Below are positions 1 to 60,236 of a stretch of 60,236 nucleotides of DNA, piece after piece. The stretch's first letter is position 1, and the number at the start of each line of letters is the position of its first letter. The position numbers were made by a program, and so were the translations under genes. Origin of the DNA: Spirochaetia bacterium (GTDB taxonomy: Bacteria; Spirochaetota; Spirochaetia; CADAEX01); assembly GCA_017535435.1 (NCBI GenBank), contig JAFXTY010000074.1:1-60236 (forward strand), given 5' to 3'. Below the pieces are notes generated by a model. It saw only the letters and a list, made by a program, of their open reading frames with translations. It ran no database searches and was not told the origin of the DNA.

Positions 1-1037
1 GGAATACCAGTCTTCTTCATAAGAGGAATGGTGATAACACCAGTAGTTGCAACATTGGATGTGGAAGATCCGGAGAGCATGGCGAACATAGAGGATGCCA
101 CAACCGCCATCTTTGCCGGTCCACCAACCATGGAACCGAACACACCTTTTGCTATCTTGAGCAGAAGGTCTGCAAGGCCTGTTGCATGGAGGGCTGCTCC
201 GAAGAGCAGGAACATTGCGATATATGTGGAAGAAACTCCGATAGGAGTTGACCAGATACCTACGTCTGCCAGGTAGAAGTGCCTCATGATCATGGCAACC
301 TTGAATCCAGGATGCCACAGCACGTTTGACCTTGGGAAAAGGAAACCGAATCGGCAGTAAATTATCATTATGATGCCGATTGCCATGAGTACACGGCCTA
401 TTGAGCGTCTGGTTGCCTCAAGGATACAGATGAGCAGCCACACACCCATGATCTGGTCGATCAGGTATACATTTCCCTGTCTCATTACAATTTCATTCGT
501 AAAGATGGTTATATACCAGCAGCTCATTATGCTGAGCACTATGAACAGGTAGTCGTACCAGTATACCTTGGTCTCAACTTCTTCGTTTCTCTTTATTCTT
601 GATTTTTTTGTCAGCCTGTATGCGATAATGCATAAAGCTGTTATAACCGCTGCATATGCTAGATGGACAGGTGCAGGTGCAGTAATCCTTTTGACATAGA
701 AAGTCAAGAAAATTGTTATGAAAGTACCAAGCCCCAGGAAGATGAACGGTCCGTAGGGCTCTTTCTTGGCTCCTGAGTTTCTGTTTGCAGAGAACTTCCA
801 CATACAGATGCTCAGCGCAAAGGAAAGGTGCACGCTTCTCTGGATCATGGCAGTGAACAGACCGGCACAGGCTGTATACAAGTGGAACAGTCCGAACAGG
901 CCCGCTGCGATAATCAGAATGGTGGTGTCCCGTTTTCCTAAAGTTCTGTATCCAGTTATCTGCTTTTCAAGTTTGTCAGACTTCTCCTGGATGAACTTCA
1001 TTTCTTGTTCGACAGTCATTTTTGAACTATCACTCAT
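1..1037 (-). CDS. TRAP transporter fused permease, TAXI-associated (3' end outside window)
   Basis: Reading leftward from an ATG at 1037 gives 345 codons that stay open to the window edge, so the C-terminal part is missing. An AAGGAG ribosome site lies just upstream of the ATG. After a charged cytoplasmic start (MSDSSKMTVEQEM) there are many hydrophobic membrane segments. The last visible part has the Gly/Ser-rich stretch FAMLSGSSTSN and then GVITIPLMKK, typical of the DctM-like half of fused TRAP permeases (usually about 640-700 aa). It should form the sodium-driven inner-membrane channel fed by the TAXI binding protein at 1848-2831. A terminator separates it from the racemase gene, so it is probably made in smaller amounts than the binding protein. 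The substrate cannot be told. Confidence 0.9.
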   Translation of the reverse strand, partial: MSDSSKMTVEQEMKFIQEKSDKLEKQITGYRTLGKRDTTILIIAAGLFGLFHLYTACAGLFTAMIQRSVHLSFALSICMWKFSANRNSGAKKEPYGPFIFLGLGTFITIFLTFYVKRITAPAPVHLAYAAVITALCIIAYRLTKKSRIKRNEEVETKVYWYDYLFIVLSIMSCWYITIFTNEIVMRQGNVYLIDQIMGVWLLICILEATRRSIGRVLMAIGIIMIIYCRFGFLFPRSNVLWHPGFKVAMIMRHFYLADVGIWSTPIGVSSTYIAMFLLFGAALHATGLADLLLKIAKGVFGSMVGGPAKMAVVASSMFAMLSGSSTSNVATTGVITIPLMKKTGI

Positions 1038-1061
1038 AAATGCTCCTTGGTGATGTGTGAT

Positions 1062-1094
1062 AAAAAAATGCTGCCCTGCTTACGCAGAGCAGCA
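1062..1094 (-). terminator. Intrinsic terminator or attenuator between racemase and permease genes
   Basis: An 11-bp stem with one mismatch (arms 1069-1079 and 1084-1094, loop TTAC) is followed on the minus strand by seven T's (1068-1062). It lies inside a run of three same-direction transporter genes, after the racemase stop and before the permease start. It could lower permease expression relative to the binding protein. Confidence 0.75.
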
Positions 1095-1111
1095 CATATC
1101 ACTGCTCTTGA

Positions 1112-1837
1112 TCAGCAGTCCAGAGGATAATCTTTCCTCACAATAGCGGCATGAACCATCTCTGTGAGTGTAAGAATATCGAATACAGGCAGTTTTATCC
1201 GCTGCTGTATCTCTTTTGCGAAAGGTGGCAGGTCAGTACACTCTATGAGCAGGGCGCCCATATCAGGGTTCTCTGCATAGAGCTTGTCTACCTCGTACAG
1301 AACATCCTTGCGGAGAACATCCATATCCAGGTCTGTTCTTGTTCTGTCAATGATGACATCCCTGAACTCGTCGTGCTGAATCATTCCAGCAATACAATGT
1401 GGGATATTCTCGGCATGCACTACCATCAGATAATCCGGGGTGAAACTTCCCTTGTCTGCAACAAGGATTCCCAGCTTCCGGCCGCCGATCATCTGAGAGA
1501 TGAGAGGTGCCTGCATTACGCTGGAGATAAACACTGGAACCTTAACTTCGGCTGCTATCTTGTCCTGAAGCAGAGCCATAAAACCGCAGCTTCCGGTGAT
1601 AGCCTTCACGCCCATGGCCTCCAGCTCTTTTGCTGCGGCGATGAAACGCGGAAGGAGATCTGCGCATTTATCACGAACTACAACTGCCGCTGTAGCTCCG
1701 TCAATAACCTTGTAAACTACTGGGAAGTCAAATGTATGGTGGTTCTTGATATGGGCAGGAACCTTGTAGTAGTAAGATTCAAGCACCAAAATTCCGATCT
1801 CTGCACCATATGTGTTAGGTCCGCCTTTTAAAATCAT
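1112..1837 (-). CDS. Aspartate/glutamate racemase family protein
   Basis: A 241-residue protein of the Asp/Glu/hydantoin racemase superfamily. Two cysteines sit where this family has its catalytic pair: one in ITGSCGF in the first half and one in LIECTDLPP in the second. The start is taken as the ATG at 1837 (MILKGGPN), 10 nt after the TAXI gene stop and preceded by AAGGAAAAG. An in-frame start at 1891 would overlap the TAXI gene by 44 nt and adds a non-conserved tail. Co-transcription with a TAXI binding protein suggests it acts on the imported compound, perhaps inverting the stereocentre of an amino acid or related acid. Racemase, isomerase and decarboxylase members cannot be separated from sequence alone. 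Confidence 0.8.
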   Translation of the reverse strand: MILKGGPNTYGAEIGILVLESYYYKVPAHIKNHHTFDFPVVYKVIDGATAAVVVRDKCADLLPRFIAAAKELEAMGVKAITGSCGFMALLQDKIAAEVKVPVFISSVMQAPLISQMIGGRKLGILVADKGSFTPDYLMVVHAENIPHCIAGMIQHDEFRDVIIDRTRTDLDMDVLRKDVLYEVDKLYAENPDMGALLIECTDLPPFAKEIQQRIKLPVFDILTLTEMVHAAIVRKDYPLDC

Positions 1838-1847
1838 AGTCTTTTCC

Positions 1848-2831
1848 TTATTTGATAAGTCCCTTGTCCTTGAAGAACTTCTCTGCACCAACGTGCCATG
1901 GAATTACACCGCGCATCTTAACCATGTTCTCAGGGGTGATATACTTTGTCATTCCGTGTACAGCCTGAACCTCGTCGATTCCCTTAACCATACAATCCAG
2001 CATGTTATAAACATAGTCTGCGGAAAGTTCTGGGAGAGCTGCGAAGATAGATCCTGTTGTGATCAGCTGAACAGGCTCGTCAACACCATTGTATGTTCCT
2101 GCTGGCAGATTCTCTGTTCCATATGCTGGGTAGAGTTTCAGGAATTCAGGAATGTCTTTTGCCGGATCCTTGAATCCAAGGATTCTTACAGGGCGGGCAG
2201 AAGAAAGCTCGATGATTGAGCCTGCTGGCCATGCTGTTGCATATCCTGCCATATCAAGCTGCTTGTCCTGCATACCGGTAACACGCTCTGTATGTGTAAG
2301 AGGTCTCCAGTCTACATCCTTGATCTCCATTCCATAGAATTTCAGGATTGCTTCATACTGCAGAAGGTCTCCGGAACCAGCGGAACCCGGGGAGATTTTC
2401 TTTCCCTTAAGGTCTGCGAATGTCTTGATGTCGCTGTCTTTCCATACAACTGCCTGCATTCCTGTAGGGAACAGGTTACATACGAAGCTTACATCGTGCC
2501 ATTCACCTTCTTTTGCAAAGTTTCCCTTTCCGTTGTATGCATCATCGATGATTACAGTGTTGATCATACCGAGCTGGGTCTCTTTCTGCTTCATAAGGCG
2601 GATGTTCTCTCCAGATCCACCGGTAGCCTGGATTGTAAGAGTATAATCTGAATACTTTCTGACCTGGTTGGACACAGCTGCACCTACTGGGTACCAGCTT
2701 CCTGTCATTCCAGATGTTCCCATCAATGCGCCCTTCTCAGGTGCACCGCTTGACTGCTCTGCTGCGCCTGTTGCGAAAACGAGGCTGCTGACCAGACAAA
2801 TCATCATTGCGATTAACAAATACTTTTTCAT
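1848..2831 (-). CDS. TAXI family TRAP transporter solute-binding protein
   Basis: A 327-aa exported binding protein. The N-terminus is a Sec-type signal (MKKYLLIAMMICLVSSLVFA) followed by TGAAEQ, a style common in treponemes. The mature part begins with GTSGMTGSWYPVGAAVSNQV, the ligand-site pattern of TAXI (TRAP-associated extracytoplasmic immunoglobulin-like) proteins, and continues with ATGGSGENIRLM and KISPGSAGSGD. It should capture a small carboxylate or amino acid in the periplasm and pass it to the fused permease. The start ATG has a strong GGAGGAAAC ribosome site. It is the first gene of the operon with the racemase, and the cysteine in the signal is not in a good lipobox position. Confidence 0.92.
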   Translation of the reverse strand: MKKYLLIAMMICLVSSLVFATGAAEQSSGAPEKGALMGTSGMTGSWYPVGAAVSNQVRKYSDYTLTIQATGGSGENIRLMKQKETQLGMINTVIIDDAYNGKGNFAKEGEWHDVSFVCNLFPTGMQAVVWKDSDIKTFADLKGKKISPGSAGSGDLLQYEAILKFYGMEIKDVDWRPLTHTERVTGMQDKQLDMAGYATAWPAGSIIELSSARPVRILGFKDPAKDIPEFLKLYPAYGTENLPAGTYNGVDEPVQLITTGSIFAALPELSADYVYNMLDCMVKGIDEVQAVHGMTKYITPENMVKMRGVIPWHVGAEKFFKDKGLIK

Positions 2832-2868
2832 GTTTCCTCCATTTATAATTTGTTCTAATTAGTATCTT

Positions 2869-2898
2869 TATTTAGAAACACATTTTCCCATATGTCAA
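2869..2898 (-). promoter_or_regulatory. Putative sigma-70 promoter of the TAXI operon
   Basis: On the minus strand TTGACA (2898-2893), an 18-nt spacer and TAAATA (2874-2869) lie upstream of the TAXI gene, in the AT-rich 190-bp gap shared with the divergent LysR gene. LysR proteins often regulate divergent neighbours, so this is a likely target, but no clear T-N11-A dyad was picked out. Confidence 0.5.
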
Positions 2899-3008
2899 TT
2901 TTTTGTTAAAATTTTCACAATTTTATTTGTTTGCTTTATACATATCATACATTTTATTTATATTTATTTTATTAATTTTAACTTTTATATCTAAAATATT
3001 TTTTATAT

Positions 3009-3022
3009 GCTATTCTTAAAAC
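3009..3022 (+). promoter_or_regulatory. Extended -10 promoter placed for a leaderless LysR transcript
   Basis: The sequence TGC-TATTCT (hexamer 3011-3016) is an extended -10 element and is followed by six bases and then the ATG at 3023. The predicted +1 is therefore the A of the start codon. No Shine-Dalgarno is present, which fits a leaderless message. Confidence 0.4.
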
Positions 3023-3955
3023 ATGAAAAAATTAAATTTACATCATCTTTATCTTTTTTATTACATCGCGAAGTACAAATCCATAACAAAAGCGGCTAAC
3101 TTCCTGGAGATAAGCCAGCCGGCAGTGAGCCTCCAGATCAAGAACTTCCAGAAGGAATGCGGAGTCCAGCTTTTAGATATTGTTGACAAGAAAATTTTTC
3201 TAACCCCGGTGGGAAAGTCGCTTTATTTTAAATGCGAGGAGCTCTTTGCCCTCAAGGAGGACGCGGAAGAGATAATTCTGGGCAACAAAGAAACTGCCAA
3301 CGAGATGATCAGCATCTGCACTACCCATCCCTTCGGTGATTACTATATGGGAAGCTTCCTTCCCGGCCTTATCAAAAAATTCCAGGACAGCCTAAGACTC
3401 TCCATAACCACCGACAGCTCCGACCAGATTCTGGAGAAAACACTGGAACTGGAGACAGACCTGGGCATAGTGGGCAAGCCGGTGAAGCATCCCAAGCTGG
3501 TGATAAAGTCACTCCTGCGGGAGTCCCTCCACCTTATCTGCAACCCAAATCATGAGCTGGCCAACAAGCTTATAATCCATCCGACAGACTTGGTGAACCA
3601 TCCCTTCATCACCCACGAGCCTGGCTCCTCCACCCGAAAGGCTATTGAGGAATATTCCACAAAAAACAATATAAAGCTGAATGTGGTGGAAGAAATCTAT
3701 TCTCCTCGCCTGGTGGCAGATATTGTTGGCAATACAAATGCTATTTCTATTATCTCAAGACATATCATCGGAGATTATGTAAGAAACGGAAAGCTCAAAT
3801 CCATACCGATTGACGGCGGTCTGTTCCGGTATTTCTTCCTTATTTATCATAAAGAAAAATATATTTCCCCCGTTCTGCAGCAGGTAATAACTGCACTTGA
3901 AACCTGGTGCGACAACTACAACCAGGAAGTTCTGCTTAATATAGCAAAGGATTGA
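3023..3955 (+). CDS. LysR family transcriptional regulator
   Basis: A 310-aa protein with the LysR winged helix-turn-helix at residues about 1-62 (ITKAANFLEISQPAVSLQI) and a substrate-binding effector domain from about residue 90 to 300. It is divergent from the TAXI/racemase operon and immediately upstream of the serine-dehydratase-like gene, which begins 8 nt after its stop. The placement suggests it senses the transported substrate or its breakdown product and controls both directions. The ATG lacks a ribosome site and is preceded by a well-placed -10 element. The family assignment is secure; the effector is unknown. Confidence 0.92.
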   Translation: MKKLNLHHLYLFYYIAKYKSITKAANFLEISQPAVSLQIKNFQKECGVQLLDIVDKKIFLTPVGKSLYFKCEELFALKEDAEEIILGNKETANEMISICTTHPFGDYYMGSFLPGLIKKFQDSLRLSITTDSSDQILEKTLELETDLGIVGKPVKHPKLVIKSLLRESLHLICNPNHELANKLIIHPTDLVNHPFITHEPGSSTRKAIEEYSTKNNIKLNVVEEIYSPRLVADIVGNTNAISIISRHIIGDYVRNGKLKSIPIDGGLFRYFFLIYHKEKYISPVLQQVITALETWCDNYNQEVLLNIAKD

Positions 3956-3963
3956 AAACAGCC

Positions 3964-5520
3964 ATGAAATCATATCCCTCTATCTTCAACCATGTGCTTG
4001 GACCTGTGGCTCCAGGCCCATCAAGCTCCAATACTGCGGCTCCCTACCGGATAGGTGATCTGGTGCGGCAGATTGTGGGCAGAGTGCCTGAAAAAGTTTT
4101 TATGGAGCTGGCCTCCAGCACCAGCTTTGCCCGGACCTTCCTGGGCAGCAAGAGCGACCTGGCCCTTATAAGCGGCCTGCTGGGCAAAGACATAACCAAG
4201 TACGATATATCAAAAGCTTATAAGGATGCAAAGAAAGCGGGGCTTTCCATAGAGTTTGACTCCAAGAGCTGGAAAGGGCTTGGAACCATGAAGGGAAGCC
4301 GCATCCATGTGGATGATATGGTTATAATCGCCGACTCCACCGGCGGCGGCACTGTGCTTATAAAGGAGATTGACGGCTGTGCCCTGGATATAAAGGGAGA
4401 CAGCTATGTACTGCTGCTCTTCTCAGATACAGCCCGGATAAAAAAGCTGGAGAAGGCATTCAACAAGTTCAAGCCAATCAGCTCGAACGGTAATGATGGA
4501 AAGGCTATCCTCTCCATCTTCTGCTCCTACCCTGCAGAGAAGAAAGAGCTGGGGCAGCTGGTCAAAGCCAATGCAAATCTGTATAGCAGAGCCTCTTTCC
4601 TTAACCCGGTGCACCCGGTGGTCTGCAGGGAAAAGGTAGAGCCACCGTTCCAGACCGCAAAGGAGCTGGAGGCGTTCTGCAGGAAGAAAAGATGCGGCAT
4701 ATGGCAGGCGGCAGTCAAATACGAGGCTGCTATAAGCGGATGGAGCGAGAAGGCTGTGTTTGATCATGCCACAGAGCTCTGGAATATCTGCCTTGAAGGA
4801 ATAGGCCGGGGAGCAGAGGGAGATTTCGACATAAACGGAATGATTACCCCCAAAGCAAACCAGCTTCTGAAAAAGTATATCAATAAAAAGAATAAAAAAT
4901 TTTTCTCCACCGGGATTCTGGATTTTGCAGTTCCCCTTTCCCTGGGAGTGATGGAATACAGCAACTCGGCCGGCATAATAGTGTGCCTGCCCACCGGCGG
5001 CTCCAGCGGCATTGTGCCGGCGGCCATATACAGCGCCGCAAGCGATGTGAGCGCCATGGTGAAGGCCTTCCTCACCGCAGGTGTGATAGGAGTGATTATG
5101 GCGCGGACCAACAACTTCTCAGGCGGTGGTCTCGGGTGTCAGGCCGAGATAGGCTGCGGAGCAGCCATGGCAGCCGGGGCGTTGGTGCAAATATTGGGTG
5201 GCACAGTGCATCAGGCATGCGACGCCGCCTCCATGACCCTGCAGTGCCTTTCAGGCCTGGTCTGCGACCCGGTGGCCGGCACTGTGCAGGTGCCCTGCAT
5301 TGCCCGGAATATGAGTGCCACAGCCACTGCCTTCACCTGCGCCAATGCGGTAATGGCTGGCTTTGATCCAGTCATTCCTTTTGACGAGGAGCACGATGCT
5401 TTTGTCACTATCGGGAAGATTGTGTGCAAGTGCAAAGGAATAGGTGCTACAACCACTCCAACAGGGCAGAAGATAGCTGCCGAGATGCAGAAAAAGTATA
5501 CAAAGAGCAGAAAGGTGTGA
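3964..5520 (+). CDS. Iron-sulfur L-serine dehydratase-like protein (beta and alpha parts fused)
   Basis: A 518-aa single-chain member of the [4Fe-4S] L-serine ammonia-lyase family (L-serine to pyruvate and ammonia in characterised members). The N-terminal part (about 1-190) resembles the beta domain: HVLGPVAPGPSSSNTAAPYR is its typical opening. The C-terminal part (about 250-515) resembles the alpha domain, with cluster-binding cysteines in GLGCQAEIGCG and LVCDPVAGTVQVPC. The usual PTNG-type loop reads PTGGSSGIVPA here. The ATG at 3964 is chosen; a TTG at 3952 overlaps the LysR stop and is too close to the AAAGG at 3946-3950. With a TAXI transporter, a racemase and a LysR gene beside it, the real substrate may be another beta-hydroxy amino acid. 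Confidence 0.8.
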   Translation: MKSYPSIFNHVLGPVAPGPSSSNTAAPYRIGDLVRQIVGRVPEKVFMELASSTSFARTFLGSKSDLALISGLLGKDITKYDISKAYKDAKKAGLSIEFDSKSWKGLGTMKGSRIHVDDMVIIADSTGGGTVLIKEIDGCALDIKGDSYVLLLFSDTARIKKLEKAFNKFKPISSNGNDGKAILSIFCSYPAEKKELGQLVKANANLYSRASFLNPVHPVVCREKVEPPFQTAKELEAFCRKKRCGIWQAAVKYEAAISGWSEKAVFDHATELWNICLEGIGRGAEGDFDINGMITPKANQLLKKYINKKNKKFFSTGILDFAVPLSLGVMEYSNSAGIIVCLPTGGSSGIVPAAIYSAASDVSAMVKAFLTAGVIGVIMARTNNFSGGGLGCQAEIGCGAAMAAGALVQILGGTVHQACDAASMTLQCLSGLVCDPVAGTVQVPCIARNMSATATAFTCANAVMAGFDPVIPFDEEHDAFVTIGKIVCKCKGIGATTTPTGQKIAAEMQKKYTKSRKV

Positions 5521-6597
5521 TTATTCCGGGATATATTCCCGGGCTATGCGCACTATCGCCTCTGCCGCCTGGGCCGGGCTCTCCCAGAGCCCCAGCCCAC
5601 AGAAGGCTGCACATGCACAGCCGGTCAGTTCCCCGTCCGCAATCTCAGGAACCAGCACTCTCTTGCCAGTTATATTGGCCCGCAGCTGGTTCCACTCTGC
5701 ATTCTTAGCCTGGCCTCCCGATAAGCGGAGCGCCTCTGCTGTGCAGCCTTCGCTCTCCAGTGCCTGGAGAGCGCGGCAGAGGGAGCGGCCATACTGCTCC
5801 CGGTCGATCTCTATCAGATGGGCGCTCTCAGAAAGCCTTACAGAAATATTTGTGCATCCCGGGGTGATATGGGGCATAACCCGGAGCCCTTCGCCACTCA
5901 CAGCTTTCCCGCCAGCACAGCAGTAATTGATCCCCTCCGAGGTTCCCGCCCGGTCGCAGATCTGGCCGGCCTTAAGGGTTGCTGTCCCCAGTATGGCCAT
6001 AAGGAAATCGCTGCCGCCGGCAAACACCGGAATCCCTGCTTTTATCCCGAACAGTTTTTCCGCCGCCGGGGTGACCGTGCCGACCTTCTCCCCGGTATGC
6101 ACCAGGGGCGGCAGCTTCTCAAACGCAATTCCATTCTGCTCTGCATCCTCTTTGCTCCAGAAGAATGGGATAAATCTGTCATCAAAAACAGGGGCAGCAC
6201 ATTCACCGGTCAAAAGATAATTGAAATAGCCATCCATGGTCAGGAACTGCTTTGTATCCTCGTATTCCTGCGGACAGTTTTCCTTTAGCCACATCAGCTT
6301 GGACAGATAGAGAGAGCACCCATGGGCAAGGGGCTTTTCCCTTTTGTCATTCCATAAAAGAGGCTTTCCGATTGTATTATCTTTTTTAAGTGGAATAAAT
6401 GTGGGTCCGCTGCCGCTCACTGCCACAGCAGAAACAGAAAAGGTGCAGCCCAGCTTCTGCACAAGCTCACCAAGAGCCTGCTGCAAGACCACACCTTCCT
6501 TATAATAAATCCGTCCCTCCGATACCAGTTCTCCAACAGAAGAAATCACAGCCCCTTTCAGGCTGGAGGTGCCGATATCCAGACAGAGGGCATACAT
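5521..6597 (-). CDS. Compact FGGY-family carbohydrate kinase
   Basis: A 358-aa protein of the FGGY sugar kinase family, which phosphorylates sugars or polyols with ATP. The start has the phosphate-1 motif LCLDIGTSSLKG, the middle has AGGSDFLMAILG, and the end has the adenosine motif LSGGQAKNAEWNQ. Family members are usually 480-520 aa, so about 120-150 residues are missing, mainly in the first half of the C-terminal domain. The frame is continuous with no sign of a frameshift. The ATG at 6597 overlaps the prs stop as TGATG; a GTG at 6600 is also possible. Its end abuts the serine-dehydratase stop (convergent). The substrate is unknown. Confidence 0.75.
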   Translation of the reverse strand: MYALCLDIGTSSLKGAVISSVGELVSEGRIYYKEGVVLQQALGELVQKLGCTFSVSAVAVSGSGPTFIPLKKDNTIGKPLLWNDKREKPLAHGCSLYLSKLMWLKENCPQEYEDTKQFLTMDGYFNYLLTGECAAPVFDDRFIPFFWSKEDAEQNGIAFEKLPPLVHTGEKVGTVTPAAEKLFGIKAGIPVFAGGSDFLMAILGTATLKAGQICDRAGTSEGINYCCAGGKAVSGEGLRVMPHITPGCTNISVRLSESAHLIEIDREQYGRSLCRALQALESEGCTAEALRLSGGQAKNAEWNQLRANITGKRVLVPEIADGELTGCACAAFCGLGLWESPAQAAEAIVRIAREYIPE

Positions 6598-7838
6598 CAC
6601 TTCTTGCTCTGGATCAGCTGCTGGATGATCATCTTGTTGTCTACAACAGGAGTAATCGGCCTATTCTGATGCAGTCTGGAGATAATCCGGGCAAAGAGGT
6701 CGGAAACGCTTGCGCTTACATACCACTCCTTGCTCAAAAGATCGTCCCCATGGTATACAGCATTGGTTCCGATAAGCTTGGTGAAGTATCCCTGCTTGTA
6801 AGCCTCGTCAAAGCTCTCGATTGCTTTTCCTGTGAAGAGCGGCAGGCTGATTGCGCAGATGATCTTCTCTGCTCCCTCGGCCTTAAGATGCTTCATTGCC
6901 TCGATAAGGGTTCCACCTGTTCCCAGCATATCGTCTGCCATGAACACAGTCTTGCCCTTTACATTTCCAAGGAGCTTCATGGATACAATATTTGTGCTCT
7001 TTGCATCGCCGGTAACCTTTGAATAGTCCCTCTCCTTGTAGATAAGAGCCAGAGGCTTGTTCAGGTTATTTGCATAGAACTTGTTCCTGTCCACAGCTCC
7101 GGTATCCGGAGATACGATAACCAGGTTCTCGTCCTCAAGGTCAACCAGCTCGGAAAGCTCTCTGATGATCTGATATGATGCGTGGAGATTCTCCATCCGC
7201 AGGCGGTTGAAGCTGTTCTCAATCTCCTTGGAGTGGATATCCAGGGTGATGATCTTCTTGACGCCCATGTACTCAAGGATTCTTCCGAAGAGGGATGCGG
7301 TAAGTGCCTCTCTTCCTTTGCGCTCATGCTGGCGGGCAAATGGATAGACAGGAACTACGACGTTCACAGAGCGGGCACCTGACTGGATTACTGCATCTAT
7401 GGTTGCAAAAAGGATAAATGCATGATCTGGAACAGAGAGGACATGTTTCTTGCCGTCACCGTTCACATCAATAGGATAATGGTTCTCGCAGTCCTGGATG
7501 ATGAATACATCCATACCCCGGACAGAGGAGAGAATCTCGGTCTTGAACTCGCCGTTGGCGAACCGGGTGCACTTTGTAGGAATCTTGAACTCAGGGCACT
7601 CATAAGCGTGAATGTCTTTGTTAGGATCGAAGTTGTCCGGATCAAGGATGTCTGACTGCATGTTGATCTTTGCCTCAGCCTCATCTCTAGAGATGCCGTA
7701 TGCCTTTGCAATCAGCTCAACTTTCTGTCTGTGCTTTGCTGTATAATTCCGCTTAAGGTAATCTACAATTGTATCACAGAAGGCCTCTCCGCCTGGACAT
7801 GCCACAATACCCAGGTTGACTACTTTTGAATAATTCAT
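6597..7838 (-). CDS. prs: Ribose-phosphate pyrophosphokinase, long form
   Basis: A 413-aa PRPP synthase, making 5-phosphoribosyl diphosphate from ribose 5-phosphate and ATP for purine, pyrimidine, His and Trp synthesis. The core is clear: PVYPFARQHERKGREA, the SPDTGAVDRN region, and the PRPP-binding loop VFMADDMLGTGGTL. Usual bacterial enzymes have about 315 residues; the extra length lies near the N-terminus (about residues 30-90) and in the C-terminal tail. Such long forms are known in spirochaetes and some other lineages. The start ATG follows AAAAGGATAAA. It overlaps the FGGY kinase gene by the TGATG junction. Confidence 0.92.
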   Translation of the reverse strand: MNYSKVVNLGIVACPGGEAFCDTIVDYLKRNYTAKHRQKVELIAKAYGISRDEAEAKINMQSDILDPDNFDPNKDIHAYECPEFKIPTKCTRFANGEFKTEILSSVRGMDVFIIQDCENHYPIDVNGDGKKHVLSVPDHAFILFATIDAVIQSGARSVNVVVPVYPFARQHERKGREALTASLFGRILEYMGVKKIITLDIHSKEIENSFNRLRMENLHASYQIIRELSELVDLEDENLVIVSPDTGAVDRNKFYANNLNKPLALIYKERDYSKVTGDAKSTNIVSMKLLGNVKGKTVFMADDMLGTGGTLIEAMKHLKAEGAEKIICAISLPLFTGKAIESFDEAYKQGYFTKLIGTNAVYHGDDLLSKEWYVSASVSDLFARIISRLHQNRPITPVVDNKMIIQQLIQSKK

Positions 7839-7924
7839 GTTTTATCCTTTTATGTGTTTAGAATTATATTATTAGAATATCACTTACGCGTTGGTATTTC
7901 AATCAAAAAAACAGATTGGATGTA

Positions 7925-8572
7925 TCAGTTGAGAAAAAAGTTTTTAACTTCTTCTATTGTAGAGAAAAAATGAGTCGGGCCTGCTTTTGAGAGCTCATCT
8001 TCAGAGCCATATCCATAACCCACCGCTATTGAATCCATGCCGTTGGCCTTGGCTCCCAGAATATCATGCTTCCGGTCACCTACCATTATGCACTCGTCAG
8101 CCTTCAGATTCCACTTCTCAAGCACATAGCTGAGAAGCTCAGCCTTATCGGTGCGCTTGCTGTCCAGCTCGCTTCCTTCCACAATATCAAAGTAGCGCAT
8201 AACCCGGAAATAGGAGAGGATACGCTTGACATAAAGCCGTGGCTTTGAGGAGGCAATCAGGAGCCGGTATCCCTTTTCCTTCAGTGCATACAACAGCGCC
8301 TCGACCCCCTCATACAGGGCATTCTCGTACAGCCCGGTCTCGGCATAGTATTCCCGGTAGCACTCCACCACTTCCTTGGCCTCATCCTCAGGACATCCAA
8401 GATAGTCCATGAACGATTGGTAGAGCGGCGGCCCCACAAAGGAGGTCAGCTTATCCAGGTCAGGCTCATCCACCCCATAGCAGTGGAGGGCATACTGCAC
8501 ACCTTTGACAATGCCCGGCTTTGAGTCGGTGATAGTGCCGTCCAGGTCGAAGATGATGTTCTTGTATTTCAT
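7925..8572 (-). CDS. HAD-superfamily hydrolase, phosphoglycolate-phosphatase-like
   Basis: A 215-aa haloacid-dehalogenase-type phosphatase. Motif I is FDLDGTITDS (nucleophile Asp9 and acid/base Asp11), motif II is the serine in LIASSKP, and motif IV is VGDRKHDILGAKANG. A helical cap (about residues 18-80) places it with Gph/PpaX-type enzymes, which act on phosphoglycolate or pyrophosphate. It is the last gene of the amino acid ABC operon, starting one base after the ATPase stop. The link to transport may be only positional, and the physiological substrate is not determinable. Confidence 0.85.
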   Translation of the reverse strand: MKYKNIIFDLDGTITDSKPGIVKGVQYALHCYGVDEPDLDKLTSFVGPPLYQSFMDYLGCPEDEAKEVVECYREYYAETGLYENALYEGVEALLYALKEKGYRLLIASSKPRLYVKRILSYFRVMRYFDIVEGSELDSKRTDKAELLSYVLEKWNLKADECIMVGDRKHDILGAKANGMDSIAVGYGYGSEDELSKAGPTHFFSTIEEVKNFFLN

Positions 8573-8573
8573 A

Positions 8574-9317
8574 TCAGTATTTGCTCAGGAACGCTCTGGT
8601 GCGCTCGTTCTGGGGGTTGTCGATAACCTGCTTTGCAGGACCCTGTTCTGCAATCACTCCGTGGTCCAGGAAGATAATCTTGTCTGAAAGATCACGGGCA
8701 AAGGCAATCTCGTGGGTCACTACAATCATGGTCATCTTGGCTTCGGCCAGCTCCCTGATTACCTTGAGGACCTCCCCTGTAAGCTCCGGATCAAGGGCGC
8801 TTGTAGGCTCGTCGAAGCACAGGATGGATGGGTTCATGGCAAGAGCCCTTGCAATAGCCACACGCTGCTGCTGACCGCCGGAAAGCTGACATGGATAATG
8901 GTCAATCTTCTGCTCAAGACCCACCCTCTTGATGAGGGACATGGCACGTTCCCGTATCTCTGCCTCGGGATAGCGCTTAAGGAGACGGGGCGCAAGCTCC
9001 ACATTCTCAAGCACAGTGTACTGCGGGAAAAGGTTGAACTGCTGGAACACAAGACCGAAGTTAAGCTGGTTCTCCCGCTGCTGCTCAACAGTCAGATCCC
9101 GCTGAGCCGCATCGAAGATCACCTTGCCATTGACAGAGATGGTTCCTTTATCTGCCCTCTCAAGAAAGTTGATGCAACGCAGAAGTGTAGTCTTTCCGCC
9201 GCCGGAGGAACCGATTATTCCCAGCACATCGCCCTTGTCAAGGGAGAAGGAGATGCCCTTGAGAACCTCGTTTGAACCAAAATGCTTGTGTATATCTTTC
9301 ACTTCCAGAATCGGCAT
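8574..9317 (-). CDS. Polar amino acid ABC transporter ATP-binding protein
   Basis: A 247-aa ATPase of the GlnQ/HisP class. Walker A is GSSGGGKTT (residues 36-44), the signature is LSGGQQQRVAIARAL, Walker B is ILCFDEPTSALD, and the switch histidine is in VVTHE. The start at 9317 (MPILEV) is preferred because GGAGG lies five bases upstream; an ATG at 9329 forms a TGATG overlap with the permease stop but would add only four acidic residues. It powers uptake with the permease and binding protein upstream in the same operon. Confidence 0.95.
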   Translation of the reverse strand: MPILEVKDIHKHFGSNEVLKGISFSLDKGDVLGIIGSSGGGKTTLLRCINFLERADKGTISVNGKVIFDAAQRDLTVEQQRENQLNFGLVFQQFNLFPQYTVLENVELAPRLLKRYPEAEIRERAMSLIKRVGLEQKIDHYPCQLSGGQQQRVAIARALAMNPSILCFDEPTSALDPELTGEVLKVIRELAEAKMTMIVVTHEIAFARDLSDKIIFLDHGVIAEQGPAKQVIDNPQNERTRAFLSKY

Positions 9318-9328
9318 CTCTTCCTCCA

Positions 9329-9985
9329 TCAATTGAAATAGCTCAGCTTCTTCTCAAACTTGGAAAGAAGAATGGTGAGGAGTCCACTGAAGACAAGATA
9401 GAAAACTCCTGTTGTGAAAAGAGGCCAGATTATTCCGTCCGACTTGATGAATGTCTGTCCGGCCCAGATAAGCTCATATACAGCAATTACCCGCGCAAGG
9501 GAAGTATCTTTCACCAGAGTGATTATCTCGTTGCCCATGGGGGGAACGATGCGTTTGATAACCTGCAGGAGCACAATCTTGAAGAAGACCTGGCGCCTTG
9601 TGAGTCCCAGTACCTGGCCAGCCTCGTACTGTCCCTTGGAGATGCTCTCGATTCCACCCCGATAGATCTCTGAGAAATAGCAGGAATAATTGATTATGAA
9701 GGCCACCATTACAGCGGTGAAACGCCCGGAGGTGCCCATGCCCCAGATGTTCTGGTGGAACAGGAGTCCGGGCCCGTAGTAGATAACGATAAGCTGGAGC
9801 ATGAGAGGTGTTCCCCTCACGATCCAGACTATAAAACGGACAATAAATTTCAGGGGCTTGAACTTGGCCATTGAACCGAATGACACAACAAGTCCAAGGG
9901 GAATTGCTCCGGCCAGTGTGAGCAGAAAGAGCTCAATTGTCTTTATAAACCCGTCACAGAGGCGGAGCAGAACTTCCTGAATCAT
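9329..9985 (-). CDS. Polar amino acid ABC transporter permease
   Basis: A 218-aa inner-membrane protein of the HisM/GlnP family with about five membrane segments. The EAA loop that contacts the ATPase reads EAGQVLGLTRRQVFFKIVL near residues 140-160, and GTPLMLQL is typical of the family. Its ATG overlaps the stop of the binding-protein gene (TAATG), so the two are translationally coupled. It forms the channel of the amino acid importer. Confidence 0.95.
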   Translation of the reverse strand: MIQEVLLRLCDGFIKTIELFLLTLAGAIPLGLVVSFGSMAKFKPLKFIVRFIVWIVRGTPLMLQLIVIYYGPGLLFHQNIWGMGTSGRFTAVMVAFIINYSCYFSEIYRGGIESISKGQYEAGQVLGLTRRQVFFKIVLLQVIKRIVPPMGNEIITLVKDTSLARVIAVYELIWAGQTFIKSDGIIWPLFTTGVFYLVFSGLLTILLSKFEKKLSYFN

Positions 9986-10782
9986 TATTTCTGTGGGATG
10001 ATTGAAGCCTGTGTGCCGTACTTCTCGGCAGCCTTCATCATAGAGCCGTCAGCATATGCTTTCTTGAAGAAATCATTGATTGCTGGAACAAGGTCAGATC
10101 CTTTTCTGAAGCCCACACCGTACTCCTCTTCTGTAAGAGCAACTGTGTATGTCAGGTCCGGGTATGATGTTCCTGGGCCAACCATTGCGGCAGCCATGAG
10201 GGAGTCGATGATACATGCCTCGGATGTTCCGGCAGCAACTTCCATTACTGCGGCAGCCTGTGTCTCAACAGCAGTAGCCTTGTAGCCATTGTCTTTTGCA
10301 GCAGCCTCTCCGGCACTTCCTGCCTCTACGGCAAACTTGAGAGCCTTGGCATCAGCAGCTGTCTTGAGAGCTCCTGCCTTAGCCTTATTCACTACGATGA
10401 TCTGTGCGTTGTTGCAGTAAGCATTGGATGTAGCCATTGCCTTCTTTACACCGTCAGTAAGGGTCATTCCGTTCCATACGCAGTCGATTGTCTTGTTCTC
10501 CAGCTCCATGCTCTTGGAGTCCCAGTCAATCTCGATGAACTCGCACTTTACTCCAAGTTCCTTGGCAAATGCCTTTGCCATATCAGCATCAAAGCCGATC
10601 CACTCGTTTCCTTCCTTGTAGTCCATTGGTGCGAAATCTGTGATTCCTACTACAAGAGTTCCCTTTCCGGCAACATATGCCTTATCAGAGCTGGAAGCCT
10701 CTTTCTTTCCACCAGCAAATGCAAAAGCTGCACAGAGTAAAAGAACCAGTGCGCAGATAAGAATTTTAGATGAAGTTTTCAC
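9985..10782 (-). CDS. Amino acid ABC transporter substrate-binding protein
   Basis: A 265-aa family 3 (SBP_bac_3) periplasmic binding protein. The signal peptide ends FAFAGGKKEASSS, a treponeme-like pattern. The mature part has the family sequence VVGITDFAPMDYKEGNEWIG and GFDADMAKAFAKELG, followed by WNGMT. It starts with GTG at 10782, backed by AAGGAG upstream. It is the first gene of the SBP-permease-ATPase-HAD operon. The ligand is probably a polar amino acid; the residues do not let me choose one. Confidence 0.93.
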   Translation of the reverse strand: MKTSSKILICALVLLLCAAFAFAGGKKEASSSDKAYVAGKGTLVVGITDFAPMDYKEGNEWIGFDADMAKAFAKELGVKCEFIEIDWDSKSMELENKTIDCVWNGMTLTDGVKKAMATSNAYCNNAQIIVVNKAKAGALKTAADAKALKFAVEAGSAGEAAAKDNGYKATAVETQAAAVMEVAAGTSEACIIDSLMAAAMVGPGTSYPDLTYTVALTEEEYGVGFRKGSDLVPAINDFFKKAYADGSMMKAAEKYGTQASIIPQK

Positions 10783-10886
10783 TTTTTTCTCCTTTTTTTA
10801 ATCAGCATAGACTAAAAAATACATTATATCAATCAAATCCCGTGAAAAAAAATATAATATAGAATATAATCAAAGGTGGAGGTCCC

Positions 10887-13619
10887 ATGAAAACCTATTT
10901 TATCCTTGACGGCTACAGCCTTATCTATAAATCCTACTTTGCCTTCATCCGCAATCCCATGATGAATCCCAAAGGGGAGAACAGCTCGGCCGTGTTCGGT
11001 TTTTTCCGCACCCTTTTCAGCCTTTTCGACCGTTACAACCCCGAATATTTTCTGGTGACCCTGGACTCCCTGACCCCCACATTCCGCCACCAGATGTACC
11101 CTGAATACAAAGCCACCCGGGACAAGACCCCGGAGGATCTCCATGCCCAGATTCCACGGATTGAGGCTATACTCAAGGCCCTGGGAATAGCCGCCATAAG
11201 AATGAACGGCTACGAGGCTGACGACATAATTGCCACCTACGCCAGGAAGTGCCAGGCAGAAGACTCCCAATGCCGCATAATCACAGGGGATAAGGACCTG
11301 CTCCAGCTGGTGAACGACAACATAAAGGTGATCCGCTACAGCAAGGACGACTACAACGAGATGGACAGGGACGGTGTCTATAAGGAATGGGGAGTATGGC
11401 CCGAGCAGATACTGGACTACCTGGCTATCTGCGGAGACACTGCCGACAACATCCCAGGGGTAAAGGGAATAGGCCCCAAGGGTGCCGTGAACCTGCTCCA
11501 GGCCTACGGGAATATCGACAGCATCTATGAGAATATAGAGAACATCAAAGGGGCCAGCAAGGCAAAGCTGGAGGCTGGCCATGAGGACTGTTTACTCAGC
11601 CGGAAGCTGGTTCAGCTCTGCACCGATGTGCCGCTGGAGCAGTGCCTGGACGATTTCTCCACCGCCAACCTGGATTACATGGCAGCAGTGCCTCTCCTCA
11701 AGCAGGAGGGAATCAAGAGTGCCATCAAGTGGCTGGAGGAGAAGGCTGGGGTTCCCGAGGGGGGCCTGTTCTCACAGAACCCAGACTCAGAGGAAGGGAC
11801 CCTGGGGCTGACCACCGGGGAATCCAAGCCGTCAGCAAAGAAGGGCACCTACACTGCAATAACCCAGCTCCACCAGCTGGATGAGCTTATAACCAAGGTC
11901 AAGGAGGCTGGCATCTATGCTTTCGACTCCGAGACCGACAGCCTGGACTTTGTCTCAAATCGGCCGGTGGGCTTCTCCATCGCCATCAAGCCGGAGGAGG
12001 GCTTCTACATCCCGCTCCAGGCCGAGGGCCAGACTTTCATCCCGGAGGAAATAGTAAAGAACAAGCTGCGGCAGATCCTGGAAGACCCGGCTCTCAGGCT
12101 GGTGGGACAGAACTTCAAGTTCGACTACCAGGTGCTTAAGCGCTGGGGCATAAACCCTGCCAACATCTGGTTCGACACCATGGTCGCCGCCTGGCTGGTG
12201 GACACCCGGATCTCCACTTACAACATGGATTATCTGGCAGACCACTACTTCGGCTACAAGACTATTGCCTACGACGAGGTTGTGCCAAAGGGCAAATTCT
12301 TCCAGGATGTGCCGCTGGAACAGGCCAAGGAGTATGCGGCCGAGGATGCGGACATCACCTTCCGCCTCTATGAGCACCTTTACCCTGTCGTGAAAGATCA
12401 TAACGAGAAGCTTTTCTTCGATGTGGAGATGCCCCTTGTCACCATACTGGGAGACATGGAGCTGGAGGGAATCCGCATAGACAAGCATGTGCTGGAGAAA
12501 TATTCGGTGGAGCTGGATGCCCACCTGAGTGCCATGGAGAAGGCTATCTACCAGGAGTGCGGCAAGGAGTTCAACATCAACTCCACCCAACAGCTCCAGG
12601 AGGTGCTTTTCACTGACCGGAAGCTCAAGCCTATAAAGAAGACCAAGACCGGCTATTCCACCGACACATCGGTGCTGGAGGAGCTGGCCCTGGAGGATGT
12701 GGTGCCCCAGATGATACTGCGTTACCGGGCTCTGGCAAAGCTTAAGTCCACCTATGTGGATGCACTGCCCCAGCAGACAGACTCAAGCTCCAGGATCCAC
12801 ACCACCTTCCGGCAGACCGGCACTGCCACCGGCCGCCTTTCCAGCATCAACCCAAACCTGCAGAACATCCCTATCCGGGACGAGGAGGGGCGCCGCATCC
12901 GGAAAGCCTTCATCGCAAGGGCCGGCATGGTGTTCCTGAGTGCCGACTACTCCCAGATAGAGCTGGTGGTGCTGGCTCACCTCTCTGAGGACCCGGCGCT
13001 TACCAAAGCCTTCAAGGAAGGGGTGGATGTCCACCGCCTCACAGCATCATTAGTATTCGGAGTGCCCCAGGAAGCTGTCACCCCGGACCAGCGGCGGGTT
13101 GCCAAGGTCATCAACTTCGGTGTCATCTACGGCATGTCTGCCTTCCGCCTTGGCCGGGAACTGAATATTCCGGTGCAGCAGGCAAGCGGCTTCATAAAGA
13201 TGTATTTCGAGAAATATGCAGGCGTTCAGCGGTTTATCGACGAGACACTGGAGTATGCAAGAGAGCATGAAAGTGTAAAGACAATACTGGGGCGGGAGCG
13301 GTTCGTCAATGCCATCAACAGCAAAAACCATAACGAGAGAAGCGGTGCAGAGCGTATCGCCTTCAACTCACCTATCCAGGGGTCTGCGGCAGATATAGTG
13401 AAGATGGCAATGATCAACATATCCAAGAAACTTAAGGAGAAGGGGCTTGAATCCAAGATGGTGCTCCAGATACACGACGAGCTTATATTCGAGGTACCGC
13501 AGAAAGAGGTGGAGATCATGAAAGCATTGGTGAAGGAAGAGATGGAGAATGTGATAAAGCTCCATATTCCACTTAGGGTAAGCATAGAGACAGCAGAGAG
13601 CTGGGGAGACATGCACTGA
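10887..13619 (+). CDS. polA: DNA polymerase I
   Basis: A 910-aa three-domain polymerase for primer removal, gap filling and repair. Residues about 1-290 are the 5'-3' nuclease (YKATRDKTPEDL, ITGDKDLLQLV, GDTADNIPGVKGIGPKGA). Residues about 335-520 are a proofreading exonuclease with intact acids: DSETDSL, GQNFKFDYQ and AAEDADITFRLY. The polymerase follows with motif A SADYSQIELV, motif B RRVAKVINFGVIYGM and motif C QIHDELIFEV. The proofreading site is intact, unlike that of several PolA homologues that have lost it. GGAGG precedes the ATG. The stop overlaps the coaE start as TGATG. Confidence 0.97.
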   Translation: MKTYFILDGYSLIYKSYFAFIRNPMMNPKGENSSAVFGFFRTLFSLFDRYNPEYFLVTLDSLTPTFRHQMYPEYKATRDKTPEDLHAQIPRIEAILKALGIAAIRMNGYEADDIIATYARKCQAEDSQCRIITGDKDLLQLVNDNIKVIRYSKDDYNEMDRDGVYKEWGVWPEQILDYLAICGDTADNIPGVKGIGPKGAVNLLQAYGNIDSIYENIENIKGASKAKLEAGHEDCLLSRKLVQLCTDVPLEQCLDDFSTANLDYMAAVPLLKQEGIKSAIKWLEEKAGVPEGGLFSQNPDSEEGTLGLTTGESKPSAKKGTYTAITQLHQLDELITKVKEAGIYAFDSETDSLDFVSNRPVGFSIAIKPEEGFYIPLQAEGQTFIPEEIVKNKLRQILEDPALRLVGQNFKFDYQVLKRWGINPANIWFDTMVAAWLVDTRISTYNMDYLADHYFGYKTIAYDEVVPKGKFFQDVPLEQAKEYAAEDADITFRLYEHLYPVVKDHNEKLFFDVEMPLVTILGDMELEGIRIDKHVLEKYSVELDAHLSAMEKAIYQECGKEFNINSTQQLQEVLFTDRKLKPIKKTKTGYSTDTSVLEELALEDVVPQMILRYRALAKLKSTYVDALPQQTDSSSRIHTTFRQTGTATGRLSSINPNLQNIPIRDEEGRRIRKAFIARAGMVFLSADYSQIELVVLAHLSEDPALTKAFKEGVDVHRLTASLVFGVPQEAVTPDQRRVAKVINFGVIYGMSAFRLGRELNIPVQQASGFIKMYFEKYAGVQRFIDETLEYAREHESVKTILGRERFVNAINSKNHNERSGAERIAFNSPIQGSAADIVKMAMINISKKLKEKGLESKMVLQIHDELIFEVPQKEVEIMKALVKEEMENVIKLHIPLRVSIETAESWGDMH

Positions 13620-14191
13620 TGGTCATAGGAGTGGCAGGGAAGACCTGCGCAGGGAAAAATTCAGTTGTAGCGCCGCTGGAGAAGATGGGCTTCTGCCATG
13701 TGGATGTGGACCAGCTGGGACACATTGCCCTTGAGAACCAGAAGGAGAAGGTGTTCCAAGCCTTCGGGCCTAAGATCCGGAACCAGGACGGCTCGGTGAA
13801 CCGGAGAGAGCTGGGGGCTATAGTGTTCTCATGCCCTGAAGAAAAGAGGAAGCTGGAGAGCATAGTCCATCCCGAGATGGTGAGGATGGTGGAGGATATC
13901 ATCGTAGAGCGGCAGGATGTGATCATAAACGCCGCAATACTGTTCGAGATGGGTCTTGATAAGCTGTGCGACATAATTTTCTGGGTGGATGCCCCTGCCA
14001 TAGTCCGGTTTTTCAGAGGATTAAAGAGGGAGAAAGTAAGTCCTTGGGCTCTTTTTAAAAGAATTTGGGCTCAAAGAAAGATGAATCCTAATAATTTTTC
14101 AACAGATGCCGATATTTTTACTATAAGTAATATAGGCAGCAGTGAAAAGACTGCGGAAAAAATAGTAAAAATACTTGAGAAAAGGAAATAA
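13619..14191 (+). CDS. coaE: Dephospho-CoA kinase
   Basis: A 190-aa P-loop kinase for the last step of coenzyme A synthesis, phosphorylating the 3'-hydroxyl of dephospho-CoA. The P-loop reads GVAGKTCAGKNSV near the N-terminus, slightly different from the common GGIGSGKS form but with the essential Gly-Lys. It continues with the family pattern VDVDQLGHIAL, then NRRELGAIVFS and INAAILFEMGLDKLCD. It is coupled to polA by a 4-base overlap; polA-coaE pairs are frequent in bacteria. The last 60 codons are more AT-rich than the start. Confidence 0.92.
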   Translation: MVIGVAGKTCAGKNSVVAPLEKMGFCHVDVDQLGHIALENQKEKVFQAFGPKIRNQDGSVNRRELGAIVFSCPEEKRKLESIVHPEMVRMVEDIIVERQDVIINAAILFEMGLDKLCDIIFWVDAPAIVRFFRGLKREKVSPWALFKRIWAQRKMNPNNFSTDADIFTISNIGSSEKTAEKIVKILEKRK

Positions 14192-14192
14192 T

Positions 14193-14927
14193 ATGGAACA
14201 GCAGAAACTTTTATGGACAATTCTTTCAGTTGGAATCCTGGTTCTTATCTTATTGGGTGCAGGAATGTTCTTTTTCCTCCCCTCCGACAGCACAGGACTG
14301 GCACAGAACGGCAAAACCACAGAGTGGTCAAAGGCTGCTTCCCCGGCACCGGAACAGAAGGCACCAGACACAAAAGCAACCCCTGCTCCAGCAAAACCAG
14401 AGGTGAAGAAGACTCCGGTTCAGACAGCGCAGACACCAGCACCGGCTCCTAAGCCAGAAGTAAAGAAAACTCCTGTGCAGCCGGCAACTCCGGCACCAGC
14501 ACCAAAGGCTACCCCGGCCCCTGCCACCAAGCCAGCACAGACCACAGCACCAAAGGCTACACCTGCACCACAGACAAAGCCTTCAACCACAACCACAACA
14601 ACACAGGCTGCAAAGCCGGCTCAGACCACAACTGCAAAACCTGCACAGACACAACAGACCAAGCCAGCTGCAACTACTTCAACTGCAGCCAAGGGCAGCT
14701 ACTGGGTTCAGGTAGGCTCTTATGCCACTACAGATGCGGCAGAGAAGATAAAGAAAGAGCTGTCTGCAAAGGGATACACTTCATCTATCCAGTCTATCAC
14801 AGCAAATGGCAAGACATACCACAGAGTAAAGATCGGACCTTATACCAGCAGAGCTGACGTAGATACACTGCTGCCTAAGATCAAGGCACTCCCAGGAATG
14901 GGCGACAGCTTCATAACTACTAAATAA
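14193..14927 (+). CDS. SPOR-domain cell envelope protein with Pro/Ala/Thr-rich linker
   Basis: A 244-aa membrane-anchored protein. Residues about 8-30 form one membrane segment (LLWTILSVGILVLILLGAG). Residues about 55-165 are a low-complexity linker of proline, alanine, lysine and threonine with repeated short units such as PEVKKTPVQ and TKPAQTT. The C-terminus (about 168-240) is a SPOR domain starting YWVQVGSYATTDAAEKI, which binds denuded peptidoglycan at division sites. The start is the ATG at 14193 after AAAAGGAAATA, just past the coaE stop. It probably acts in septal cell-wall remodelling. Confidence 0.88.
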   Translation: MEQQKLLWTILSVGILVLILLGAGMFFFLPSDSTGLAQNGKTTEWSKAASPAPEQKAPDTKATPAPAKPEVKKTPVQTAQTPAPAPKPEVKKTPVQPATPAPAPKATPAPATKPAQTTAPKATPAPQTKPSTTTTTTQAAKPAQTTTAKPAQTQQTKPAATTSTAAKGSYWVQVGSYATTDAAEKIKKELSAKGYTSSIQSITANGKTYHRVKIGPYTSRADVDTLLPKIKALPGMGDSFITTK

Positions 14928-14928
14928 A

Positions 14929-15288
14929 ATGTTTTCGGATTTAAACCAGCTGTTTGTGCGGCTGGCAGCCTCGAAATTCAGAAGCAGCTTCCACCTACGC
15001 AGGCGGGAGCTGTCTTATTTTAAAGAGAAGGGGCTTGATACAATAATGGAGCATGCAAAGGATCTGCTCCAGACCCGCCTGTTCGCCGCCGAAATACCCA
15101 ACGACGGCAAGCAGACACCCATGAAGAATCATCCGGTGTTCATAGCCCAGCATGCCACAGGGTGCTGCTGCCGGGGCTGCCTGGAGAAGTGGCACGGCAT
15201 CCCCAAGGGGAGAGAGCTCACTTCCGAGGAGCAGCAGTATGTGCTTGCCGTCATCCGGGAGTGGCTGGCGCGGGAAACTACTTCTTAG
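14929..15288 (+). CDS. DUF4186 family protein
   Basis: A 119-aa protein matching the DUF4186 family: RSSFHLRRRELSYFKEKG, then IPNDGKQTPMKNHPVF and HATGCCCRGCLEKWHGI. The conserved histidines and clustered cysteines suggest a metal site, but no function is known for the family. It starts one base after the SPOR gene stop without its own ribosome site, so translation is probably coupled. Its last 11 bases overlap the end of the convergent WYL regulator gene. Confidence 0.85.
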   Translation: MFSDLNQLFVRLAASKFRSSFHLRRRELSYFKEKGLDTIMEHAKDLLQTRLFAAEIPNDGKQTPMKNHPVFIAQHATGCCCRGCLEKWHGIPKGRELTSEEQQYVLAVIREWLARETTS

Positions 15289-16273
15289 TACTTTTTTCAG
15301 CGTTCTCTGCCATCTGCTTAATATGCCCCTGCCACTCCTCCACCAGCCATTCCGGTTCCCGTGGAATTGCATTGCCCCCCTGAGACAGCACCCAATTCTG
15401 AACTGAACCATACTGGGTAGCAGTGAACTCAATCCTGGTCCTGTCCTCTTTGTCAAAATCTTTAATCTTCTGGTCATCTGCCCAAATCCTATCTTTGATA
15501 TACTGCCGGGCATCTCTATAGAAATCAATTACATAATTATCCTTGTCCTTTGAGGCAAAAAGGCCAAAATGCCCCCCGCCACAATGGGATGCAAAATCAT
15601 AATCCTCAGGAAGTTCAAAATGCTCTTGGGTAATCTTCAAGTTCTTTATTCTGTTAAGGACAAAAGTACGCATATCCTGCCGTTCCTCGGCAAAGCCATA
15701 GAGATAGCACACACCATCGTTAAGCAGCAGCTGGTACGGATGCACCCGGCGGTGGGTCATTTCTGTATTCCATCGGCCAGTGTAATCAAACTCTATCACG
15801 CTGTTGTCCTGCAGAGCTTTGATGACATCATTCCAAACCTGATTATCGTCCACAACAAATACAGGAGTCGGAGGAATTGCAATACGCTTCAAAAGATTGC
15901 TCTTACCAGTAGCATGAGTTCTAGTCACAAAGTCGATTACATCAGCAATCTTCTCATAGAGCGGGCTTCCCTGAAAGCCAGATAGAAGTGTCTTGGCCGC
16001 AGAAAGAAAGAATACATCCTGAGCTGATATGATGTTCAGCGGGAAATCCCAATCATTCTCATAATAATAATAACCGTTTCTTCCGCGGTCATACTTAAGT
16101 GGCGCATAATAACGATCTCGCAGAATATCGATATCTCGACGCAAAGTGACATCTGTCACTTCTGAACCAGTCTGCTCGAAGCACAAATCCTTCAGCTTCT
16201 TAAAACTTGGGTATGTGCCAGGCTTTATTGCATAGTGGATAACCCAAAGGCGTTCAATTATATTGTTATTCAT
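15278..16273 (-). CDS. WYL-domain transcriptional regulator (copy 1)
   Basis: A 331-aa regulator with an N-terminal DeoR-like helix-turn-helix (TDVTLRRDIDILRDRYYAPL, about residues 38-58) and a WYL ligand-binding domain in the second half (HRRVHPYQLLLNDGVCYLYGF). It is a paralogue of the regulator at 26642-27622: both share RDRYxAPLxYD followed by NGYYY. WYL proteins sense nucleic acid fragments or other ligands and often control DNA-damage or defence genes. It stands upstream of the accessory island at 16.4-19.6 kb. There is no Shine-Dalgarno; an extended -10 lies seven bases before the ATG. A 10-bp palindrome AGAATATTCT (16312-16321) sits in the shared upstream gap. Confidence 0.88.
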   Translation of the reverse strand: MNNNIIERLWVIHYAIKPGTYPSFKKLKDLCFEQTGSEVTDVTLRRDIDILRDRYYAPLKYDRGRNGYYYYENDWDFPLNIISAQDVFFLSAAKTLLSGFQGSPLYEKIADVIDFVTRTHATGKSNLLKRIAIPPTPVFVVDDNQVWNDVIKALQDNSVIEFDYTGRWNTEMTHRRVHPYQLLLNDGVCYLYGFAEERQDMRTFVLNRIKNLKITQEHFELPEDYDFASHCGGGHFGLFASKDKDNYVIDFYRDARQYIKDRIWADDQKIKDFDKEDRTRIEFTATQYGSVQNWVLSQGGNAIPREPEWLVEEWQGHIKQMAENAEKSTKK

Positions 16274-16280
16274 ATTCTTT

Positions 16281-16289
16281 AGTATAACA
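16281..16289 (-). promoter_or_regulatory. Extended -10 (TGT-TATACT) for WYL copy 1
   Basis: On the minus strand TG, one base and TATACT (16286-16281) are followed by seven bases and the ATG at 16273. The expected start of transcription is at or one base before the start codon, and no ribosome site is present. Confidence 0.45.
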
Positions 16290-16359
16290 ACAAACTATAT
16301 AATCGTGTGAAAGAATATTCTAGAAATTAAAACCACTACACGTTTTAGAAAAACTTTTG

Positions 16360-16365
16360 TATATT
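16360..16365 (+). promoter_or_regulatory. -10 hexamer TATATT placed for a leaderless message
   Basis: TATATT at 16360-16365 is followed by six A's and the ATG at 16372, so the predicted +1 is the start codon. The -35 region is weak and there is no ribosome site. Confidence 0.35.
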
Positions 16366-16371
16366 AAAAAA

Positions 16372-17148
16372 ATGAATTACGAGGATTTATTTAAAAAATC
16401 TGGCGAAGAAAATGAAAGAATAACTTTGCTCAATCTTTATAAAAAATGGAGAAAAATTCCTAATATTAATAATGACAGCTTCACCGCTGATGGTTTTTAT
16501 CCGGGATATTTTTCAGCAAAACACAAAGTGCTGTTTATTGGGCGAGAACCCAGATATGCTCAAAAAACAGGGGATAAAGACCGCGTTACCTTTGATTTGG
16601 CATGGTTTGAGAAGACCCTGATAGAAAAAAAAGGGCTGGGAGCCTACTGGAAAAGAATTTATACCCTTGACGATCTTATACAGGCTGAGAAACCTGTTCA
16701 AAACAATTTAATTAAAGATGCTAAAACTATTCTGGCCCGACGGAAAGAAAACAATAATTACGGCATTGCAATAATTAATATTTCCAAATATATAAACGAA
16801 GATGAAAAATCAAGTGGGAACAAATCAAATATCAAGCAGATTAATACTTTTTTAAAAACCCCTAATAACATAAACTTTATCCGTGATGAAATTATGCTTC
16901 TTAACCCAGATATAATCATTCATGCAAATTTGTGGGGATGTGGAATAGACCGTGACTATCTAAATCAAATATTTCCCTATCTTGAAAAATTGGGCGAGGA
17001 AGGTTCTGTGATTCTCAGCGATTTTCGTTTCAACGCTAACAATAAACCAATAAAATTTATACAAACATATCACTTTTCTGCCAGAAAAAACCCAAAAAAT
17101 CATTTTTATGATCCCGTTATGAAATTGCTGTCTAAATATTATTTTTAA
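16372..17148 (+). CDS. Hypothetical protein, AT-rich orphan
   Basis: A 258-aa soluble protein with no signal or membrane segment. I do not recognise its family with certainty. The order FYPGYFSAKHKVLFIGREPR near the start and TYHFSARKNPKNHFYDPVM near the end faintly recalls uracil-DNA-glycosylase-like folds (an early GxEPG-type motif and a late H-containing motif), but this is a weak resemblance only. Its codons are much richer in A and T than those of its neighbours, which suggests later acquisition. The ATG at 16372 is chosen; a TTG at 16357 is in frame. It is a single gene between the WYL regulator and the exonuclease operon. Confidence 0.7.
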   Translation: MNYEDLFKKSGEENERITLLNLYKKWRKIPNINNDSFTADGFYPGYFSAKHKVLFIGREPRYAQKTGDKDRVTFDLAWFEKTLIEKKGLGAYWKRIYTLDDLIQAEKPVQNNLIKDAKTILARRKENNNYGIAIINISKYINEDEKSSGNKSNIKQINTFLKTPNNINFIRDEIMLLNPDIIIHANLWGCGIDRDYLNQIFPYLEKLGEEGSVILSDFRFNANNKPIKFIQTYHFSARKNPKNHFYDPVMKLLSKYYF

Positions 17149-17185
17149 AATAATACCAATTCTACCACTCCACAAACAAACACAA

Positions 17186-17203
17186 AGCTCCCCGCAGGGA
17201 GCT
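17186..17203 (-). terminator. Hairpin after the exonuclease operon
   Basis: A 7-bp stem AGCTCCC/GGGAGCT with loop CGCA lies just past the stop of the last gene of the minus-strand operon. On that strand it is followed by a T-rich but interrupted tract (TTTGTGTTTG), so it is a plausible but imperfect terminator. Confidence 0.45.
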
Positions 17204-17219
17204 GCGCCACAAGCCCAGT

Positions 17220-17819
17220 CTACTTCCAGGCAAACATAATATTGATCTGATACATGAAGTTATCCTTCTTCATGTTGACCGCATCCGGCAGCGAGAAGGT
17301 CTCGTTGCGGTCCAATATATCTTTCAGAAGGTCCCTAGGCTGATCCTCTATGCCAATCTGCTCCTCAAAAGAGAGCTCTTCCTCCCCATCTCCAAAGGAA
17401 AGGAACGGCCCCCAGTATCCAGTGAGCTCGCATAGGTTTTGCCACAGTTCCCGCTTCTCTTCTGGAACATCAATAGGCAGATATTCCACCTCGCAGCCTA
17501 TAAAGTATCCCTTATAAGCTGAAAGCCCTGCTTCAATCTTTCTGTCAAAATCCAATTTTATGTTCAACATCTCATCATAAGCCTCGCGGTAGAGGCTCAA
17601 GAGGGCATTGTTCAGATTCTTGAGGCTCTGGGTGTTGGCAGGTGTCCATTCAAACATGTTGTCGAGAAGATGCTTCCGGAAATATAGATTCTTTCGGACT
17701 TTTTCCTCTTCCTTAAGGGTCTCCACTTCGTTTTTCAGCCGTTTCAGCTGCTCTTTTTCCCACTTCTCTATATAATCGTGTGCGTCGTCTGATATCTCTT
17801 TTGTGCTGAATGCATTCAT
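17220..17819 (-). CDS. Uncharacterised protein, paralogue A flanking the exonuclease
   Basis: A 199-aa acidic, charged protein of no family I recognise. An N-terminal helical stretch (about residues 10-45) looks like a coiled coil. It is homologous to the protein at 18409-19041. Shared blocks are FEWTPAN against FDWSPEN, REAYDEM against RKAYDRM, KLDFDRKI against KADFDARI, and the ends ETFSLPDAVNM..DNFMYQI against DTYSIHDLLQM..EDFRYQI. The conserved FxW[ST]PxN and F.YQI motifs are probably structural or functional. It has an AAGGAG ribosome site and starts 12 nt after the exonuclease stop. No signal peptide is seen, so it is likely cytoplasmic. Confidence 0.75.
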   Translation of the reverse strand: MNAFSTKEISDDAHDYIEKWEKEQLKRLKNEVETLKEEEKVRKNLYFRKHLLDNMFEWTPANTQSLKNLNNALLSLYREAYDEMLNIKLDFDRKIEAGLSAYKGYFIGCEVEYLPIDVPEEKRELWQNLCELTGYWGPFLSFGDGEEELSFEEQIGIEDQPRDLLKDILDRNETFSLPDAVNMKKDNFMYQINIMFAWK

Positions 17820-17831
17820 AATTTCACTCCT

Positions 17832-18407
17832 TTATAGTTGTCTCAGTTCAAGGCCGCAGACATTAAGCAGCTTATCAACGGAAGCCACTTTCTGAGCCTT
17901 GGCGGCCAGGTGGATAATTTTGCCACATGTGCGGGCATCGTCCAACGCATCATGGGCATTGTATTTAATTAAAAAATTCTCTCCCAGATAGGTGAGCTGG
18001 TGACATTCCAGATCGGGCCATGTCCTCTGGGCAACCCTGCGCGAATCAAAATAATGCAGCTCCGGAACAGGCATCCCGAAGTAGTCCATGCACCCCCTGA
18101 TTACATTCATGTCAAAGGGGGCGTTGTGGGCTACCAGCGGCAGTCCTGGAGCCTGCGCAAGGAAGGGGACCACAAGGGTATTCCAGATTTCTGGAAACTG
18201 CGGCTTATTCCGTACATCATCGTAGGAGATATGATGTATCTCCTCTGTCCATTCCGGGATAAAATACATCTTGGCCGGATGTATGAGGGAATAGAGGCTT
18301 GCGACCTCCTCCCCGTCAAAAAACCGGACCAAGCCGATTGAACACGCGCTGTTGGCGTAGGTGTTCGCTGTCTCAAAGTCAATTGCAACATAATCAAGTC
18401 CTTTCAT
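17832..18407 (-). CDS. DEDDh-type 3'-5' exonuclease (DnaQ-like)
   Basis: A 191-aa exonuclease of the DnaQ/RNase T fold. The four acids and the general-base histidine are visible: AIDFETAN (Asp, Glu), VAHNAPFDMNVI (Asp) and YNAHDALDDA (His, Asp). It has no polymerase or helicase domain, so it is a stand-alone nuclease; stand-alone members act as proofreading subunits, RNases or oligonucleotide trimmers. It lies between two paralogous unknown genes in a tight operon: its ATG is one base after the upstream stop, and AAAGGA precedes it. The context suggests the three proteins work together, but this is inference. Confidence 0.9.
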   Translation of the reverse strand: MKGLDYVAIDFETANTYANSACSIGLVRFFDGEEVASLYSLIHPAKMYFIPEWTEEIHHISYDDVRNKPQFPEIWNTLVVPFLAQAPGLPLVAHNAPFDMNVIRGCMDYFGMPVPELHYFDSRRVAQRTWPDLECHQLTYLGENFLIKYNAHDALDDARTCGKIIHLAAKAQKVASVDKLLNVCGLELRQL

Positions 18408-18408
18408 A

Positions 18409-19041
18409 TCACATTCCTTTAAACTTCACCTTAATCTGATAACGGAAGTCCTCCACCCGCATCTGCAGCAGGTCATGGATGCTGTAGGTGTCATTGTCGT
18501 GAATGAGCGAGTACAGAAAATAATGAATATGAACTCCAGCAAGGGCAGGATTGTCAAAGGGCGGTCTAGACCAAGAAATCTCATCCAGCATGACATCATC
18601 AAAGGGCTTTACATCCTCATCGGCCCCGCAGGAGAACTCGGGCTGCCAATCGGTATAAACACCCAGCTTAAACCACAGCAGGGTCAGGTCTGGTGTAGTT
18701 TGATCCGGCGCCTCATACCAGAACCGTGTCACGATGGAATAATTTTCATAAGCCTCATCACCACAGGCAATCCGTGCGTCAAAGTCAGCCTTCAGATACA
18801 CCATCCGGTCATAAGCCTTGCGGAGGAGTTCATACACTCCATTGTTCAGATCAATAATTTTCCGGACATTTTCTGGGGACCAATCAAAGGCGGTACTGAA
18901 AAACCACTTCCGCACAAACAGGCCTTTCAGTTCCTCGCCTTCCTTCTTCAGATAATTCAGGGTGGCTTCTTCATACCCTGTCTTCCATTGCTGTTCAAAT
19001 CTGGTAACAGCATCTTTTAATTTATGATCTAATTTATTCAT
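18409..19041 (-). CDS. Uncharacterised protein, paralogue B flanking the exonuclease
   Basis: A 210-aa protein homologous to the one at 17220-17819, with conserved FDWSPENV, RKAYDRM, KADFDARI and, near the C-terminus, SIHDLLQM followed by DFRYQIKV. It is not a family I know. The ATG at 19041 is chosen because it makes the N-terminus the same length as in paralogue A; an ATG at 19071 adds ten residues that run into the inverted repeat. Neither start has a clear ribosome site, and TGT-TAGACT seven bases before 19041 could be a poor extended -10. It is the first gene of the operon with the exonuclease. Confidence 0.72.
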   Translation of the reverse strand: MNKLDHKLKDAVTRFEQQWKTGYEEATLNYLKKEGEELKGLFVRKWFFSTAFDWSPENVRKIIDLNNGVYELLRKAYDRMVYLKADFDARIACGDEAYENYSIVTRFWYEAPDQTTPDLTLLWFKLGVYTDWQPEFSCGADEDVKPFDDVMLDEISWSRPPFDNPALAGVHIHYFLYSLIHDNDTYSIHDLLQMRVEDFRYQIKVKFKGM

Positions 19042-19064
19042 AACCCAAAGTCTAACAAGCCACC

Positions 19065-19139
19065 CTATCATTTCATGCTAGTGTCAAAAAAATAATGAAA
19101 AATTTTTATTTCCGACATCACTATGTCATGAAATGATAG
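19065..19139. repeat. Inverted repeat with nested dyad between paralogue B and the Sel1 gene
   Basis: Perfect 13-bp arms CTATCATTTCATG (19065-19077) and CATGAAATGATAG (19127-19139) are separated by 49 bp of AT-rich DNA. A second dyad, GACAT-CACT-ATGTC (19114-19127), touches the right arm. The structure fills the 143-bp gap between two divergent genes. It could be a two-site operator that loops DNA, or a pair of recombination or transposon ends; no transposase is nearby. Confidence 0.8.
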
Positions 19140-19185
19140 TCCCCGGTGTTACCTTTATCTCATAAATTTAATATGGAGGAAAAAT

Positions 19186-19584
19186 ATGAATGAACCCAGG
19201 GCAAGATGCTGTGTAAGAATGGGACATCGTTACTTCTTTTTTAAGGAGAACCGTACTGAAAAAGACAGCAGGAAGGCTGCCGAATGGTATGCCAAGGCTG
19301 CGGAAGAAGGGGATAAAAATGGTCAATTCTGGTATGGATGCTGCTTTTACTTGGGCGATGGAAAAGAGCAGGATTACGGGCAGGCTGTCTTCTGGTTGGA
19401 AAAAGCGGCAGAGCAGGGGCACTCCGGGGCTCAGAAACTCTTAGGTGACTGCTATTTCCACGGCCATGGGGTGACGCAGGACTACAGAGAAGCTGTAGAG
19501 TGGTACAGGTTAGCTGAAAAGAATGGTTTAGGCTCTGCGAAAAAACTTATTAAGGAGGTAGAAAAACACTCTACCACAATGTAG
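19186..19584 (+). CDS. Small Sel1-repeat protein
   Basis: A 132-aa protein made of about three Sel1-like repeats (TPR-type helical hairpins): DSRKAAEWYAKAAEEGDKNG, DYGQAVFWLEKAAEQGHSGA and DYREAVEWYRLAEKNGLGSA. Such repeats mediate protein-protein contacts. There is no signal peptide, so it is probably cytoplasmic, although many Sel1 proteins are exported. The ATG follows a GGAGG ribosome site. It is divergent from the exonuclease operon across the inverted repeat and ends on a terminator hairpin. Its partner is unknown. Confidence 0.85.
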   Translation: MNEPRARCCVRMGHRYFFFKENRTEKDSRKAAEWYAKAAEEGDKNGQFWYGCCFYLGDGKEQDYGQAVFWLEKAAEQGHSGAQKLLGDCYFHGHGVTQDYREAVEWYRLAEKNGLGSAKKLIKEVEKHSTTM

Positions 19585-19594
19585 TAGAGTGTTT
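19564..19594. terminator. Bidirectional terminator between the Sel1 gene and aspS
   Basis: A perfect 11-bp stem (AAACACTCTAC at 19564-19574, GTAGAGTGTTT at 19584-19594) with a 9-nt loop lies at the junction of two convergent genes. The rightward T/A-rich side and the A-run on the left allow it to serve both strands. The Sel1 stop codon lies in the hairpin. Confidence 0.75.
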
Positions 19595-19602
19595 ATAAAA
19601 AC

Positions 19603-21399
19603 TTATGCGTCCTTGCTGTCCTCTTCAGGCGGTAGGGTCACTGCGATATGCAGCTCGTCCAGCTGGGCCTGGGACACAGGGGTCGGGGTGTCGCACATCA
19701 TACAGGTTGCCTTCTGTGTCTTTGGGAATGCGATTACATCCCTGATGGACTCTGTGCCGAGGAACAGCATCACAAGCCGGTCCAGGCCCAGCGCGAGGCC
19801 ACCGTGTGGCGGAGTACCCAGTTCAAGCGCATCCAGCAGGAAGCCGAACTGCTGCCGTGCCTGCTCCAGCGGGATGCCCAGCACCTCAAGGATCTTCTCC
19901 TGCAGCTCTGGGTCGTGGATTCTGATACTTCCACCACCAGCCTCGTGTCCGTTGAATACGATATCGTAGGCATCGGTCCTGATGTTCAGGAGGTCGCCGC
20001 TGTACAGCTTAGGCAGGTCTTCCTTGACAGGTGAGGTGAATGGATGGTGAACAGCAGAGAGCTTGCCCTGATCGTCCAGCTCGAACATCGGGAAGTCCAC
20101 AATCCAGGAGAGGCATTTCTCGTTCTCATCGTACAGATTAAGCTTCTTTCCGAAGAAGTTCCGGAGTTCAGAGAGACAGTTGCATACGATTTTCTCGCTG
20201 TCTGCAACGAAGATAAGAACGTCGCCGACCTCTGCCTCCATCCTCTCGTACAGAGCCTTTGATTCAGCCTCTGTGAAGAACTTGATGATAGGGGACTGAG
20301 GTCCGTCCGGATTCATCTTGATCCATGCAACACCCTTTCCACGGAGCGGCTTTACAAAGTCGGTCATGGCATCCAGGTCTTTTCTTGCCAGCTTGGAGCA
20401 GGCGCCCTTCAGGTTGATACCGCGCACCTTGCCTTTCTTTGCCAGTGTGTTCTTGAATACAGAGAACTCGGTGTTGGCGAAGACATCAGAAAGTTCCTTG
20501 ATCTCAAGGCCGAAGCGGAGGTCCGGCTTGTCGCAGCCGTATTTAAGCATAGCCTCCTGATATGTCATCCGTGGCAGAGGAAGCTTGAGGTCGATGTTCA
20601 GGAACTCCTTGAAAAGCTCCTTGAAAAGGCCCTCCACTACAGCGATGATGTCGTCCTGTGTGATGAAGGACATCTCCATATCCACCTGGGTGAACTCAGG
20701 CTGTCTGTCAGCTCTCAGGTCCTCGTCCCGGAAGCACTTTGCAATCTGGATATAGCGGTCGAAGCCGGCTGTCATAAGAATCTGCTTGAAAAGCTGAGGG
20801 CTCTGGGGCAGAGCGTAGAAGCAGCCTTCCCGGACACGGCTTGGAACCAGGTAGTCCCGGGCTCCCTCTGGGGTAGACTTGTTAAGGATTGGGGTCTCCA
20901 CCTCGACAAAGTCGTTCTTATAGAAATACTCGCGGATAGCGTGCATCAGGTTGCTTCTGAATACCAGGCAGTTTCTGATGGCCGGGTTCCGCAGGTCGAT
21001 ATAGCGGTATTTAAGACGGGTCTCGTCGTTTACCTTCTCGGCATGCAGTGCTTCAAATGGAGGTGTCTTGGACTTGTTCAGAATCTCCATGTCGTTGATA
21101 TATACTTCAATCTCGCCGGTTGCCAGCTTGGGGTTTGCCATTCCTTCCGGGCGCAGCCGCACTGTTCCCTTGGCAGCGATGACAAACTGGCTTCTTAAGC
21201 CACCTGCAAGGTCGTGGATCTCTTTTCCGCATACCTCTGGGTCAAATACAATCTGTGCCAGTCCCCACCGGTCGGTAAGGTCGATGAAAATGATTCCGCC
21301 GTGGTCCCGGTAGTTCTCCACCCATCCGCACAGGGTAACCTCTTTTCCTACATCTTTTGCGGTCAGCTGGCCGCATCTGAAATTTCTCTGTAATCTCAT
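19603..21399 (-). CDS. aspS: Aspartyl-tRNA synthetase
   Basis: A 598-aa class II synthetase of the bacterial type. The N-terminal anticodon-binding OB-fold begins [15 protein letters not shown]. Motif 2 is [19 protein letters not shown] and motif 3 is [15 protein letters not shown]. The inserted GAD-type domain between motifs 2 and 3 gives the bacterial length. It is the last gene of gatC-gatA-gatB-aspS. Co-transcription with the amidotransferase suggests it is non-discriminating, charging both tRNA-Asp and tRNA-Asn, with GatCAB converting Asp-tRNA-Asn to Asn-tRNA-Asn. No asnS or glnS is in the window to test this. Confidence 0.96.
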
Positions 21400-21412
21400 A
21401 TATTCTGCTCCA

Positions 21413-22828
21413 TCATCCCAACTGAGAGATTTTATTAAGTATCAATTCCCTTGCCTTCTTCGGGTCAGCCTTTCCACCGCTGACCTTCATAAGCTGTCCT
21501 ATAAGGAATCCAATCGGCTTCTGGTCGCCGCCCTTGATCTGGGCCACAACCTTGGTGTTTTCGGCAAGGAGCTTCTCCACCATTGCCTCGACTTCGCCTG
21601 AGTCTGCAGTCTGCATCAGGTTGTTCTTCTCGATGACCTGCATCGGATCTGCATCCTCGTTTATGATGATATCCATCACCTTCTTGGCAGCCTGAGCATT
21701 GATCTTCTCAGCCTCAAGAAGTTTAATTACTGTAACAAATTTTTCCACTGTAAGGAAGCTGTCGCAAAGGCTCTTCTTTGCCTTGTTCAGGTCCTTGGCC
21801 ACCTCGCCCCTCATCCAGGAGGCTGCGTTAGCCACACTGATTCCCCCCTTCACAGCGTTCTCGAAGAAGTCTGCCTTGTCCTTCTCTTCTGTCAGGAACT
21901 CGGCGCCATCCTCGTTCAGGCCATACTCGTCGATGAACCTCTTTTTCCGCACCCAAGGCAGCTCCACCTGGGCCGCATCAATCTGGGCCAGGAACTCTTT
22001 AGTCGGGCAGTATGGCGGCAGGTCCGGCTCCGGGAAGTACCGGTAGTCATTGGCATTCTCCTTGCTCCGCATTCCCTCGGTCCGTTTCTTCTCGTCGTTC
22101 CACAGACGGGTCTCCTGAACCACGCTTTCGCCTGCGGTGATCATCCTAGACTGCCGCTGGATTTCGTACTGGAGTGCCAGCTTCACATGGCGGAAGGAGT
22201 TGAGGTTCTTCACCTCCACCTTGCGGCCCAGCCCTTTGCCCTCGAAGTTCACAGACACGTTCACATCACAGCGCATGGAGCCTTCTTCCATGTTGCCGTC
22301 ACAGACGCCCAGGTATCGCACCATCTTCCGGAAGTTCTGCATAAAGAGCTCTGCTTCCTCCGGTTTCTTGAAGTCAGGCTCGGTGACAATCTCCAGAAGA
22401 GGGGTTCCCGCTCTGTTGTAGTCGCAGTAGGAGGTCATTCCCTCGTGCACCAGCTTGCCCGCATCCTCCTCCAGGTGTGCATCGTGGATTCGCACCTTGG
22501 GCATGCCGTCCATCTCTATAAGTCCCTTCACTCCAAATGGGGAGTTGAACTGGGAGATCTGATAGTTCTTAGGCATATCAGGGTAGAAGTAGTTCTTCCG
22601 GTCAAAGACAGCCTTCTCGTTCAGGTGGCAGTTCATGGCCCGGCATACGATATAAGCCTTCCTCACAGCCTCTTCGTTGAGCACGGGAAGCACTCCCGGA
22701 TAGCCCATGCAGACCGGGCACACATGGCTGTTAGGCACATGGGTGAATTCGTTCTTGCAGTTGCAGAAAACCTTGGTCTTGGTAAGAAGCTGGATATGTA
22801 TCTCAAGTCCGATGAATGATTCTATCAT
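21413..22828 (-). CDS. gatB: Asp-tRNA(Asn)/Glu-tRNA(Gln) amidotransferase subunit B
   Basis: A 471-aa tRNA-binding and kinase-like subunit of GatCAB. The start [20 protein letters not shown] and the zinc cysteines CNCKNEF and CPVCMGYPG are diagnostic, as is [17 protein letters not shown]. The C-terminal YqeY-like helical tail (about 330-470) binds tRNA. It activates the side-chain carboxylate of misacylated tRNA with ATP. It starts 4 bp inside the gatA end and is followed 13 bp later by aspS. Confidence 0.96.
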
Positions 22829-24186
22829 AGTGCCTCCGGAGCGTCAGCAACAGGGAAGACATCAGAAAGCTCCCGGGCTGCATCAAACAGCAGGTTCTCG
22901 CTGCAGTAGTTGGCAAAAAGCTGCATTCCCACAGGCAGGCCATTCTCCACCCCCACAGGGATGCTCAAGGCCGGCATACCAGTCAGGTTTGCAGTTACGG
23001 TGAACTTGTCGGCAACCTTCTGCTGATACGGTGTAAGCCCTGCGTTTCCATGCTTGAAGGCTTGGGATGGGAAGGCAGGAGCCACAAAGATGTCGGATGA
23101 GCTGAAGATATTCTTGAAGTCGTCGATGATCTTTGTCCTGATTTTCTGAGCCTTGATGTAGTACTGATCCTGGAATCCTGACCGGAGCACATATGTACCC
23201 AGAAGGATACGGAGCTTTACTTCGTCGCCGAAGCCCTCGTTCCTGGATTTCTCCATCAGGTCCATTGGTGTTTCGCCCTCCTTGCTCCGGTGACCATAGC
23301 GGATACCGTTGTACCGGGCCAGGTTGGCGCTTGCCTCTGCTGTTGCGATTGTATAGTAGACAGGGATTACATATTCCAGGGATGGAACCTGCACACCCTT
23401 TATCTCAAAACCCTTGTCCTTGATTGCCTGGATGAGAGCCTTGTACCCTTTCTCAATCTCAGGGCTTAAGCCCAAGTCGCCCTCAAGGTATGTGAAGCTG
23501 AGTCTGCCCTTAACCGGCTTTGCAGGCTCCGACGGATAAGCGATGGAGGTCTGGTCGTGCCAGTCCTGCCCTTTGATTACATTGAACACTTTCTCTGTCA
23601 GATCCAAGTCCTTGGAGAGGACTCCGATCACATCCAAAGAGGAGGCATAGGCCACCAGGCCATACCGAGATACAGCGCCGTAAGTGGGCTTAAGCCCGTA
23701 TACACCGCAGAAGGCGGCAGGCTGGCGGATGGATCCGCCAGTGTCTGATCCCAGTGCAACTGGGACCAGGCCGGCTGCCACAGCAGCCGCGCTGCCGCCG
23801 CTGGAGCCGCCGGTTACACATTCTTTGTTCCAAGGGTTGTTGGTACCGCCGAATGCGGAGAAGTCGGTGGAGGAACCCATTCCGAACTCATCCATGTTGG
23901 TCTTGCCTACCACTATGCCGCCGGCGGCCTCCAGCTTCTCTACAGCTGTTGCGTTGTAGGGAGAAACGAAGTTCTCCAGTATCTTGGAGGCGCAGGTGAG
24001 GTGGAAGCCCTCTACCGCGATATTATCCTTAACGCCGAAGGGGATAAAAGCCAATGGCCCGCTTGGATTCTTGCATTCTTTTTTTGTGGCATCAAGCTCA
24101 AGGAAAGAATGTATTCCTTTGTCGGCGACGCTCACCTGTTCCTGGAAAGCCTTTCTATCCTCGGGGGTCTTCAGTACATCAAACAT
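22825..24186 (-). CDS. gatA: Asp-tRNA(Asn)/Glu-tRNA(Gln) amidotransferase subunit A
   Basis: A 453-aa amidase-signature enzyme that frees ammonia from glutamine for GatB. The Ser-cisSer-Lys triad is visible: lysine in IPFGVKDNIAVEG, serine in VTGGSSGGSAAAVA and the nucleophile serine in SDTGGSIRQPAAFCG. It is slightly shorter than typical (about 480 aa) but complete. The gene starts 9 nt after gatC and overlaps gatB by 4 bp. Confidence 0.95.
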   Translation of the reverse strand: MFDVLKTPEDRKAFQEQVSVADKGIHSFLELDATKKECKNPSGPLAFIPFGVKDNIAVEGFHLTCASKILENFVSPYNATAVEKLEAAGGIVVGKTNMDEFGMGSSTDFSAFGGTNNPWNKECVTGGSSGGSAAAVAAGLVPVALGSDTGGSIRQPAAFCGVYGLKPTYGAVSRYGLVAYASSLDVIGVLSKDLDLTEKVFNVIKGQDWHDQTSIAYPSEPAKPVKGRLSFTYLEGDLGLSPEIEKGYKALIQAIKDKGFEIKGVQVPSLEYVIPVYYTIATAEASANLARYNGIRYGHRSKEGETPMDLMEKSRNEGFGDEVKLRILLGTYVLRSGFQDQYYIKAQKIRTKIIDDFKNIFSSSDIFVAPAFPSQAFKHGNAGLTPYQQKVADKFTVTANLTGMPALSIPVGVENGLPVGMQLFANYCSENLLFDAARELSDVFPVADAPEAL

Positions 24187-24195
24187 ACCGGCCTC

Positions 24196-24474
24196 CTACA
24201 GGATATGGGGCACGGTTATGAACCGCTCATCCCGTTCGGGAGCTGCCTCAATCATCCGTTCGGCAAGGCTGCTCTCGATCACCTCATCCTTCCGGACCCT
24301 GTTCTCGCCGATGGAGACATGGGTTGTAGGCTCAAGGCCTGTCACATCTATCTTCTCCATCATGGAAAAGTACTCTATCATCTGAGATACGGCCTGACTC
24401 AGTGTGTCGGCCTCTTTTTCTGTCAGCTCAAGCCGTGCAAGGCTGGCTGTTATATATAATTCATCTTTCTGCAT
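24196..24474 (-). CDS. gatC: Asp-tRNA(Asn)/Glu-tRNA(Gln) amidotransferase subunit C
   Basis: A 92-aa subunit that wraps the GatA-GatB interface. ITASLARLELTEKEADTLSQ and the later TGLEPTTHV are family hallmarks. The ATG at 24474 is chosen over a TTG at 24477. No ribosome site is seen upstream, only AT-rich DNA. It is the first gene of gatCAB-aspS, divergent from the thioesterase gene. Confidence 0.92.
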   Translation of the reverse strand: MQKDELYITASLARLELTEKEADTLSQAVSQMIEYFSMMEKIDVTGLEPTTHVSIGENRVRKDEVIESSLAERMIEAAPERDERFITVPHIL

Positions 24475-24518
24475 CAAAATAACTTTATAAATTATAATAT
24501 ATTATGTCAATGATAATA

Positions 24519-24547
24519 TTGAATCACCACTTAAAATCTGGGATAAT
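24519..24547 (+). promoter_or_regulatory. Extended -10 promoter giving a leaderless thioesterase-folE message
   Basis: TTGAAT (24519-24524), a 17-nt spacer ending TGG, and GATAAT (24542-24547) form an extended -10 promoter. Six bases later is the ATG at 24554, so the predicted +1 is the start codon. No Shine-Dalgarno is present. Confidence 0.5.
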
Positions 24548-24553
24548 AAGAGT

Positions 24554-25285
24554 ATGATTTATACCGAACGGAAAAACCTTTCCTATAACGAGCTTGATTT
24601 CAAGGGGCGCTGGAAGCCTGACAACATATTCCTCACCATGCAGGAAGCGGCAGGAATACATGCGGAGCGTCTTGGTGTCGGTTATGGAGCACTGCGGCAG
24701 AAGGGAATAGGCTGGGTTTTGATCCGGACTTCCCTGAAGATGGATAAATATCCAGATGTCCACACTACGGTCACTGTCACAACCTGGCCGGAACCTGAGA
24801 AACGAATGCTGTTTCCCCGGTTCTTCATGTTCCAAGATGGCTCTGGAAACCTTCTGGGAACAGCCTCAACCCTGTGGGCTCTTATGGATATAGAAAACCG
24901 CACCCTTGTTGTCCCTGCCGCAAAAGGAATTACAGTGCAGACTCCAACCGAGCCCCCTTTAAAGCTGGAGCTTCCCGGCAAGGTAAGGATGCCCGAGGGA
25001 GAAATCGCCGAAAGCGCTATCTGTCCAAAATATTCAGACCTTGATATAAACAATCATGTGAACAATTCAAAATATATCGACTGGTTCACCGACCAGATTC
25101 CGCTGGAACTCCATGCCCAGGGCTTTCTGTCAGAGATATCGGTAAGCTATTCCAAGGAGATCCGGAGCGGTTCCATCGTGAAGCTGGCGTTCTCCCGGAA
25201 CGGGGATCAGTTCCGCCTTGCGGGGAAAGAGGATGATCAGATGTGCTTTATGGTGAACGCCACATGGAAAGAGGAAGTATTATGA
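24554..25285 (+). CDS. Acyl-ACP thioesterase
   Basis: A 243-aa double hot-dog protein of the bacterial FatA/FatB-like acyl-ACP thioesterase family, releasing free fatty acids from acyl carrier protein. The first hot-dog domain covers about residues 1-130. The second has the catalytic pattern [18 protein letters not shown], with Asn and His in the expected places. The C-terminal ATG of folE overlaps its stop (ATGA), so the two are coupled, an unusual pairing with no obvious metabolic link. Such enzymes may recycle acyl chains or make fatty acids for lipids. Confidence 0.9.
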
Positions 25286-25845
25286 ATCAGAAAAGAGTTG
25301 AAGAATTAATCAGAGAGCTTCTCATAGAGATAGGCGAAGATCCGGACAGAGAAGGGCTTATAAAGACCCCGGAGCGCTATGCAAAGGCCATGGAATTCCT
25401 TACCAAGGGGTACAACGAGAATGCCGAGACCATAATCAACAACGCGATATTCTCCTCCGAGGCCAACAACATGATCATCTGCCGGGATATCGAGGTCTAC
25501 AGCCTTTGCGAGCACCACATGCTCCCCTTCTTCGGACGCTGCCATGTGGGCTATGTGGCAAAGGACAAGGTGCTGGGAGTAAGCAAGATTGCCCGCATCG
25601 TGGAGATGTATGCCCGCCGCCTCCAGATCCAGGAGCGGCTCACTGTGCAGATTGCCGAGGAGATAAAGCGGGCCGTGGATGCCGAAGGCGTCGGTGTGGT
25701 GATGGAGTGCCAGCATCTGTGCATGATGATGCGGGGGGTGGAGAAGCAGAACTCCCTTATGACCACATCTTCAGTTTTGGGCACATTCCGGAAGAACTTG
25801 GCCACAAGGGAGGAGTTCCTGAACCTTCTTAACAGAAAGATTTAA
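25282..25845 (+). CDS. folE: GTP cyclohydrolase I
   Basis: A 187-aa enzyme forming dihydroneopterin triphosphate from GTP, the first step to folate and possibly queuosine. Zinc ligands are seen in [12 protein letters not shown] and in [12 protein letters not shown]; the active-site histidines are in the same segments. The start at 25282 overlaps the thioesterase stop as ATGA and has AGAGGAAG upstream; an earlier ATG at 25243 would put 39 bases inside the thioesterase gene. The length matches the family. Confidence 0.95.
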
Positions 25846-25857
25846 GGAGATTTCTGC

Positions 25858-26484
25858 TTAAGGACGGCGGCCACAGACTGCCAGCCAGTGCTTGTCTGCC
25901 TTGCAGTTCATATCCACATCTGCAAACCCGGCATTTTTCAGATGACCAATCAGCTCCTCTCCCTTATAGAGCTTCATGCCGTCAATCATCTTCTCCCATT
26001 TCTCCCCCATGGCGTCGGTGCCATCAGACTCATTCACAATCAGGAAAAGTCCGCCCGGCCTGAGAACGCGGAAGACCTGCCTGAAACAGTTCTCAATATC
26101 TGGCCAGAAATATACAGTCTCAAAAGCAGTCACCAGATTGAAGGAATTCTCATCAAAAGGAAGTGCTGACACATCTCCCTGGACTACATTGCACCGGCCT
26201 CTCTCAATTGTGGCCTTATTGACCTCTCTGGTTTTCTCCACTGATATCTCTGAATAATCCAGCCCCCAACCAACTGCATCAGGGAACTTTTCCAAAAGAG
26301 CCTTGATATTTCTTCCACCGCCGCAGCCGCAGTCCAATATAGCCGCAGGTGTCAGACTCCCAATATGTTCCATTCCCCAGTCTGCGCATTTTGCATGACC
26401 TTTGTTCATACCGCCTACCATAAGCTTTCCAAGAAAGCCCTGCGGCTTCCGGGTGTTGGCAAAAAACTTCTTTATAAAACCCAT
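25858..26484 (-). CDS. Class I SAM-dependent methyltransferase
   Basis: A 208-aa methyltransferase. The SAM-binding motif I is ILDCGCGGGRNIKALLE, followed by the acidic GLDYSE and QGDVSALPFDENSF, and motif IV/V VLRPGGLFLIVNE. The N-terminal KKFFANTRKPQG and the small-molecule type suggest a metabolite or metal-related substrate, not known. The start is the ATG at 26484 because AAGGAG lies just upstream; a start at 26532 falls in the leader hairpin. It has its own near-consensus promoter, a palindromic operator and a terminator-like leader, so it is clearly regulated on its own. Confidence 0.85.
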   Translation of the reverse strand: MGFIKKFFANTRKPQGFLGKLMVGGMNKGHAKCADWGMEHIGSLTPAAILDCGCGGGRNIKALLEKFPDAVGWGLDYSEISVEKTREVNKATIERGRCNVVQGDVSALPFDENSFNLVTAFETVYFWPDIENCFRQVFRVLRPGGLFLIVNESDGTDAMGEKWEKMIDGMKLYKGEELIGHLKNAGFADVDMNCKADKHWLAVCGRRP

Positions 26485-26501
26485 GAGATTCTCCTTGTTG
26501 T

Positions 26502-26541
26502 AAAAAAAATAGGCTGCCTGCAGCAACGCCACCAGACAGCC
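26502..26541 (-). terminator. Terminator-like hairpin in the methyltransferase leader (possible attenuator)
   Basis: In the minus-strand leader, GGCTGTC (26541-26535) pairs with GGCAGCC (26518-26512), with one G-U pair and a 16-nt loop, and is followed by TATTTTTTTT (26511-26502). It stands between the promoter and the Shine-Dalgarno of the methyltransferase, so it may attenuate transcription. Confidence 0.55.
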
Positions 26542-26559
26542 AACGACATGACATTTTTC

Positions 26560-26579
26560 CAGTTAGCATATGCTAACTG
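26560..26579. promoter_or_regulatory. Perfect 20-bp palindromic operator
   Basis: CAGTTAGCATATGCTAACTG is a perfect palindrome. It begins just after the -10 hexamer and covers the predicted +1 of the methyltransferase promoter, the classical place for a repressor. The TTAG..CTAA core recalls sites of DtxR/MntR-type metal regulators, but this is only a resemblance. Confidence 0.8.
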
Positions 26580-26584
26580 TCTAG

Positions 26585-26613
26585 AATATACAACATCTGT
26601 TTTTGTGTGTCAA
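26585..26613 (-). promoter_or_regulatory. Near-consensus sigma-70 promoter of the methyltransferase gene
   Basis: On the minus strand TTGACA (26613-26608), a 17-nt spacer and TATATT (26590-26585) match the consensus in 11 of 12 positions. It lies in the gap after the WYL regulator stop. Confidence 0.8.
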
Positions 26614-26641
26614 CAAAACTTCAAATAATTTTTTGTTTTTC

Positions 26642-27622
26642 TCAATAGCTTTTGAAAATCTTCTTCGCTTCCTGCTTAACCCGGTCAGCCAGCTCCGGCG
26701 GGCTTAAGACCTTGACAGCGCTGCCGAAGTGAAGCACCCAGAAAAGGGTCTCCTGCATCTGGTTGGAACGGAAGGAAAGATAGACTGTGCCATCCTTGTT
26801 CTGCTTCATCTTCTGCCCCTCGTGCCAGTTGCGCTCCAGTATGTATGTGCTTATCTCCTTGGAGAAAAGGAGCTCCACCTTCACCGGGGCCGTAGGGTTG
26901 TTCCACACGCCGAAATTGGGGTCCACATGCTTCTTTATATCGAAGTCTGCAGGCACCTTGAACTGCTTTTTGGTGCAGGATATCTTCTGCATCCTGGAAA
27001 GGGAGTAGATCCGCACTTCTCCAGCCTTATGGCAGAAACCGATGACATACCAGTTGCCTTTCTGGCAGATCACCTGATAAGGATCGAGACACCGGGGACT
27101 ATACTCCTGCTTGCCCAGGGATCGGTACTGGAAGTCCATGCTCACACGGAGCTTGACGGCTTTGAAAACAGTGTTGAACACCACATTATCGATATTGGGC
27201 AGCGGGTCGGATATAAACTGGATTCCACCAGCGGCAAAGCTTGAGTTGACCGACACCTCTTCCGGCAGCATATCGGTGATTTTCTGGAAAATGCTTTTGA
27301 AGGAGGCCTCCAGCGGGGTGTTCTTATACTGCTCCAGAAGGGGGATGATGGCCGATACTGTAAACAGCTCACCTTCGGAGAGCATCACGCTCTTGATGAA
27401 GAAGGTGGGGTCTGTGTAATAGTATCCGTTTTTCTCCGCATCATATTCCAGAGGGGCATTGTAGCGATCCCGGAGGAACTCAAGATCCCGCATGATAGTG
27501 CTTCTGGAAACCTCAAACTTCTTCTCCAGCTGGGGGGCATTGGGATATCCCCCCTCCCGGATTATCCTGTCGATCTCTAACAGCCTTAGCGACTTGACTT
27601 TGTCTTCTCTGCTCTTTGCCAT
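26642..27622 (-). CDS. WYL-domain transcriptional regulator (copy 2)
   Basis: A 326-aa regulator with an N-terminal helix-turn-helix (VSRSTIMRDLEFLRDRY, about residues 38-55) and a WYL domain (about 145-220: CLDPYQVICQKGNWYVIGF) followed by a WCX-type C-terminal part. It is a paralogue of the gene at 15278-16273. It follows ddc by 12 nt in the same direction, yet has its own promoter in the 3' end of ddc and appears leaderless. It could regulate dat-ddc or the downstream methyltransferase, whose promoter begins just beyond its stop. Confidence 0.88.
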   Translation of the reverse strand: MAKSREDKVKSLRLLEIDRIIREGGYPNAPQLEKKFEVSRSTIMRDLEFLRDRYNAPLEYDAEKNGYYYTDPTFFIKSVMLSEGELFTVSAIIPLLEQYKNTPLEASFKSIFQKITDMLPEEVSVNSSFAAGGIQFISDPLPNIDNVVFNTVFKAVKLRVSMDFQYRSLGKQEYSPRCLDPYQVICQKGNWYVIGFCHKAGEVRIYSLSRMQKISCTKKQFKVPADFDIKKHVDPNFGVWNNPTAPVKVELLFSKEISTYILERNWHEGQKMKQNKDGTVYLSFRSNQMQETLFWVLHFGSAVKVLSPPELADRVKQEAKKIFKSY

Positions 27623-27628
27623 ACAGAG

Positions 27629-27658
27629 ATTATATCACTCTTCGTCCGATTCTGGCAA
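27629..27658 (-). promoter_or_regulatory. Promoter within the end of ddc for a leaderless WYL copy 2 message
   Basis: On the minus strand TTGCCA (27658-27653), an 18-nt spacer ending TGA and TATAAT (27634-27629) form an extended -10 promoter. The TGA is also the ddc stop. Six bases after the hexamer is the ATG at 27622, which is the predicted +1. There is no Shine-Dalgarno. Confidence 0.6.
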
Positions 27659-29110
27659 ATTTTCTGCAAGGAATTTTATCAGAGTGACTAAATCGTCCAA
27701 CTTCTTATGGGTAATAAGAGGATTGAGCAGGGTAAATTTGAGATAGATATTATCCTCGTCTGTGGTCTGCCCGATGACAACGCCATGCTTGTGCATCAGA
27801 AGTCTGCGCACACGGCGGTTGATCTCGTCTGCCCGCTCAGGATCATCTCCCACATAGCGGAATACCACAGAGCTGATCTCCGGCTCTGTCACAACCTGGA
27901 AGCTCTTGTCGTGAACCAGGAGGCTGTAGAGGTACTGTGCATTCTCCATGCTGGTGTTGATAAGCTTGTTCCAGCCGTCCTGACCCCGCATCTGGAAGGA
28001 GAGCCATACCTTCAGGGCATCGAAGCGCCGTGTGGTCTGGAGAGACTTGTTCACCAGGTTGGTGTAGCCGTCAGCCTCGTCCTCGATTCTGTTCAGATAG
28101 TTTGCATGGAAGGTGAGAACATCGAAGTCGCTTCCCTTCTTGAGCAGTACAACGCTGCAGCTTATTGGCATGAGGAACATCTTGTGGAAGTCCACAGTGA
28201 TGGAGTCGCACAGCGAAAGATCCTTGATCCTGTCCCTGTATTTGTCAGACATTACAACACCGCTTCCGTAGGCTGCATCGGCATGAATCCACATGTTGTC
28301 AGCAATACCGATCTTCACCAGCTCCTTGATAGGGTCGATGCTGCCGTAGTCGGTGGTGCCGGCTGTGGCTGCGATGAGGAAGGGGATATTTCCCTTGTCC
28401 TTATCCTCTCTGATAAGCTGACGCAGGGCATTCACATCCATCCTCTTCTTGCTGTCCACAGGAACATGGACTACAGACTCGTAGCCAAGCCCCAGGAGGT
28501 GGGCACTCTGCTCCATGGAGAAGTGGGATATCTCGGAGACATACATTCTCAGCTTGTGGAAGTTGTCAGGAAGACCCTTCTTCTGTACATCATGCTTAAG
28601 GATACGGTTGCAGAACCAGTCTCTTGCCAGGGTTATGGCAGTCTGGTTGGACTGGGAGCCGCCGGATGTGAATACACCGTCGGCACTCTTGTTGTAGCCG
28701 TAGAGCCGGCACAGATGGCGGATAACCTCAAGCTCAACCTCGGTGGCCACCGGAGACTGGTCCCAGGAGTCCATGGACTGGTTGAAGGCCGAGATGACAA
28801 CCTCGCCTGCCAAGGTCTCCATCAGGGAAGGTCCGTGGAGATGGGCCATATAGTCGGAGGATGAGGTGCGCAGAAGGTAGGGGAGAATCTGCTCCTTGAT
28901 CTTGTTGAGAGTCTCTTCCCAGCCCAGACCTTCCTCCGGCAGGATTGAATCCTGATGCACCACCTCGTGGAGATCCCAGGGGGTAGTGCCGGAGTATGCG
29001 CTGTCGTCTGTAAAGACTTCAGAGACAGCCTTCACTGTCTCTGACATCATAGAAATATATTTTTCCTTCGATTCAGGATTATGGGTAAGAAGAATATTAT
29101 CGTTTGACAT
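27635..29110 (-). CDS. ddc: L-2,4-diaminobutyrate decarboxylase (group II PLP decarboxylase)
   Basis: A 491-aa pyridoxal-phosphate decarboxylase. The cofactor lysine is in VDFHKMFLMP, the PLP-contacting aspartate is in WIHADAAYGSG, and FTSGGSQSNQTAI is the phosphate-binding area. By itself it could be a glutamate or aromatic decarboxylase. The gene directly upstream is a diaminobutyrate aminotransferase, so the likely reaction is L-2,4-diaminobutyrate to 1,3-diaminopropane. The start at 29110 (MSNDNILL) is chosen; starts at 29116 and 29161 overlap the aminotransferase gene further. Overlap with dat is 14 bp. Confidence 0.82.
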   Translation of the reverse strand: MSNDNILLTHNPESKEKYISMMSETVKAVSEVFTDDSAYSGTTPWDLHEVVHQDSILPEEGLGWEETLNKIKEQILPYLLRTSSSDYMAHLHGPSLMETLAGEVVISAFNQSMDSWDQSPVATEVELEVIRHLCRLYGYNKSADGVFTSGGSQSNQTAITLARDWFCNRILKHDVQKKGLPDNFHKLRMYVSEISHFSMEQSAHLLGLGYESVVHVPVDSKKRMDVNALRQLIREDKDKGNIPFLIAATAGTTDYGSIDPIKELVKIGIADNMWIHADAAYGSGVVMSDKYRDRIKDLSLCDSITVDFHKMFLMPISCSVVLLKKGSDFDVLTFHANYLNRIEDEADGYTNLVNKSLQTTRRFDALKVWLSFQMRGQDGWNKLINTSMENAQYLYSLLVHDKSFQVVTEPEISSVVFRYVGDDPERADEINRRVRRLLMHKHGVVIGQTTDEDNIYLKFTLLNPLITHKKLDDLVTLIKFLAENLPESDEE

Positions 29111-30449
29111 CAGCATCCACTTCCATAACTGCTTTCTCGAAGATAGCTGCTGCCTGCTCAATCTCTGCGTCGGTCACATTGAGGGCGCACAGACAGCGGG
29201 TAACTGCACCTTCCCGGCCGCCCCGCTCCAGGATAAGCTTGTTCTCGAAGCATTTTCTCTGAACCTTCACGGCAATCTCGCCGCCAGGAGGATATGAGCC
29301 CAGCATATCAGGCTTTGCCTTAGGGTTGATGAACTCAGTTCCTATCATAAGACCTTTTGCCCGGATGTCACCGATGATGGAGACCTTCTCCTTGAGAGCC
29401 CGGAGTCTTTCCTCCAGGATCTTTCCTTTTCTGACAACGTCGGCCAGGAACTCAGGCTTGGAAACCCGCTTGAGCAGGATGGTTCCAGCCTTCATGGCCA
29501 GCTGGTTGCCGCGGAAAGTTCCGGCATGTGCGCCGGGTCCCCATGCGTCCAGCTTCCTGTTGTAGATTACTATGGAAAGAGGCAGGGATCCGCCCAGTGC
29601 CTTGGAGGTGAGAATCACATCAGGCACAATATCGGCATATTCAAATGCGAACAGCTTTCCCGACCGGCCGATACCGCACTGGATCTCGTCCACAATCATA
29701 GGTATATCCAGCTCTTTGGTTACCCGGCGCACAGTCTGCAGGAACTTGACCGGCGCTGGGATCACGCCGCCCTCGCCCTGGATAGGCTCCAGAATTACAG
29801 CCGCTGGTTTGGTTATACCGCTCTCCGGGTCCTTGAGCACCCGCTCAAAGTAGTTGCATGCAGCTGTCACACCAGCCTCGCCGCCAAGCCCGAAGGGACA
29901 GCGGTAGGAGTATGGATATGGGAAGAACTGCACTCCCGGCATAAGGTTGGCCACCTTGTTCTTTGCACCCAGGTTTCCGGTGCAGGCGAGGGCGCCGTGG
30001 CCCATGCCGTGGTAGCCTCCCTGGAATGCGATTACAGTGGAGCGGCCGGTGGCTGTCTTGCACAGCTTAAGTGCCGCATCGGTGGCATCGGTGCCGGATG
30101 GACTGCAGAACTGAATCTTGGCATCCTGCAGCTCTTTCGGCAGCAGCGAAAGCACTGTGTTCACAAATTCGGCTTTTACAGGGGTTATTAAATCAAGGGT
30201 ATGCAGCGGAGCATCTGAATTAATCATCTCCACCAGCGCCTGATTTACTTCGGGGTCGTTGTGACCCAGTGCGAGAGTACCTGCTCCGCACAAGAAATCC
30301 AGATATTTGTTTCCCTCAACATCTTCCACCCAAGAGCCTTTTGCTTTTGCAATCGCAATCGGGAACTTTCTAGGATAGCTCCGGGCGTTGGATTCTGTGG
30401 TTTCCTGTCTGGTAATGTAATACTGATTGGTGCCCTTTGTCTCAAGCAT
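29097..30449 (-). CDS. dat: Diaminobutyrate-2-oxoglutarate aminotransferase
   Basis: A 450-aa class III aminotransferase. It has the start ESNARSYPRKFPIAIAKAKG, the LDFLCGAGTLALGHN loop typical of diaminobutyrate enzymes, the aspartate in PMIVDEIQCGIGRSG and the PLP lysine in LTSKALGGSLP. It should make L-2,4-diaminobutyrate from aspartate semialdehyde and glutamate. With the decarboxylase it forms the two-step route to 1,3-diaminopropane used in some bacteria for polyamine synthesis; ectoine synthesis would need ectA and ectC, which are absent here. A GGGAGAAAG ribosome site precedes the ATG. Confidence 0.88.
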   Translation of the reverse strand: MLETKGTNQYYITRQETTESNARSYPRKFPIAIAKAKGSWVEDVEGNKYLDFLCGAGTLALGHNDPEVNQALVEMINSDAPLHTLDLITPVKAEFVNTVLSLLPKELQDAKIQFCSPSGTDATDAALKLCKTATGRSTVIAFQGGYHGMGHGALACTGNLGAKNKVANLMPGVQFFPYPYSYRCPFGLGGEAGVTAACNYFERVLKDPESGITKPAAVILEPIQGEGGVIPAPVKFLQTVRRVTKELDIPMIVDEIQCGIGRSGKLFAFEYADIVPDVILTSKALGGSLPLSIVIYNRKLDAWGPGAHAGTFRGNQLAMKAGTILLKRVSKPEFLADVVRKGKILEERLRALKEKVSIIGDIRAKGLMIGTEFINPKAKPDMLGSYPPGGEIAVKVQRKCFENKLILERGGREGAVTRCLCALNVTDAEIEQAAAIFEKAVMEVDADVKR

Positions 30450-30476
30450 CGACTTTCTCCCATTACTTAACGTTAT

Positions 30477-30492
30477 ACAACTATCCAGTTGT
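30477..30492. promoter_or_regulatory. Small inverted repeat upstream of dat
   Basis: ACAACT-ATCC-AGTTGT lies 28 bp before the dat start. It is a possible operator or leader hairpin of the dat-ddc operon. No convincing -35/-10 pair was picked out. Confidence 0.35.
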
Positions 30493-30575
30493 TGTAGACC
30501 TAACCATATACCAAAGAGGGGCTGGGCGCAACCCTTTTTGCAAAAAAAATTAATTATTTTTTAGGGTCAAAAAAT

Positions 30576-30605
30576 AAAGGGTCACGACCTGAGCCATGAC
30601 CCTTT
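30576..30605 (-). terminator. Intrinsic terminator of mscL
   Basis: A perfect 9-bp stem (AAAGGGTCA at 30576-30584, TGACCCTTT at 30597-30605) with a 12-nt loop is followed on the minus strand by TATTTTTTG. It lies just after the mscL stop. A further GGGTCA copy (30574 side) follows in the A/T-rich tract. Confidence 0.8.
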
Positions 30606-30626
30606 AAACCTGACCTGTTAAAAAGC

Positions 30627-31109
30627 TTATTTCTTAAGTGCTGCCCGGATGTCCTTCAGGATGTCCTCAACAGTCTCTGCTGGTGGCTCTGCAGCATTTG
30701 CTGCTGCTGCTGCTGCCTCTTCTGCCTTCTTCTTTTCCTCTGCTTTCTCCTTGGCTTTTGCAATAGCGCGTATCACACAGAAAATACAGAATGCAATGAT
30801 GATGAAGTCGATGATGTTCTGGAAGAAAAGACCATAATTCATAGTTGCATATCCTGCCTCGTGAGCAGCCGCAACTGTCGGGTAAGCTGCATAGGTGAAG
30901 GTCTGGCCTTCCACTGCGTTAGGATTGATGCAGTAGTAGAGCTCCTTCATATTTGCTCCCTTTGTGGCGCAGCTGATAAGCGGAGTGATGATATCAGCAA
31001 CGAGAGATGATACAATTTTACCGAATGCACCGCCGACTACAACGCCGACAGCCATATCAACAACATTTCCTCTGGAAATAAATGCCTTGAAATCTTTAAC
31101 GAAACCCAC
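30627..31109 (-). CDS. mscL: Large-conductance mechanosensitive channel
   Basis: A 160-aa MscL, the pentameric pore that opens on osmotic downshock. The N-terminal helix and first membrane segment read FKAFISRGNVVDMAVGVVVGGAFGKIVSSLV, here split as FISRGNVVDMAVG and GGAFGKIVSS, and the second membrane segment is IIDFIIIAFCIFCVIRA. The C-terminal cytoplasmic bundle is unusually rich in Ala, Glu and Lys (about 120-150). It starts with GTG at 31109, supported by AGGGGGAA upstream. It is divergent from mreB. Confidence 0.95.
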   Translation of the reverse strand: MGFVKDFKAFISRGNVVDMAVGVVVGGAFGKIVSSLVADIITPLISCATKGANMKELYYCINPNAVEGQTFTYAAYPTVAAAHEAGYATMNYGLFFQNIIDFIIIAFCIFCVIRAIAKAKEKAEEKKKAEEAAAAAANAAEPPAETVEDILKDIRAALKK

Positions 31110-31164
31110 TGATTTCCCCCTAATAAAAGTTATTCTTATAAAATGGTATATACAGAAAAACTAC

Positions 31165-31194
31165 TTGTCAAGTACATAAATTTGATTTTATAAT
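31165..31194 (+). promoter_or_regulatory. Putative promoter of the mre/rod operon
   Basis: TTGTCA (31165-31170), an 18-nt spacer and TATAAT (31189-31194) lie 29 bp before the mreB start. It is the only clear promoter ahead of the six-gene shape operon. Confidence 0.6.
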
Positions 31195-31222
31195 TACTTA
31201 ATAAATATTTACGGAGAGGAAT

Positions 31223-32266
31223 ATGTTCGGAAATATGTTTTCAACTGATATCGGAATGGACCTGGGTACCTGCAACACCCTGGTGTATATAAAGGGAAAA
31301 GGACTTGTCATAAACGAGCCTTCTGTAGTTGCCATAGAAAAGAATACAAAGCGTGTTATCTCGGTTGGAAAAGAGGCCAAGAACATGCTCCTCAGAACTC
31401 CTACCGACATTGTGGCCATCAGGCCGCTCCGGGATGGAGTCATCGCCGACATCGAGACCACCGAGAAGATGATCCGGCACTTCATAGCAATGGGTCTTCC
31501 CCGCAGGTGGCTGGTGAAACCGAGAATGGTAATCGGCATCCCAAGCTGCATCACCGAGGTTGAGCGCCGGGCCGTGGAGGAGTGCGCATACAAGGCCGGC
31601 GCCCGGGATGTAAAGGTGATCGAGGAATCCCTGGCCGCAGCAATCGGAGCCGACATCCCTATCCAGGAGCCTGCCGGAAACATGATCTGCGACATCGGCG
31701 GCGGAACAAGCGAGGTTTCTGTAATCTCCATGAGCGGTATTGTAGTCACCAAGGCTATCCGTGTAGGAGGTGACGAATTTGACGAGGCCATCGCAAAGCA
31801 TATCAGGACAGTCCACAACATGATCATCGGACTCCAGGCTGCAGAGCGTATCAAGATAAAGATCGGAAGCGCCTATGACACAGGAAACACCGAGGGTAAA
31901 ATAGAGAAGATGGAAGTGGGAGGCACCGATGCCATCACCGGCCTGCCTCGGAGAATCGAGATCGACAGCCTGGAAATCAGGGACTCCCTGAGGGATCCGG
32001 TGCATTCCATCATAGTAACCATAAAGAACACTCTTGCCGAGACTCCTCCGGAGCTCAGCGCCGACATTATCGAACGGGGCATTGTCCTCACCGGAGGCGG
32101 TGCGCTGCTTCAGGGTCTGGACACCCTTATCTCCAAGGAAGTGGGAGTACCTGTATTCATTGCAGAGGAACCGCTGCTGTGCGTTGCCAAGGGAGCAGGA
32201 AAATACTACGACCACATGAGGGGCAACATTTACAGAAAGAGCAGCAAGAATTCTTTCGGCGACTGA
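31223..32266 (+). CDS. mreB: Rod shape-determining protein MreB
   Basis: A 347-aa bacterial actin that forms membrane-bound filaments guiding lateral wall growth. Actin-type nucleotide loops are clear: [30 protein letters not shown] and the adenosine motif [21 protein letters not shown] ribosome site precedes the ATG. It leads the operon mreB-mreC-mreD-mrdA-rodA followed by a radical SAM gene. Confidence 0.97.
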
Positions 32267-32275
32267 TGACACCTG

Positions 32276-33115
32276 ATGTTCAAAGGGATATCGTTCCGGA
32301 AACATAAAAAAGACTTCATCACATTCTTTGTTCTGGTGACTTTGAGCATCGGAATGCTGGTTTATACTGCATTCTCCGATATCTCCTTCAAGCCCAAGCA
32401 GGTGGGGCTGGATTTCTTCTCCCTGTTCCAGCGGGGAATAGTGAACACAGGCAAGTTCTTCTCCCAGACCGCCGGCTCCATATCGGAGCTCCGCAACCTG
32501 AAGAAAGAGTATAATTCACTTTTGAAAGAGTATGCCGAATATCAGCAGATGAAGCAGGATTACGAGCATCTGGAGCAGGAGAACTCCATGCTGAAGGAGC
32601 AGCTGGGATACCTGGAGAAGGACAGCATCACCAAGATTCCGGCCACCGTCATAGGGGGCGACACCAACAACTTCTTCAAGAGCATAGTGATCAACCAGGG
32701 AAGCAGCAAAGGGATAAAGAAGGATATGCCTGTGATCGCCTATGTGGACGGCTACCAGAGCCTGGTGGGAAAGGTGGTGGAGGTAAGCTCCTATTCCGCA
32801 GTTGTAAAGCCTATCACCGACCGGAGCCTCTATGTGCCGGCCGTGCTGCAGAAATTCAGATACCGGGGACTTGTGAACGGCCTGGTCATGGACTTTGTGA
32901 GCCGGGAGGCATCCAACAGAATCGGCTGCGGCGACCTGGTTGTAACCTCGGGCTTCAACGGAAGCTACCCTGACAACATTTATATAGGAAAGGTCAAAAG
33001 CATAAGCGGAAAGGAATACGAGACATCCCTGCGGCTGGAAATAGAGCCCTTTGTGGATTTCCTGCGGCTTGAATATGTGTTTGTCCTGGACCGGGAGGTA
33101 AAGGATGAAAGCTAA
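32276..33115 (+). CDS. mreC: Rod shape-determining protein MreC
   Basis: A 279-aa bitopic protein linking MreB to periplasmic wall enzymes. One membrane segment (about residues 17-37) is followed by a coiled coil (about 65-110, ELRNLKKEYNSLLKEYAEY) and the double beta-barrel domain with VIGGDTNNFFKSIVINQGSSKG, here a typical MreC opening. It starts 9 bp after mreB and its end overlaps mreD by 11 bp. Confidence 0.93.
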   Translation: MFKGISFRKHKKDFITFFVLVTLSIGMLVYTAFSDISFKPKQVGLDFFSLFQRGIVNTGKFFSQTAGSISELRNLKKEYNSLLKEYAEYQQMKQDYEHLEQENSMLKEQLGYLEKDSITKIPATVIGGDTNNFFKSIVINQGSSKGIKKDMPVIAYVDGYQSLVGKVVEVSSYSAVVKPITDRSLYVPAVLQKFRYRGLVNGLVMDFVSREASNRIGCGDLVVTSGFNGSYPDNIYIGKVKSISGKEYETSLRLEIEPFVDFLRLEYVFVLDREVKDES

Positions 33116-33617
33116 GGAATCCTTCTTCATCTCCCTGCTTCTGGTCTTTATCCTGGTTATTCTCCAGAGCACCCTCTTCTACTTTGCGGTATCCAAGGTG
33201 GTGATTCCCGACTTCGCCCTTATAGTGGTGGCTTTCTGCGGGGCCCGCAAGGGTATGCAGGAGGGGCAGCTGCTGGGCTTCTTCAATGGGCTGGCCGAGG
33301 ATTTCATGACAGCCTCCTTCCCCGGGTTCAACGCCCTTATCAAGACAATCATCGGATTCCTTGCGGGAACCATAAAGAATAAAATGCTCTTTGACCCTGT
33401 CATTTTCCCAAGCCTGTTTATCTTTTTTGTCACGCTTCTCAAGGGAACACTGGCAGCAGTCACCGCCTACCTATTCTTCCCCGAGGGCTATTTCCCTGCA
33501 GTTTTCAGCAGCAGCTTCCTGATGGAGATTGTGCTCAACTCCCTGTTTGCACCGATCATATATCTGATTCTTAAGAAGACTCACCTGATTCCATATGACA
33601 TCTGGGGCGGCAAGTGA
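33105..33617 (+). CDS. mreD: Rod shape-determining protein MreD
   Basis: A 170-aa integral membrane protein with five or six hydrophobic segments, the third part of the elongasome core. Sequence conservation in MreD is low, so the call rests on length, topology and position between mreC and mrdA. GGAGG in the mreC end serves as its ribosome site, and the stop overlaps the mrdA GTG start as GTGA. Confidence 0.88.
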   Translation: MKAKESFFISLLLVFILVILQSTLFYFAVSKVVIPDFALIVVAFCGARKGMQEGQLLGFFNGLAEDFMTASFPGFNALIKTIIGFLAGTIKNKMLFDPVIFPSLFIFFVTLLKGTLAAVTAYLFFPEGYFPAVFSSSFLMEIVLNSLFAPIIYLILKKTHLIPYDIWGGK

Positions 33618-35485
33618 GCAGGAATCCTTTCGAGAATCAAAGTATTAAGCGGGAGAGGATGTTCTTCCTTGTCCTTCTGGTCTGCGTCGTGTTCGCCATT
33701 TTCTCAGGATACCTCTTCTCCATGCAGGTGACCCGCTGGATGGAGTACCAGCGCCGTGCCTGGGCTGTTGCCCGTAGAACCTCTGTGGTACCAGCTCTCC
33801 GGGGGGAGATTTATGACCGCAACTACGATGCCCCCCTGGCCACCAATGTGGATTCTTTCGCTGTTTCAATTGTACCGGCCGAGACTGACCGGCAGAGGCT
33901 TCCCCAGATAGTTGCAGGGCTTGCCGAAATCCTTGGAACAGATCCCCAGACCCTTATGAAGAAAATTCCCCAGGCCGATGTTTTCCAGGCCATAGAGCTC
34001 AAGGATCATGTATCCTATGCCCAGGTAGTCCAGATTGCCTCAAACATAGAGGATTTTCCAGGCATATCCTGGAGCAGCAAGCCGGTGCGCCATTATAACC
34101 ATACCCAGTCCCTTTCCCATGTCATCGGGTACGTGGGGAACATCAACACCGAGGAGCTGCACCTGCTGTACAACAAGGGCTACGATGCCAACAGCATAAT
34201 AGGAAAGAGCGGAATAGAGAAGGAATATGACCTGACCATGAAGGGAACCCCCGGGTTAAAATCCATAACGGTGGATGCCAAGGGGCGGAACGTCCAGGAG
34301 GAACGGTATATAAGGGCTCCGGTGCCAGGCAAGAACATTGTGCTGACCATAGACCGGCGTATCCAGGAGCTGTGCGAGAAGGCCCTGGGCAAGCGGATGG
34401 GCTCTGTGGTGGTGCTGAAGCCCAACACCGGGGAAATCCTGGCCATGGTCTCCTACCCCTCCTATGACACCAACCGGTTCTACGCCCAGGACAGCGCCAG
34501 CTACTACAGCACCCTGCTGGAGAACGGCAACCACCCCTTCCTTAACCGGTGCATACAGTCGGCCAACGCGCCGGCTTCCACCTTCAAGACCATAATGATG
34601 ACAGCAATCCTGGAAGAAAAGGCTTTCCCTCCGACCCAGACCATTGACTGCACAGGAAAGCTGGTGCTGGGCGACCGCACCTTCAACTGCCATGTCAAGA
34701 CAGGCCACGGCCCCTTGAACCTTGCCGATGCCCTTAAGGAATCCTGCGACGTCTACTTCTGGGAAGTGGGGGGCAACTACCTGGGGCCCAAGAAGATAGA
34801 GCAATATGCAAGGATGATGGGGCTTGGAGAAAAAACCGGCGTGGACCTGCCGGGGGAGGTTGCCGGACTGGTTCCAAACCCAGACTGGAAGCTCAGCCGT
34901 TTAAACGAGATGTGGGTGGGGGGCGACACCTACAACATGTCCATAGGCCAGGGCTACACCCAGGCCACCACACTGCAGATAGCAGACCTTATAGCCATGA
35001 TAGTCAACGAGGGCACCATCTATGTGCCTCACCTGCTTAAAGAGGTGCGGGATGTGGTGACCGGCGAGGTGGTGGAGGATCGCCAGCCCCGGATTCTCCA
35101 CAAGGCCGACATAAGCAGCCATACCTTCCGGGAGCTTAAGAAAGCTATGCGCAGTGTGGTGGCCGAAGGCTCGGTACGCAGGCTTTTCAACAACAAGGTT
35201 GTCTCGGTGGCAGGAAAGACAGGCACCGGCGAGGTGGGCTACACAGACCGCTGGACCAGCTGGTTCGCCTCCTTCGGTCCATATCAGGCCGAAAATCCCG
35301 ACGATCAGGTGGTTGTAGTGGTTATGATAGAGGCCTCCAATGAGTGGGAATGGTGGGCTCCCAAGGCCAGCAACGCCATTTACCAGGGAATCTTCGCAAA
35401 CCAGAGCTACGAGGAAGTGGTGAAGACACTGGACATATGGTATCTGAACAATGGCACCGATGTCATCAGGAGGCGCAGTGAATAG
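33614..35485 (+). CDS. mrdA: Penicillin-binding protein 2 (peptidoglycan transpeptidase)
   Basis: A 623-aa class B PBP that cross-links peptidoglycan during elongation with RodA. A single membrane anchor lies at about residues 14-36. The dimerisation domain starts RGEIYDRN. The transpeptidase has the SxxK nucleophile in ASTFKTI, the SxN-type motif as SCD in KESCDVYFWE, and KTG in VAGKTGTGEV. The second motif reads SCD rather than SxN, as in other PBP2 proteins. The start is GTG at 33614, coupled to mreD. Confidence 0.95.
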   Translation: MSRNPFENQSIKRERMFFLVLLVCVVFAIFSGYLFSMQVTRWMEYQRRAWAVARRTSVVPALRGEIYDRNYDAPLATNVDSFAVSIVPAETDRQRLPQIVAGLAEILGTDPQTLMKKIPQADVFQAIELKDHVSYAQVVQIASNIEDFPGISWSSKPVRHYNHTQSLSHVIGYVGNINTEELHLLYNKGYDANSIIGKSGIEKEYDLTMKGTPGLKSITVDAKGRNVQEERYIRAPVPGKNIVLTIDRRIQELCEKALGKRMGSVVVLKPNTGEILAMVSYPSYDTNRFYAQDSASYYSTLLENGNHPFLNRCIQSANAPASTFKTIMMTAILEEKAFPPTQTIDCTGKLVLGDRTFNCHVKTGHGPLNLADALKESCDVYFWEVGGNYLGPKKIEQYARMMGLGEKTGVDLPGEVAGLVPNPDWKLSRLNEMWVGGDTYNMSIGQGYTQATTLQIADLIAMIVNEGTIYVPHLLKEVRDVVTGEVVEDRQPRILHKADISSHTFRELKKAMRSVVAEGSVRRLFNNKVVSVAGKTGTGEVGYTDRWTSWFASFGPYQAENPDDQVVVVVMIEASNEWEWWAPKASNAIYQGIFANQSYEEVVKTLDIWYLNNGTDVIRRRSE

Positions 35486-36797
35486 CAGAAAATCCTTCAT
35501 CACCTTCGATTTCATAATTATTCTCGTGGTGCTCTGCCTCTCGGTGATAAGCGTCTGCTTCATCTATTCCAGCGGCCTCAACTCCGAAGGGGTCAACACA
35601 TCCATCGAGTTCATCAAGCAGATAATCTGGGTTGTCACAGGACTGGCCCTGATGACCCTTATCATCTACATCGACTATAAATATCTCTATGATTTTGCCT
35701 ACTACATCTATGGAGTCTGCATCCTGATGCTGCTCATAACCCTGCTGTTGGGCAACAAGGTCAATGGCGCCCGCTCCTGGCTGGGATTGCCCGGCGTAGG
35801 CATACAGCCCTCGGAATTCACAAAGCTGGGAACCATCATAGCCCTGAGCGCATTCTGTACAAAGAACAGAGAGAACATCAGGTCTTTTGTGGTCTTCCTC
35901 CGGGCAGCCATGATCACCGCTGTCCCCATGGCCCTTATCCTGGCTCAGCCCGATCTAGGGACATCCCTGGTCTATATCCCCATCTTCCTAGTCATTCTTT
36001 TCATGGCCGGGGCAAAGATACGGTATCTCTTCTTCCTGGTGGCCTGCGGCATCGGGATCACCCTGTTCACCATTATCCCTATGTGGTCCGGCTACATCCT
36101 TAAGAAAGAGACCTTCTTTGTCGCCCTTTTCTCCAACCAGCTTCTGATGCTTGCCTTGCTGGGAGCATGCCTTCTTGTGGTTATCCTTTCTGCCGTAGGC
36201 TGGCTTGTGTTCAAAAAAGGGCTGTACTACTGGATGTGCTACAGCTTTGTCATCCTTTCTATTTCCCTGTTTATGGCAATGCTGGCACAGAAGATACTCA
36301 AGGCCTATCAGATCATGCGGCTGGTGGTGTTCCTGGATCCCAGCGTCGATCCTCAGGGGGCAGGCTGGAACATCCTTCAGTCCCTTACAGCCATCGGTTC
36401 GGGAGGGCTTACAGGCAAGGGCTTCCTTCAGGGAACCCAGAGCCACTACAACTATCTGCCCCAGCAGAGCAATGACTTCATCTTCTCCATAATTGCCGAG
36501 GAAATCGGATTCCTGGGGGGCATGGTGGTGTTCGCCTGCTTCTTTATCCTAATCATAAGAGGATTCATCATAGCAAATTCCTCCAAGGATGCTTTCGGAT
36601 CATATCTCTGCTTCGGCATTATCGCTATGATTTTTTTCCATTTTGTGGTAAATATTGGAATGGCAATGGGCATTATGCCCATCACAGGAATTCCGCTGCT
36701 CTTCCTTTCCTACGGAGGCTCTTCGTTATGGACCTCCATGATGGCAGCAGGAATTCTGATCAACATCTATTATAGAAGATACGGATTTAAGATTTGA
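35478..36797 (+). CDS. rodA: Rod shape protein RodA (SEDS peptidoglycan glycosyltransferase)
   Basis: A 439-aa polytopic membrane protein with about ten segments that polymerises lipid II together with PBP2. Family motifs are visible: GARSWLGLPGVGIQPSEFTK, AQPDLGTSLVY and the C-terminal GIMPITGIPLLFLSYGGSS. The start is GTG at 35478 because AGGAGG is placed four bases before it and it overlaps mrdA by only 8 bp; an ATG at 35451 lies deeper inside mrdA. An extra loop of about 40 residues near the middle makes it longer than the usual 370-400 aa. Confidence 0.95.
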   Translation: MNSRKSFITFDFIIILVVLCLSVISVCFIYSSGLNSEGVNTSIEFIKQIIWVVTGLALMTLIIYIDYKYLYDFAYYIYGVCILMLLITLLLGNKVNGARSWLGLPGVGIQPSEFTKLGTIIALSAFCTKNRENIRSFVVFLRAAMITAVPMALILAQPDLGTSLVYIPIFLVILFMAGAKIRYLFFLVACGIGITLFTIIPMWSGYILKKETFFVALFSNQLLMLALLGACLLVVILSAVGWLVFKKGLYYWMCYSFVILSISLFMAMLAQKILKAYQIMRLVVFLDPSVDPQGAGWNILQSLTAIGSGGLTGKGFLQGTQSHYNYLPQQSNDFIFSIIAEEIGFLGGMVVFACFFILIIRGFIIANSSKDAFGSYLCFGIIAMIFFHFVVNIGMAMGIMPITGIPLLFLSYGGSSLWTSMMAAGILINIYYRRYGFKI

Positions 36798-39253
36798 ATA
36801 TTTCTGATTACAAACACTTGGACAATATACTCCTGCAGGTCAACAAACCGGCCCGATACACCGGCGGGGAGTTCGGCTCCTATCGCAAATACGGCTGTCC
36901 ACTTAACATGGCCATCTCTTATCCCGATCTGTACGAAATAGGAATGTCCAACACAGCCCTTAAGGTGCTTTACAACATATTCAACGGCATCGAGGGGGTG
37001 AACTGCGAGCGGGTCTTTGCCCCTGCCCCGGACTTCGAGGAGAAGCTGAGGGAAGCCCATATTCCTTTGTATACCCTTGAGACCGGCATACCTCTTAAAA
37101 AGCTGGATATCATAGCCTTCACCATCGGGTATGAGCTTACAGGAACCAATGTGCTCAACATTGTCGATATGGGGGGCATTCCGCTGGAGGCTGACGAGAG
37201 AGGGGAGGATGATCCTATAGTGATAGCCGGCGGCCCTGGTGTGACCAACCCGGAGCCTTTCGGAAAGATATTCGACGCCATATTCATCGGGGAGGCGGAG
37301 GATGCCTACGAGCCCCTTCTGGAAGAGGCAATAGCCATAAAAAAGAGGGGTGGAAGGCGGAGCGACATCATCTCCCTTTTTGAATCCAAGAGCTTTATCT
37401 GGACCCGGAATAAAAAAGAGAAAGTGCACAGGGCTATATGGAACAGCTTCGGGAAACGGGTCTACCCGGCGGCGAGGGGGCCGGTTCCTTCCATCAAAGC
37501 CATACAGAACAACGGCGTGGTGGAGATAATGAGGGGCTGCCCCAACGGCTGCCGCTTCTGCCATGCCGGCATCTACTACCGGCCCCAGCGGGAAAAGGAC
37601 ATTCCCCTTATCCTGCAGGAGATCGATACCCTTGTGCACCGCTACGGCTACCGGGAGATAACACTGCTTTCCCTCTCCTCCGGCGACTACTCGGTGATGC
37701 CAAGGCTCATCAAATACCTTAACCAGAAGTATGCATCCTACGGCGTCTCCTTTGCCTTCCCCTCCCTCAAGGTCAGCACCTTCTCCCTCAACCTGCTGTC
37801 GGAGCTCAACGAGGTGCGCAAGAGCGGCCTTACCTTTGCGGTGGAGACACCCCTGCCCCAGTGGCAGGCAGACATGAACAAGACAGCCACCATGGAGAGC
37901 ATTGTGGAGATAATCCGGGAGGCCAAGAAGCTGGGCTGGCGTGTTGCCAAGTTCTACTTTATGATAGGGCTCCCTGTCACCGGCGGCGGGTGCGAGGAAA
38001 AGGAGATTGTCGACTTTATCCTCCGGGTCTACGCCCAGACAAAGATACAGCTTAACATAAACGTAGGCACCTTTGTCCCAAAGCCCCACACGCCGTTCCA
38101 GTACGCAGCCCAGCTGACCGAGGAGGAGAGCTGGAAAAAGCTGTCCTATATAAAGGACTCACTCCGGGGTCATCCTATAAAGGTCAGCTACCACTCCCCC
38201 TTCCTCTCCTACCTGGAAGGCCTTTTCTCCCGGGGAGACTGCCGGGCGGCCGACCTGCTTATAAAGGCCTTCAAGATGGGCACCAGGCTGGATGCCTGGG
38301 ACGAGTACTCAAAGCTGGAGGTATGGAAGCAGGTGCTGGCCGAGGCCAACTGGGATGTGAAGAATGAAATCTGCCGGCAGCGCACCACAGATGAGCCGCT
38401 GCCCTGGGACTCTGTATCCATGGGAGTCTCCTCCTCGTTCTACAAAAACGAATGGAACAAGCTTGGAACCAATACCTTCACTTCTGTATGCAGTTCAGAC
38501 TGCCACCACAACTGCGGCATCTGCGGCAGCAAGACAGCAGTCAGGAACATAGACCAGAACATCGAGTTCCCGCCTCTGCCTCCCCAGGAGCCTATTCCGG
38601 AGGGCATCTCCCGCATCTACTTTGTATTTGCGAAGAAGGGGGAGCAGATATTCTTAGGCCATCTGGACCTTATGGGCATTATGGAAAAATCCATCCAGCG
38701 GGCAGGGTTCTTCATTGAATTCTCCCAGGGCTTCAACCCCAAGCCCCGCCTTGAGTTTGCCCACCCCCTCTCTCTGGGAATCGTGTCGGAAGGGGAGATT
38801 GCCTCCATAAACATCCACGGCACCACAGAGGCCCAGACCTTTATACAGAACATGAACAGAAGCCTCCCCTGGGGCCTTGAGGTCAAGGAGGCCTATGTGG
38901 TCTCAAAAGAGGTGTATAAGGCAAAGAAGATCCAGTCCCTCATGAGCCTCTACAGCGGCAGCCAGTATACCCTGGACTACATCGGAGACGATATCGAAAG
39001 CTTCCAGACAAATCTGGAAAAGTACATAGCAGAAAACCAGCTTGAGAACTATGTCAGCACACTGCGTAACGGCACCAGCTTCGACTTCGACATCAGGGCC
39101 GGGAACAAGAAGGCAAACATGATGGCCCTGCTCAAGGAAGTGCTGGGAACCGACTATCCTCTGGAGCAGTGCAGGATAACCCGGAACCGCCTTATGTGCT
39201 CACCGGAGCCGGAGAAAAGACTCCCTTATCAGAAGTATTTCAAGACTATATAA
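36794..39253 (+). CDS. TIGR03960-type radical SAM protein fused to DUF2344
   Basis: An 819-aa protein. Residues about 1-200 resemble a B12-binding-like domain (KPARYTGGEFGSYRK, DLYEIGMSNTALKVLYN). Residues about 240-480 are a radical SAM core with the cluster motif RGCPNGCRFCHAG (CxxxCxxC). The last 220 residues are the DUF2344 domain (RIYFVFAKKGEQIFLGHLDLM). Its function is unproven; related proteins are often near rng/rpmA or shape genes. The TTG at 36794 overlaps the rodA stop and is chosen because the conserved N-terminus starts there. It has a late Cys-rich stretch SSDCHHNCGICG that could hold another metal site. Confidence 0.85.
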   Translation: MNISDYKHLDNILLQVNKPARYTGGEFGSYRKYGCPLNMAISYPDLYEIGMSNTALKVLYNIFNGIEGVNCERVFAPAPDFEEKLREAHIPLYTLETGIPLKKLDIIAFTIGYELTGTNVLNIVDMGGIPLEADERGEDDPIVIAGGPGVTNPEPFGKIFDAIFIGEAEDAYEPLLEEAIAIKKRGGRRSDIISLFESKSFIWTRNKKEKVHRAIWNSFGKRVYPAARGPVPSIKAIQNNGVVEIMRGCPNGCRFCHAGIYYRPQREKDIPLILQEIDTLVHRYGYREITLLSLSSGDYSVMPRLIKYLNQKYASYGVSFAFPSLKVSTFSLNLLSELNEVRKSGLTFAVETPLPQWQADMNKTATMESIVEIIREAKKLGWRVAKFYFMIGLPVTGGGCEEKEIVDFILRVYAQTKIQLNINVGTFVPKPHTPFQYAAQLTEEESWKKLSYIKDSLRGHPIKVSYHSPFLSYLEGLFSRGDCRAADLLIKAFKMGTRLDAWDEYSKLEVWKQVLAEANWDVKNEICRQRTTDEPLPWDSVSMGVSSSFYKNEWNKLGTNTFTSVCSSDCHHNCGICGSKTAVRNIDQNIEFPPLPPQEPIPEGISRIYFVFAKKGEQIFLGHLDLMGIMEKSIQRAGFFIEFSQGFNPKPRLEFAHPLSLGIVSEGEIASINIHGTTEAQTFIQNMNRSLPWGLEVKEAYVVSKEVYKAKKIQSLMSLYSGSQYTLDYIGDDIESFQTNLEKYIAENQLENYVSTLRNGTSFDFDIRAGNKKANMMALLKEVLGTDYPLEQCRITRNRLMCSPEPEKRLPYQKYFKTI

Positions 39254-39260
39254 TAGTATA

Positions 39261-39289
39261 TTGACAAAAGATATTTATAATTTAATAAT
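39261..39289 (+). promoter_or_regulatory. Putative promoter of metY-metA
   Basis: TTGACA (39261-39266), a 17-nt spacer and AATAAT (39284-39289) lie 18 bp before the metY start. The leader is too short for a SAM riboswitch. Confidence 0.6.
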
Positions 39290-39307
39290 TTTTTCAAGGA
39301 GAGAGCC

Positions 39308-40588
39308 ATGTCAAAACACATAGAGACAACCTGTATCCAGGGCGGATATGTACCAAAAAATGGAGAACCAAGACAGATTCCAATAATCCAGTCCACAACC
39401 TTCAAATATGACACAAGTGAGGCTATGGGCAAGCTTTTCGACCTGGAGGCTGCCGGTTATTTCTATACCCGGCTCCAGAACCCCACCAACGACTATGTAG
39501 CTGCAAAAATCGCAGAGCTGGAGGGGGGCACAGCCGCAATCCTCACATCATCAGGACAGGCTGCCAGCTTCTTTGCCGTGTTCAATATCGCCACAGCCGG
39601 CGACCATGTGGTTTCCTCCGCATCAATCTACGGCGGCACCTTCAACCTCTTCAACGTGACCATGCGGAAGATGGGCATTGACTTCACCTTTGTCTCTCCC
39701 GACGCTTCCGACGAGGAAATCCAGGCTGCATTCAAGCCCAACACAAAATGCGTTTTTGGCGAGACTATCGCAAACCCTGCCCTTACAGTATTCGATATCG
39801 AAAGATGGGCAAAGATTGCACATAAGAACGGCGTTCCGCTGATTGTGGACAACACCTTCCCTACGCCGATCAACTGCCGGCCTTTCGAATGGGGAGCAGA
39901 CATTGTGACCCATGCAACAACCAAGTACATGGACGGCCATGGTGTGGCAGTAGGCGGCGTTGTAGTAGACTCCGGCAAGTTCGACTGGATGGCTCATGCC
40001 GACAAGTTCCCGGGGCTCTGTACTCCGGACGACAGCTACCACGGCATCACCTATGCCACCAAGTTCGGCAACGCAGGGGCCTTCATAACCAAGTGCACAG
40101 CCCAGCTTATGCGGGACTTCGGCAGCATCCAGTCGCCGCAGCACGCCTTCTACCTGAACCTGGGGCTGGAAAGCCTCCACGTAAGGATGCCACGGCACGT
40201 TGCCAATGCCCAGGCTGTAGCAGAATTCCTGGAAAAGCATCCTAAGATTGTAAAAGTAAATTACTCCGGCCTTAAGAGCAGCCCATACTACCAGCTGCAG
40301 AAGAAATATATGCCTAACGGCGGCTGCGGCGTTGTCTCCTTCGAGCTCAAGGGCGGCCGTGATGCGGCATTAAAGTTTATGAAGGCCCTCAAGGTGGCTG
40401 CCATCGAGACCCATGTGGCCGATGCCCGGACCTGCTGCCTCAACCCAGCTACAGCAACCCACCGGCAGCTTACCGACCAGCAGCTTGTGGAGGCAGGCAT
40501 CTCCCCAGGCCTTGTACGCTATTCCTGCGGTCTTGAGAATGCCCAGGATCTTATAGAGGACCTGGCCCAGGCCTTAGACCAGATTTAA
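39308..40588 (+). CDS. metY: O-acetylhomoserine sulfhydrylase
   Basis: A 426-aa PLP enzyme of the Cys/Met metabolism family that makes homocysteine from O-acetylhomoserine and sulfide. The family opening [34 protein letters not shown] and the PLP lysine in [11 protein letters not shown] are clear; the length matches MetY rather than MetB/C (about 380-400). AAGGAGAG precedes the ATG. The next gene, 11 bp on, makes its substrate, giving a direct sulfhydrylation route to methionine. Confidence 0.95.
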
Positions 40589-40599
40589 AAGAGGATCAC

Positions 40600-41523
40600 A
40601 TGCCCATTAAGATTCCAAACAAGCTGCCTGCAGCAAAGATACTTGAGAAAGAAAACATCTTCTTCATGACCGAGACCCGGGCTATGACCCAGGATATCCG
40701 TCCGCTGCAGATCCTGCTTCTGAATCTTATGCCTATAAAAATCGACACCGAGACCCAGTTTGCCAGGGTCCTGGGCAACACTCCCCTGCAGATTGACCTG
40801 ACCCTTATTGCCCCTACAGGACACACCTCAAAGAACACCACCCAGGAGCACATGCTGGCATTCTACAAGACCTTCAATGATATAAAGGACAACTATTACG
40901 ACGGCCTTATAATCACTGGCGCTCCTATCGAGCACTTGGATTTCGAGCAGGTGGACTACTGGAAGGAGCTTTGCCAGATTATGGACTGGAGCATCACCCA
41001 TGTATTCTCCACTCTCCACATCTGCTGGGGAGCCCAGGCCGGCCTATACCACCACTTCGGCATCCCCAAGGTGGAGATGGACAAAAAGCTTTCCGGCATA
41101 TACCGGCATCATCTGGAGGGGAAGAATTTCATGCTTTTCCGGGGCTTCGACGACACTTTCTGCGTTCCCCATTCCCGCTATACAACAGTGCTCCGCAAAG
41201 ATGTGGAGAAGGTGAAAGGACTCAAGATATTGGCATCCTCCCCGGAGGCAGGCATCTATGCAATAAAGACAAACGAGGGGCGTCAGATCTTCCTGCTGGG
41301 CCATGCAGAGTATGATGCCGATACCCTTAAAAAGGAATATTTCAGGGATCTTGAGGCAGGAATCAAGCCGTCAATTCCAGAGAATTACTTCCCGGATGAC
41401 GACCCGAAAAAGGAGCCTATAGTCTCCTGGCGGAGCTGCGCACATCTGCTCTACGCAAACTGGCTCAACTACTACGTATACCAGAGCACACCGTACGACC
41501 TTAAGAACATACCCACCACTTGA
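40600..41523 (+). CDS. metA: Homoserine O-acetyltransferase (MetA type)
   Basis: A 307-aa homoserine acyltransferase of the MetA fold. The acyl-enzyme cysteine is Cys142 in [12 protein letters not shown], and the His/Glu pair is in [10 protein letters not shown]. Residue 111, in [10 protein letters not shown], is glutamate; in characterised MetA enzymes Glu111 goes with acetyl-CoA and Gly111 with succinyl-CoA. So O-acetylhomoserine is the likely product, matching the metY sulfhydrylase beside it. It is often annotated as succinyltransferase by name only. Confidence 0.93.
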
Positions 41524-41524
41524 T

Positions 41525-42454
41525 ATGGAAGCCAGGCTCCCCTTTTACGGCTATTCTGAATATCTCCAGAAGAAATATGGAACAAAAGTATACCGCATTG
41601 CTGTGGACGGAGGTTTCTCCTGCCCAAACCGGTGCGCAGGCCGCCAGGAGGGCGGGTGCATATACTGCAACGAACAGGGCTCCCGGGCCTCCTACCTGGA
41701 CAAGGCGAAAGCCATAGAGGAGCAGATAAGGCGGGGAATAGCCTTCACCAGGCGGCGCTATAAGGCAGAGCTCTTCCTCCTTTACTTCCAGGCCTTCTCC
41801 AACACCTTCGACAAGGTGGAAAACCTGAAGAAGACCTATGACGCCGCCCTGGCCCTGTACCCCTTCCGGGAGCTTATTGTGGCCACCCGCCCAGACTGCA
41901 TCGACTCATCCAAGGCGGAACTGCTGTCATCCTATATAAAACCAGATTTCGACGTATGGGTGGAGCTGGGTCTCCAGAGCGCCAACGACCGCACCCTGGA
42001 GCGGATCCACAGAGGCCACACAGCAGCTCAGTACAAGGCTGCCTTCGACCTGCTTCATTCCAGGGGGATAAAAATTGCCACACACCTTATCCTGGGGCTT
42101 CCTGGCGAGTCCCTGGAAGACATGCTGGCCTCTGTGGATTTCATCAACGCCTTGCATCCTGAAGCGGTGAAGCTCCACGACCTGAACATAACCTACAATA
42201 CAGAGCTGTATAATGAATACTTGAAAGGAGAGGTCACCGCCCCTTCCCGGGAGCTGTATATCGAGTACCTTATAAAGGTGATCGAGCATCTGCGCCCAGA
42301 TATAATCCTCATGCGGCTCACCTGCGACACCTACGAGGCCGACCGGGCAGCTCCCAGGAAGTACATGGCTAAAGGGAACATCTACGCCCTGCTCCAGAAG
42401 GAGATGGAGAAGCGGCACACCTGGCAGGGGCGCCTCTGCCCAGCGACCTCCTGA
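41525..42454 (+). CDS. TIGR01212 family radical SAM protein
   Basis: A 309-aa radical SAM protein like E. coli YhcC. The cluster region GGFSCPNRCAGRQEGGCIYC has the family's wide cysteine spacing. Later motifs include WVELGLQSANDRTLERIHRGH and HLILGLPGESLEDM. The family's substrate is unknown. It starts 1 bp after the metA stop with no ribosome site of its own, so it probably depends on coupling. It is the last gene of the met operon. Confidence 0.88.
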   Translation: MEARLPFYGYSEYLQKKYGTKVYRIAVDGGFSCPNRCAGRQEGGCIYCNEQGSRASYLDKAKAIEEQIRRGIAFTRRRYKAELFLLYFQAFSNTFDKVENLKKTYDAALALYPFRELIVATRPDCIDSSKAELLSSYIKPDFDVWVELGLQSANDRTLERIHRGHTAAQYKAAFDLLHSRGIKIATHLILGLPGESLEDMLASVDFINALHPEAVKLHDLNITYNTELYNEYLKGEVTAPSRELYIEYLIKVIEHLRPDIILMRLTCDTYEADRAAPRKYMAKGNIYALLQKEMEKRHTWQGRLCPATS

Positions 42455-42466
42455 CGGGGCACAAAA

Positions 42467-42492
42467 AAAGCCTCCTGTTTCCAGGAGGCTTT
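42467..42492. terminator. Strong bidirectional terminator between the radical SAM gene and gdhA
   Basis: A perfect 11-bp stem AAAGCCTCCTG/CAGGAGGCTTT with a TTTC loop lies between two convergent genes. A run of seven A's to its left gives TTTTTTT for the minus-strand gdhA transcript; rightward it continues TTTATATATTTT. Confidence 0.9.
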
Positions 42493-42511
42493 ATATATTT
42501 TGATACTCGGA

Positions 42512-43852
42512 TCAGTATCCAAGCTCGCACATTGCATCTGCAACTTTCTTGAAGCCTGCGATGTTAGCGCCCTTAACATAGTCGATATATCCGTTCTTCT
42601 GCTTTCCTTCGCGAACGCATGCGTCGAAGATGTTCTTCATGATTGTCTTGAGCATATCGTCTACCTCGGAAGCTTTCCACTTAAGGTGCTCTGCGTTCTG
42701 GCTCATCTCGAGACCGGATACTGCAACGCCACCTGCGTTAGCTGCTTTTCCTGGAGCGAATGGAATCTTCTTTGCCTGGAATGCTTCGATAGCTTCTGGT
42801 GTACAACCCATGTTGGAAACTTCGATAACATACTTTACGCCGTTCTTGATAAGCTTTTCAGCGTCCTTGCCGTCAAGCTCGTTCTGAAGAGCTGCTGTGA
42901 ATGCGATGTCGCAAGGAACTTCCCAGATCTTCTTTCCAGGAACAAACTTTGCACCCTTGAACTTCTCTGCGTAAGGAGCAACGATGTTCTTGTTGGACTG
43001 TCTGAGCTCAAGCATGTAAGCGATCTTCTCCGGTGTGCTTACTCCAGCCTCGTCCAGGATGTATCCATCTGGTCCGGAGATTGCAACAACCTTAGCACCA
43101 TAGAATGCAGCCTTTGTAACTGCGCCCCATGCTACGTTACCGAAACCGGAAACGATTGCTCTCTTTCCTTTGAGTGTATCCTTGTTATATTTAAGAACTT
43201 CGTCTGCGAAGTAGAGTGCACCATATCCTGTTGCCTCTGGTCTGATGAGTGAACCGCCCCATGTCTGTCCCTTTCCTGTAAGAACACCAGTGTTCTCCTG
43301 GCGGATTCTCTTGTACTGGCCATACATGAAACCGATCTCTCTTCCACCAACTCCCAGGTCACCTGCTGGAACGTCTGTGTCAGGTCCGATATATTTCTGG
43401 AGCTCTGTCATGAAGCTGCGGCAGAAGCGCAGGATTTCGTTGTCAGACTTTCCTGTTGGGTCGAAGTCTGCACCACCCTTACCACCACCCATTGGGAGTG
43501 TTGTAAGTGAGTTCTTGAAAATCTGCTCGAAACCGAGGAACTTAAGGGTTCCAAGGGTTACGTTCTTGTTGAAGCGGAGACCGCCCTTATAAGGACCGAT
43601 AGCACTGTTGAACTGAACTCTGTAACCGCGGTTTACCTGGATCTGATGCTTGTCATCTTCCCATTCAACTCTGAACTGTACAACTCTTTCTGGTTCAACA
43701 ATTCTGTCAAGGATTTTGTTGTTGAGGTACTTAGGTGTCTTGTTTACTACATCGATAACAGATGCAACAACCTCTCTTGCAGCCTGAATAAACTCTGGCT
43801 GTGCAGGGTTCTTTCTCTCGAGCTCTGCCATAAATTCATCTAATTTATACAT
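42512..43852 (-). CDS. gdhA: Glutamate dehydrogenase, NADP-type
   Basis: A 446-aa hexameric glutamate dehydrogenase converting 2-oxoglutarate and ammonia to glutamate. The catalytic lysine region is TLPMGGGKGGADFDPTG, and VPAGDLGVGGREIGFMYGQYK is typical of the small hexameric class. The Rossmann loop is VSGFGNVAWGA. Length and motifs fit the anabolic NADP-specific form, but coenzyme use is not proven here. The start has AGAGGAGAAAAG, and the codon pattern looks like that of a highly expressed gene. Confidence 0.95.
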   Translation of the reverse strand: MYKLDEFMAELERKNPAQPEFIQAAREVVASVIDVVNKTPKYLNNKILDRIVEPERVVQFRVEWEDDKHQIQVNRGYRVQFNSAIGPYKGGLRFNKNVTLGTLKFLGFEQIFKNSLTTLPMGGGKGGADFDPTGKSDNEILRFCRSFMTELQKYIGPDTDVPAGDLGVGGREIGFMYGQYKRIRQENTGVLTGKGQTWGGSLIRPEATGYGALYFADEVLKYNKDTLKGKRAIVSGFGNVAWGAVTKAAFYGAKVVAISGPDGYILDEAGVSTPEKIAYMLELRQSNKNIVAPYAEKFKGAKFVPGKKIWEVPCDIAFTAALQNELDGKDAEKLIKNGVKYVIEVSNMGCTPEAIEAFQAKKIPFAPGKAANAGGVAVSGLEMSQNAEHLKWKASEVDDMLKTIMKNIFDACVREGKQKNGYIDYVKGANIAGFKKVADAMCELGY

Positions 43853-43898
43853 TCTTTTCTCCTCTAAAAAAATATGTATTTTATAATTGTGTAGATAG

Positions 43899-43927
43899 AT
43901 ATTATCTCTAAAGAATTATTTGGTCAA
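43899..43927 (-). promoter_or_regulatory. Putative gdhA promoter
   Basis: On the minus strand TTGACC (43927-43922), a 17-nt spacer and TAATAT (43904-43899) lie 46 bp ahead of the gdhA start codon. Confidence 0.65.
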
Positions 43928-43969
43928 TATTGATTATTCTCAGTTATGGAAAAAGATATAAAAATATGA

Positions 43970-43998
43970 TTGATATTTTCTCATACATATATTATAAA
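43970..43998 (+). promoter_or_regulatory. Putative promoter of the PC4-like gene and rlmB
   Basis: TTGATA (43970-43975), a 17-nt spacer and TATAAA (43993-43998) lie 30 bp before the ATG at 44029. A second TATAAT follows at once, so the exact hexamer is uncertain. Confidence 0.5.
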
Positions 43999-44028
43999 AT
44001 ATTATAATAGCATTTTTGGAGGACCCAA

Positions 44029-44220
44029 ATGATTGTTATAAACGAAGATATCAGAGTTATGAAACAGGAATTCAAGGGCAAGGCCTATGTATCCATCAGA
44101 AAGTGGTACCAGGACAACGGCGAATGGAAGCCTGGCAAGCAGGGAATCAACCTGAAGATGGAAGAGTGGGAAGAATTCCTCAACAAGCTGGAAGCTATCA
44201 AAGAGGATCTTAAAGCCTGA
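44029..44220 (+). CDS. PC4/p15-family single-strand DNA-binding protein
   Basis: A 63-aa protein with the transcriptional coactivator p15 (PC4) fold seen in eukaryotes, phages and some bacteria. The core VSIRKWYQDNGEWKPGKQGI followed by the helix MEEWEEFLNKLEAI is characteristic; PC4 proteins dimerise and bind single-stranded DNA. GGAGG lies just before the ATG. It is followed 9 bp later by rlmB in the same direction. Its role in bacteria is unclear; a nucleoid or transcription role is inferred. Confidence 0.85.
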   Translation: MIVINEDIRVMKQEFKGKAYVSIRKWYQDNGEWKPGKQGINLKMEEWEEFLNKLEAIKEDLKA

Positions 44221-44229
44221 CCTGAAACC

Positions 44230-44955
44230 ATGGAATACATCACTGGTTTTCATGCCATTGAGGAAGCTGTCCGTGCGGGCAATATCCAGGGCAAGCTCTA
44301 TCTATCAAAAAGCGGCGGCAGGCATCAGAAGATAGAGCAGGAAGCCAGGAATGCGGGAATCAGAAGCATCAAATCCTCGGACGACGAGATAAGGCGCCTC
44401 TCGGGTACAGTTGACCACAGAGGCATAATGCTTGTCATCGAGGAGCGCAGAACCTGCCTTCAGAATATAACTCTCAAAACTTTCCTTAAAAATCTCACAA
44501 AAGAAAAATCTCTTGTATTATTATTGGACGGTATCACCGACCCTCACAACTATGGTGCCATATTAAGGTCTGCAGACCAGTTCGGCGTGGATCTTGTGAT
44601 CATCCCCCAGAGCCGCTCTGCAAAAGACAGCGAAATAATAGGAAAGACATCTGCAGGAGCAAGGGAATTTGTCAGTGTGGCAGTGGAAAATCTTTCCCGT
44701 TCTGTTGATTTATTGAAGGAATCAGGCTACTGGGTCTATGCCGCCGACATGGACGGGCAGGCCAGCTACAAGCTGAACCTGAAGGGGCGTACAGCAATTG
44801 TAATGGGAAGCGAAGGCTCCGGTGTCTCCAAGATACTGGCTGAAAAAAGCGACGGCATCATCTCCATTCCAGCCCATGGGCATGTGGATTCTTTCAATGT
44901 CTCTGTAGCTGCCGGTATTCTGATGTACGAGGTTGTCCGGCAGAATTCCTTATAA
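44230..44955 (+). CDS. rlmB: 23S rRNA guanosine 2'-O-methyltransferase, TrmH family
   Basis: A 241-aa SPOUT methyltransferase. The N-terminal substrate-binding domain starts EYITGFHAIEEAV. The knotted catalytic domain has LDGITDPHNYGAILRSADQF, then VMGSEGSGVSKI and SFNVSVAAGILMYE, the three TrmH motifs. RlmB methylates G2251 of 23S rRNA; the closest alternatives are other TrmH-family rRNA enzymes. No ribosome site of its own is evident. Its last six bases overlap the end of purD. Confidence 0.88.
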   Translation: MEYITGFHAIEEAVRAGNIQGKLYLSKSGGRHQKIEQEARNAGIRSIKSSDDEIRRLSGTVDHRGIMLVIEERRTCLQNITLKTFLKNLTKEKSLVLLLDGITDPHNYGAILRSADQFGVDLVIIPQSRSAKDSEIIGKTSAGAREFVSVAVENLSRSVDLLKESGYWVYAADMDGQASYKLNLKGRTAIVMGSEGSGVSKILAEKSDGIISIPAHGHVDSFNVSVAAGILMYEVVRQNSL

Positions 44956-46206
44956 TTCCTCGAAGAACTTCTTTCCGATGTCGCTCCGGTGGAAGCAATC
45001 CTTGAAATAGACCTCATCTGCAGCAATGTAAGCATACTTGCTTGCCTCGGCAAAATCCTTGCCAAGCCCTACAACAGAGAAGCAGCGTCCGCCTCCAGTG
45101 ATGATGTTGTTATCCATATCACGGCCTGTGGAGGCATGGAAGATAACCACCAGATCATCTCTGAACAGAGGCATGTAATGGACTACATTGCCCTTGGCAT
45201 ATTTACCGGGATATCCGCCGGCTGCAATTACAACACAGAGGGAGCACTTGTTGGAGATCTCCAGCGGGAAGCTGGCAAGCTCCTGTTTCCGCACTGCATC
45301 GAACAATGAGCCGAAGTCAGAGTCGATAAGGGGAAGCAGCGCCTGGGTCTCCGGGTCGCCGAAGCGGGCATTATATTCAAGAAGCTTCGGCCCTTTTGGA
45401 GTAATCATAAGGCCGAAGTAGAGAAGTCCTATATATTTGTAGCCCTCTTTCTTGATTCCCTCAAAGGTAGGGATAACAACCTCTTTCTCAATCTGGGCCA
45501 GCAGGTCTTTGGAGACAGTGGGCACCGGGCAGATGGAGCCCATTCCCCCAGTGTTCGGCCCCTGGTCTTTATCATAGGCCTTCTTGAAATCTGCGCATGG
45601 CGGCAGAAGCACATAATCCTTTCCGTCAGAGATTGCAAAAATAGAGGTCTCCCAGCCGGTCAGGAACTCTTCCACCAGCAGGGTGTCATCTTTAAGAATA
45701 TTGCGGCCGAACTCTAAAAGCTCATTCTTGTCATCAGACTCCAGAACGCCCTTTCCTGCAGCCAGGCCATTCTTCTTTATAACCACCTTTCCTTCCGATT
45801 TCTTTATAGCTTTTTCAAAAGCCTCCACATTGTCGAATTCTTCGGAATAGGCGGTAGGGATGCCATATTTCTTCATAAAAGACTTGGAGTAGAGCTTGCT
45901 GGCCTCAAGCTGTGCAGCCTGCTTGCATGGTCCGAAGGCATAGATTCCGGCAGCCTCCAGATCATCTACAACGCCGGCGGCAAGAGGAGCTTCCGGCCCT
46001 ACAAACACAAAGTCGATTTTATATTTTCTGCATGCGCTTATGACACTTGCGCTGTCACAGGGATCCACATCCGGCAGATTTTCGGCAATATCCTCAGTTC
46101 CCGCATTTCCAGGAGCTACATAAAGGCCGGACAATATATTACTCTTGGAGAACTTCCATGCAATCGCATGTTCCCGTGCTCCAGAACCAAGAACCAAAAC
46201 TTTCAA
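44950..46206 (-). CDS. purD: Phosphoribosylamine-glycine ligase
   Basis: A 418-aa ATP-grasp enzyme, step 2 of purine synthesis (GAR synthetase). Motifs include KVLVLGSGAREHAIAWKF, APGNAGT, KKNGLAAGKGV and EYNARFGDPETQALL. It is the last gene of carD-purM-purN-purD, beginning 15 bp after purN. Its end overlaps the convergent rlmB. Confidence 0.96.
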   Translation of the reverse strand: MKVLVLGSGAREHAIAWKFSKSNILSGLYVAPGNAGTEDIAENLPDVDPCDSASVISACRKYKIDFVFVGPEAPLAAGVVDDLEAAGIYAFGPCKQAAQLEASKLYSKSFMKKYGIPTAYSEEFDNVEAFEKAIKKSEGKVVIKKNGLAAGKGVLESDDKNELLEFGRNILKDDTLLVEEFLTGWETSIFAISDGKDYVLLPPCADFKKAYDKDQGPNTGGMGSICPVPTVSKDLLAQIEKEVVIPTFEGIKKEGYKYIGLLYFGLMITPKGPKLLEYNARFGDPETQALLPLIDSDFGSLFDAVRKQELASFPLEISNKCSLCVVIAAGGYPGKYAKGNVVHYMPLFRDDLVVIFHASTGRDMDNNIITGGGRCFSVVGLGKDFAEASKYAYIAADEVYFKDCFHRSDIGKKFFEEL

Positions 46207-46221
46207 AACTTCCCCCCGCTG

Positions 46222-46794
46222 TTACTGCTGCTTATCCAATGAATCAAGAACCGATAAAATTGTCTCCGGGTAACAGCTATGTTCTATGTTATGTATCTTT
46301 TTTTCAATTTCTTCAAGTGACTCTGTAAAGTCCCTTTTAAAGGACTTCTGGGTTATGATAGGACCGCTGTCCATACCATAGTCCACATAGTGGATGGTCA
46401 CTCCCAGCTCCGCATCCTTTGAGGCATAGCTCTCTGCAATTCCATGGGTGCCGGGGAACTTGGGCAGAAGGGCCGGATGGATATTGAGAATCCTGTTCTT
46501 ATACCGGTCCACAAAATATGGTGTCAGAAGCCGCATGAATCCGGCCAGCACCACCAGCTGCACCCCTTCTTTCTCCAGGATGGCGCAGATATCTTTCTCC
46601 GCATCCTCCCGCTCCCGCTTGAAGTAGGAGACATAGTAGGTCTTTATCCCCAAGTTCTTAGCCCGCTCAAAAGCATAGGCATCCTTCCTGTCACATATCA
46701 TGCACTTGAGGTTATGCTTTGTCCCGGCAAGCTTTTCTGCTATAGCCTGGAAGTTGGAGCCATTGCCGGATACCAGCACTGCATAATCAGCCAT
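46222..46794 (-). CDS. purN: Phosphoribosylglycinamide formyltransferase
   Basis: A 190-aa enzyme transferring a formyl group from 10-formyl-tetrahydrofolate to GAR. The catalytic Asn, His and Asp are in LNIHPALLPKFPGTHG and VDYGMDSGPII; the start VSGNGSNFQAI is the phosphate-binding loop. The first bases overlap the purM end by 8 bp. Confidence 0.95.
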   Translation of the reverse strand: MADYAVLVSGNGSNFQAIAEKLAGTKHNLKCMICDRKDAYAFERAKNLGIKTYYVSYFKREREDAEKDICAILEKEGVQLVVLAGFMRLLTPYFVDRYKNRILNIHPALLPKFPGTHGIAESYASKDAELGVTIHYVDYGMDSGPIITQKSFKRDFTESLEEIEKKIHNIEHSCYPETILSVLDSLDKQQ

Positions 46795-47752
46795 TCACAA
46801 TCTCTCCGATGACACGGATGGCAATCTTGCTGCGCTTTGCAAAGGAAAGGACGTCGTCCACATTGTTCTTCTTCACAACCATGGCAATTCCGATTCCCAT
46901 GTTGAACACCCTCTCCATCTCCACAGGGTCTATGCCGCCGTTCTTCTGGATCTTTTTGAAGATCTCGGGAACCTCCCAGGCTGTGGTGTCAAACACAGGC
47001 TTCACTGTCTTGGGCAGTGTCCGGATAAGGTTTCCGGTAAGTCCGCCGCCAGTGATATGTGCGGCAGCCTCGATATTATCCTTTGCGATAAGCTTCTTAA
47101 GCTCTTTCACATAAATTTTTGTAGGCTTCAGCAGCTCCCGGCGCCCAGCCTTGTCTTTCTTATCAATAACCTTCCGGGCCAGGGAAAGGCCGTTGGAGTG
47201 GATTCCTGCAGAAGGAAGACCAAGGATGATATCGCCCTTCCTGATATTTTTCTTCCGTGGAAGCATCTTATCCCGGTCCACAATACCTACGGCAAAGCCT
47301 GCAAGGTCAAAGTCATCAGAGCCATACACATCGGGCATCTCGGCTGTCTCGCCACCTGCCAGTGTGCATTCAGCCTGCTCGCAGCCATCCACCACACCCT
47401 TGATGATCTGGTGCAGAACTTCCTCGTGGATCTTTCCGCATGCAATATAGTCCAGGAAGGTCTGAGGTGCGGCGCCGCAAACAATCAGGTCGTTGACAGA
47501 CATGGCAACCAGGTCGATTCCCACAGTGTCGTATATTCCCAGCTCCTGGGCGATCATAAGCTTTGTCCCCACGCCATCGGTGGTGGAAAGCATGACCGGG
47601 TTCTTATACTTTTTTGTGTCTATGGCAATTCCACCGGCAAATCCACCGATACTCCGGGATACTGCCTTGGATTTAAGAGATCCGATGAAGCTGGCGAACT
47701 TATCGCCTTTGTCAATGCTTACACCTGCTTCTTCGTATGATTTTACTGGCAT
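46787..47752 (-). CDS. purM: Phosphoribosylformylglycinamidine cyclo-ligase
   Basis: A 321-aa AIR synthetase closing the imidazole ring of purines. Family motifs are STTDGVGTKLMIAQ, the ATP-site stretch TLAGGETAEMPDVY and HITGGGLTGNLIRTL. It begins 8 bp after carD and is coupled to purN. It is slightly shorter than the usual 345 aa at the N-terminus. Confidence 0.96.
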   Translation of the reverse strand: MPVKSYEEAGVSIDKGDKFASFIGSLKSKAVSRSIGGFAGGIAIDTKKYKNPVMLSTTDGVGTKLMIAQELGIYDTVGIDLVAMSVNDLIVCGAAPQTFLDYIACGKIHEEVLHQIIKGVVDGCEQAECTLAGGETAEMPDVYGSDDFDLAGFAVGIVDRDKMLPRKKNIRKGDIILGLPSAGIHSNGLSLARKVIDKKDKAGRRELLKPTKIYVKELKKLIAKDNIEAAAHITGGGLTGNLIRTLPKTVKPVFDTTAWEVPEIFKKIQKNGGIDPVEMERVFNMGIGIAMVVKKNNVDDVLSFAKRSKIAIRVIGEIVNG

Positions 47753-47760
47753 TTTTCCCC

Positions 47761-48798
47761 CTATTCCTCATCATCATCTAAGTCTTTATCAAAATCTAAT
47801 CCAGGGTCTGCTTCTGGTATGACAGGCTTTCTGCCTCCCTCAAGCTTCTCAAAGATCATGGTCTCGCTGTCCTTCTTGGACTTCTTGAGAGCAAGAGAGA
47901 TCTCATCGATCAGCAGCTTGCTGGCATTGTCAAACAGTTTGCGCTCCTGAATCGGCAGCTCCTTTGATGTGCTTCTGTCGTACAGAGTCTTCACAACCTT
48001 TGCTATATCGCTGATAGTTCCTTTTTTAAGGAGATCCAGATTCTGCTGGTTTCTTGTCTTCCAGTCGGTGTTTGCCTGCTCATACTCCTTGTTAAGGAGC
48101 TCAAGAGCCTTAAGGGCATCCTTGGAGGAGACAATCTTTCGCAGTCCAATGGTCTCGGCGTTTTCCACAGGAACCATGACAGTCATATCTGGTGTTTCAA
48201 AATAGATATCATAATAGAGAACCTGCTGATCCCGGAAGGGGCGCTTCTCTATTGCCTTTATCTCACCTACGCCCTGGATAGGATATACCACATGCTCGTT
48301 CAAAGCAAAAACGGGAGGCTTCCTGCCTGGCTTTGGGGCCTGTTTTTGTGCAGGCTTCGGTGCTGGTTTAGCTGGTGTTGCCTTCGCTGTGGCTTTCTTG
48401 GCTACAGGCTTTGGCGCTGCCTTCACCGGCGCTTTTTTCGCTGGTGCAGCCTTTGCAGGGGCTTTCTTTGCCGCAGGCTTTGGTGCCGCTTTCACCGGCG
48501 CCTTTTTAGCTGGAGCAGTTTTTGCCGGAGCCTTCTTTGCTACAGGCTTTGGCGCTGCCTTCACCGGCGCCTTTTTAGCTGGAGCAGTTTTTGCCGGAGC
48601 CTTCTTTGCCACAGGTTTTGGTGCGGCTTTCACCGGAGCTTTTTTCGCTGGTGCTTTTACTGCTTTTGCTGTTGTTTTCACTGGCTTGCTTGGTGTCTTG
48701 TTTGTCTTGGTGGTCGCCTTTGTCTTCTTTTCCGGCTTTTTCTCAGCCTTTGGAGCAGCCTTGGAGGCTGTCTTAGTTGTTGTTTTTGCTTTTGCCAT
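47761..48798 (-). CDS. CarD-family transcription regulator with histone-H1-like tail
   Basis: A 345-aa protein. Residues 1-160 are almost only Lys, Ala, Pro and Thr and include four 23-residue repeats of the KKAPVKAAPKPVAKKAPA type, resembling histone H1 C-terminal tails. Residues about 163-325 are a CarD/CdnL domain (FALNEHVVYPIQGVGEIKAI), which binds the RNA polymerase beta subunit and stabilises open promoter complexes. The combination suggests an RNA-polymerase-binding factor that also grips DNA non-specifically. It is upstream of purM, but a functional link is not evident. Confidence 0.9.
   Translation of the reverse strand: MAKAKTTTKTASKAAPKAEKKPEKKTKATTKTNKTPSKPVKTTAKAVKAPAKKAPVKAAPKPVAKKAPAKTAPAKKAPVKAAPKPVAKKAPAKTAPAKKAPVKAAPKPAAKKAPAKAAPAKKAPVKAAPKPVAKKATAKATPAKPAPKPAQKQAPKPGRKPPVFALNEHVVYPIQGVGEIKAIEKRPFRDQQVLYYDIYFETPDMTVMVPVENAETIGLRKIVSSKDALKALELLNKEYEQANTDWKTRNQQNLDLLKKGTISDIAKVVKTLYDRSTSKELPIQERKLFDNASKLLIDEISLALKKSKKDSETMIFEKLEGGRKPVIPEADPGLDFDKDLDDDEE
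48370..48645 (-). repeat. Four in-frame 69-bp tandem repeats in the carD-like gene
   Basis: The repeats begin at codons 52, 75, 98 and 121 and keep the frame. Middle copies are nearly identical at the DNA level, so copy number could vary between strains by slippage. Confidence 0.85.
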
Positions 48799-48824
48799 GA
48801 TATCCCTATTATATACTTTTTTTA

Positions 48825-49133
48825 TTAAAATATCAATCCGAAGACAAAGGCGGCGGCGCTGGCGCAGACTGCCACAGTCAGCAGCCCTTTCTCAAACCAG
48901 GCCAGGATAAGGGCCACAATGCAACCGCAGACTGCAGGTATAAGGCTTGCGGTGGAGAAGAAGATGGCGGGGAAGGTCATGGCTCCCAGCACAGCATAAG
49001 GAATATAATACAGGAAGGAGCTGATAAACTTATTTGTGATCTTCCTGCGGAATGCCACATAGGGAATCATCCTGATAAGGTAGGTGACCAGGGCCATCAC
49101 CGCCAGATACTTAAAGAACTCTCCGTAGGGCAT
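48825..49133 (-). CDS. azlD: AzlD-family branched-chain amino acid transport protein
   Basis: A 102-aa membrane protein with about three or four segments (ALVTYLIRMIPYVAF, YYIPYAVLGAMTFPAIFF). AzlD is the small partner of AzlC in a two-protein exporter of branched-chain amino acids or analogues. The ATG at 49133 follows the azlC stop by one base and has GGTGGAG upstream; an earlier in-frame start at 49163 would sit inside azlC. Confidence 0.88.
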   Translation of the reverse strand: MPYGEFFKYLAVMALVTYLIRMIPYVAFRRKITNKFISSFLYYIPYAVLGAMTFPAIFFSTASLIPAVCGCIVALILAWFEKGLLTVAVCASAAAFVFGLIF

Positions 49134-49134
49134 A

Positions 49135-49833
49135 TCAGTTCTCCACCGGTGCAATGGCCGCAAATATTGAGGCCGAGACCACTGCGCAGATAATGATCAC
49201 AAACCCGGACGACACCTTGTTCAGCCCCGGCACAAAGGCGAACAGACAGCTTAAAAGCACTGCGGTCAGAATAACCTTCATAACCACCAGGTTCTTCTTT
49301 GCCACAGGAATAATGATGGCTATGAACATGCCGTAGATTGCAATACCCAGGGCATCGCTCATGGCAGCTGGCAGGATGTTCCCGGCCACAGCTCCCACCA
49401 GAGTGCCCATAGTCCAGCCTATGACCGGCGTAATGATGAGCCCGTACATATATCGCCTTCCCACCGAGCCCTCTTCGCTGCCGCGGCCCGAGGCAACGGC
49501 AAACACCTCATCAGTATTCACAAAGGATATGATAAGCCGGTGGGGGGTAGTCATAGTGGAATCCAGCTTCTGCGATATAGAAATAGACATAAGTGCATAA
49601 CGCATGTTAATGACCAGCTGGGCCAGCGCCAGCTCGATTAGGCTGCCGGCATGGGTCATTATAGGAACAGCTGCCAGCTGCCCGGCAGAAGTGACATTGG
49701 TCAAGGATATGAGTGTGGCCTGGAGGGGAGTAAGTCCTGAGTTGACGCAGAAAATTCCGAAAGCAAAAGCTACCGAGAAATAACCCAGGCATATAGGAAT
49801 TCCATCGCGGAGCCCTTTTTTCATATCATTCAT
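49135..49833 (-). CDS. azlC: AzlC-family branched-chain amino acid exporter
   Basis: A 232-aa membrane protein with about six segments. GLRDGIPICLGYFSVAFAFGI and NVTSAGQLAAVPIM are the family's conserved start and second loop; INMRYALMSISIS and SFVNTDEVFAVA follow. The start at 49833 (MNDMKKGL) is chosen; an ATG at 49824 is possible. A longer reading to 50121 would add 96 non-conserved residues lying over the divergent gene on the other strand. Confidence 0.9.
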   Translation of the reverse strand: MNDMKKGLRDGIPICLGYFSVAFAFGIFCVNSGLTPLQATLISLTNVTSAGQLAAVPIMTHAGSLIELALAQLVINMRYALMSISISQKLDSTMTTPHRLIISFVNTDEVFAVASGRGSEEGSVGRRYMYGLIITPVIGWTMGTLVGAVAGNILPAAMSDALGIAIYGMFIAIIIPVAKKNLVVMKVILTAVLLSCLFAFVPGLNKVSSGFVIIICAVVSASIFAAIAPVEN

Positions 49834-49884
49834 ACATTTTTTATAACACAATTTTGAAATGTATGGTATAGTTATAGAATAATA

Positions 49885-51231
49885 ATGCGAAATAAGAATG
49901 AACTTATCAAACGCTATTCTGTCTTCTTCCTCGGAATTGTGACCAATGCCCTGGGTGTGGCCCTGATCACCCGCTCCATGCTGGGAACAGGCCCCACCAC
50001 CTGTATCCCTTATGTAATAAGCCTCTATTTTCCATACTCCTTCGGTACCTTCACATTCCTGTTCAACCTGCTTCTTCTGCTTCTGCAGATCATCATACTG
50101 CGCCGGCGTTTCAACCCCCATCAGCTCCTGCAGATACCGGCCTCCTTCATCTTCTCCGCCACCATCGACATCTGCATGAACCTTACCAGCGGCATAAAAG
50201 TGAATATATATGCGGCAGCCCTCCTATGGGTCATCGCAGGCTGTGTGTTCCGGGCCTTCGGCGCCAGCTGCCAGATCATAGCCGACGTAGTAATGCTCTC
50301 GGCCGAGGCTTTTGCAAAAACCATGTCAGATGTGACAGGGAAGGAGTTCGGCATCTGCAAGCTGGTGTGCGATGCCACCATGACTGCCATAGCCATAGCC
50401 CTCTCCTTCTGGTTCTTCGGCTCCCTCCAGGCTGTGCGGGAAGGCACCCTTATAACAGTGCTCCTGGTGGGCCCTTTCTCCCAGCTCTTCATAGGCAAGC
50501 TGCTGTTCACAAACCACTATTTCGAGCATGAAGGGGAATTCGTATACCTGACCAAGTTCAAGCCCAAGGAGGGCAAGCGGCTGGTGATCACCATAACCAC
50601 CGAGGCTGGCTCCAGCGGACGCAAGATTGCGGAATACCTGGGCAATGCCCTGGGAATCCATGTCTACAACAAGGAATTAGTCAACCTGATAGCAGAAGAA
50701 GGCAACTTTACAGAAGATTATGTGCGCAAGCACAACGAGAAGCTCTACACCAACGGGGCCGAAGCCTTCTTTAAGGAAAGCTACTCCTTTGCCGAGACCG
50801 GCTTTGAGCACTACAAACGGCTCTACGAGGCCCAGAAGCGGGTAATAACAAGGCTTGCAGAACAGGAGGACTGCATAATAATCGGCCACTGCTCCAACTT
50901 CATACTGCAGCGGATGGAGGGGGCTCTCCACATCTTTATCGGCACCGACATGCCCAACCGGGTCCAGTACCTTTCCACCAAGTATGCATTAAGCCCCAAG
51001 AAGGCCTGGGAAAAGATAAGGAAACAGGATGAGGACACCGGCAATTACTACCGGCTTTTCACAGGGCAGGACTGGCGGGATCCCGACAGCTATCACTTCA
51101 CCATAGACTCAGCTATGTTCGGGGATGCAGGCACCGCTGCCATGATTGAGTATTTTATCAAGAAAGGATATGACTCCCTGAGCGCTGCCGGCATCAGGGA
51201 GCTGATGGATCATTATTCAACAGGGCGGTAA
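49885..51231 (+). CDS. YczE/DUF6198-like membrane domain fused to a cytidylate-kinase-like domain
   Basis: A 448-aa fusion. Residues about 1-210 carry five or so membrane segments with GVALITRSMLGTGPTTCIPY, resembling the YczE/YitT/DUF6198 group of transporters. Residues about 235-440 resemble the cytidylate-kinase-like family (PF13189 type): ITTEAGSSGRKIAEYLGNAL is its P-loop region, then IIGHCSNFIL and RVQYLSTKYALSPKKA. The kinase P-loop is degenerate compared with true CMP kinase. A TGG-TATAGT element six bases before a predicted +1 at 49879 gives a very short leader. The pairing suggests transport coupled to phosphorylation of a nucleoside-like compound, which is inference. Confidence 0.8.
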   Translation: MRNKNELIKRYSVFFLGIVTNALGVALITRSMLGTGPTTCIPYVISLYFPYSFGTFTFLFNLLLLLLQIIILRRRFNPHQLLQIPASFIFSATIDICMNLTSGIKVNIYAAALLWVIAGCVFRAFGASCQIIADVVMLSAEAFAKTMSDVTGKEFGICKLVCDATMTAIAIALSFWFFGSLQAVREGTLITVLLVGPFSQLFIGKLLFTNHYFEHEGEFVYLTKFKPKEGKRLVITITTEAGSSGRKIAEYLGNALGIHVYNKELVNLIAEEGNFTEDYVRKHNEKLYTNGAEAFFKESYSFAETGFEHYKRLYEAQKRVITRLAEQEDCIIIGHCSNFILQRMEGALHIFIGTDMPNRVQYLSTKYALSPKKAWEKIRKQDEDTGNYYRLFTGQDWRDPDSYHFTIDSAMFGDAGTAAMIEYFIKKGYDSLSAAGIRELMDHYSTGR

Positions 51232-51941
51232 ATAACTCTTACCTGCTTCAAAAGCCCTTCGCCGTCGCTCTTGGTGGCAATATCTTCCATATCGTTGAGA
51301 GCTGTGTGGATAATGCGGCGCTCGAATGGGTTCATAGGCTCAAGGAGCTTTGACCGCTTGGTGCGGCGCACCTGTTCTGCTGTCCGCAGGGCCAGCTTCA
51401 CCAGGTTGCTCTCCCGGCGTTCCCGGTACTTCTCTACATCGATGATGATACGCTTAGGCTCTTCCATGAGCTTTCCGGCATATACATTCACCAGCAGCTG
51501 GATTGCATCCAGGTTCTTCCCCTTCTTGCCGATGAGGATTCCGGAGTGCTCGGACTCAATCATAATCCGAATCTTGTTCTCGTTCCGGTAGCATACATAG
51601 GCGCTTCCTGGGTAATCCATCTTCTCGATGAGATCCTCCACAAAGTTAAGGAGCTTGATTTCGAAATCCCCTTCCGGCTCAAGGCGCTGGGAGGTCTCCA
51701 TCTCCACAGAGCTCTCTGCAGGAGCATCATCTGCTTCGACTTCCCCCTCCTCTTCCATTGGAAGATCTTCAGGCTCTTCGTTCTGGGCATTGATATGCAC
51801 CCGGATCTTCACATTACCTTTGTGGAAAAGTCCTGGCTTGTTGTTCTCAAGGATTTCCACATCAAATTCATCACGCTCAAGGCCCAGGGCCTCAACTGCT
51901 TTATCTATCGCTTCTTTTTCTGTCTTTCCTTCAAATTCCAT
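51213..51941 (-). CDS. jag: Jag/KhpB family RNA-binding protein
   Basis: A 242-aa protein with the three-part Jag layout: Jag-N (about 1-50, EFEGKTEKEAIDKAVEALGL), an acidic linker, a KH domain with GILIGKKGKNLDAIQ, and a C-terminal R3H domain (FERRIIHTALNDMEDI). It binds RNA and influences cell elongation and division in other bacteria. It follows yidC by 12 bp, the usual order. Its end overlaps the fusion gene by 19 bp on the other strand. Confidence 0.93.
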   Translation of the reverse strand: MEFEGKTEKEAIDKAVEALGLERDEFDVEILENNKPGLFHKGNVKIRVHINAQNEEPEDLPMEEEGEVEADDAPAESSVEMETSQRLEPEGDFEIKLLNFVEDLIEKMDYPGSAYVCYRNENKIRIMIESEHSGILIGKKGKNLDAIQLLVNVYAGKLMEEPKRIIIDVEKYRERRESNLVKLALRTAEQVRRTKRSKLLEPMNPFERRIIHTALNDMEDIATKSDGEGLLKQVRVIYRPVE

Positions 51942-51953
51942 ATCTATCTCCTA

Positions 51954-53708
51954 TCATGCCTTTGCCTTGGCTTTTACTTTCTGTCTGTGGTTGATGTAGA
52001 GCTGCTGTCCAATGGAGAGAATGTTGGTCATTGTCCAGTAGAGGAGCAGTCCCGATGAAACATCATAAAGGACAAAAAGGAAAATAACAGGCATTGCATA
52101 TGTCATCATCTTCATCTGGCTCTGCTGCTGGCCGCTTCCACCGGAAGCCCCTGCCGGCTGCATAAGCTTAGAAGAAATAATCTGTGAAACTGCCATAAGG
52201 ATAGGCAGCAGTCTTATATCGCTTCCAATGAACAGGATGGAAGTCGGTGCAAAGCTCCAAATAGAATCGGGCTGTGAGAGGTCTGTGATCCAGGGCTCCA
52301 GGAACCCGGCACCCCGCAGCTCGAAGAAGCTGTTCAAAAGTCCGTACAGTGCAAAGAAAATAGGCATCTGCAGCAGGATCGGGAAGCAGCCGGACAGGGG
52401 GCTCACACCCTCTCTCTTGTACAGGGCGGCCAGCTCTGCATTCAGCTTCTGGGGATTGCTCTTATACTTGTCCTGAATCTCCTTCATCTTAGGAGAAAGG
52501 GCGCTCATCTTGGCAGAGGACTCGAAGCTCTTCTTTGTAAGCGGATAGAGGACAATCTTCACCACAATGGTAAGGAGGATGATTGCCACACCGTAGTTAG
52601 GAATAAGCTTATGGAAGGATACCAGGAGCCACTTCAGGATAGCCTGCAGCCATCCCAGGATAGCACCTGAATCCAGCACTCTGTCCAGCTCCATCTTGGT
52701 CATGCCGAAGCCGTTTGTGTCGGCGCTGTCGTAACGGCGAAGCTCCTTGCTGCTCTTAGGACCGATATAGAACTTGAATGTATCTATAAAGTTGGTGCTC
52801 TTCACAACAGGGCGGGAGAAGAACATGCGGGATGCATTCTCCTGTCCGGAAACCGGCTGCTGAGAGAAGGTAGTGACATACTCGGTGGCATCGGTGATAC
52901 CGATAACTGCAAAGTATTTGCCGCTGATTGCAGACCAGATGTTCCGGCTTTCCACCGCCTTGGTAGGCTCGGCCTTGGTCAGCTTGGTGGCCTTTTTCTT
53001 CTTGTTTCCGTTCAAGGATACATAATGGCGGAAGTCCTCCCGGTTGTCCAGCTTGGTGAACTGAGGTCCGATCTGGGGACCGAAGCCAAGGGAATAGGCA
53101 TAGCCGTTGGAGTTGAAGTTTACCGCCTTTCCTGTAAGGCTGGTGAACTCGATTGCCAGCTCCACCATGTATTCATCGCTCTTGAAGGTATATGTCTTCT
53201 TGATCTCCACAGGAACAGGATTGCCGTTTCCTACAGTCAGGTTCACATTCTTCTTGAACTCAACTACAGTGTCCTTTCCCTGGGTAAATTTATTTACATC
53301 AAAATTGCCGGTCAAAGGCTGGCTGTTTATATCGTTGAAGTAGAGCTCAAATGCATTCATCTGGCTCTCCTTCCGGTAGATCATGTCAAGATCCTGGCCA
53401 TCCTTGTCGGCATGTCCCTTAAGCTTGATGGATTTTACCGCACCGCCCTTGGTGGTCAGGACTGCACTGAAGACATCGGTCTCCACATTCACATCCTGAT
53501 AGCTTCCGGTATCGGGGGGAGTGTTCACCTGAACCTGGACCGGCTCGCTGCTCTCGGCAGCTGCTTCAGGGGCCTCAGGGGCAGGTGCCTCTTTTTCCTG
53601 CTGAACCACCTGGGGTTCCTCTACAGGAAAGAAAATCGCCTGAACAAAATATCCTGCAGAAATTACTATTACACATAGAATGACTGCTACAAGGGTATTT
53701 TTTTCCAT
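51954..53708 (-). CDS. yidC: Membrane protein insertase YidC
   Basis: A 584-aa insertase of the Gram-negative type. One N-terminal membrane anchor (about 8-24), a large periplasmic beta-sandwich (about 60-345) and five C-terminal membrane segments (about 350-580). The C-terminal core reads ILGWLQAILKWLL, KLNAELAALYKREGVSPLSGCFPILLQMPI, given here in parts, with the hydrophilic-groove arginine in its usual zone. It inserts inner-membrane proteins with or without SecYEG. Order with yidD and rnpA is conserved. Confidence 0.95.
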   Translation of the reverse strand: MEKNTLVAVILCVIVISAGYFVQAIFFPVEEPQVVQQEKEAPAPEAPEAAAESSEPVQVQVNTPPDTGSYQDVNVETDVFSAVLTTKGGAVKSIKLKGHADKDGQDLDMIYRKESQMNAFELYFNDINSQPLTGNFDVNKFTQGKDTVVEFKKNVNLTVGNGNPVPVEIKKTYTFKSDEYMVELAIEFTSLTGKAVNFNSNGYAYSLGFGPQIGPQFTKLDNREDFRHYVSLNGNKKKKATKLTKAEPTKAVESRNIWSAISGKYFAVIGITDATEYVTTFSQQPVSGQENASRMFFSRPVVKSTNFIDTFKFYIGPKSSKELRRYDSADTNGFGMTKMELDRVLDSGAILGWLQAILKWLLVSFHKLIPNYGVAIILLTIVVKIVLYPLTKKSFESSAKMSALSPKMKEIQDKYKSNPQKLNAELAALYKREGVSPLSGCFPILLQMPIFFALYGLLNSFFELRGAGFLEPWITDLSQPDSIWSFAPTSILFIGSDIRLLPILMAVSQIISSKLMQPAGASGGSGQQQSQMKMMTYAMPVIFLFVLYDVSSGLLLYWTMTNILSIGQQLYINHRQKVKAKAKA

Positions 53709-53723
53709 AAAAAACTCCTTATT

Positions 53724-53951
53724 TTAAGGAACAGGATCATACCCGCCGGCATGGAAAGGATGACATTTCAAAATCCTTCTTACCGCCAGATACAGCCCTT
53801 TCCAAGGACCATATTTTTCAATAGCTTTGTAGGCATAGGCAGAACAGGTGGGTGTAAACCTGCAGCACGGTGGAAATAGAGGAGATATGGTTTTCCGGTA
53901 TACCCAGATCAGAAATAAAAATAATTTTTTTATTATCCTATTCAGAAACAT
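53724..53951 (-). CDS. yidD: Membrane protein insertion efficiency factor YidD
   Basis: A 75-aa protein with [35 protein letters not shown] and the end [13 protein letters not shown], which identify the family. It assists insertion with YidC. It overlaps the rnpA 3' end by 14 bp and precedes yidC by 15 bp. Confidence 0.95.
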
Positions 53952-54290
53952 TTATAATACCTGCTTGGCCGCAGATAGAGAAAAGCTCTGAAAATGTATC
54001 GTTGTATTCCAGATTCTTTTTATAGACAACAAAGAGAAGGTCGTATCCGTCCGGTTTCAGATGTTCTTTTATATTCCTGAATACTTCTCTTATAATCCGT
54101 TTAGTCCTGTTTCTTTCTACCGCATTTCCGTAATTTCTCGGAGTAGTCACTGCCATCCGGCTGGTTCCTGTACCGTTATCCCTGTACAGAAGCTTGAACC
54201 CGGATTCTTTTATTGCCGCTGCTTCACGAAAAATCTGCTTAATCTCTGTTTTTTTTTTATCCGTTCTTTATCAGTAAGGCTTTTTCTCAT
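53938..54290 (-). CDS. rnpA: Ribonuclease P protein component, frame broken at a poly-A run
   Basis: Two reading frames together make one RnpA of about 117 aa, the normal length. The first begins at an ATG at 54290 ([14 protein letters not shown]) and overlaps the end of rpmH by 20 bp. The second carries [16 protein letters not shown], the RNA-binding RNR motif in [18 protein letters not shown], and continues to the stop at 53938. They join at ten A's on the minus strand (T10 at 54249-54258): with 11 A's the frame is continuous, with 10 the first frame stops shortly after. In the second frame no ATG, GTG or TTG lies between a stop just upstream of the run and 54156. RnpA is essential, so slippage or a sequencing error is likelier than a dead gene. 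Confidence 0.85.
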
Positions 54291-54438
54291 CTGCAACTGA
54301 CAGCTTCTTTCTTCCCTTCTGTCTTCTTCTCATAAGAACAAGGCGTCCGCCAGCGGTCTTCATTCTGGCCCTGAATCCAAATCTTCTGTTTCTTTTGACT
54401 TTGCTAGGCTGATAAGTTCTTTTGTCTGTTCCTCTCAT
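54271..54438 (-). CDS. rpmH: 50S ribosomal protein L34
   Basis: A 55-aa basic protein: [21 protein letters not shown] and [21 protein letters not shown] match L34, given in parts. The C-terminal tail (SVADEKKPY) is about ten residues longer than usual and runs over the rnpA start. AAGGAG lies 11 bp before the ATG at 54438. A promoter is seen upstream. Confidence 0.95.
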
Positions 54439-54498
54439 AATAGGAAACTCCTTATATAGGTTTCTAACCCATGTTAGATTTTTTCACTTTGAGATATC

Positions 54499-54528
54499 AC
54501 TATAATTCGATTTGACTTTCAATGTCAA
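54499..54528 (-). promoter_or_regulatory. Promoter of the rpmH-rnpA-yidD-yidC-jag block
   Basis: On the minus strand TTGACA (54528-54523), an 18-nt spacer and TATAGT (54504-54499) lie directly after the DUF721 stop and about 60 bp before rpmH. Confidence 0.7.
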
Positions 54529-54810
54529 CTATCTTAAGGATATCTTTATATTATCTATATTTTTATCGGGAAATCTCTCCCTGATCTTCTCTAAAATTTC
54601 ATTTTTTCTAAGCTGAGCCACCTGGATCCACCCCGGATGGTCTGTCTCCAGGGTCAGGGTTTTCCCCTTGATATCCTTTATCCTAAGGTGCTCTGCCGCC
54701 TCTTCCCCCACCAGGGAAGGCCATACATCGAAGAGGGTCTCCTTCCGCTGGTCAAGCTTGATGGAGGCAAAAAGCTCCTTCAGTATATCACCTGCCGACC
54801 TGGTACTCAT
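54529..54810 (-). CDS. DUF721/DciA-like protein
   Basis: A 93-aa protein of the DUF721 family (DciA-like): FDVWPSLVGEEAAEHLRIKDIKG and the later WIQVAQLRKNEILEKI. DciA proteins help load the replicative helicase DnaB in bacteria lacking DnaC/DnaI. Its place directly after recF near the origin fits that. It overlaps recF by 23 bp. The C-terminal DnaB-contact part is not identifiable. Confidence 0.85.
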   Translation of the reverse strand: MSTRSAGDILKELFASIKLDQRKETLFDVWPSLVGEEAAEHLRIKDIKGKTLTLETDHPGWIQVAQLRKNEILEKIRERFPDKNIDNIKISLR

Positions 54811-55876
54811 TCAGAGTCCCTCCTTCCACGGCATAGCACCTTTCGCTCCCCCGGCCAGTGAAAAGCTGCTCCCCCGGCAGATATGTAAAGAAAGCCTGGT
54901 CGTAGTCGGGCAGGGTGGCGATAAAACGCTCCCTTTTTCCCCTGTCCAGCTCCAGCAGCACATCATCAATAAGGAAAATAGGGCGCCGCCCTGTCTTTGC
55001 AGTGTAGAATACAGCCTGGGCATTCCGCATGGCCAGGGTGATCAGCCGGGACTGGCCGGTGGAGGCTATCTTGGAAAAGTCCTTGTTGGACATATAGAAG
55101 CTGAACCGGTCCCGGTGGGGACCCCAGTTGGTCATGCCAGTCTCCAGGTCCCGCTCCTGCTTCTCGGCCAGCAGCTCCGCCACATCGGAAACAGACCCGG
55201 CATCTCCCCAGGAGGGCTGGTATCGCAGCATTATAGTCATGTCGCTGTCCGACACCTCCTTGAACACCTGGGAGAACAGGGGGCTGAACTCCTGGGTCAC
55301 TGCCGCCCGCCGGCTCATAAGCTCAAGGCCGGCCGCTGCCAGCTGCTGGTCTAGGACAGGGAGGAAATCCAGCTTCTTCTCCTTAAGGGAGGCATTCCGC
55401 ATCCGCAATATTTTATAGTATTCCCGCAGCTTCTCCAGGAAGGGGATGTCGTAGATGCCCATGACCTGGTTGAAGAAAAGGCGCCGGCGCTCCGGGGTGC
55501 CGTTCACAAAATAGATATCCTCGTGCTTGAACACAATACAGGGAATATTTTCTATCAGATCCTTGCGGTCAGCCACCACCTTGCCGTTCTGCCGTATCTC
55601 CTTGCGCTCGTTCTCCAGCTTCAGGGATATGGTGTTCTGCTGGCTGTTCTTGTCCAGAAAAGCCCCTTCCACCATCATATCATCCTTCCCCTGGGTTATC
55701 AGCAGTTCATCCTGCTTGGTGCGGAAGGAGCTGCCGAAGCACAGAAGGTAAATAAGCTCAAGGAAATTGCTTTTTCCCTGGCCGTTCTCTCCGATCAAAT
55801 AGATATTGCGGGCATCGGTGGAAAGCCGTTCGTTTGCGAGATTCCGAAAATTATAGGACCGAACCGATAAAAACAT
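54788..55876 (-). CDS. recF: DNA replication and repair protein RecF
   Basis: A 362-aa SMC-like ATPase for gap repair with RecO and RecR. Walker A is GENGQGKSNFLELIY near the start, the signature is TGQSRLITLAMRNAQ, and Walker B is PIFLIDDVLLELDR. It begins 1 bp after the dnaN stop. Confidence 0.95.
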   Translation of the reverse strand: MFLSVRSYNFRNLANERLSTDARNIYLIGENGQGKSNFLELIYLLCFGSSFRTKQDELLITQGKDDMMVEGAFLDKNSQQNTISLKLENERKEIRQNGKVVADRKDLIENIPCIVFKHEDIYFVNGTPERRRLFFNQVMGIYDIPFLEKLREYYKILRMRNASLKEKKLDFLPVLDQQLAAAGLELMSRRAAVTQEFSPLFSQVFKEVSDSDMTIMLRYQPSWGDAGSVSDVAELLAEKQERDLETGMTNWGPHRDRFSFYMSNKDFSKIASTGQSRLITLAMRNAQAVFYTAKTGRRPIFLIDDVLLELDRGKRERFIATLPDYDQAFFTYLPGEQLFTGRGSERCYAVEGGTLNEYQVGR

Positions 55877-55877
55877 C

Positions 55878-56978
55878 TCACAGCTGCATAGGCATCATGA
55901 TATGGAAGAATTCACCCTCGGGAACTCCCACCAGTGTCATGGCCTTGTTTGCTTCGGAGAACTTTATGGCTATATCATCCTCTTCCATAGTCTTGAGAGG
56001 CTCCATAAAATGCATGAAGTTCACTGCTATCTTCATGTCGTCTCCCTTGTACTCGCAGGCAACCTTCACCTTTGCATTTCCTACCTCGCTCTCCTCGGAA
56101 AGGATAGTAAGAGTGTCCTCGGTAAAATCAAAAAGAATCTTCTTGGACTTCTGCTCTGCAAAGATGGCTACTCTGGAAAGAGCTGTCATGAAATCGTCCT
56201 TCTTGATGATGGCTGTATAGCTCTGGTTCTCTGGAATGACCCTCTTGTAATTAGGGAACTGTCCCTCTATAAGTGTGGAATAAAGCTTGTTCTTATCAAA
56301 CATCACAAAGAAGCATTTGTCGGACACAGCAAGCTTGAGATTTCCCTGGCCGGAAGCCAGCTTCTTTATCATTCCAAGTATCTTTACAGGGATGATCACT
56401 CCCTTGAATTCTGCGTCGGAAATAACAATGTCCTTTTTAATGAAGGAAAGGCGTCTTCCGTCGGTGGAGACCATCTTTATGCAGTCATCCTCCCGTTCAA
56501 AATAGACACCGTTCATGAAATATTTTGTCTCATCGGTGGATACAGCGAAAATAGTGCTGTTTATCATATCGATGAAATCCTTCTGACCGACTTCGAAATA
56601 TTTATCATCTTCTATTTTGATAAGCTCCGGATAATTTCCGGCCTCTATGACCTTAAGCTGGATATTTGTATCTCCGCTCTCTGAATCCACAGTCAGCTTA
56701 TCTCCGGCAAGATTGAATTTTACATCACCATCGGGGAAAGAGCGCAACACACCTAAAAGCTTGTCACAGTAGACAGTGGTGCTTCCCGGTTCCTCCATAT
56801 CCACAGGAATATAAGTCTCGTATCCTATTTTCAGATCTGTGGCCTTTATATAAAGATTTCCATCTTTTACTTCCAAAAGAACATTAGAAAGAATAGACAT
56901 AGTATTTCTTGAAGAAATTATTCCCTGAGCAACTGCAATTTCATTCAAAAGAGAATTTTTGTTACAACTGAATTTCAT
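55878..56978 (-). CDS. dnaN: DNA polymerase III beta subunit (sliding clamp)
   Basis: A 366-aa clamp with three similar domains of about 120 residues. The start MKFSCNKNSLLNEIAVAQGI and the end MTLVGVPEGEFFHIMMPMQL frame it. The usual C-terminal MPMRL reads MPMQL here. A GGAGGAAAAA ribosome site precedes the ATG. It encircles DNA and tethers polymerase III. Confidence 0.96.
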   Translation of the reverse strand: MKFSCNKNSLLNEIAVAQGIISSRNTMSILSNVLLEVKDGNLYIKATDLKIGYETYIPVDMEEPGSTTVYCDKLLGVLRSFPDGDVKFNLAGDKLTVDSESGDTNIQLKVIEAGNYPELIKIEDDKYFEVGQKDFIDMINSTIFAVSTDETKYFMNGVYFEREDDCIKMVSTDGRRLSFIKKDIVISDAEFKGVIIPVKILGMIKKLASGQGNLKLAVSDKCFFVMFDKNKLYSTLIEGQFPNYKRVIPENQSYTAIIKKDDFMTALSRVAIFAEQKSKKILFDFTEDTLTILSEESEVGNAKVKVACEYKGDDMKIAVNFMHFMEPLKTMEEDDIAIKFSEANKAMTLVGVPEGEFFHIMMPMQL

Positions 56979-56994
56979 TTTTTCCTCCGATTCC

Positions 56995-57047
56995 AGCCTA
57001 CTTAAACTACTTGTTTATTTATAAACTAGTAGTAATAATAGTAGGCT
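56995..57047. repeat. Nested palindrome and TAG/TAA trinucleotide run in the dnaA-dnaN gap
   Basis: Three sets of paired arms nest around one centre: AGCCTACT/AGTAGGCT (56995-57002, 57040-57047), ACTACT/AGTAGT (57006-57011, 57028-57033) and GTTTAT/ATAAAC (57013-57018, 57021-57026). The right arm contains six trinucleotides TAG-TAG-TAA-TAA-TAG-TAG (57027-57044). It lies 17 bp upstream of the dnaN start. It may be a leader hairpin, a protein site, or an unwinding element. Confidence 0.65.
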
Positions 57048-57139
57048 AATTTTATAAGTTGATAAATCAAAAAAATCTTTATAACATAACTTTTTAAGCC
57101 TGTTTATAATTTTCTCTTTTTATCCCCGTTTTTCCCTTT

Positions 57140-58492
57140 TTATCCTTTTTCCGAAGCCTCTTTCACACTTTCCTCTATTTTTTGAATAGCAGGCTCCAGC
57201 ATCGGATTAGATTTTATACTGTCCTCTACTTTTTGTATAGCATAGATTACTGTGGTATGATCTTTTCCGAACTCGTTTCCAATCTCGTTCATGGAATATT
57301 CGCACATGTGATTTATGATATACATAGCTATCTGGCGGGGCCATGCGATGTTCTTTGTCCGCTTTCTTCCCCTTATATCGCTGGATGATATATTAAAGGC
57401 CTCTGCCACAGCTTTGATTATGCGGCCTATGGAAACATTCTCAGGCTTTGTCTTATTAAGATATGAAAGCTGTTCCTTGACCACATCCAGGGTGATTTCC
57501 CGTCTTACAAGATCGGAGTAGGCCACAATTTTCGTAAGGGCCGCCTCCAGCTCCCGCACATTGGTGGTTACGCTCTGGCTTATGAAATTAAGAATCTCAT
57601 CATTAATATGAATGTTCTGCTGGGCGCATTTCTGTTTAAGAATAGCTACCCGGGCTTCGAAAACAGGAAGCTTCAGATCGGCATTGAGACCGGACATAAA
57701 ACGGCTTTTCATGCGCTCTGTCAGCCTCTCCAGCTCCGAAGGATGCCGGTCGCAGGTGAATACAATCTGCTTGTTCACCTCGTGGAGAGCGTTGAAGGTG
57801 TTGAAAAGCTCCTCCTGCACAGCATCCTTGCCCTGGAAGAAGTGGATATCGTCGATAAGAAGCACATCCACGCTCCTGTATTTATTCTTGAATGCAGCCA
57901 TTTTAGGCTTCTGGCCCACTACAGATATGAATTCGTTGGTGAACTTCTCTGCAGTCACATACACCACTTTCTTATCCGGGAATCTTCTATAAATATCATT
58001 CCCTATAGCCTGCATCAGATGGGTCTTTCCCATGCCCACGCCGCCGTATATAAGGAGAGGGTTATAGGACTTTCCTGGGGCTTTCGAAATAGCTATGGAA
58101 GCGTTTGCAGCCAGCTCGTTGTTGGGGCTTATGACAAAATTGCTGAAAGTGAACTCGGGCCGCAGGGCAGGATGGTTTGTCTTAGCCGGTTCAGCCTCTT
58201 TTTCCTCCTCCATCTGCTCTGATGCAAGCTCCTCTTCGGCCCCATCCCTCCGGGCTACCTCTATATTTACTGCTACAGCAGAGCCGTTCTGCTCAGAAAG
58301 AGCTTCTTCTATTCTCTTCCTCAGTCCCATTTTTTCCAACTTTTCCTTGAACAGGTTGGATGGGATTCCAAGGGTAAGAGTTCCTTCTTCCTCAGAGAGG
58401 TAGAAAACCTGATCCAGGTACATTCTCCCATCCTGCCGGGAAGTATTTTTTCTCATTTTACCGATTATCTGTTCCCAAAGTGGTTTATACAT
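57140..58492 (-). CDS. dnaA: Chromosomal replication initiator DnaA
   Basis: A 450-aa initiator ATPase. Domain I (about 1-80) interacts with helicase. Domain II is a short acidic linker (about 85-115). Domain III has Walker A YGGVGMGKTHL and Walker B VLLIDDIHFF, and domain IV ends with the DNA-binding signature GKDHTTVIYAIQKV. AGGTGA lies about 10 bp before the ATG. It lies beside the origin and faces away from gyrB. Confidence 0.97.
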   Translation of the reverse strand: MYKPLWEQIIGKMRKNTSRQDGRMYLDQVFYLSEEEGTLTLGIPSNLFKEKLEKMGLRKRIEEALSEQNGSAVAVNIEVARRDGAEEELASEQMEEEKEAEPAKTNHPALRPEFTFSNFVISPNNELAANASIAISKAPGKSYNPLLIYGGVGMGKTHLMQAIGNDIYRRFPDKKVVYVTAEKFTNEFISVVGQKPKMAAFKNKYRSVDVLLIDDIHFFQGKDAVQEELFNTFNALHEVNKQIVFTCDRHPSELERLTERMKSRFMSGLNADLKLPVFEARVAILKQKCAQQNIHINDEILNFISQSVTTNVRELEAALTKIVAYSDLVRREITLDVVKEQLSYLNKTKPENVSIGRIIKAVAEAFNISSSDIRGRKRTKNIAWPRQIAMYIINHMCEYSMNEIGNEFGKDHTTVIYAIQKVEDSIKSNPMLEPAIQKIEESVKEASEKG

Positions 58493-58830
58493 AATGCTTT
58501 TTCACCTTTTTCCACAAGTTATCCACCGCAATGTGAATAACTTAATAACTCAACTAAATTTTGACACCCAAAAATGTCGACTTTCTAAATCATTGTGATA
58601 TAACAAATTATAAAATTAGAAAATTCCCGGTTTAAAAATTAGCTCAAAAATAGGAAAAATTCCTCTTTGCGAATAAAAGTTATCCACAACTTATTCAGAA
58701 GTATGTCAAGTTTACCCCATTCCACTGCAATATGCAAGCAAAATTTTACTGCAACTCATTGCAATTATTATGTAAAATATATATAATAATATAGAAAAAT
58801 CTATAAGATATCTTTTAAGTAGGGATTTAA
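58493..58830. other. Replication origin region (oriC) between dnaA and gyrB
   Basis: This AT-rich 338-bp gene-free region holds several DnaA-box sequences. Perfect matches to TTATNCACA are TTATCCACA at 58680-58688 and TTATTCACA on the minus strand at 58532-58540. One-mismatch copies are TTTTCCACA (58508-58516), TTATCCACC (58519-58527) and TTATTCAGA (58691-58699). Two clusters with AT-rich DNA between, next to dnaA, are typical of oriC. No coding sequence is seen. Confidence 0.8.
58759..58787 (+). promoter_or_regulatory. Putative gyrB promoter
   Basis: TTGCAA (58759-58764), a 17-nt spacer and TATAAT (58782-58787) lie 43 bp before the gyrB start, at the right edge of the origin. GTAGGG precedes the ATG as a weak ribosome site. 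Confidence 0.65.
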
Positions 58831-60236
58831 ATGGAAAATAAATATACTTCCGAAAATATTCGGGCCCTCAAAGGTCTTGAGCCGGTAAGACTCAGGCCTG
58901 GTATGTATATAGGCTCCACAGGCCCTGCCGGACTGCATCATCTGGTATATGAGGTTGTGGACAACAGCATAGACGAAGCCATGGCAGGCTATTGCTCAAA
59001 GATAACCGTGGCCCTGGAGAACTACGATATTGTCCGGGTGGAGGACGACGGCCGAGGTATTCCTGTGGACATGCATCCCACAGAGGGTATAAGTGCCCTG
59101 GAGCTGGTTCTCACCAGGCTTCATGCCGGCGGAAAGTTCAACAAAGGGGCATACAAGGTGTCAGGCGGTCTCCACGGCGTAGGTGTAAGCTGTGTCAACG
59201 CCCTCTCCGACTGGATGGAGGCTACAGTCTCCCGGGACGGCCATGTGTTCCGCCAGAGGTACGAGAAAGGTATTCCTGTTACCCGGGTTGAGATAGTGGG
59301 GGACACCGAGGCCCACGGCACCATGATCCGCTGGAAGGCGGACCGGGGCATATTTGCCGAGACAACCCACTACGAATACGACATACTGCGGAAAAGGCTG
59401 TGCGAGCTGGCATTCCTCAACAGCGGCATCACCATCATCTTCAAGGATGAACGCCCCGAATCCCAGCAGGAGGAGACCCTCCGCTACGAAGGGGGTATAG
59501 TCCAGTATGTAAAGCAGATCAACAGCCAGGTCAACAGCAAGTTCTTCATCCCCGAGCAGCCGATCTTCATCACAGGGGAGAAAAACGATGTCATCACAGA
59601 GCTGGCTCTCCAGTACAATGACGCCTATGGCGAAAATATCAACACCTACGTCAACGATATCAACACCCGTGAGGGTGGAACCCACCTGGAGGGTTTTAAG
59701 AACGCCCTGACCTATGTTTTGAACAAATGGCTGGATAAGAACGAGAAGCTCAAGAAGAAATTGGAGAAGGAAGATAAAGAGGCAAGCCTTTCCGGCGAGG
59801 ATGTCCGGACCGGTATCGTAGCTGTACTCTCCATGAAGGTTCCGGAGCCTCAGTTCGAGGGACAGACTAAGGAGAAGCTGGGAAACACCGAAGTGCGCAC
59901 CATTGTGGATGCCCTGGTGAAGGATCAGCTTAACGCCTACTTCGAGCTCAACCCTGAGGTGGTGGAGAAGATCCTGGAGAAGGCTGTGAGCGAGGCAACA
60001 GCCCGCATCGCCGCCCGGAAGGCCAAGGACGCACTTCGCAAGAAGTCCTTCTCCGACAGCTTCGGACTTCCGGAAAAGCTTTCCGACTGCTCTTCCAAGG
60101 ATCCGGAGCAGTGCGAAGTCTACATCGTGGAGGGAGACAGCGCCGGCGGCTCTGCCAAGAAGGGAAGGGACAGCCGCACCCAGGCTATCCTGCCGCTGTG
60201 GGGCAAGATGCTGAACGTAGAGAAGGTTAAGGCCGA
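58831..60236 (+). CDS. gyrB: DNA gyrase subunit B (3' end outside window)
   Basis: The first 468 codons of GyrB; the rest lies beyond the window. The GHKL ATPase is complete: VYEVVDNSIDEAMAG, VEDDGRGIPVDMHPT and GGLHGVGVSCVNALS. The transducer has the QTKEKLGNTEVRT element, and the TOPRIM start EVYIVEGDSAGGSAKKGRD is reached near the end, followed by ILPLWGKMLNVEKVKA. EGDSAGG and LWGKMLNVEK together favour GyrB over ParE. It is divergent from dnaA across the origin. Confidence 0.96.
   Translation, partial: MENKYTSENIRALKGLEPVRLRPGMYIGSTGPAGLHHLVYEVVDNSIDEAMAGYCSKITVALENYDIVRVEDDGRGIPVDMHPTEGISALELVLTRLHAGGKFNKGAYKVSGGLHGVGVSCVNALSDWMEATVSRDGHVFRQRYEKGIPVTRVEIVGDTEAHGTMIRWKADRGIFAETTHYEYDILRKRLCELAFLNSGITIIFKDERPESQQEETLRYEGGIVQYVKQINSQVNSKFFIPEQPIFITGEKNDVITELALQYNDAYGENINTYVNDINTREGGTHLEGFKNALTYVLNKWLDKNEKLKKKLEKEDKEASLSGEDVRTGIVAVLSMKVPEPQFEGQTKEKLGNTEVRTIVDALVKDQLNAYFELNPEVVEKILEKAVSEATARIAARKAKDALRKKSFSDSFGLPEKLSDCSSKDPEQCEVYIVEGDSAGGSAKKGRDSRTQAILPLWGKMLNVEKVKA

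Follow-up and report, generated by a model that had tools for sequence, protein, structure and literature searches.

A palindrome phased to an extended -10 box marks the promoters of a WYL-associated accessory island in a rumen spirochaete

A stand-alone exonuclease gene (exo), flanked by the paralogous genes A and B, lies in a small accessory island in the 1.7 Mb genome of a rumen spirochaete. The promoters of this operon, of the divergent Sel1 gene and of the island's WYL regulator gene contain the same element, the palindrome CTATCA-N5-TGATAG, at a fixed 10–11 bp from an extended -10 box. This promoter switch is newly recognised. Computation established the island and the element, as well as how specific the element is across the genome and how it is linked to WYL, exo and A/B genes. 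We propose, with a probability of about 0.6, that the island is switched by its WYL protein through activation resembling that by DriD, that B-exo-A is cargo of the island, and that A and B are not an antidote to the exonuclease. The window referred to below is the whole stretch of DNA analysed, of 60,236 nucleotides; its relevant features are collected in Table 1.

Table 1. Features of the accessory island and its promoters (window coordinates).
Feature	Position	Strand	Evidence and remarks
Accessory island	15289–19602		between DUF4186 gene (14929–15288) and aspS (19603–21399)
WYL regulator, 331 aa	15278–16273	-	N-terminal winged-HTH-like region, WYL (Pfam 2.4e-17), WCX (4.7e-07)
Degenerate composite promoter of WYL gene	16281–16313	-	CTTTCACACGATTATAT-N7-TGT-TATACT; 3 mismatches
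AT-rich gene, ~257 aa	16357–17148	+	homologues (49%) in sister islands G002 and G006
A	17220–17819	-	paralogue of B; family uncharacterised
exo, stand-alone DEDDh 3'-5' exonuclease (RNase_T / DnaQ-like)	17832–18407	-	Pfam RNase_T 2.2e-18
B	18409–19041	-	first gene of operon; paralogue of A
Composite promoter of B-exo-A	19049–19081	-	palindrome 19081–19065 (CTAGCATGAAATGATAG) + N7 + TGT + TAGACT; 1 mismatch, best match in genome
Divergent composite promoter of Sel1 gene	19123–19155	+	palindrome 19123–19139 + N7 + TGT + TACCTT; 2 mismatches, second-best in genome
Sel1-repeat protein, 132 aa	19186–19584	+	Pfam Sel1 9.6e-28
Inverted repeat between the ends of Sel1 and aspS, probable terminator	19564–19594		15-nt arms, 93% complementary

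The occupancy of the site between the DUF4186 gene and aspS differs from genome to genome. It is empty in the close relative G004, where 8 nt separate the two genes, and holds one small gene in G005 and unrelated genes in G001. The gap measures 4.3 kb in the window, 11.8 kb in the sister species G002 and 13.3 kb in G006, and all three contain a WYL regulator and exo. Within the window, to which the GC measurements refer, the island genes are lower in GC, the AT-rich gene having a GC content of 0.32 compared with 0.53–0.56 in the flanks. A previous sequence-only reading of this DNA had noted the WYL regulator, AT-rich gene, Sel1 gene and inverted repeat around the operon, and had described a defence- or stress-like island; all of these features are present, and the description is supported. 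In the best reading, a small acquired or mobile island carries B-exo-A as one of its cargo operons. PADLOC recognised no known anti-phage system in the window and gave no significant model for A or B. A resemblance of the AT-rich gene product to uracil-DNA-glycosylases is a weak lead that could not be confirmed (Pfam UDG E-value 0.14, failing the cut-off, with no support from the PDB). A second WYL gene is found outside the island, at 26642–27622. It is probably a core gene, since homologues with about 29–30% identity to the island WYL protein occur in most members of the genus.

B, exo and A form a tight operon on the minus strand, with gaps of 1 bp (B/exo) and 12 bp (exo/A), and its coordinates, strand and reading frames are as read previously. 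The start of B was set at 19041 rather than at the start of the longer reading frame at 19071, as the former fits the predicted -10 box at 19054–19049. The proposed homology of A and B is also confirmed: they are true paralogues (31% identity over 178 residues, E-value 4e-24), and a search of the whole genome with B recovers A. AlphaFold2 models of A (pLDDT 86) and B (pLDDT 77) have an identical order of elements, H-H-E-H-E-...-E. The motifs FxW(T/S)PxN, (R)xAYDxM and a C-terminal N(E/D)T(F/Y)S are common to A, B and three copies in G002. Comparison of A and B with Pfam, NCBIfam, PADLOC and PHROGs gave nothing convincing, and for neither protein was a relative of solved structure found. Foldseek returned no match with an E-value of 0.001 or lower for either model against the PDB or for the B model against viral models. 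Relatives of A/B or exo were not found in viral contigs, nor relatives of B in plasmid and phage records.

The exonuclease is clearly a DEDDh 3'-5' exonuclease of the RNase_T superfamily (67.8 bits in Pfam, against a cut-off of 24). Its active site had been described as intact, and indeed all five catalytic residues (D10, E12, D99, H152 and D157) are present and are invariant in 33 relatives. It does not reach the curated cut-off of any named NCBIfam family, and its only PADLOC match is a generic DEDDh / PDC-S48 one. The fold and all catalytic residues are shared with the DnaQ/PolC-type exonucleases (PRK06195, PRK06807); unlike these, the exonuclease in the window stands alone and is carried on an island. 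Genes of the island type (82–83% identity) are found in only three of the seven genus members, these being the window's genome, G002 and G006.

The B-exo-A arrangement recurs once, in the sister species G002 (locus L007/L097), where a fused double A/B copy, exo and a further A/B copy follow in one direction beside the same aspS gene. Between the two species A/B have diverged to 33–41% identity, and exo to 83%. The suggested check, whether the order recurs in distant genomes, found it no further away than this sister species. A profile search of 395 genomes of the class found A/B members in 11, and in nine of the 11 they are not in an operon with exo, although one of the nine does have a truncated copy about 5 kb away. 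Conversely, relatives of exo (54–83% identity) occur at about 30 treponemal loci that have no A/B within 5 kb.

As the sequence-only reading had supposed for the window, the A/B family tends to be kept as two copies: elsewhere they are tandem genes (G185), convergent genes (G330) or double-domain fusions, clearest in G283 and G310 and with a weaker second domain in G312 and G254. The first and second domains of the fused proteins form separate clades, and A and B of the window are closer to copies in other genomes (best 41% and 39%) than to each other (31%), in a tree whose branching is poorly supported. Together, these observations argue for two specialised halves of one unit, rather than a nuclease antidote. 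We infer both the pairing of A with B and their role: most likely, they constitute a paired (hetero-oligomeric) accessory module. The fused double A/B genes at L089:8338-10001, L093:9201-10727 and L094:1275-3106 adjoin not exo but a conserved uncharacterised protein of 154–168 residues (YGIKxxGxPLD...).

The composite pattern CTATCA-N5-TGATAG-N7-TGn-TANNNT was searched for in the whole genome of which the window is part. The WYL promoter is one of three matches with up to three mismatches in the window. It is also one of six in the genome with exactly three, another lying on a different contig, 22 nt ahead of a gene for an AAA-ATPase. Relatives of that ATPase gene often carry the palindrome, and in G003 and G006 the gene has the composite at precisely the same distance of 22 nt. 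All three window promoters retain the TG of TGn. The operators of the window are not all perfect, two of the three having 2 and 3 mismatches, and the -10 boxes of B and Sel1 are weak. The arms of the inverted repeat at 19065–19077 and 19127–19139 belong to two operator-like palindromes, one for each of the divergent promoters. Only 7 nt separate the -10 box of B from its ATG, so that the message is probably leaderless or nearly so. An identical 15-mer, CTATATAATCGTGTG, is found at 16295–16309 in the WYL promoter region and at 17768–17782 inside the coding sequence of A.

The palindrome is not restricted to the window. Loci containing exo were fetched regardless of the palindrome, and it is present, allowing one mismatch, in 10 of their 25 non-redundant upstream regions; among 89 palindromes with permuted arms, the best scored 1. 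Exact matches, tallied by hand, outnumber those to a reversed control in family f24, which includes Treponema bryantii (74 against 3), in family f42 (21 against 2) and in the window's genus (12 against 0), but hardly in the unrelated family f9 (18 against 14). Many of these counts come from related genomes, and the promoter analysis was made on sets cleared of redundant copies. All eight exact sites of T. bryantii lie on one 240-kb contig. Following 73 non-redundant exact sites, a TATAAT box (5/6 or better) occurs 49 times at offsets of 10–11, compared with 0–8 times at any other single offset, and TGn is present at 24 of 74 sites, compared with 0–4 at control offsets. In G002, CTATCACGCAATGATAG stands ahead of each half of the fused A/B gene, and in Treponema the palindromes sit before exo, WYL, A/B and other accessory genes. 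Common regulation of the island promoters through the shared element is well supported. We predict from sequence that many further islands in Treponema, likewise of a stress- or defence-like kind, are governed by the same switch.

The most likely reader of the switch is the neighbouring WYL regulator, probably of the DNA-damage type. A WYL gene lies within 5 kb of exo at 18 of 31 treponemal loci. Among the WYL genes of the loci collected, 35 in all, 17 carry the palindrome; some of those loci were chosen for it. Within the genus the palindrome is confined to the four genomes in which the WYL orthologue has at least 50% identity (G000, G002, G003 and G006), and both sister genomes and Treponema have WYL orthologues (48–69% identity) next to exo, the palindrome or both. 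The assignment of a reader to a given site is less certain, because several WYL paralogues occur near such sites. No relevant paper on a WYL regulon in Treponema, or on defence islands linked to WYL there, was found by a literature search in which subscription journals were mostly not covered. In a genome named as Fibrobacterota (Candidatus Fibrimonas termitidis; L036:455-2071), a WYL gene lies directly upstream of exo with no palindrome.

A profile of the operator-linked WYL proteins was compared with the PDB. PafBC was the first match (7e-14), followed by CapW (2e-5), DriD (about 1e-4, the most fully aligned) and BrxR (0.04). PafBC is a mycobacterial activator of the DNA damage response; it is a WYL protein, is activated by ssDNA and, as proposed here, stands in for recognition of the -35 (PMC11804915). 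It is a heterodimer and uses a -26 motif, whereas here there is a symmetric palindrome and one WYL gene. DriD of Caulobacter crescentus is an ssDNA-sensing WYL activator of an SOS-independent DNA damage response. Its pseudo-palindromic site, ATACGAC-N7-GTCGTAT, is centred on a poor -35 at a constant distance from the -10, with a G at -14, and its targets, which include the exonuclease gene recJ and the nuclease gene bapE, involve a bidirectional promoter (PMC12340889). The island regulator has the same WYL-WCX organisation, and the palindromes likewise lie over a poor -35 at a constant distance from the -10, with the G at -14, a bidirectional promoter and an exonuclease gene among the putative targets. 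The sequence of the site is not the DriD consensus, and the putative targets are accessory island genes; the system may therefore work like DriD but is not classified as DriD. BrxR is a WYL repressor whose binding site consists of 11-bp inverted repeats separated by 5 bp, and CapW represses from a palindrome over the -10 (PMC9122601, PMC9122588). As with these, the WYL gene here is in an accessory island with 5-bp-spacer inverted repeats upstream of itself and of the cargo. The island differs in having no BREX or CBASS core genes, and in a palindrome that ends 10–11 bp upstream of the -10, rather than covering it (CapW) or lying between promoter and gene (BrxR); the BrxR match is also far weaker than that of PafBC or DriD.

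We hypothesise that a WYL dimer binds the palindrome, whose centre lies near -31/-32, and thereby takes the place of the missing -35 at one fixed turn from the extended -10 box (TGn-TANNNT). A signal of damaged or invaded DNA, probably ssDNA in the WYL domain, would then cause RNA polymerase to be recruited or retained, as in DriD. B-exo-A and Sel1 would fire from their common 144-bp divergent region and the WYL gene from its own copy of the element. The exonuclease would trim 3' ends of nucleic acid, and A and B would work alongside it. On the best reading, A/B and exo are thus the cargo carried by a DNA-damage or phage-defence island that a WYL protein switches. Both activation and the ssDNA or DNA-damage signal are suggested by analogy. 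The same island and operators might instead be controlled by a BrxR/CapW-like repressor sitting over the promoter, released by a ligand on infection so as to de-repress B-exo-A and Sel1. We consider this unlikely, but it deserves attention: both of those proteins repress through palindromes, the spacer is that of BrxR, CapW is among the profile matches, and CBASS operons controlled by CapW can carry the 3'-5' exonuclease Cap18. An extended -10 promoter can work with no -35, and therefore repression fits as well. Nevertheless, the strict phasing of 10–11 bp in the absence of a -35 is expected of an activator in contact with RNA polymerase and not required of a repressor, the palindrome covers the -35 and not the -10 as in CapW, and it is the activators PafBC and DriD that rank first and align most fully.

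Two further readings were compared with the DriD-like one. The sequence-only reading had suggested that A/B could be a sensor, inhibitor or immunity partner of the nuclease, and a toxic nuclease held in check by two immunity or antitoxin proteins would suit both the tight operon and the fast divergence of the flanking paralogues relative to exo. Such a pair would require the nuclease always to be accompanied by its partner. The distributions described above, with exo repeatedly lacking A/B and A/B lacking exo in most genomes, go against this, and absence of the partner so often argues against an obligate antidote; we rejected it as very improbable. The observations that were named in advance as telling against the suggestion, no recurrence outside close relatives and homologues scattered without the nuclease, are largely what was found. 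Even less probable is a repair exonuclease that merely stands beside two unrelated hypothetical genes in a neutral operon, with no common regulation. It is true that exo is DnaQ-like and that a distant paralogue (about 35%) is present in each of the six other members of the genus that were searched. However, none of these paralogues has the palindrome upstream (up to 2 mismatches), compared with four of the seven island-type genes; the best composite promoter in the genome belongs to B-exo-A; and the arrangement is kept in G002 in spite of the A/B divergence.

Palindrome-marked islands encode GmrSD-type restriction proteins, a UvrD-PDDEXK helicase-nuclease, IetA-like AAA ATPases and a MoxR/VWA pair, as well as RtcB, LRAT, Sel1, a stand-alone DnaB core, a tubulin/FtsZ GTPase domain and the C-terminal domains of FlhA and FlhB. 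This suggests a defence- or damage-response-like assortment. Little is known of how defence and damage-response islands are regulated, and spirochaetes have received hardly any study in this respect. An exactly phased short motif means that the regulon of any Treponema genome can be listed from sequence alone; it could reveal new defence-like families, A/B among them, and it makes activation or repression directly testable with one reporter. More speculatively, and on balance doubtfully, a single class of DriD-like WYL activator with one composite promoter might run a portable, family-wide damage- or phage-response regulon in Treponema and its relatives. Its cargo would include A/B, as a new paired protein family, and stripped-down copies of core machines (FtsZ-type GTPase domain, DnaB helicase core, cytosolic domains of FlhA and FlhB, and RtcB), possibly acting as decoys or guards.

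Several of the marked genes are worth describing individually. One palindrome-marked operon of T. bryantii (L176:11230-19044; G310:C3) encodes a MoxR-like AAA protein, a DUF2201 VWA protein, a stand-alone FlhA C-terminal domain (FHIPEP 4.8e-71), an FlhB C-terminal domain and a WYL protein, and L178 has a related arrangement. Stand-alone FtsZ-type GTPase-like proteins of 215–234 residues are found in marked islands at L172:4399-5046 (Pfam Tubulin 1.9e-41) and L179:8996-9700, the latter recognised by the start of its sequence only. In three genus members the composite precedes the ATG of an IetA-like AAA ATPase gene (554–555 residues; L182:4986-6650, L183:8878-10545 and L190) by exactly 22 nt; this gene is divergent from a WYL gene in L183, and has a WYL paralogue nearby in L182.
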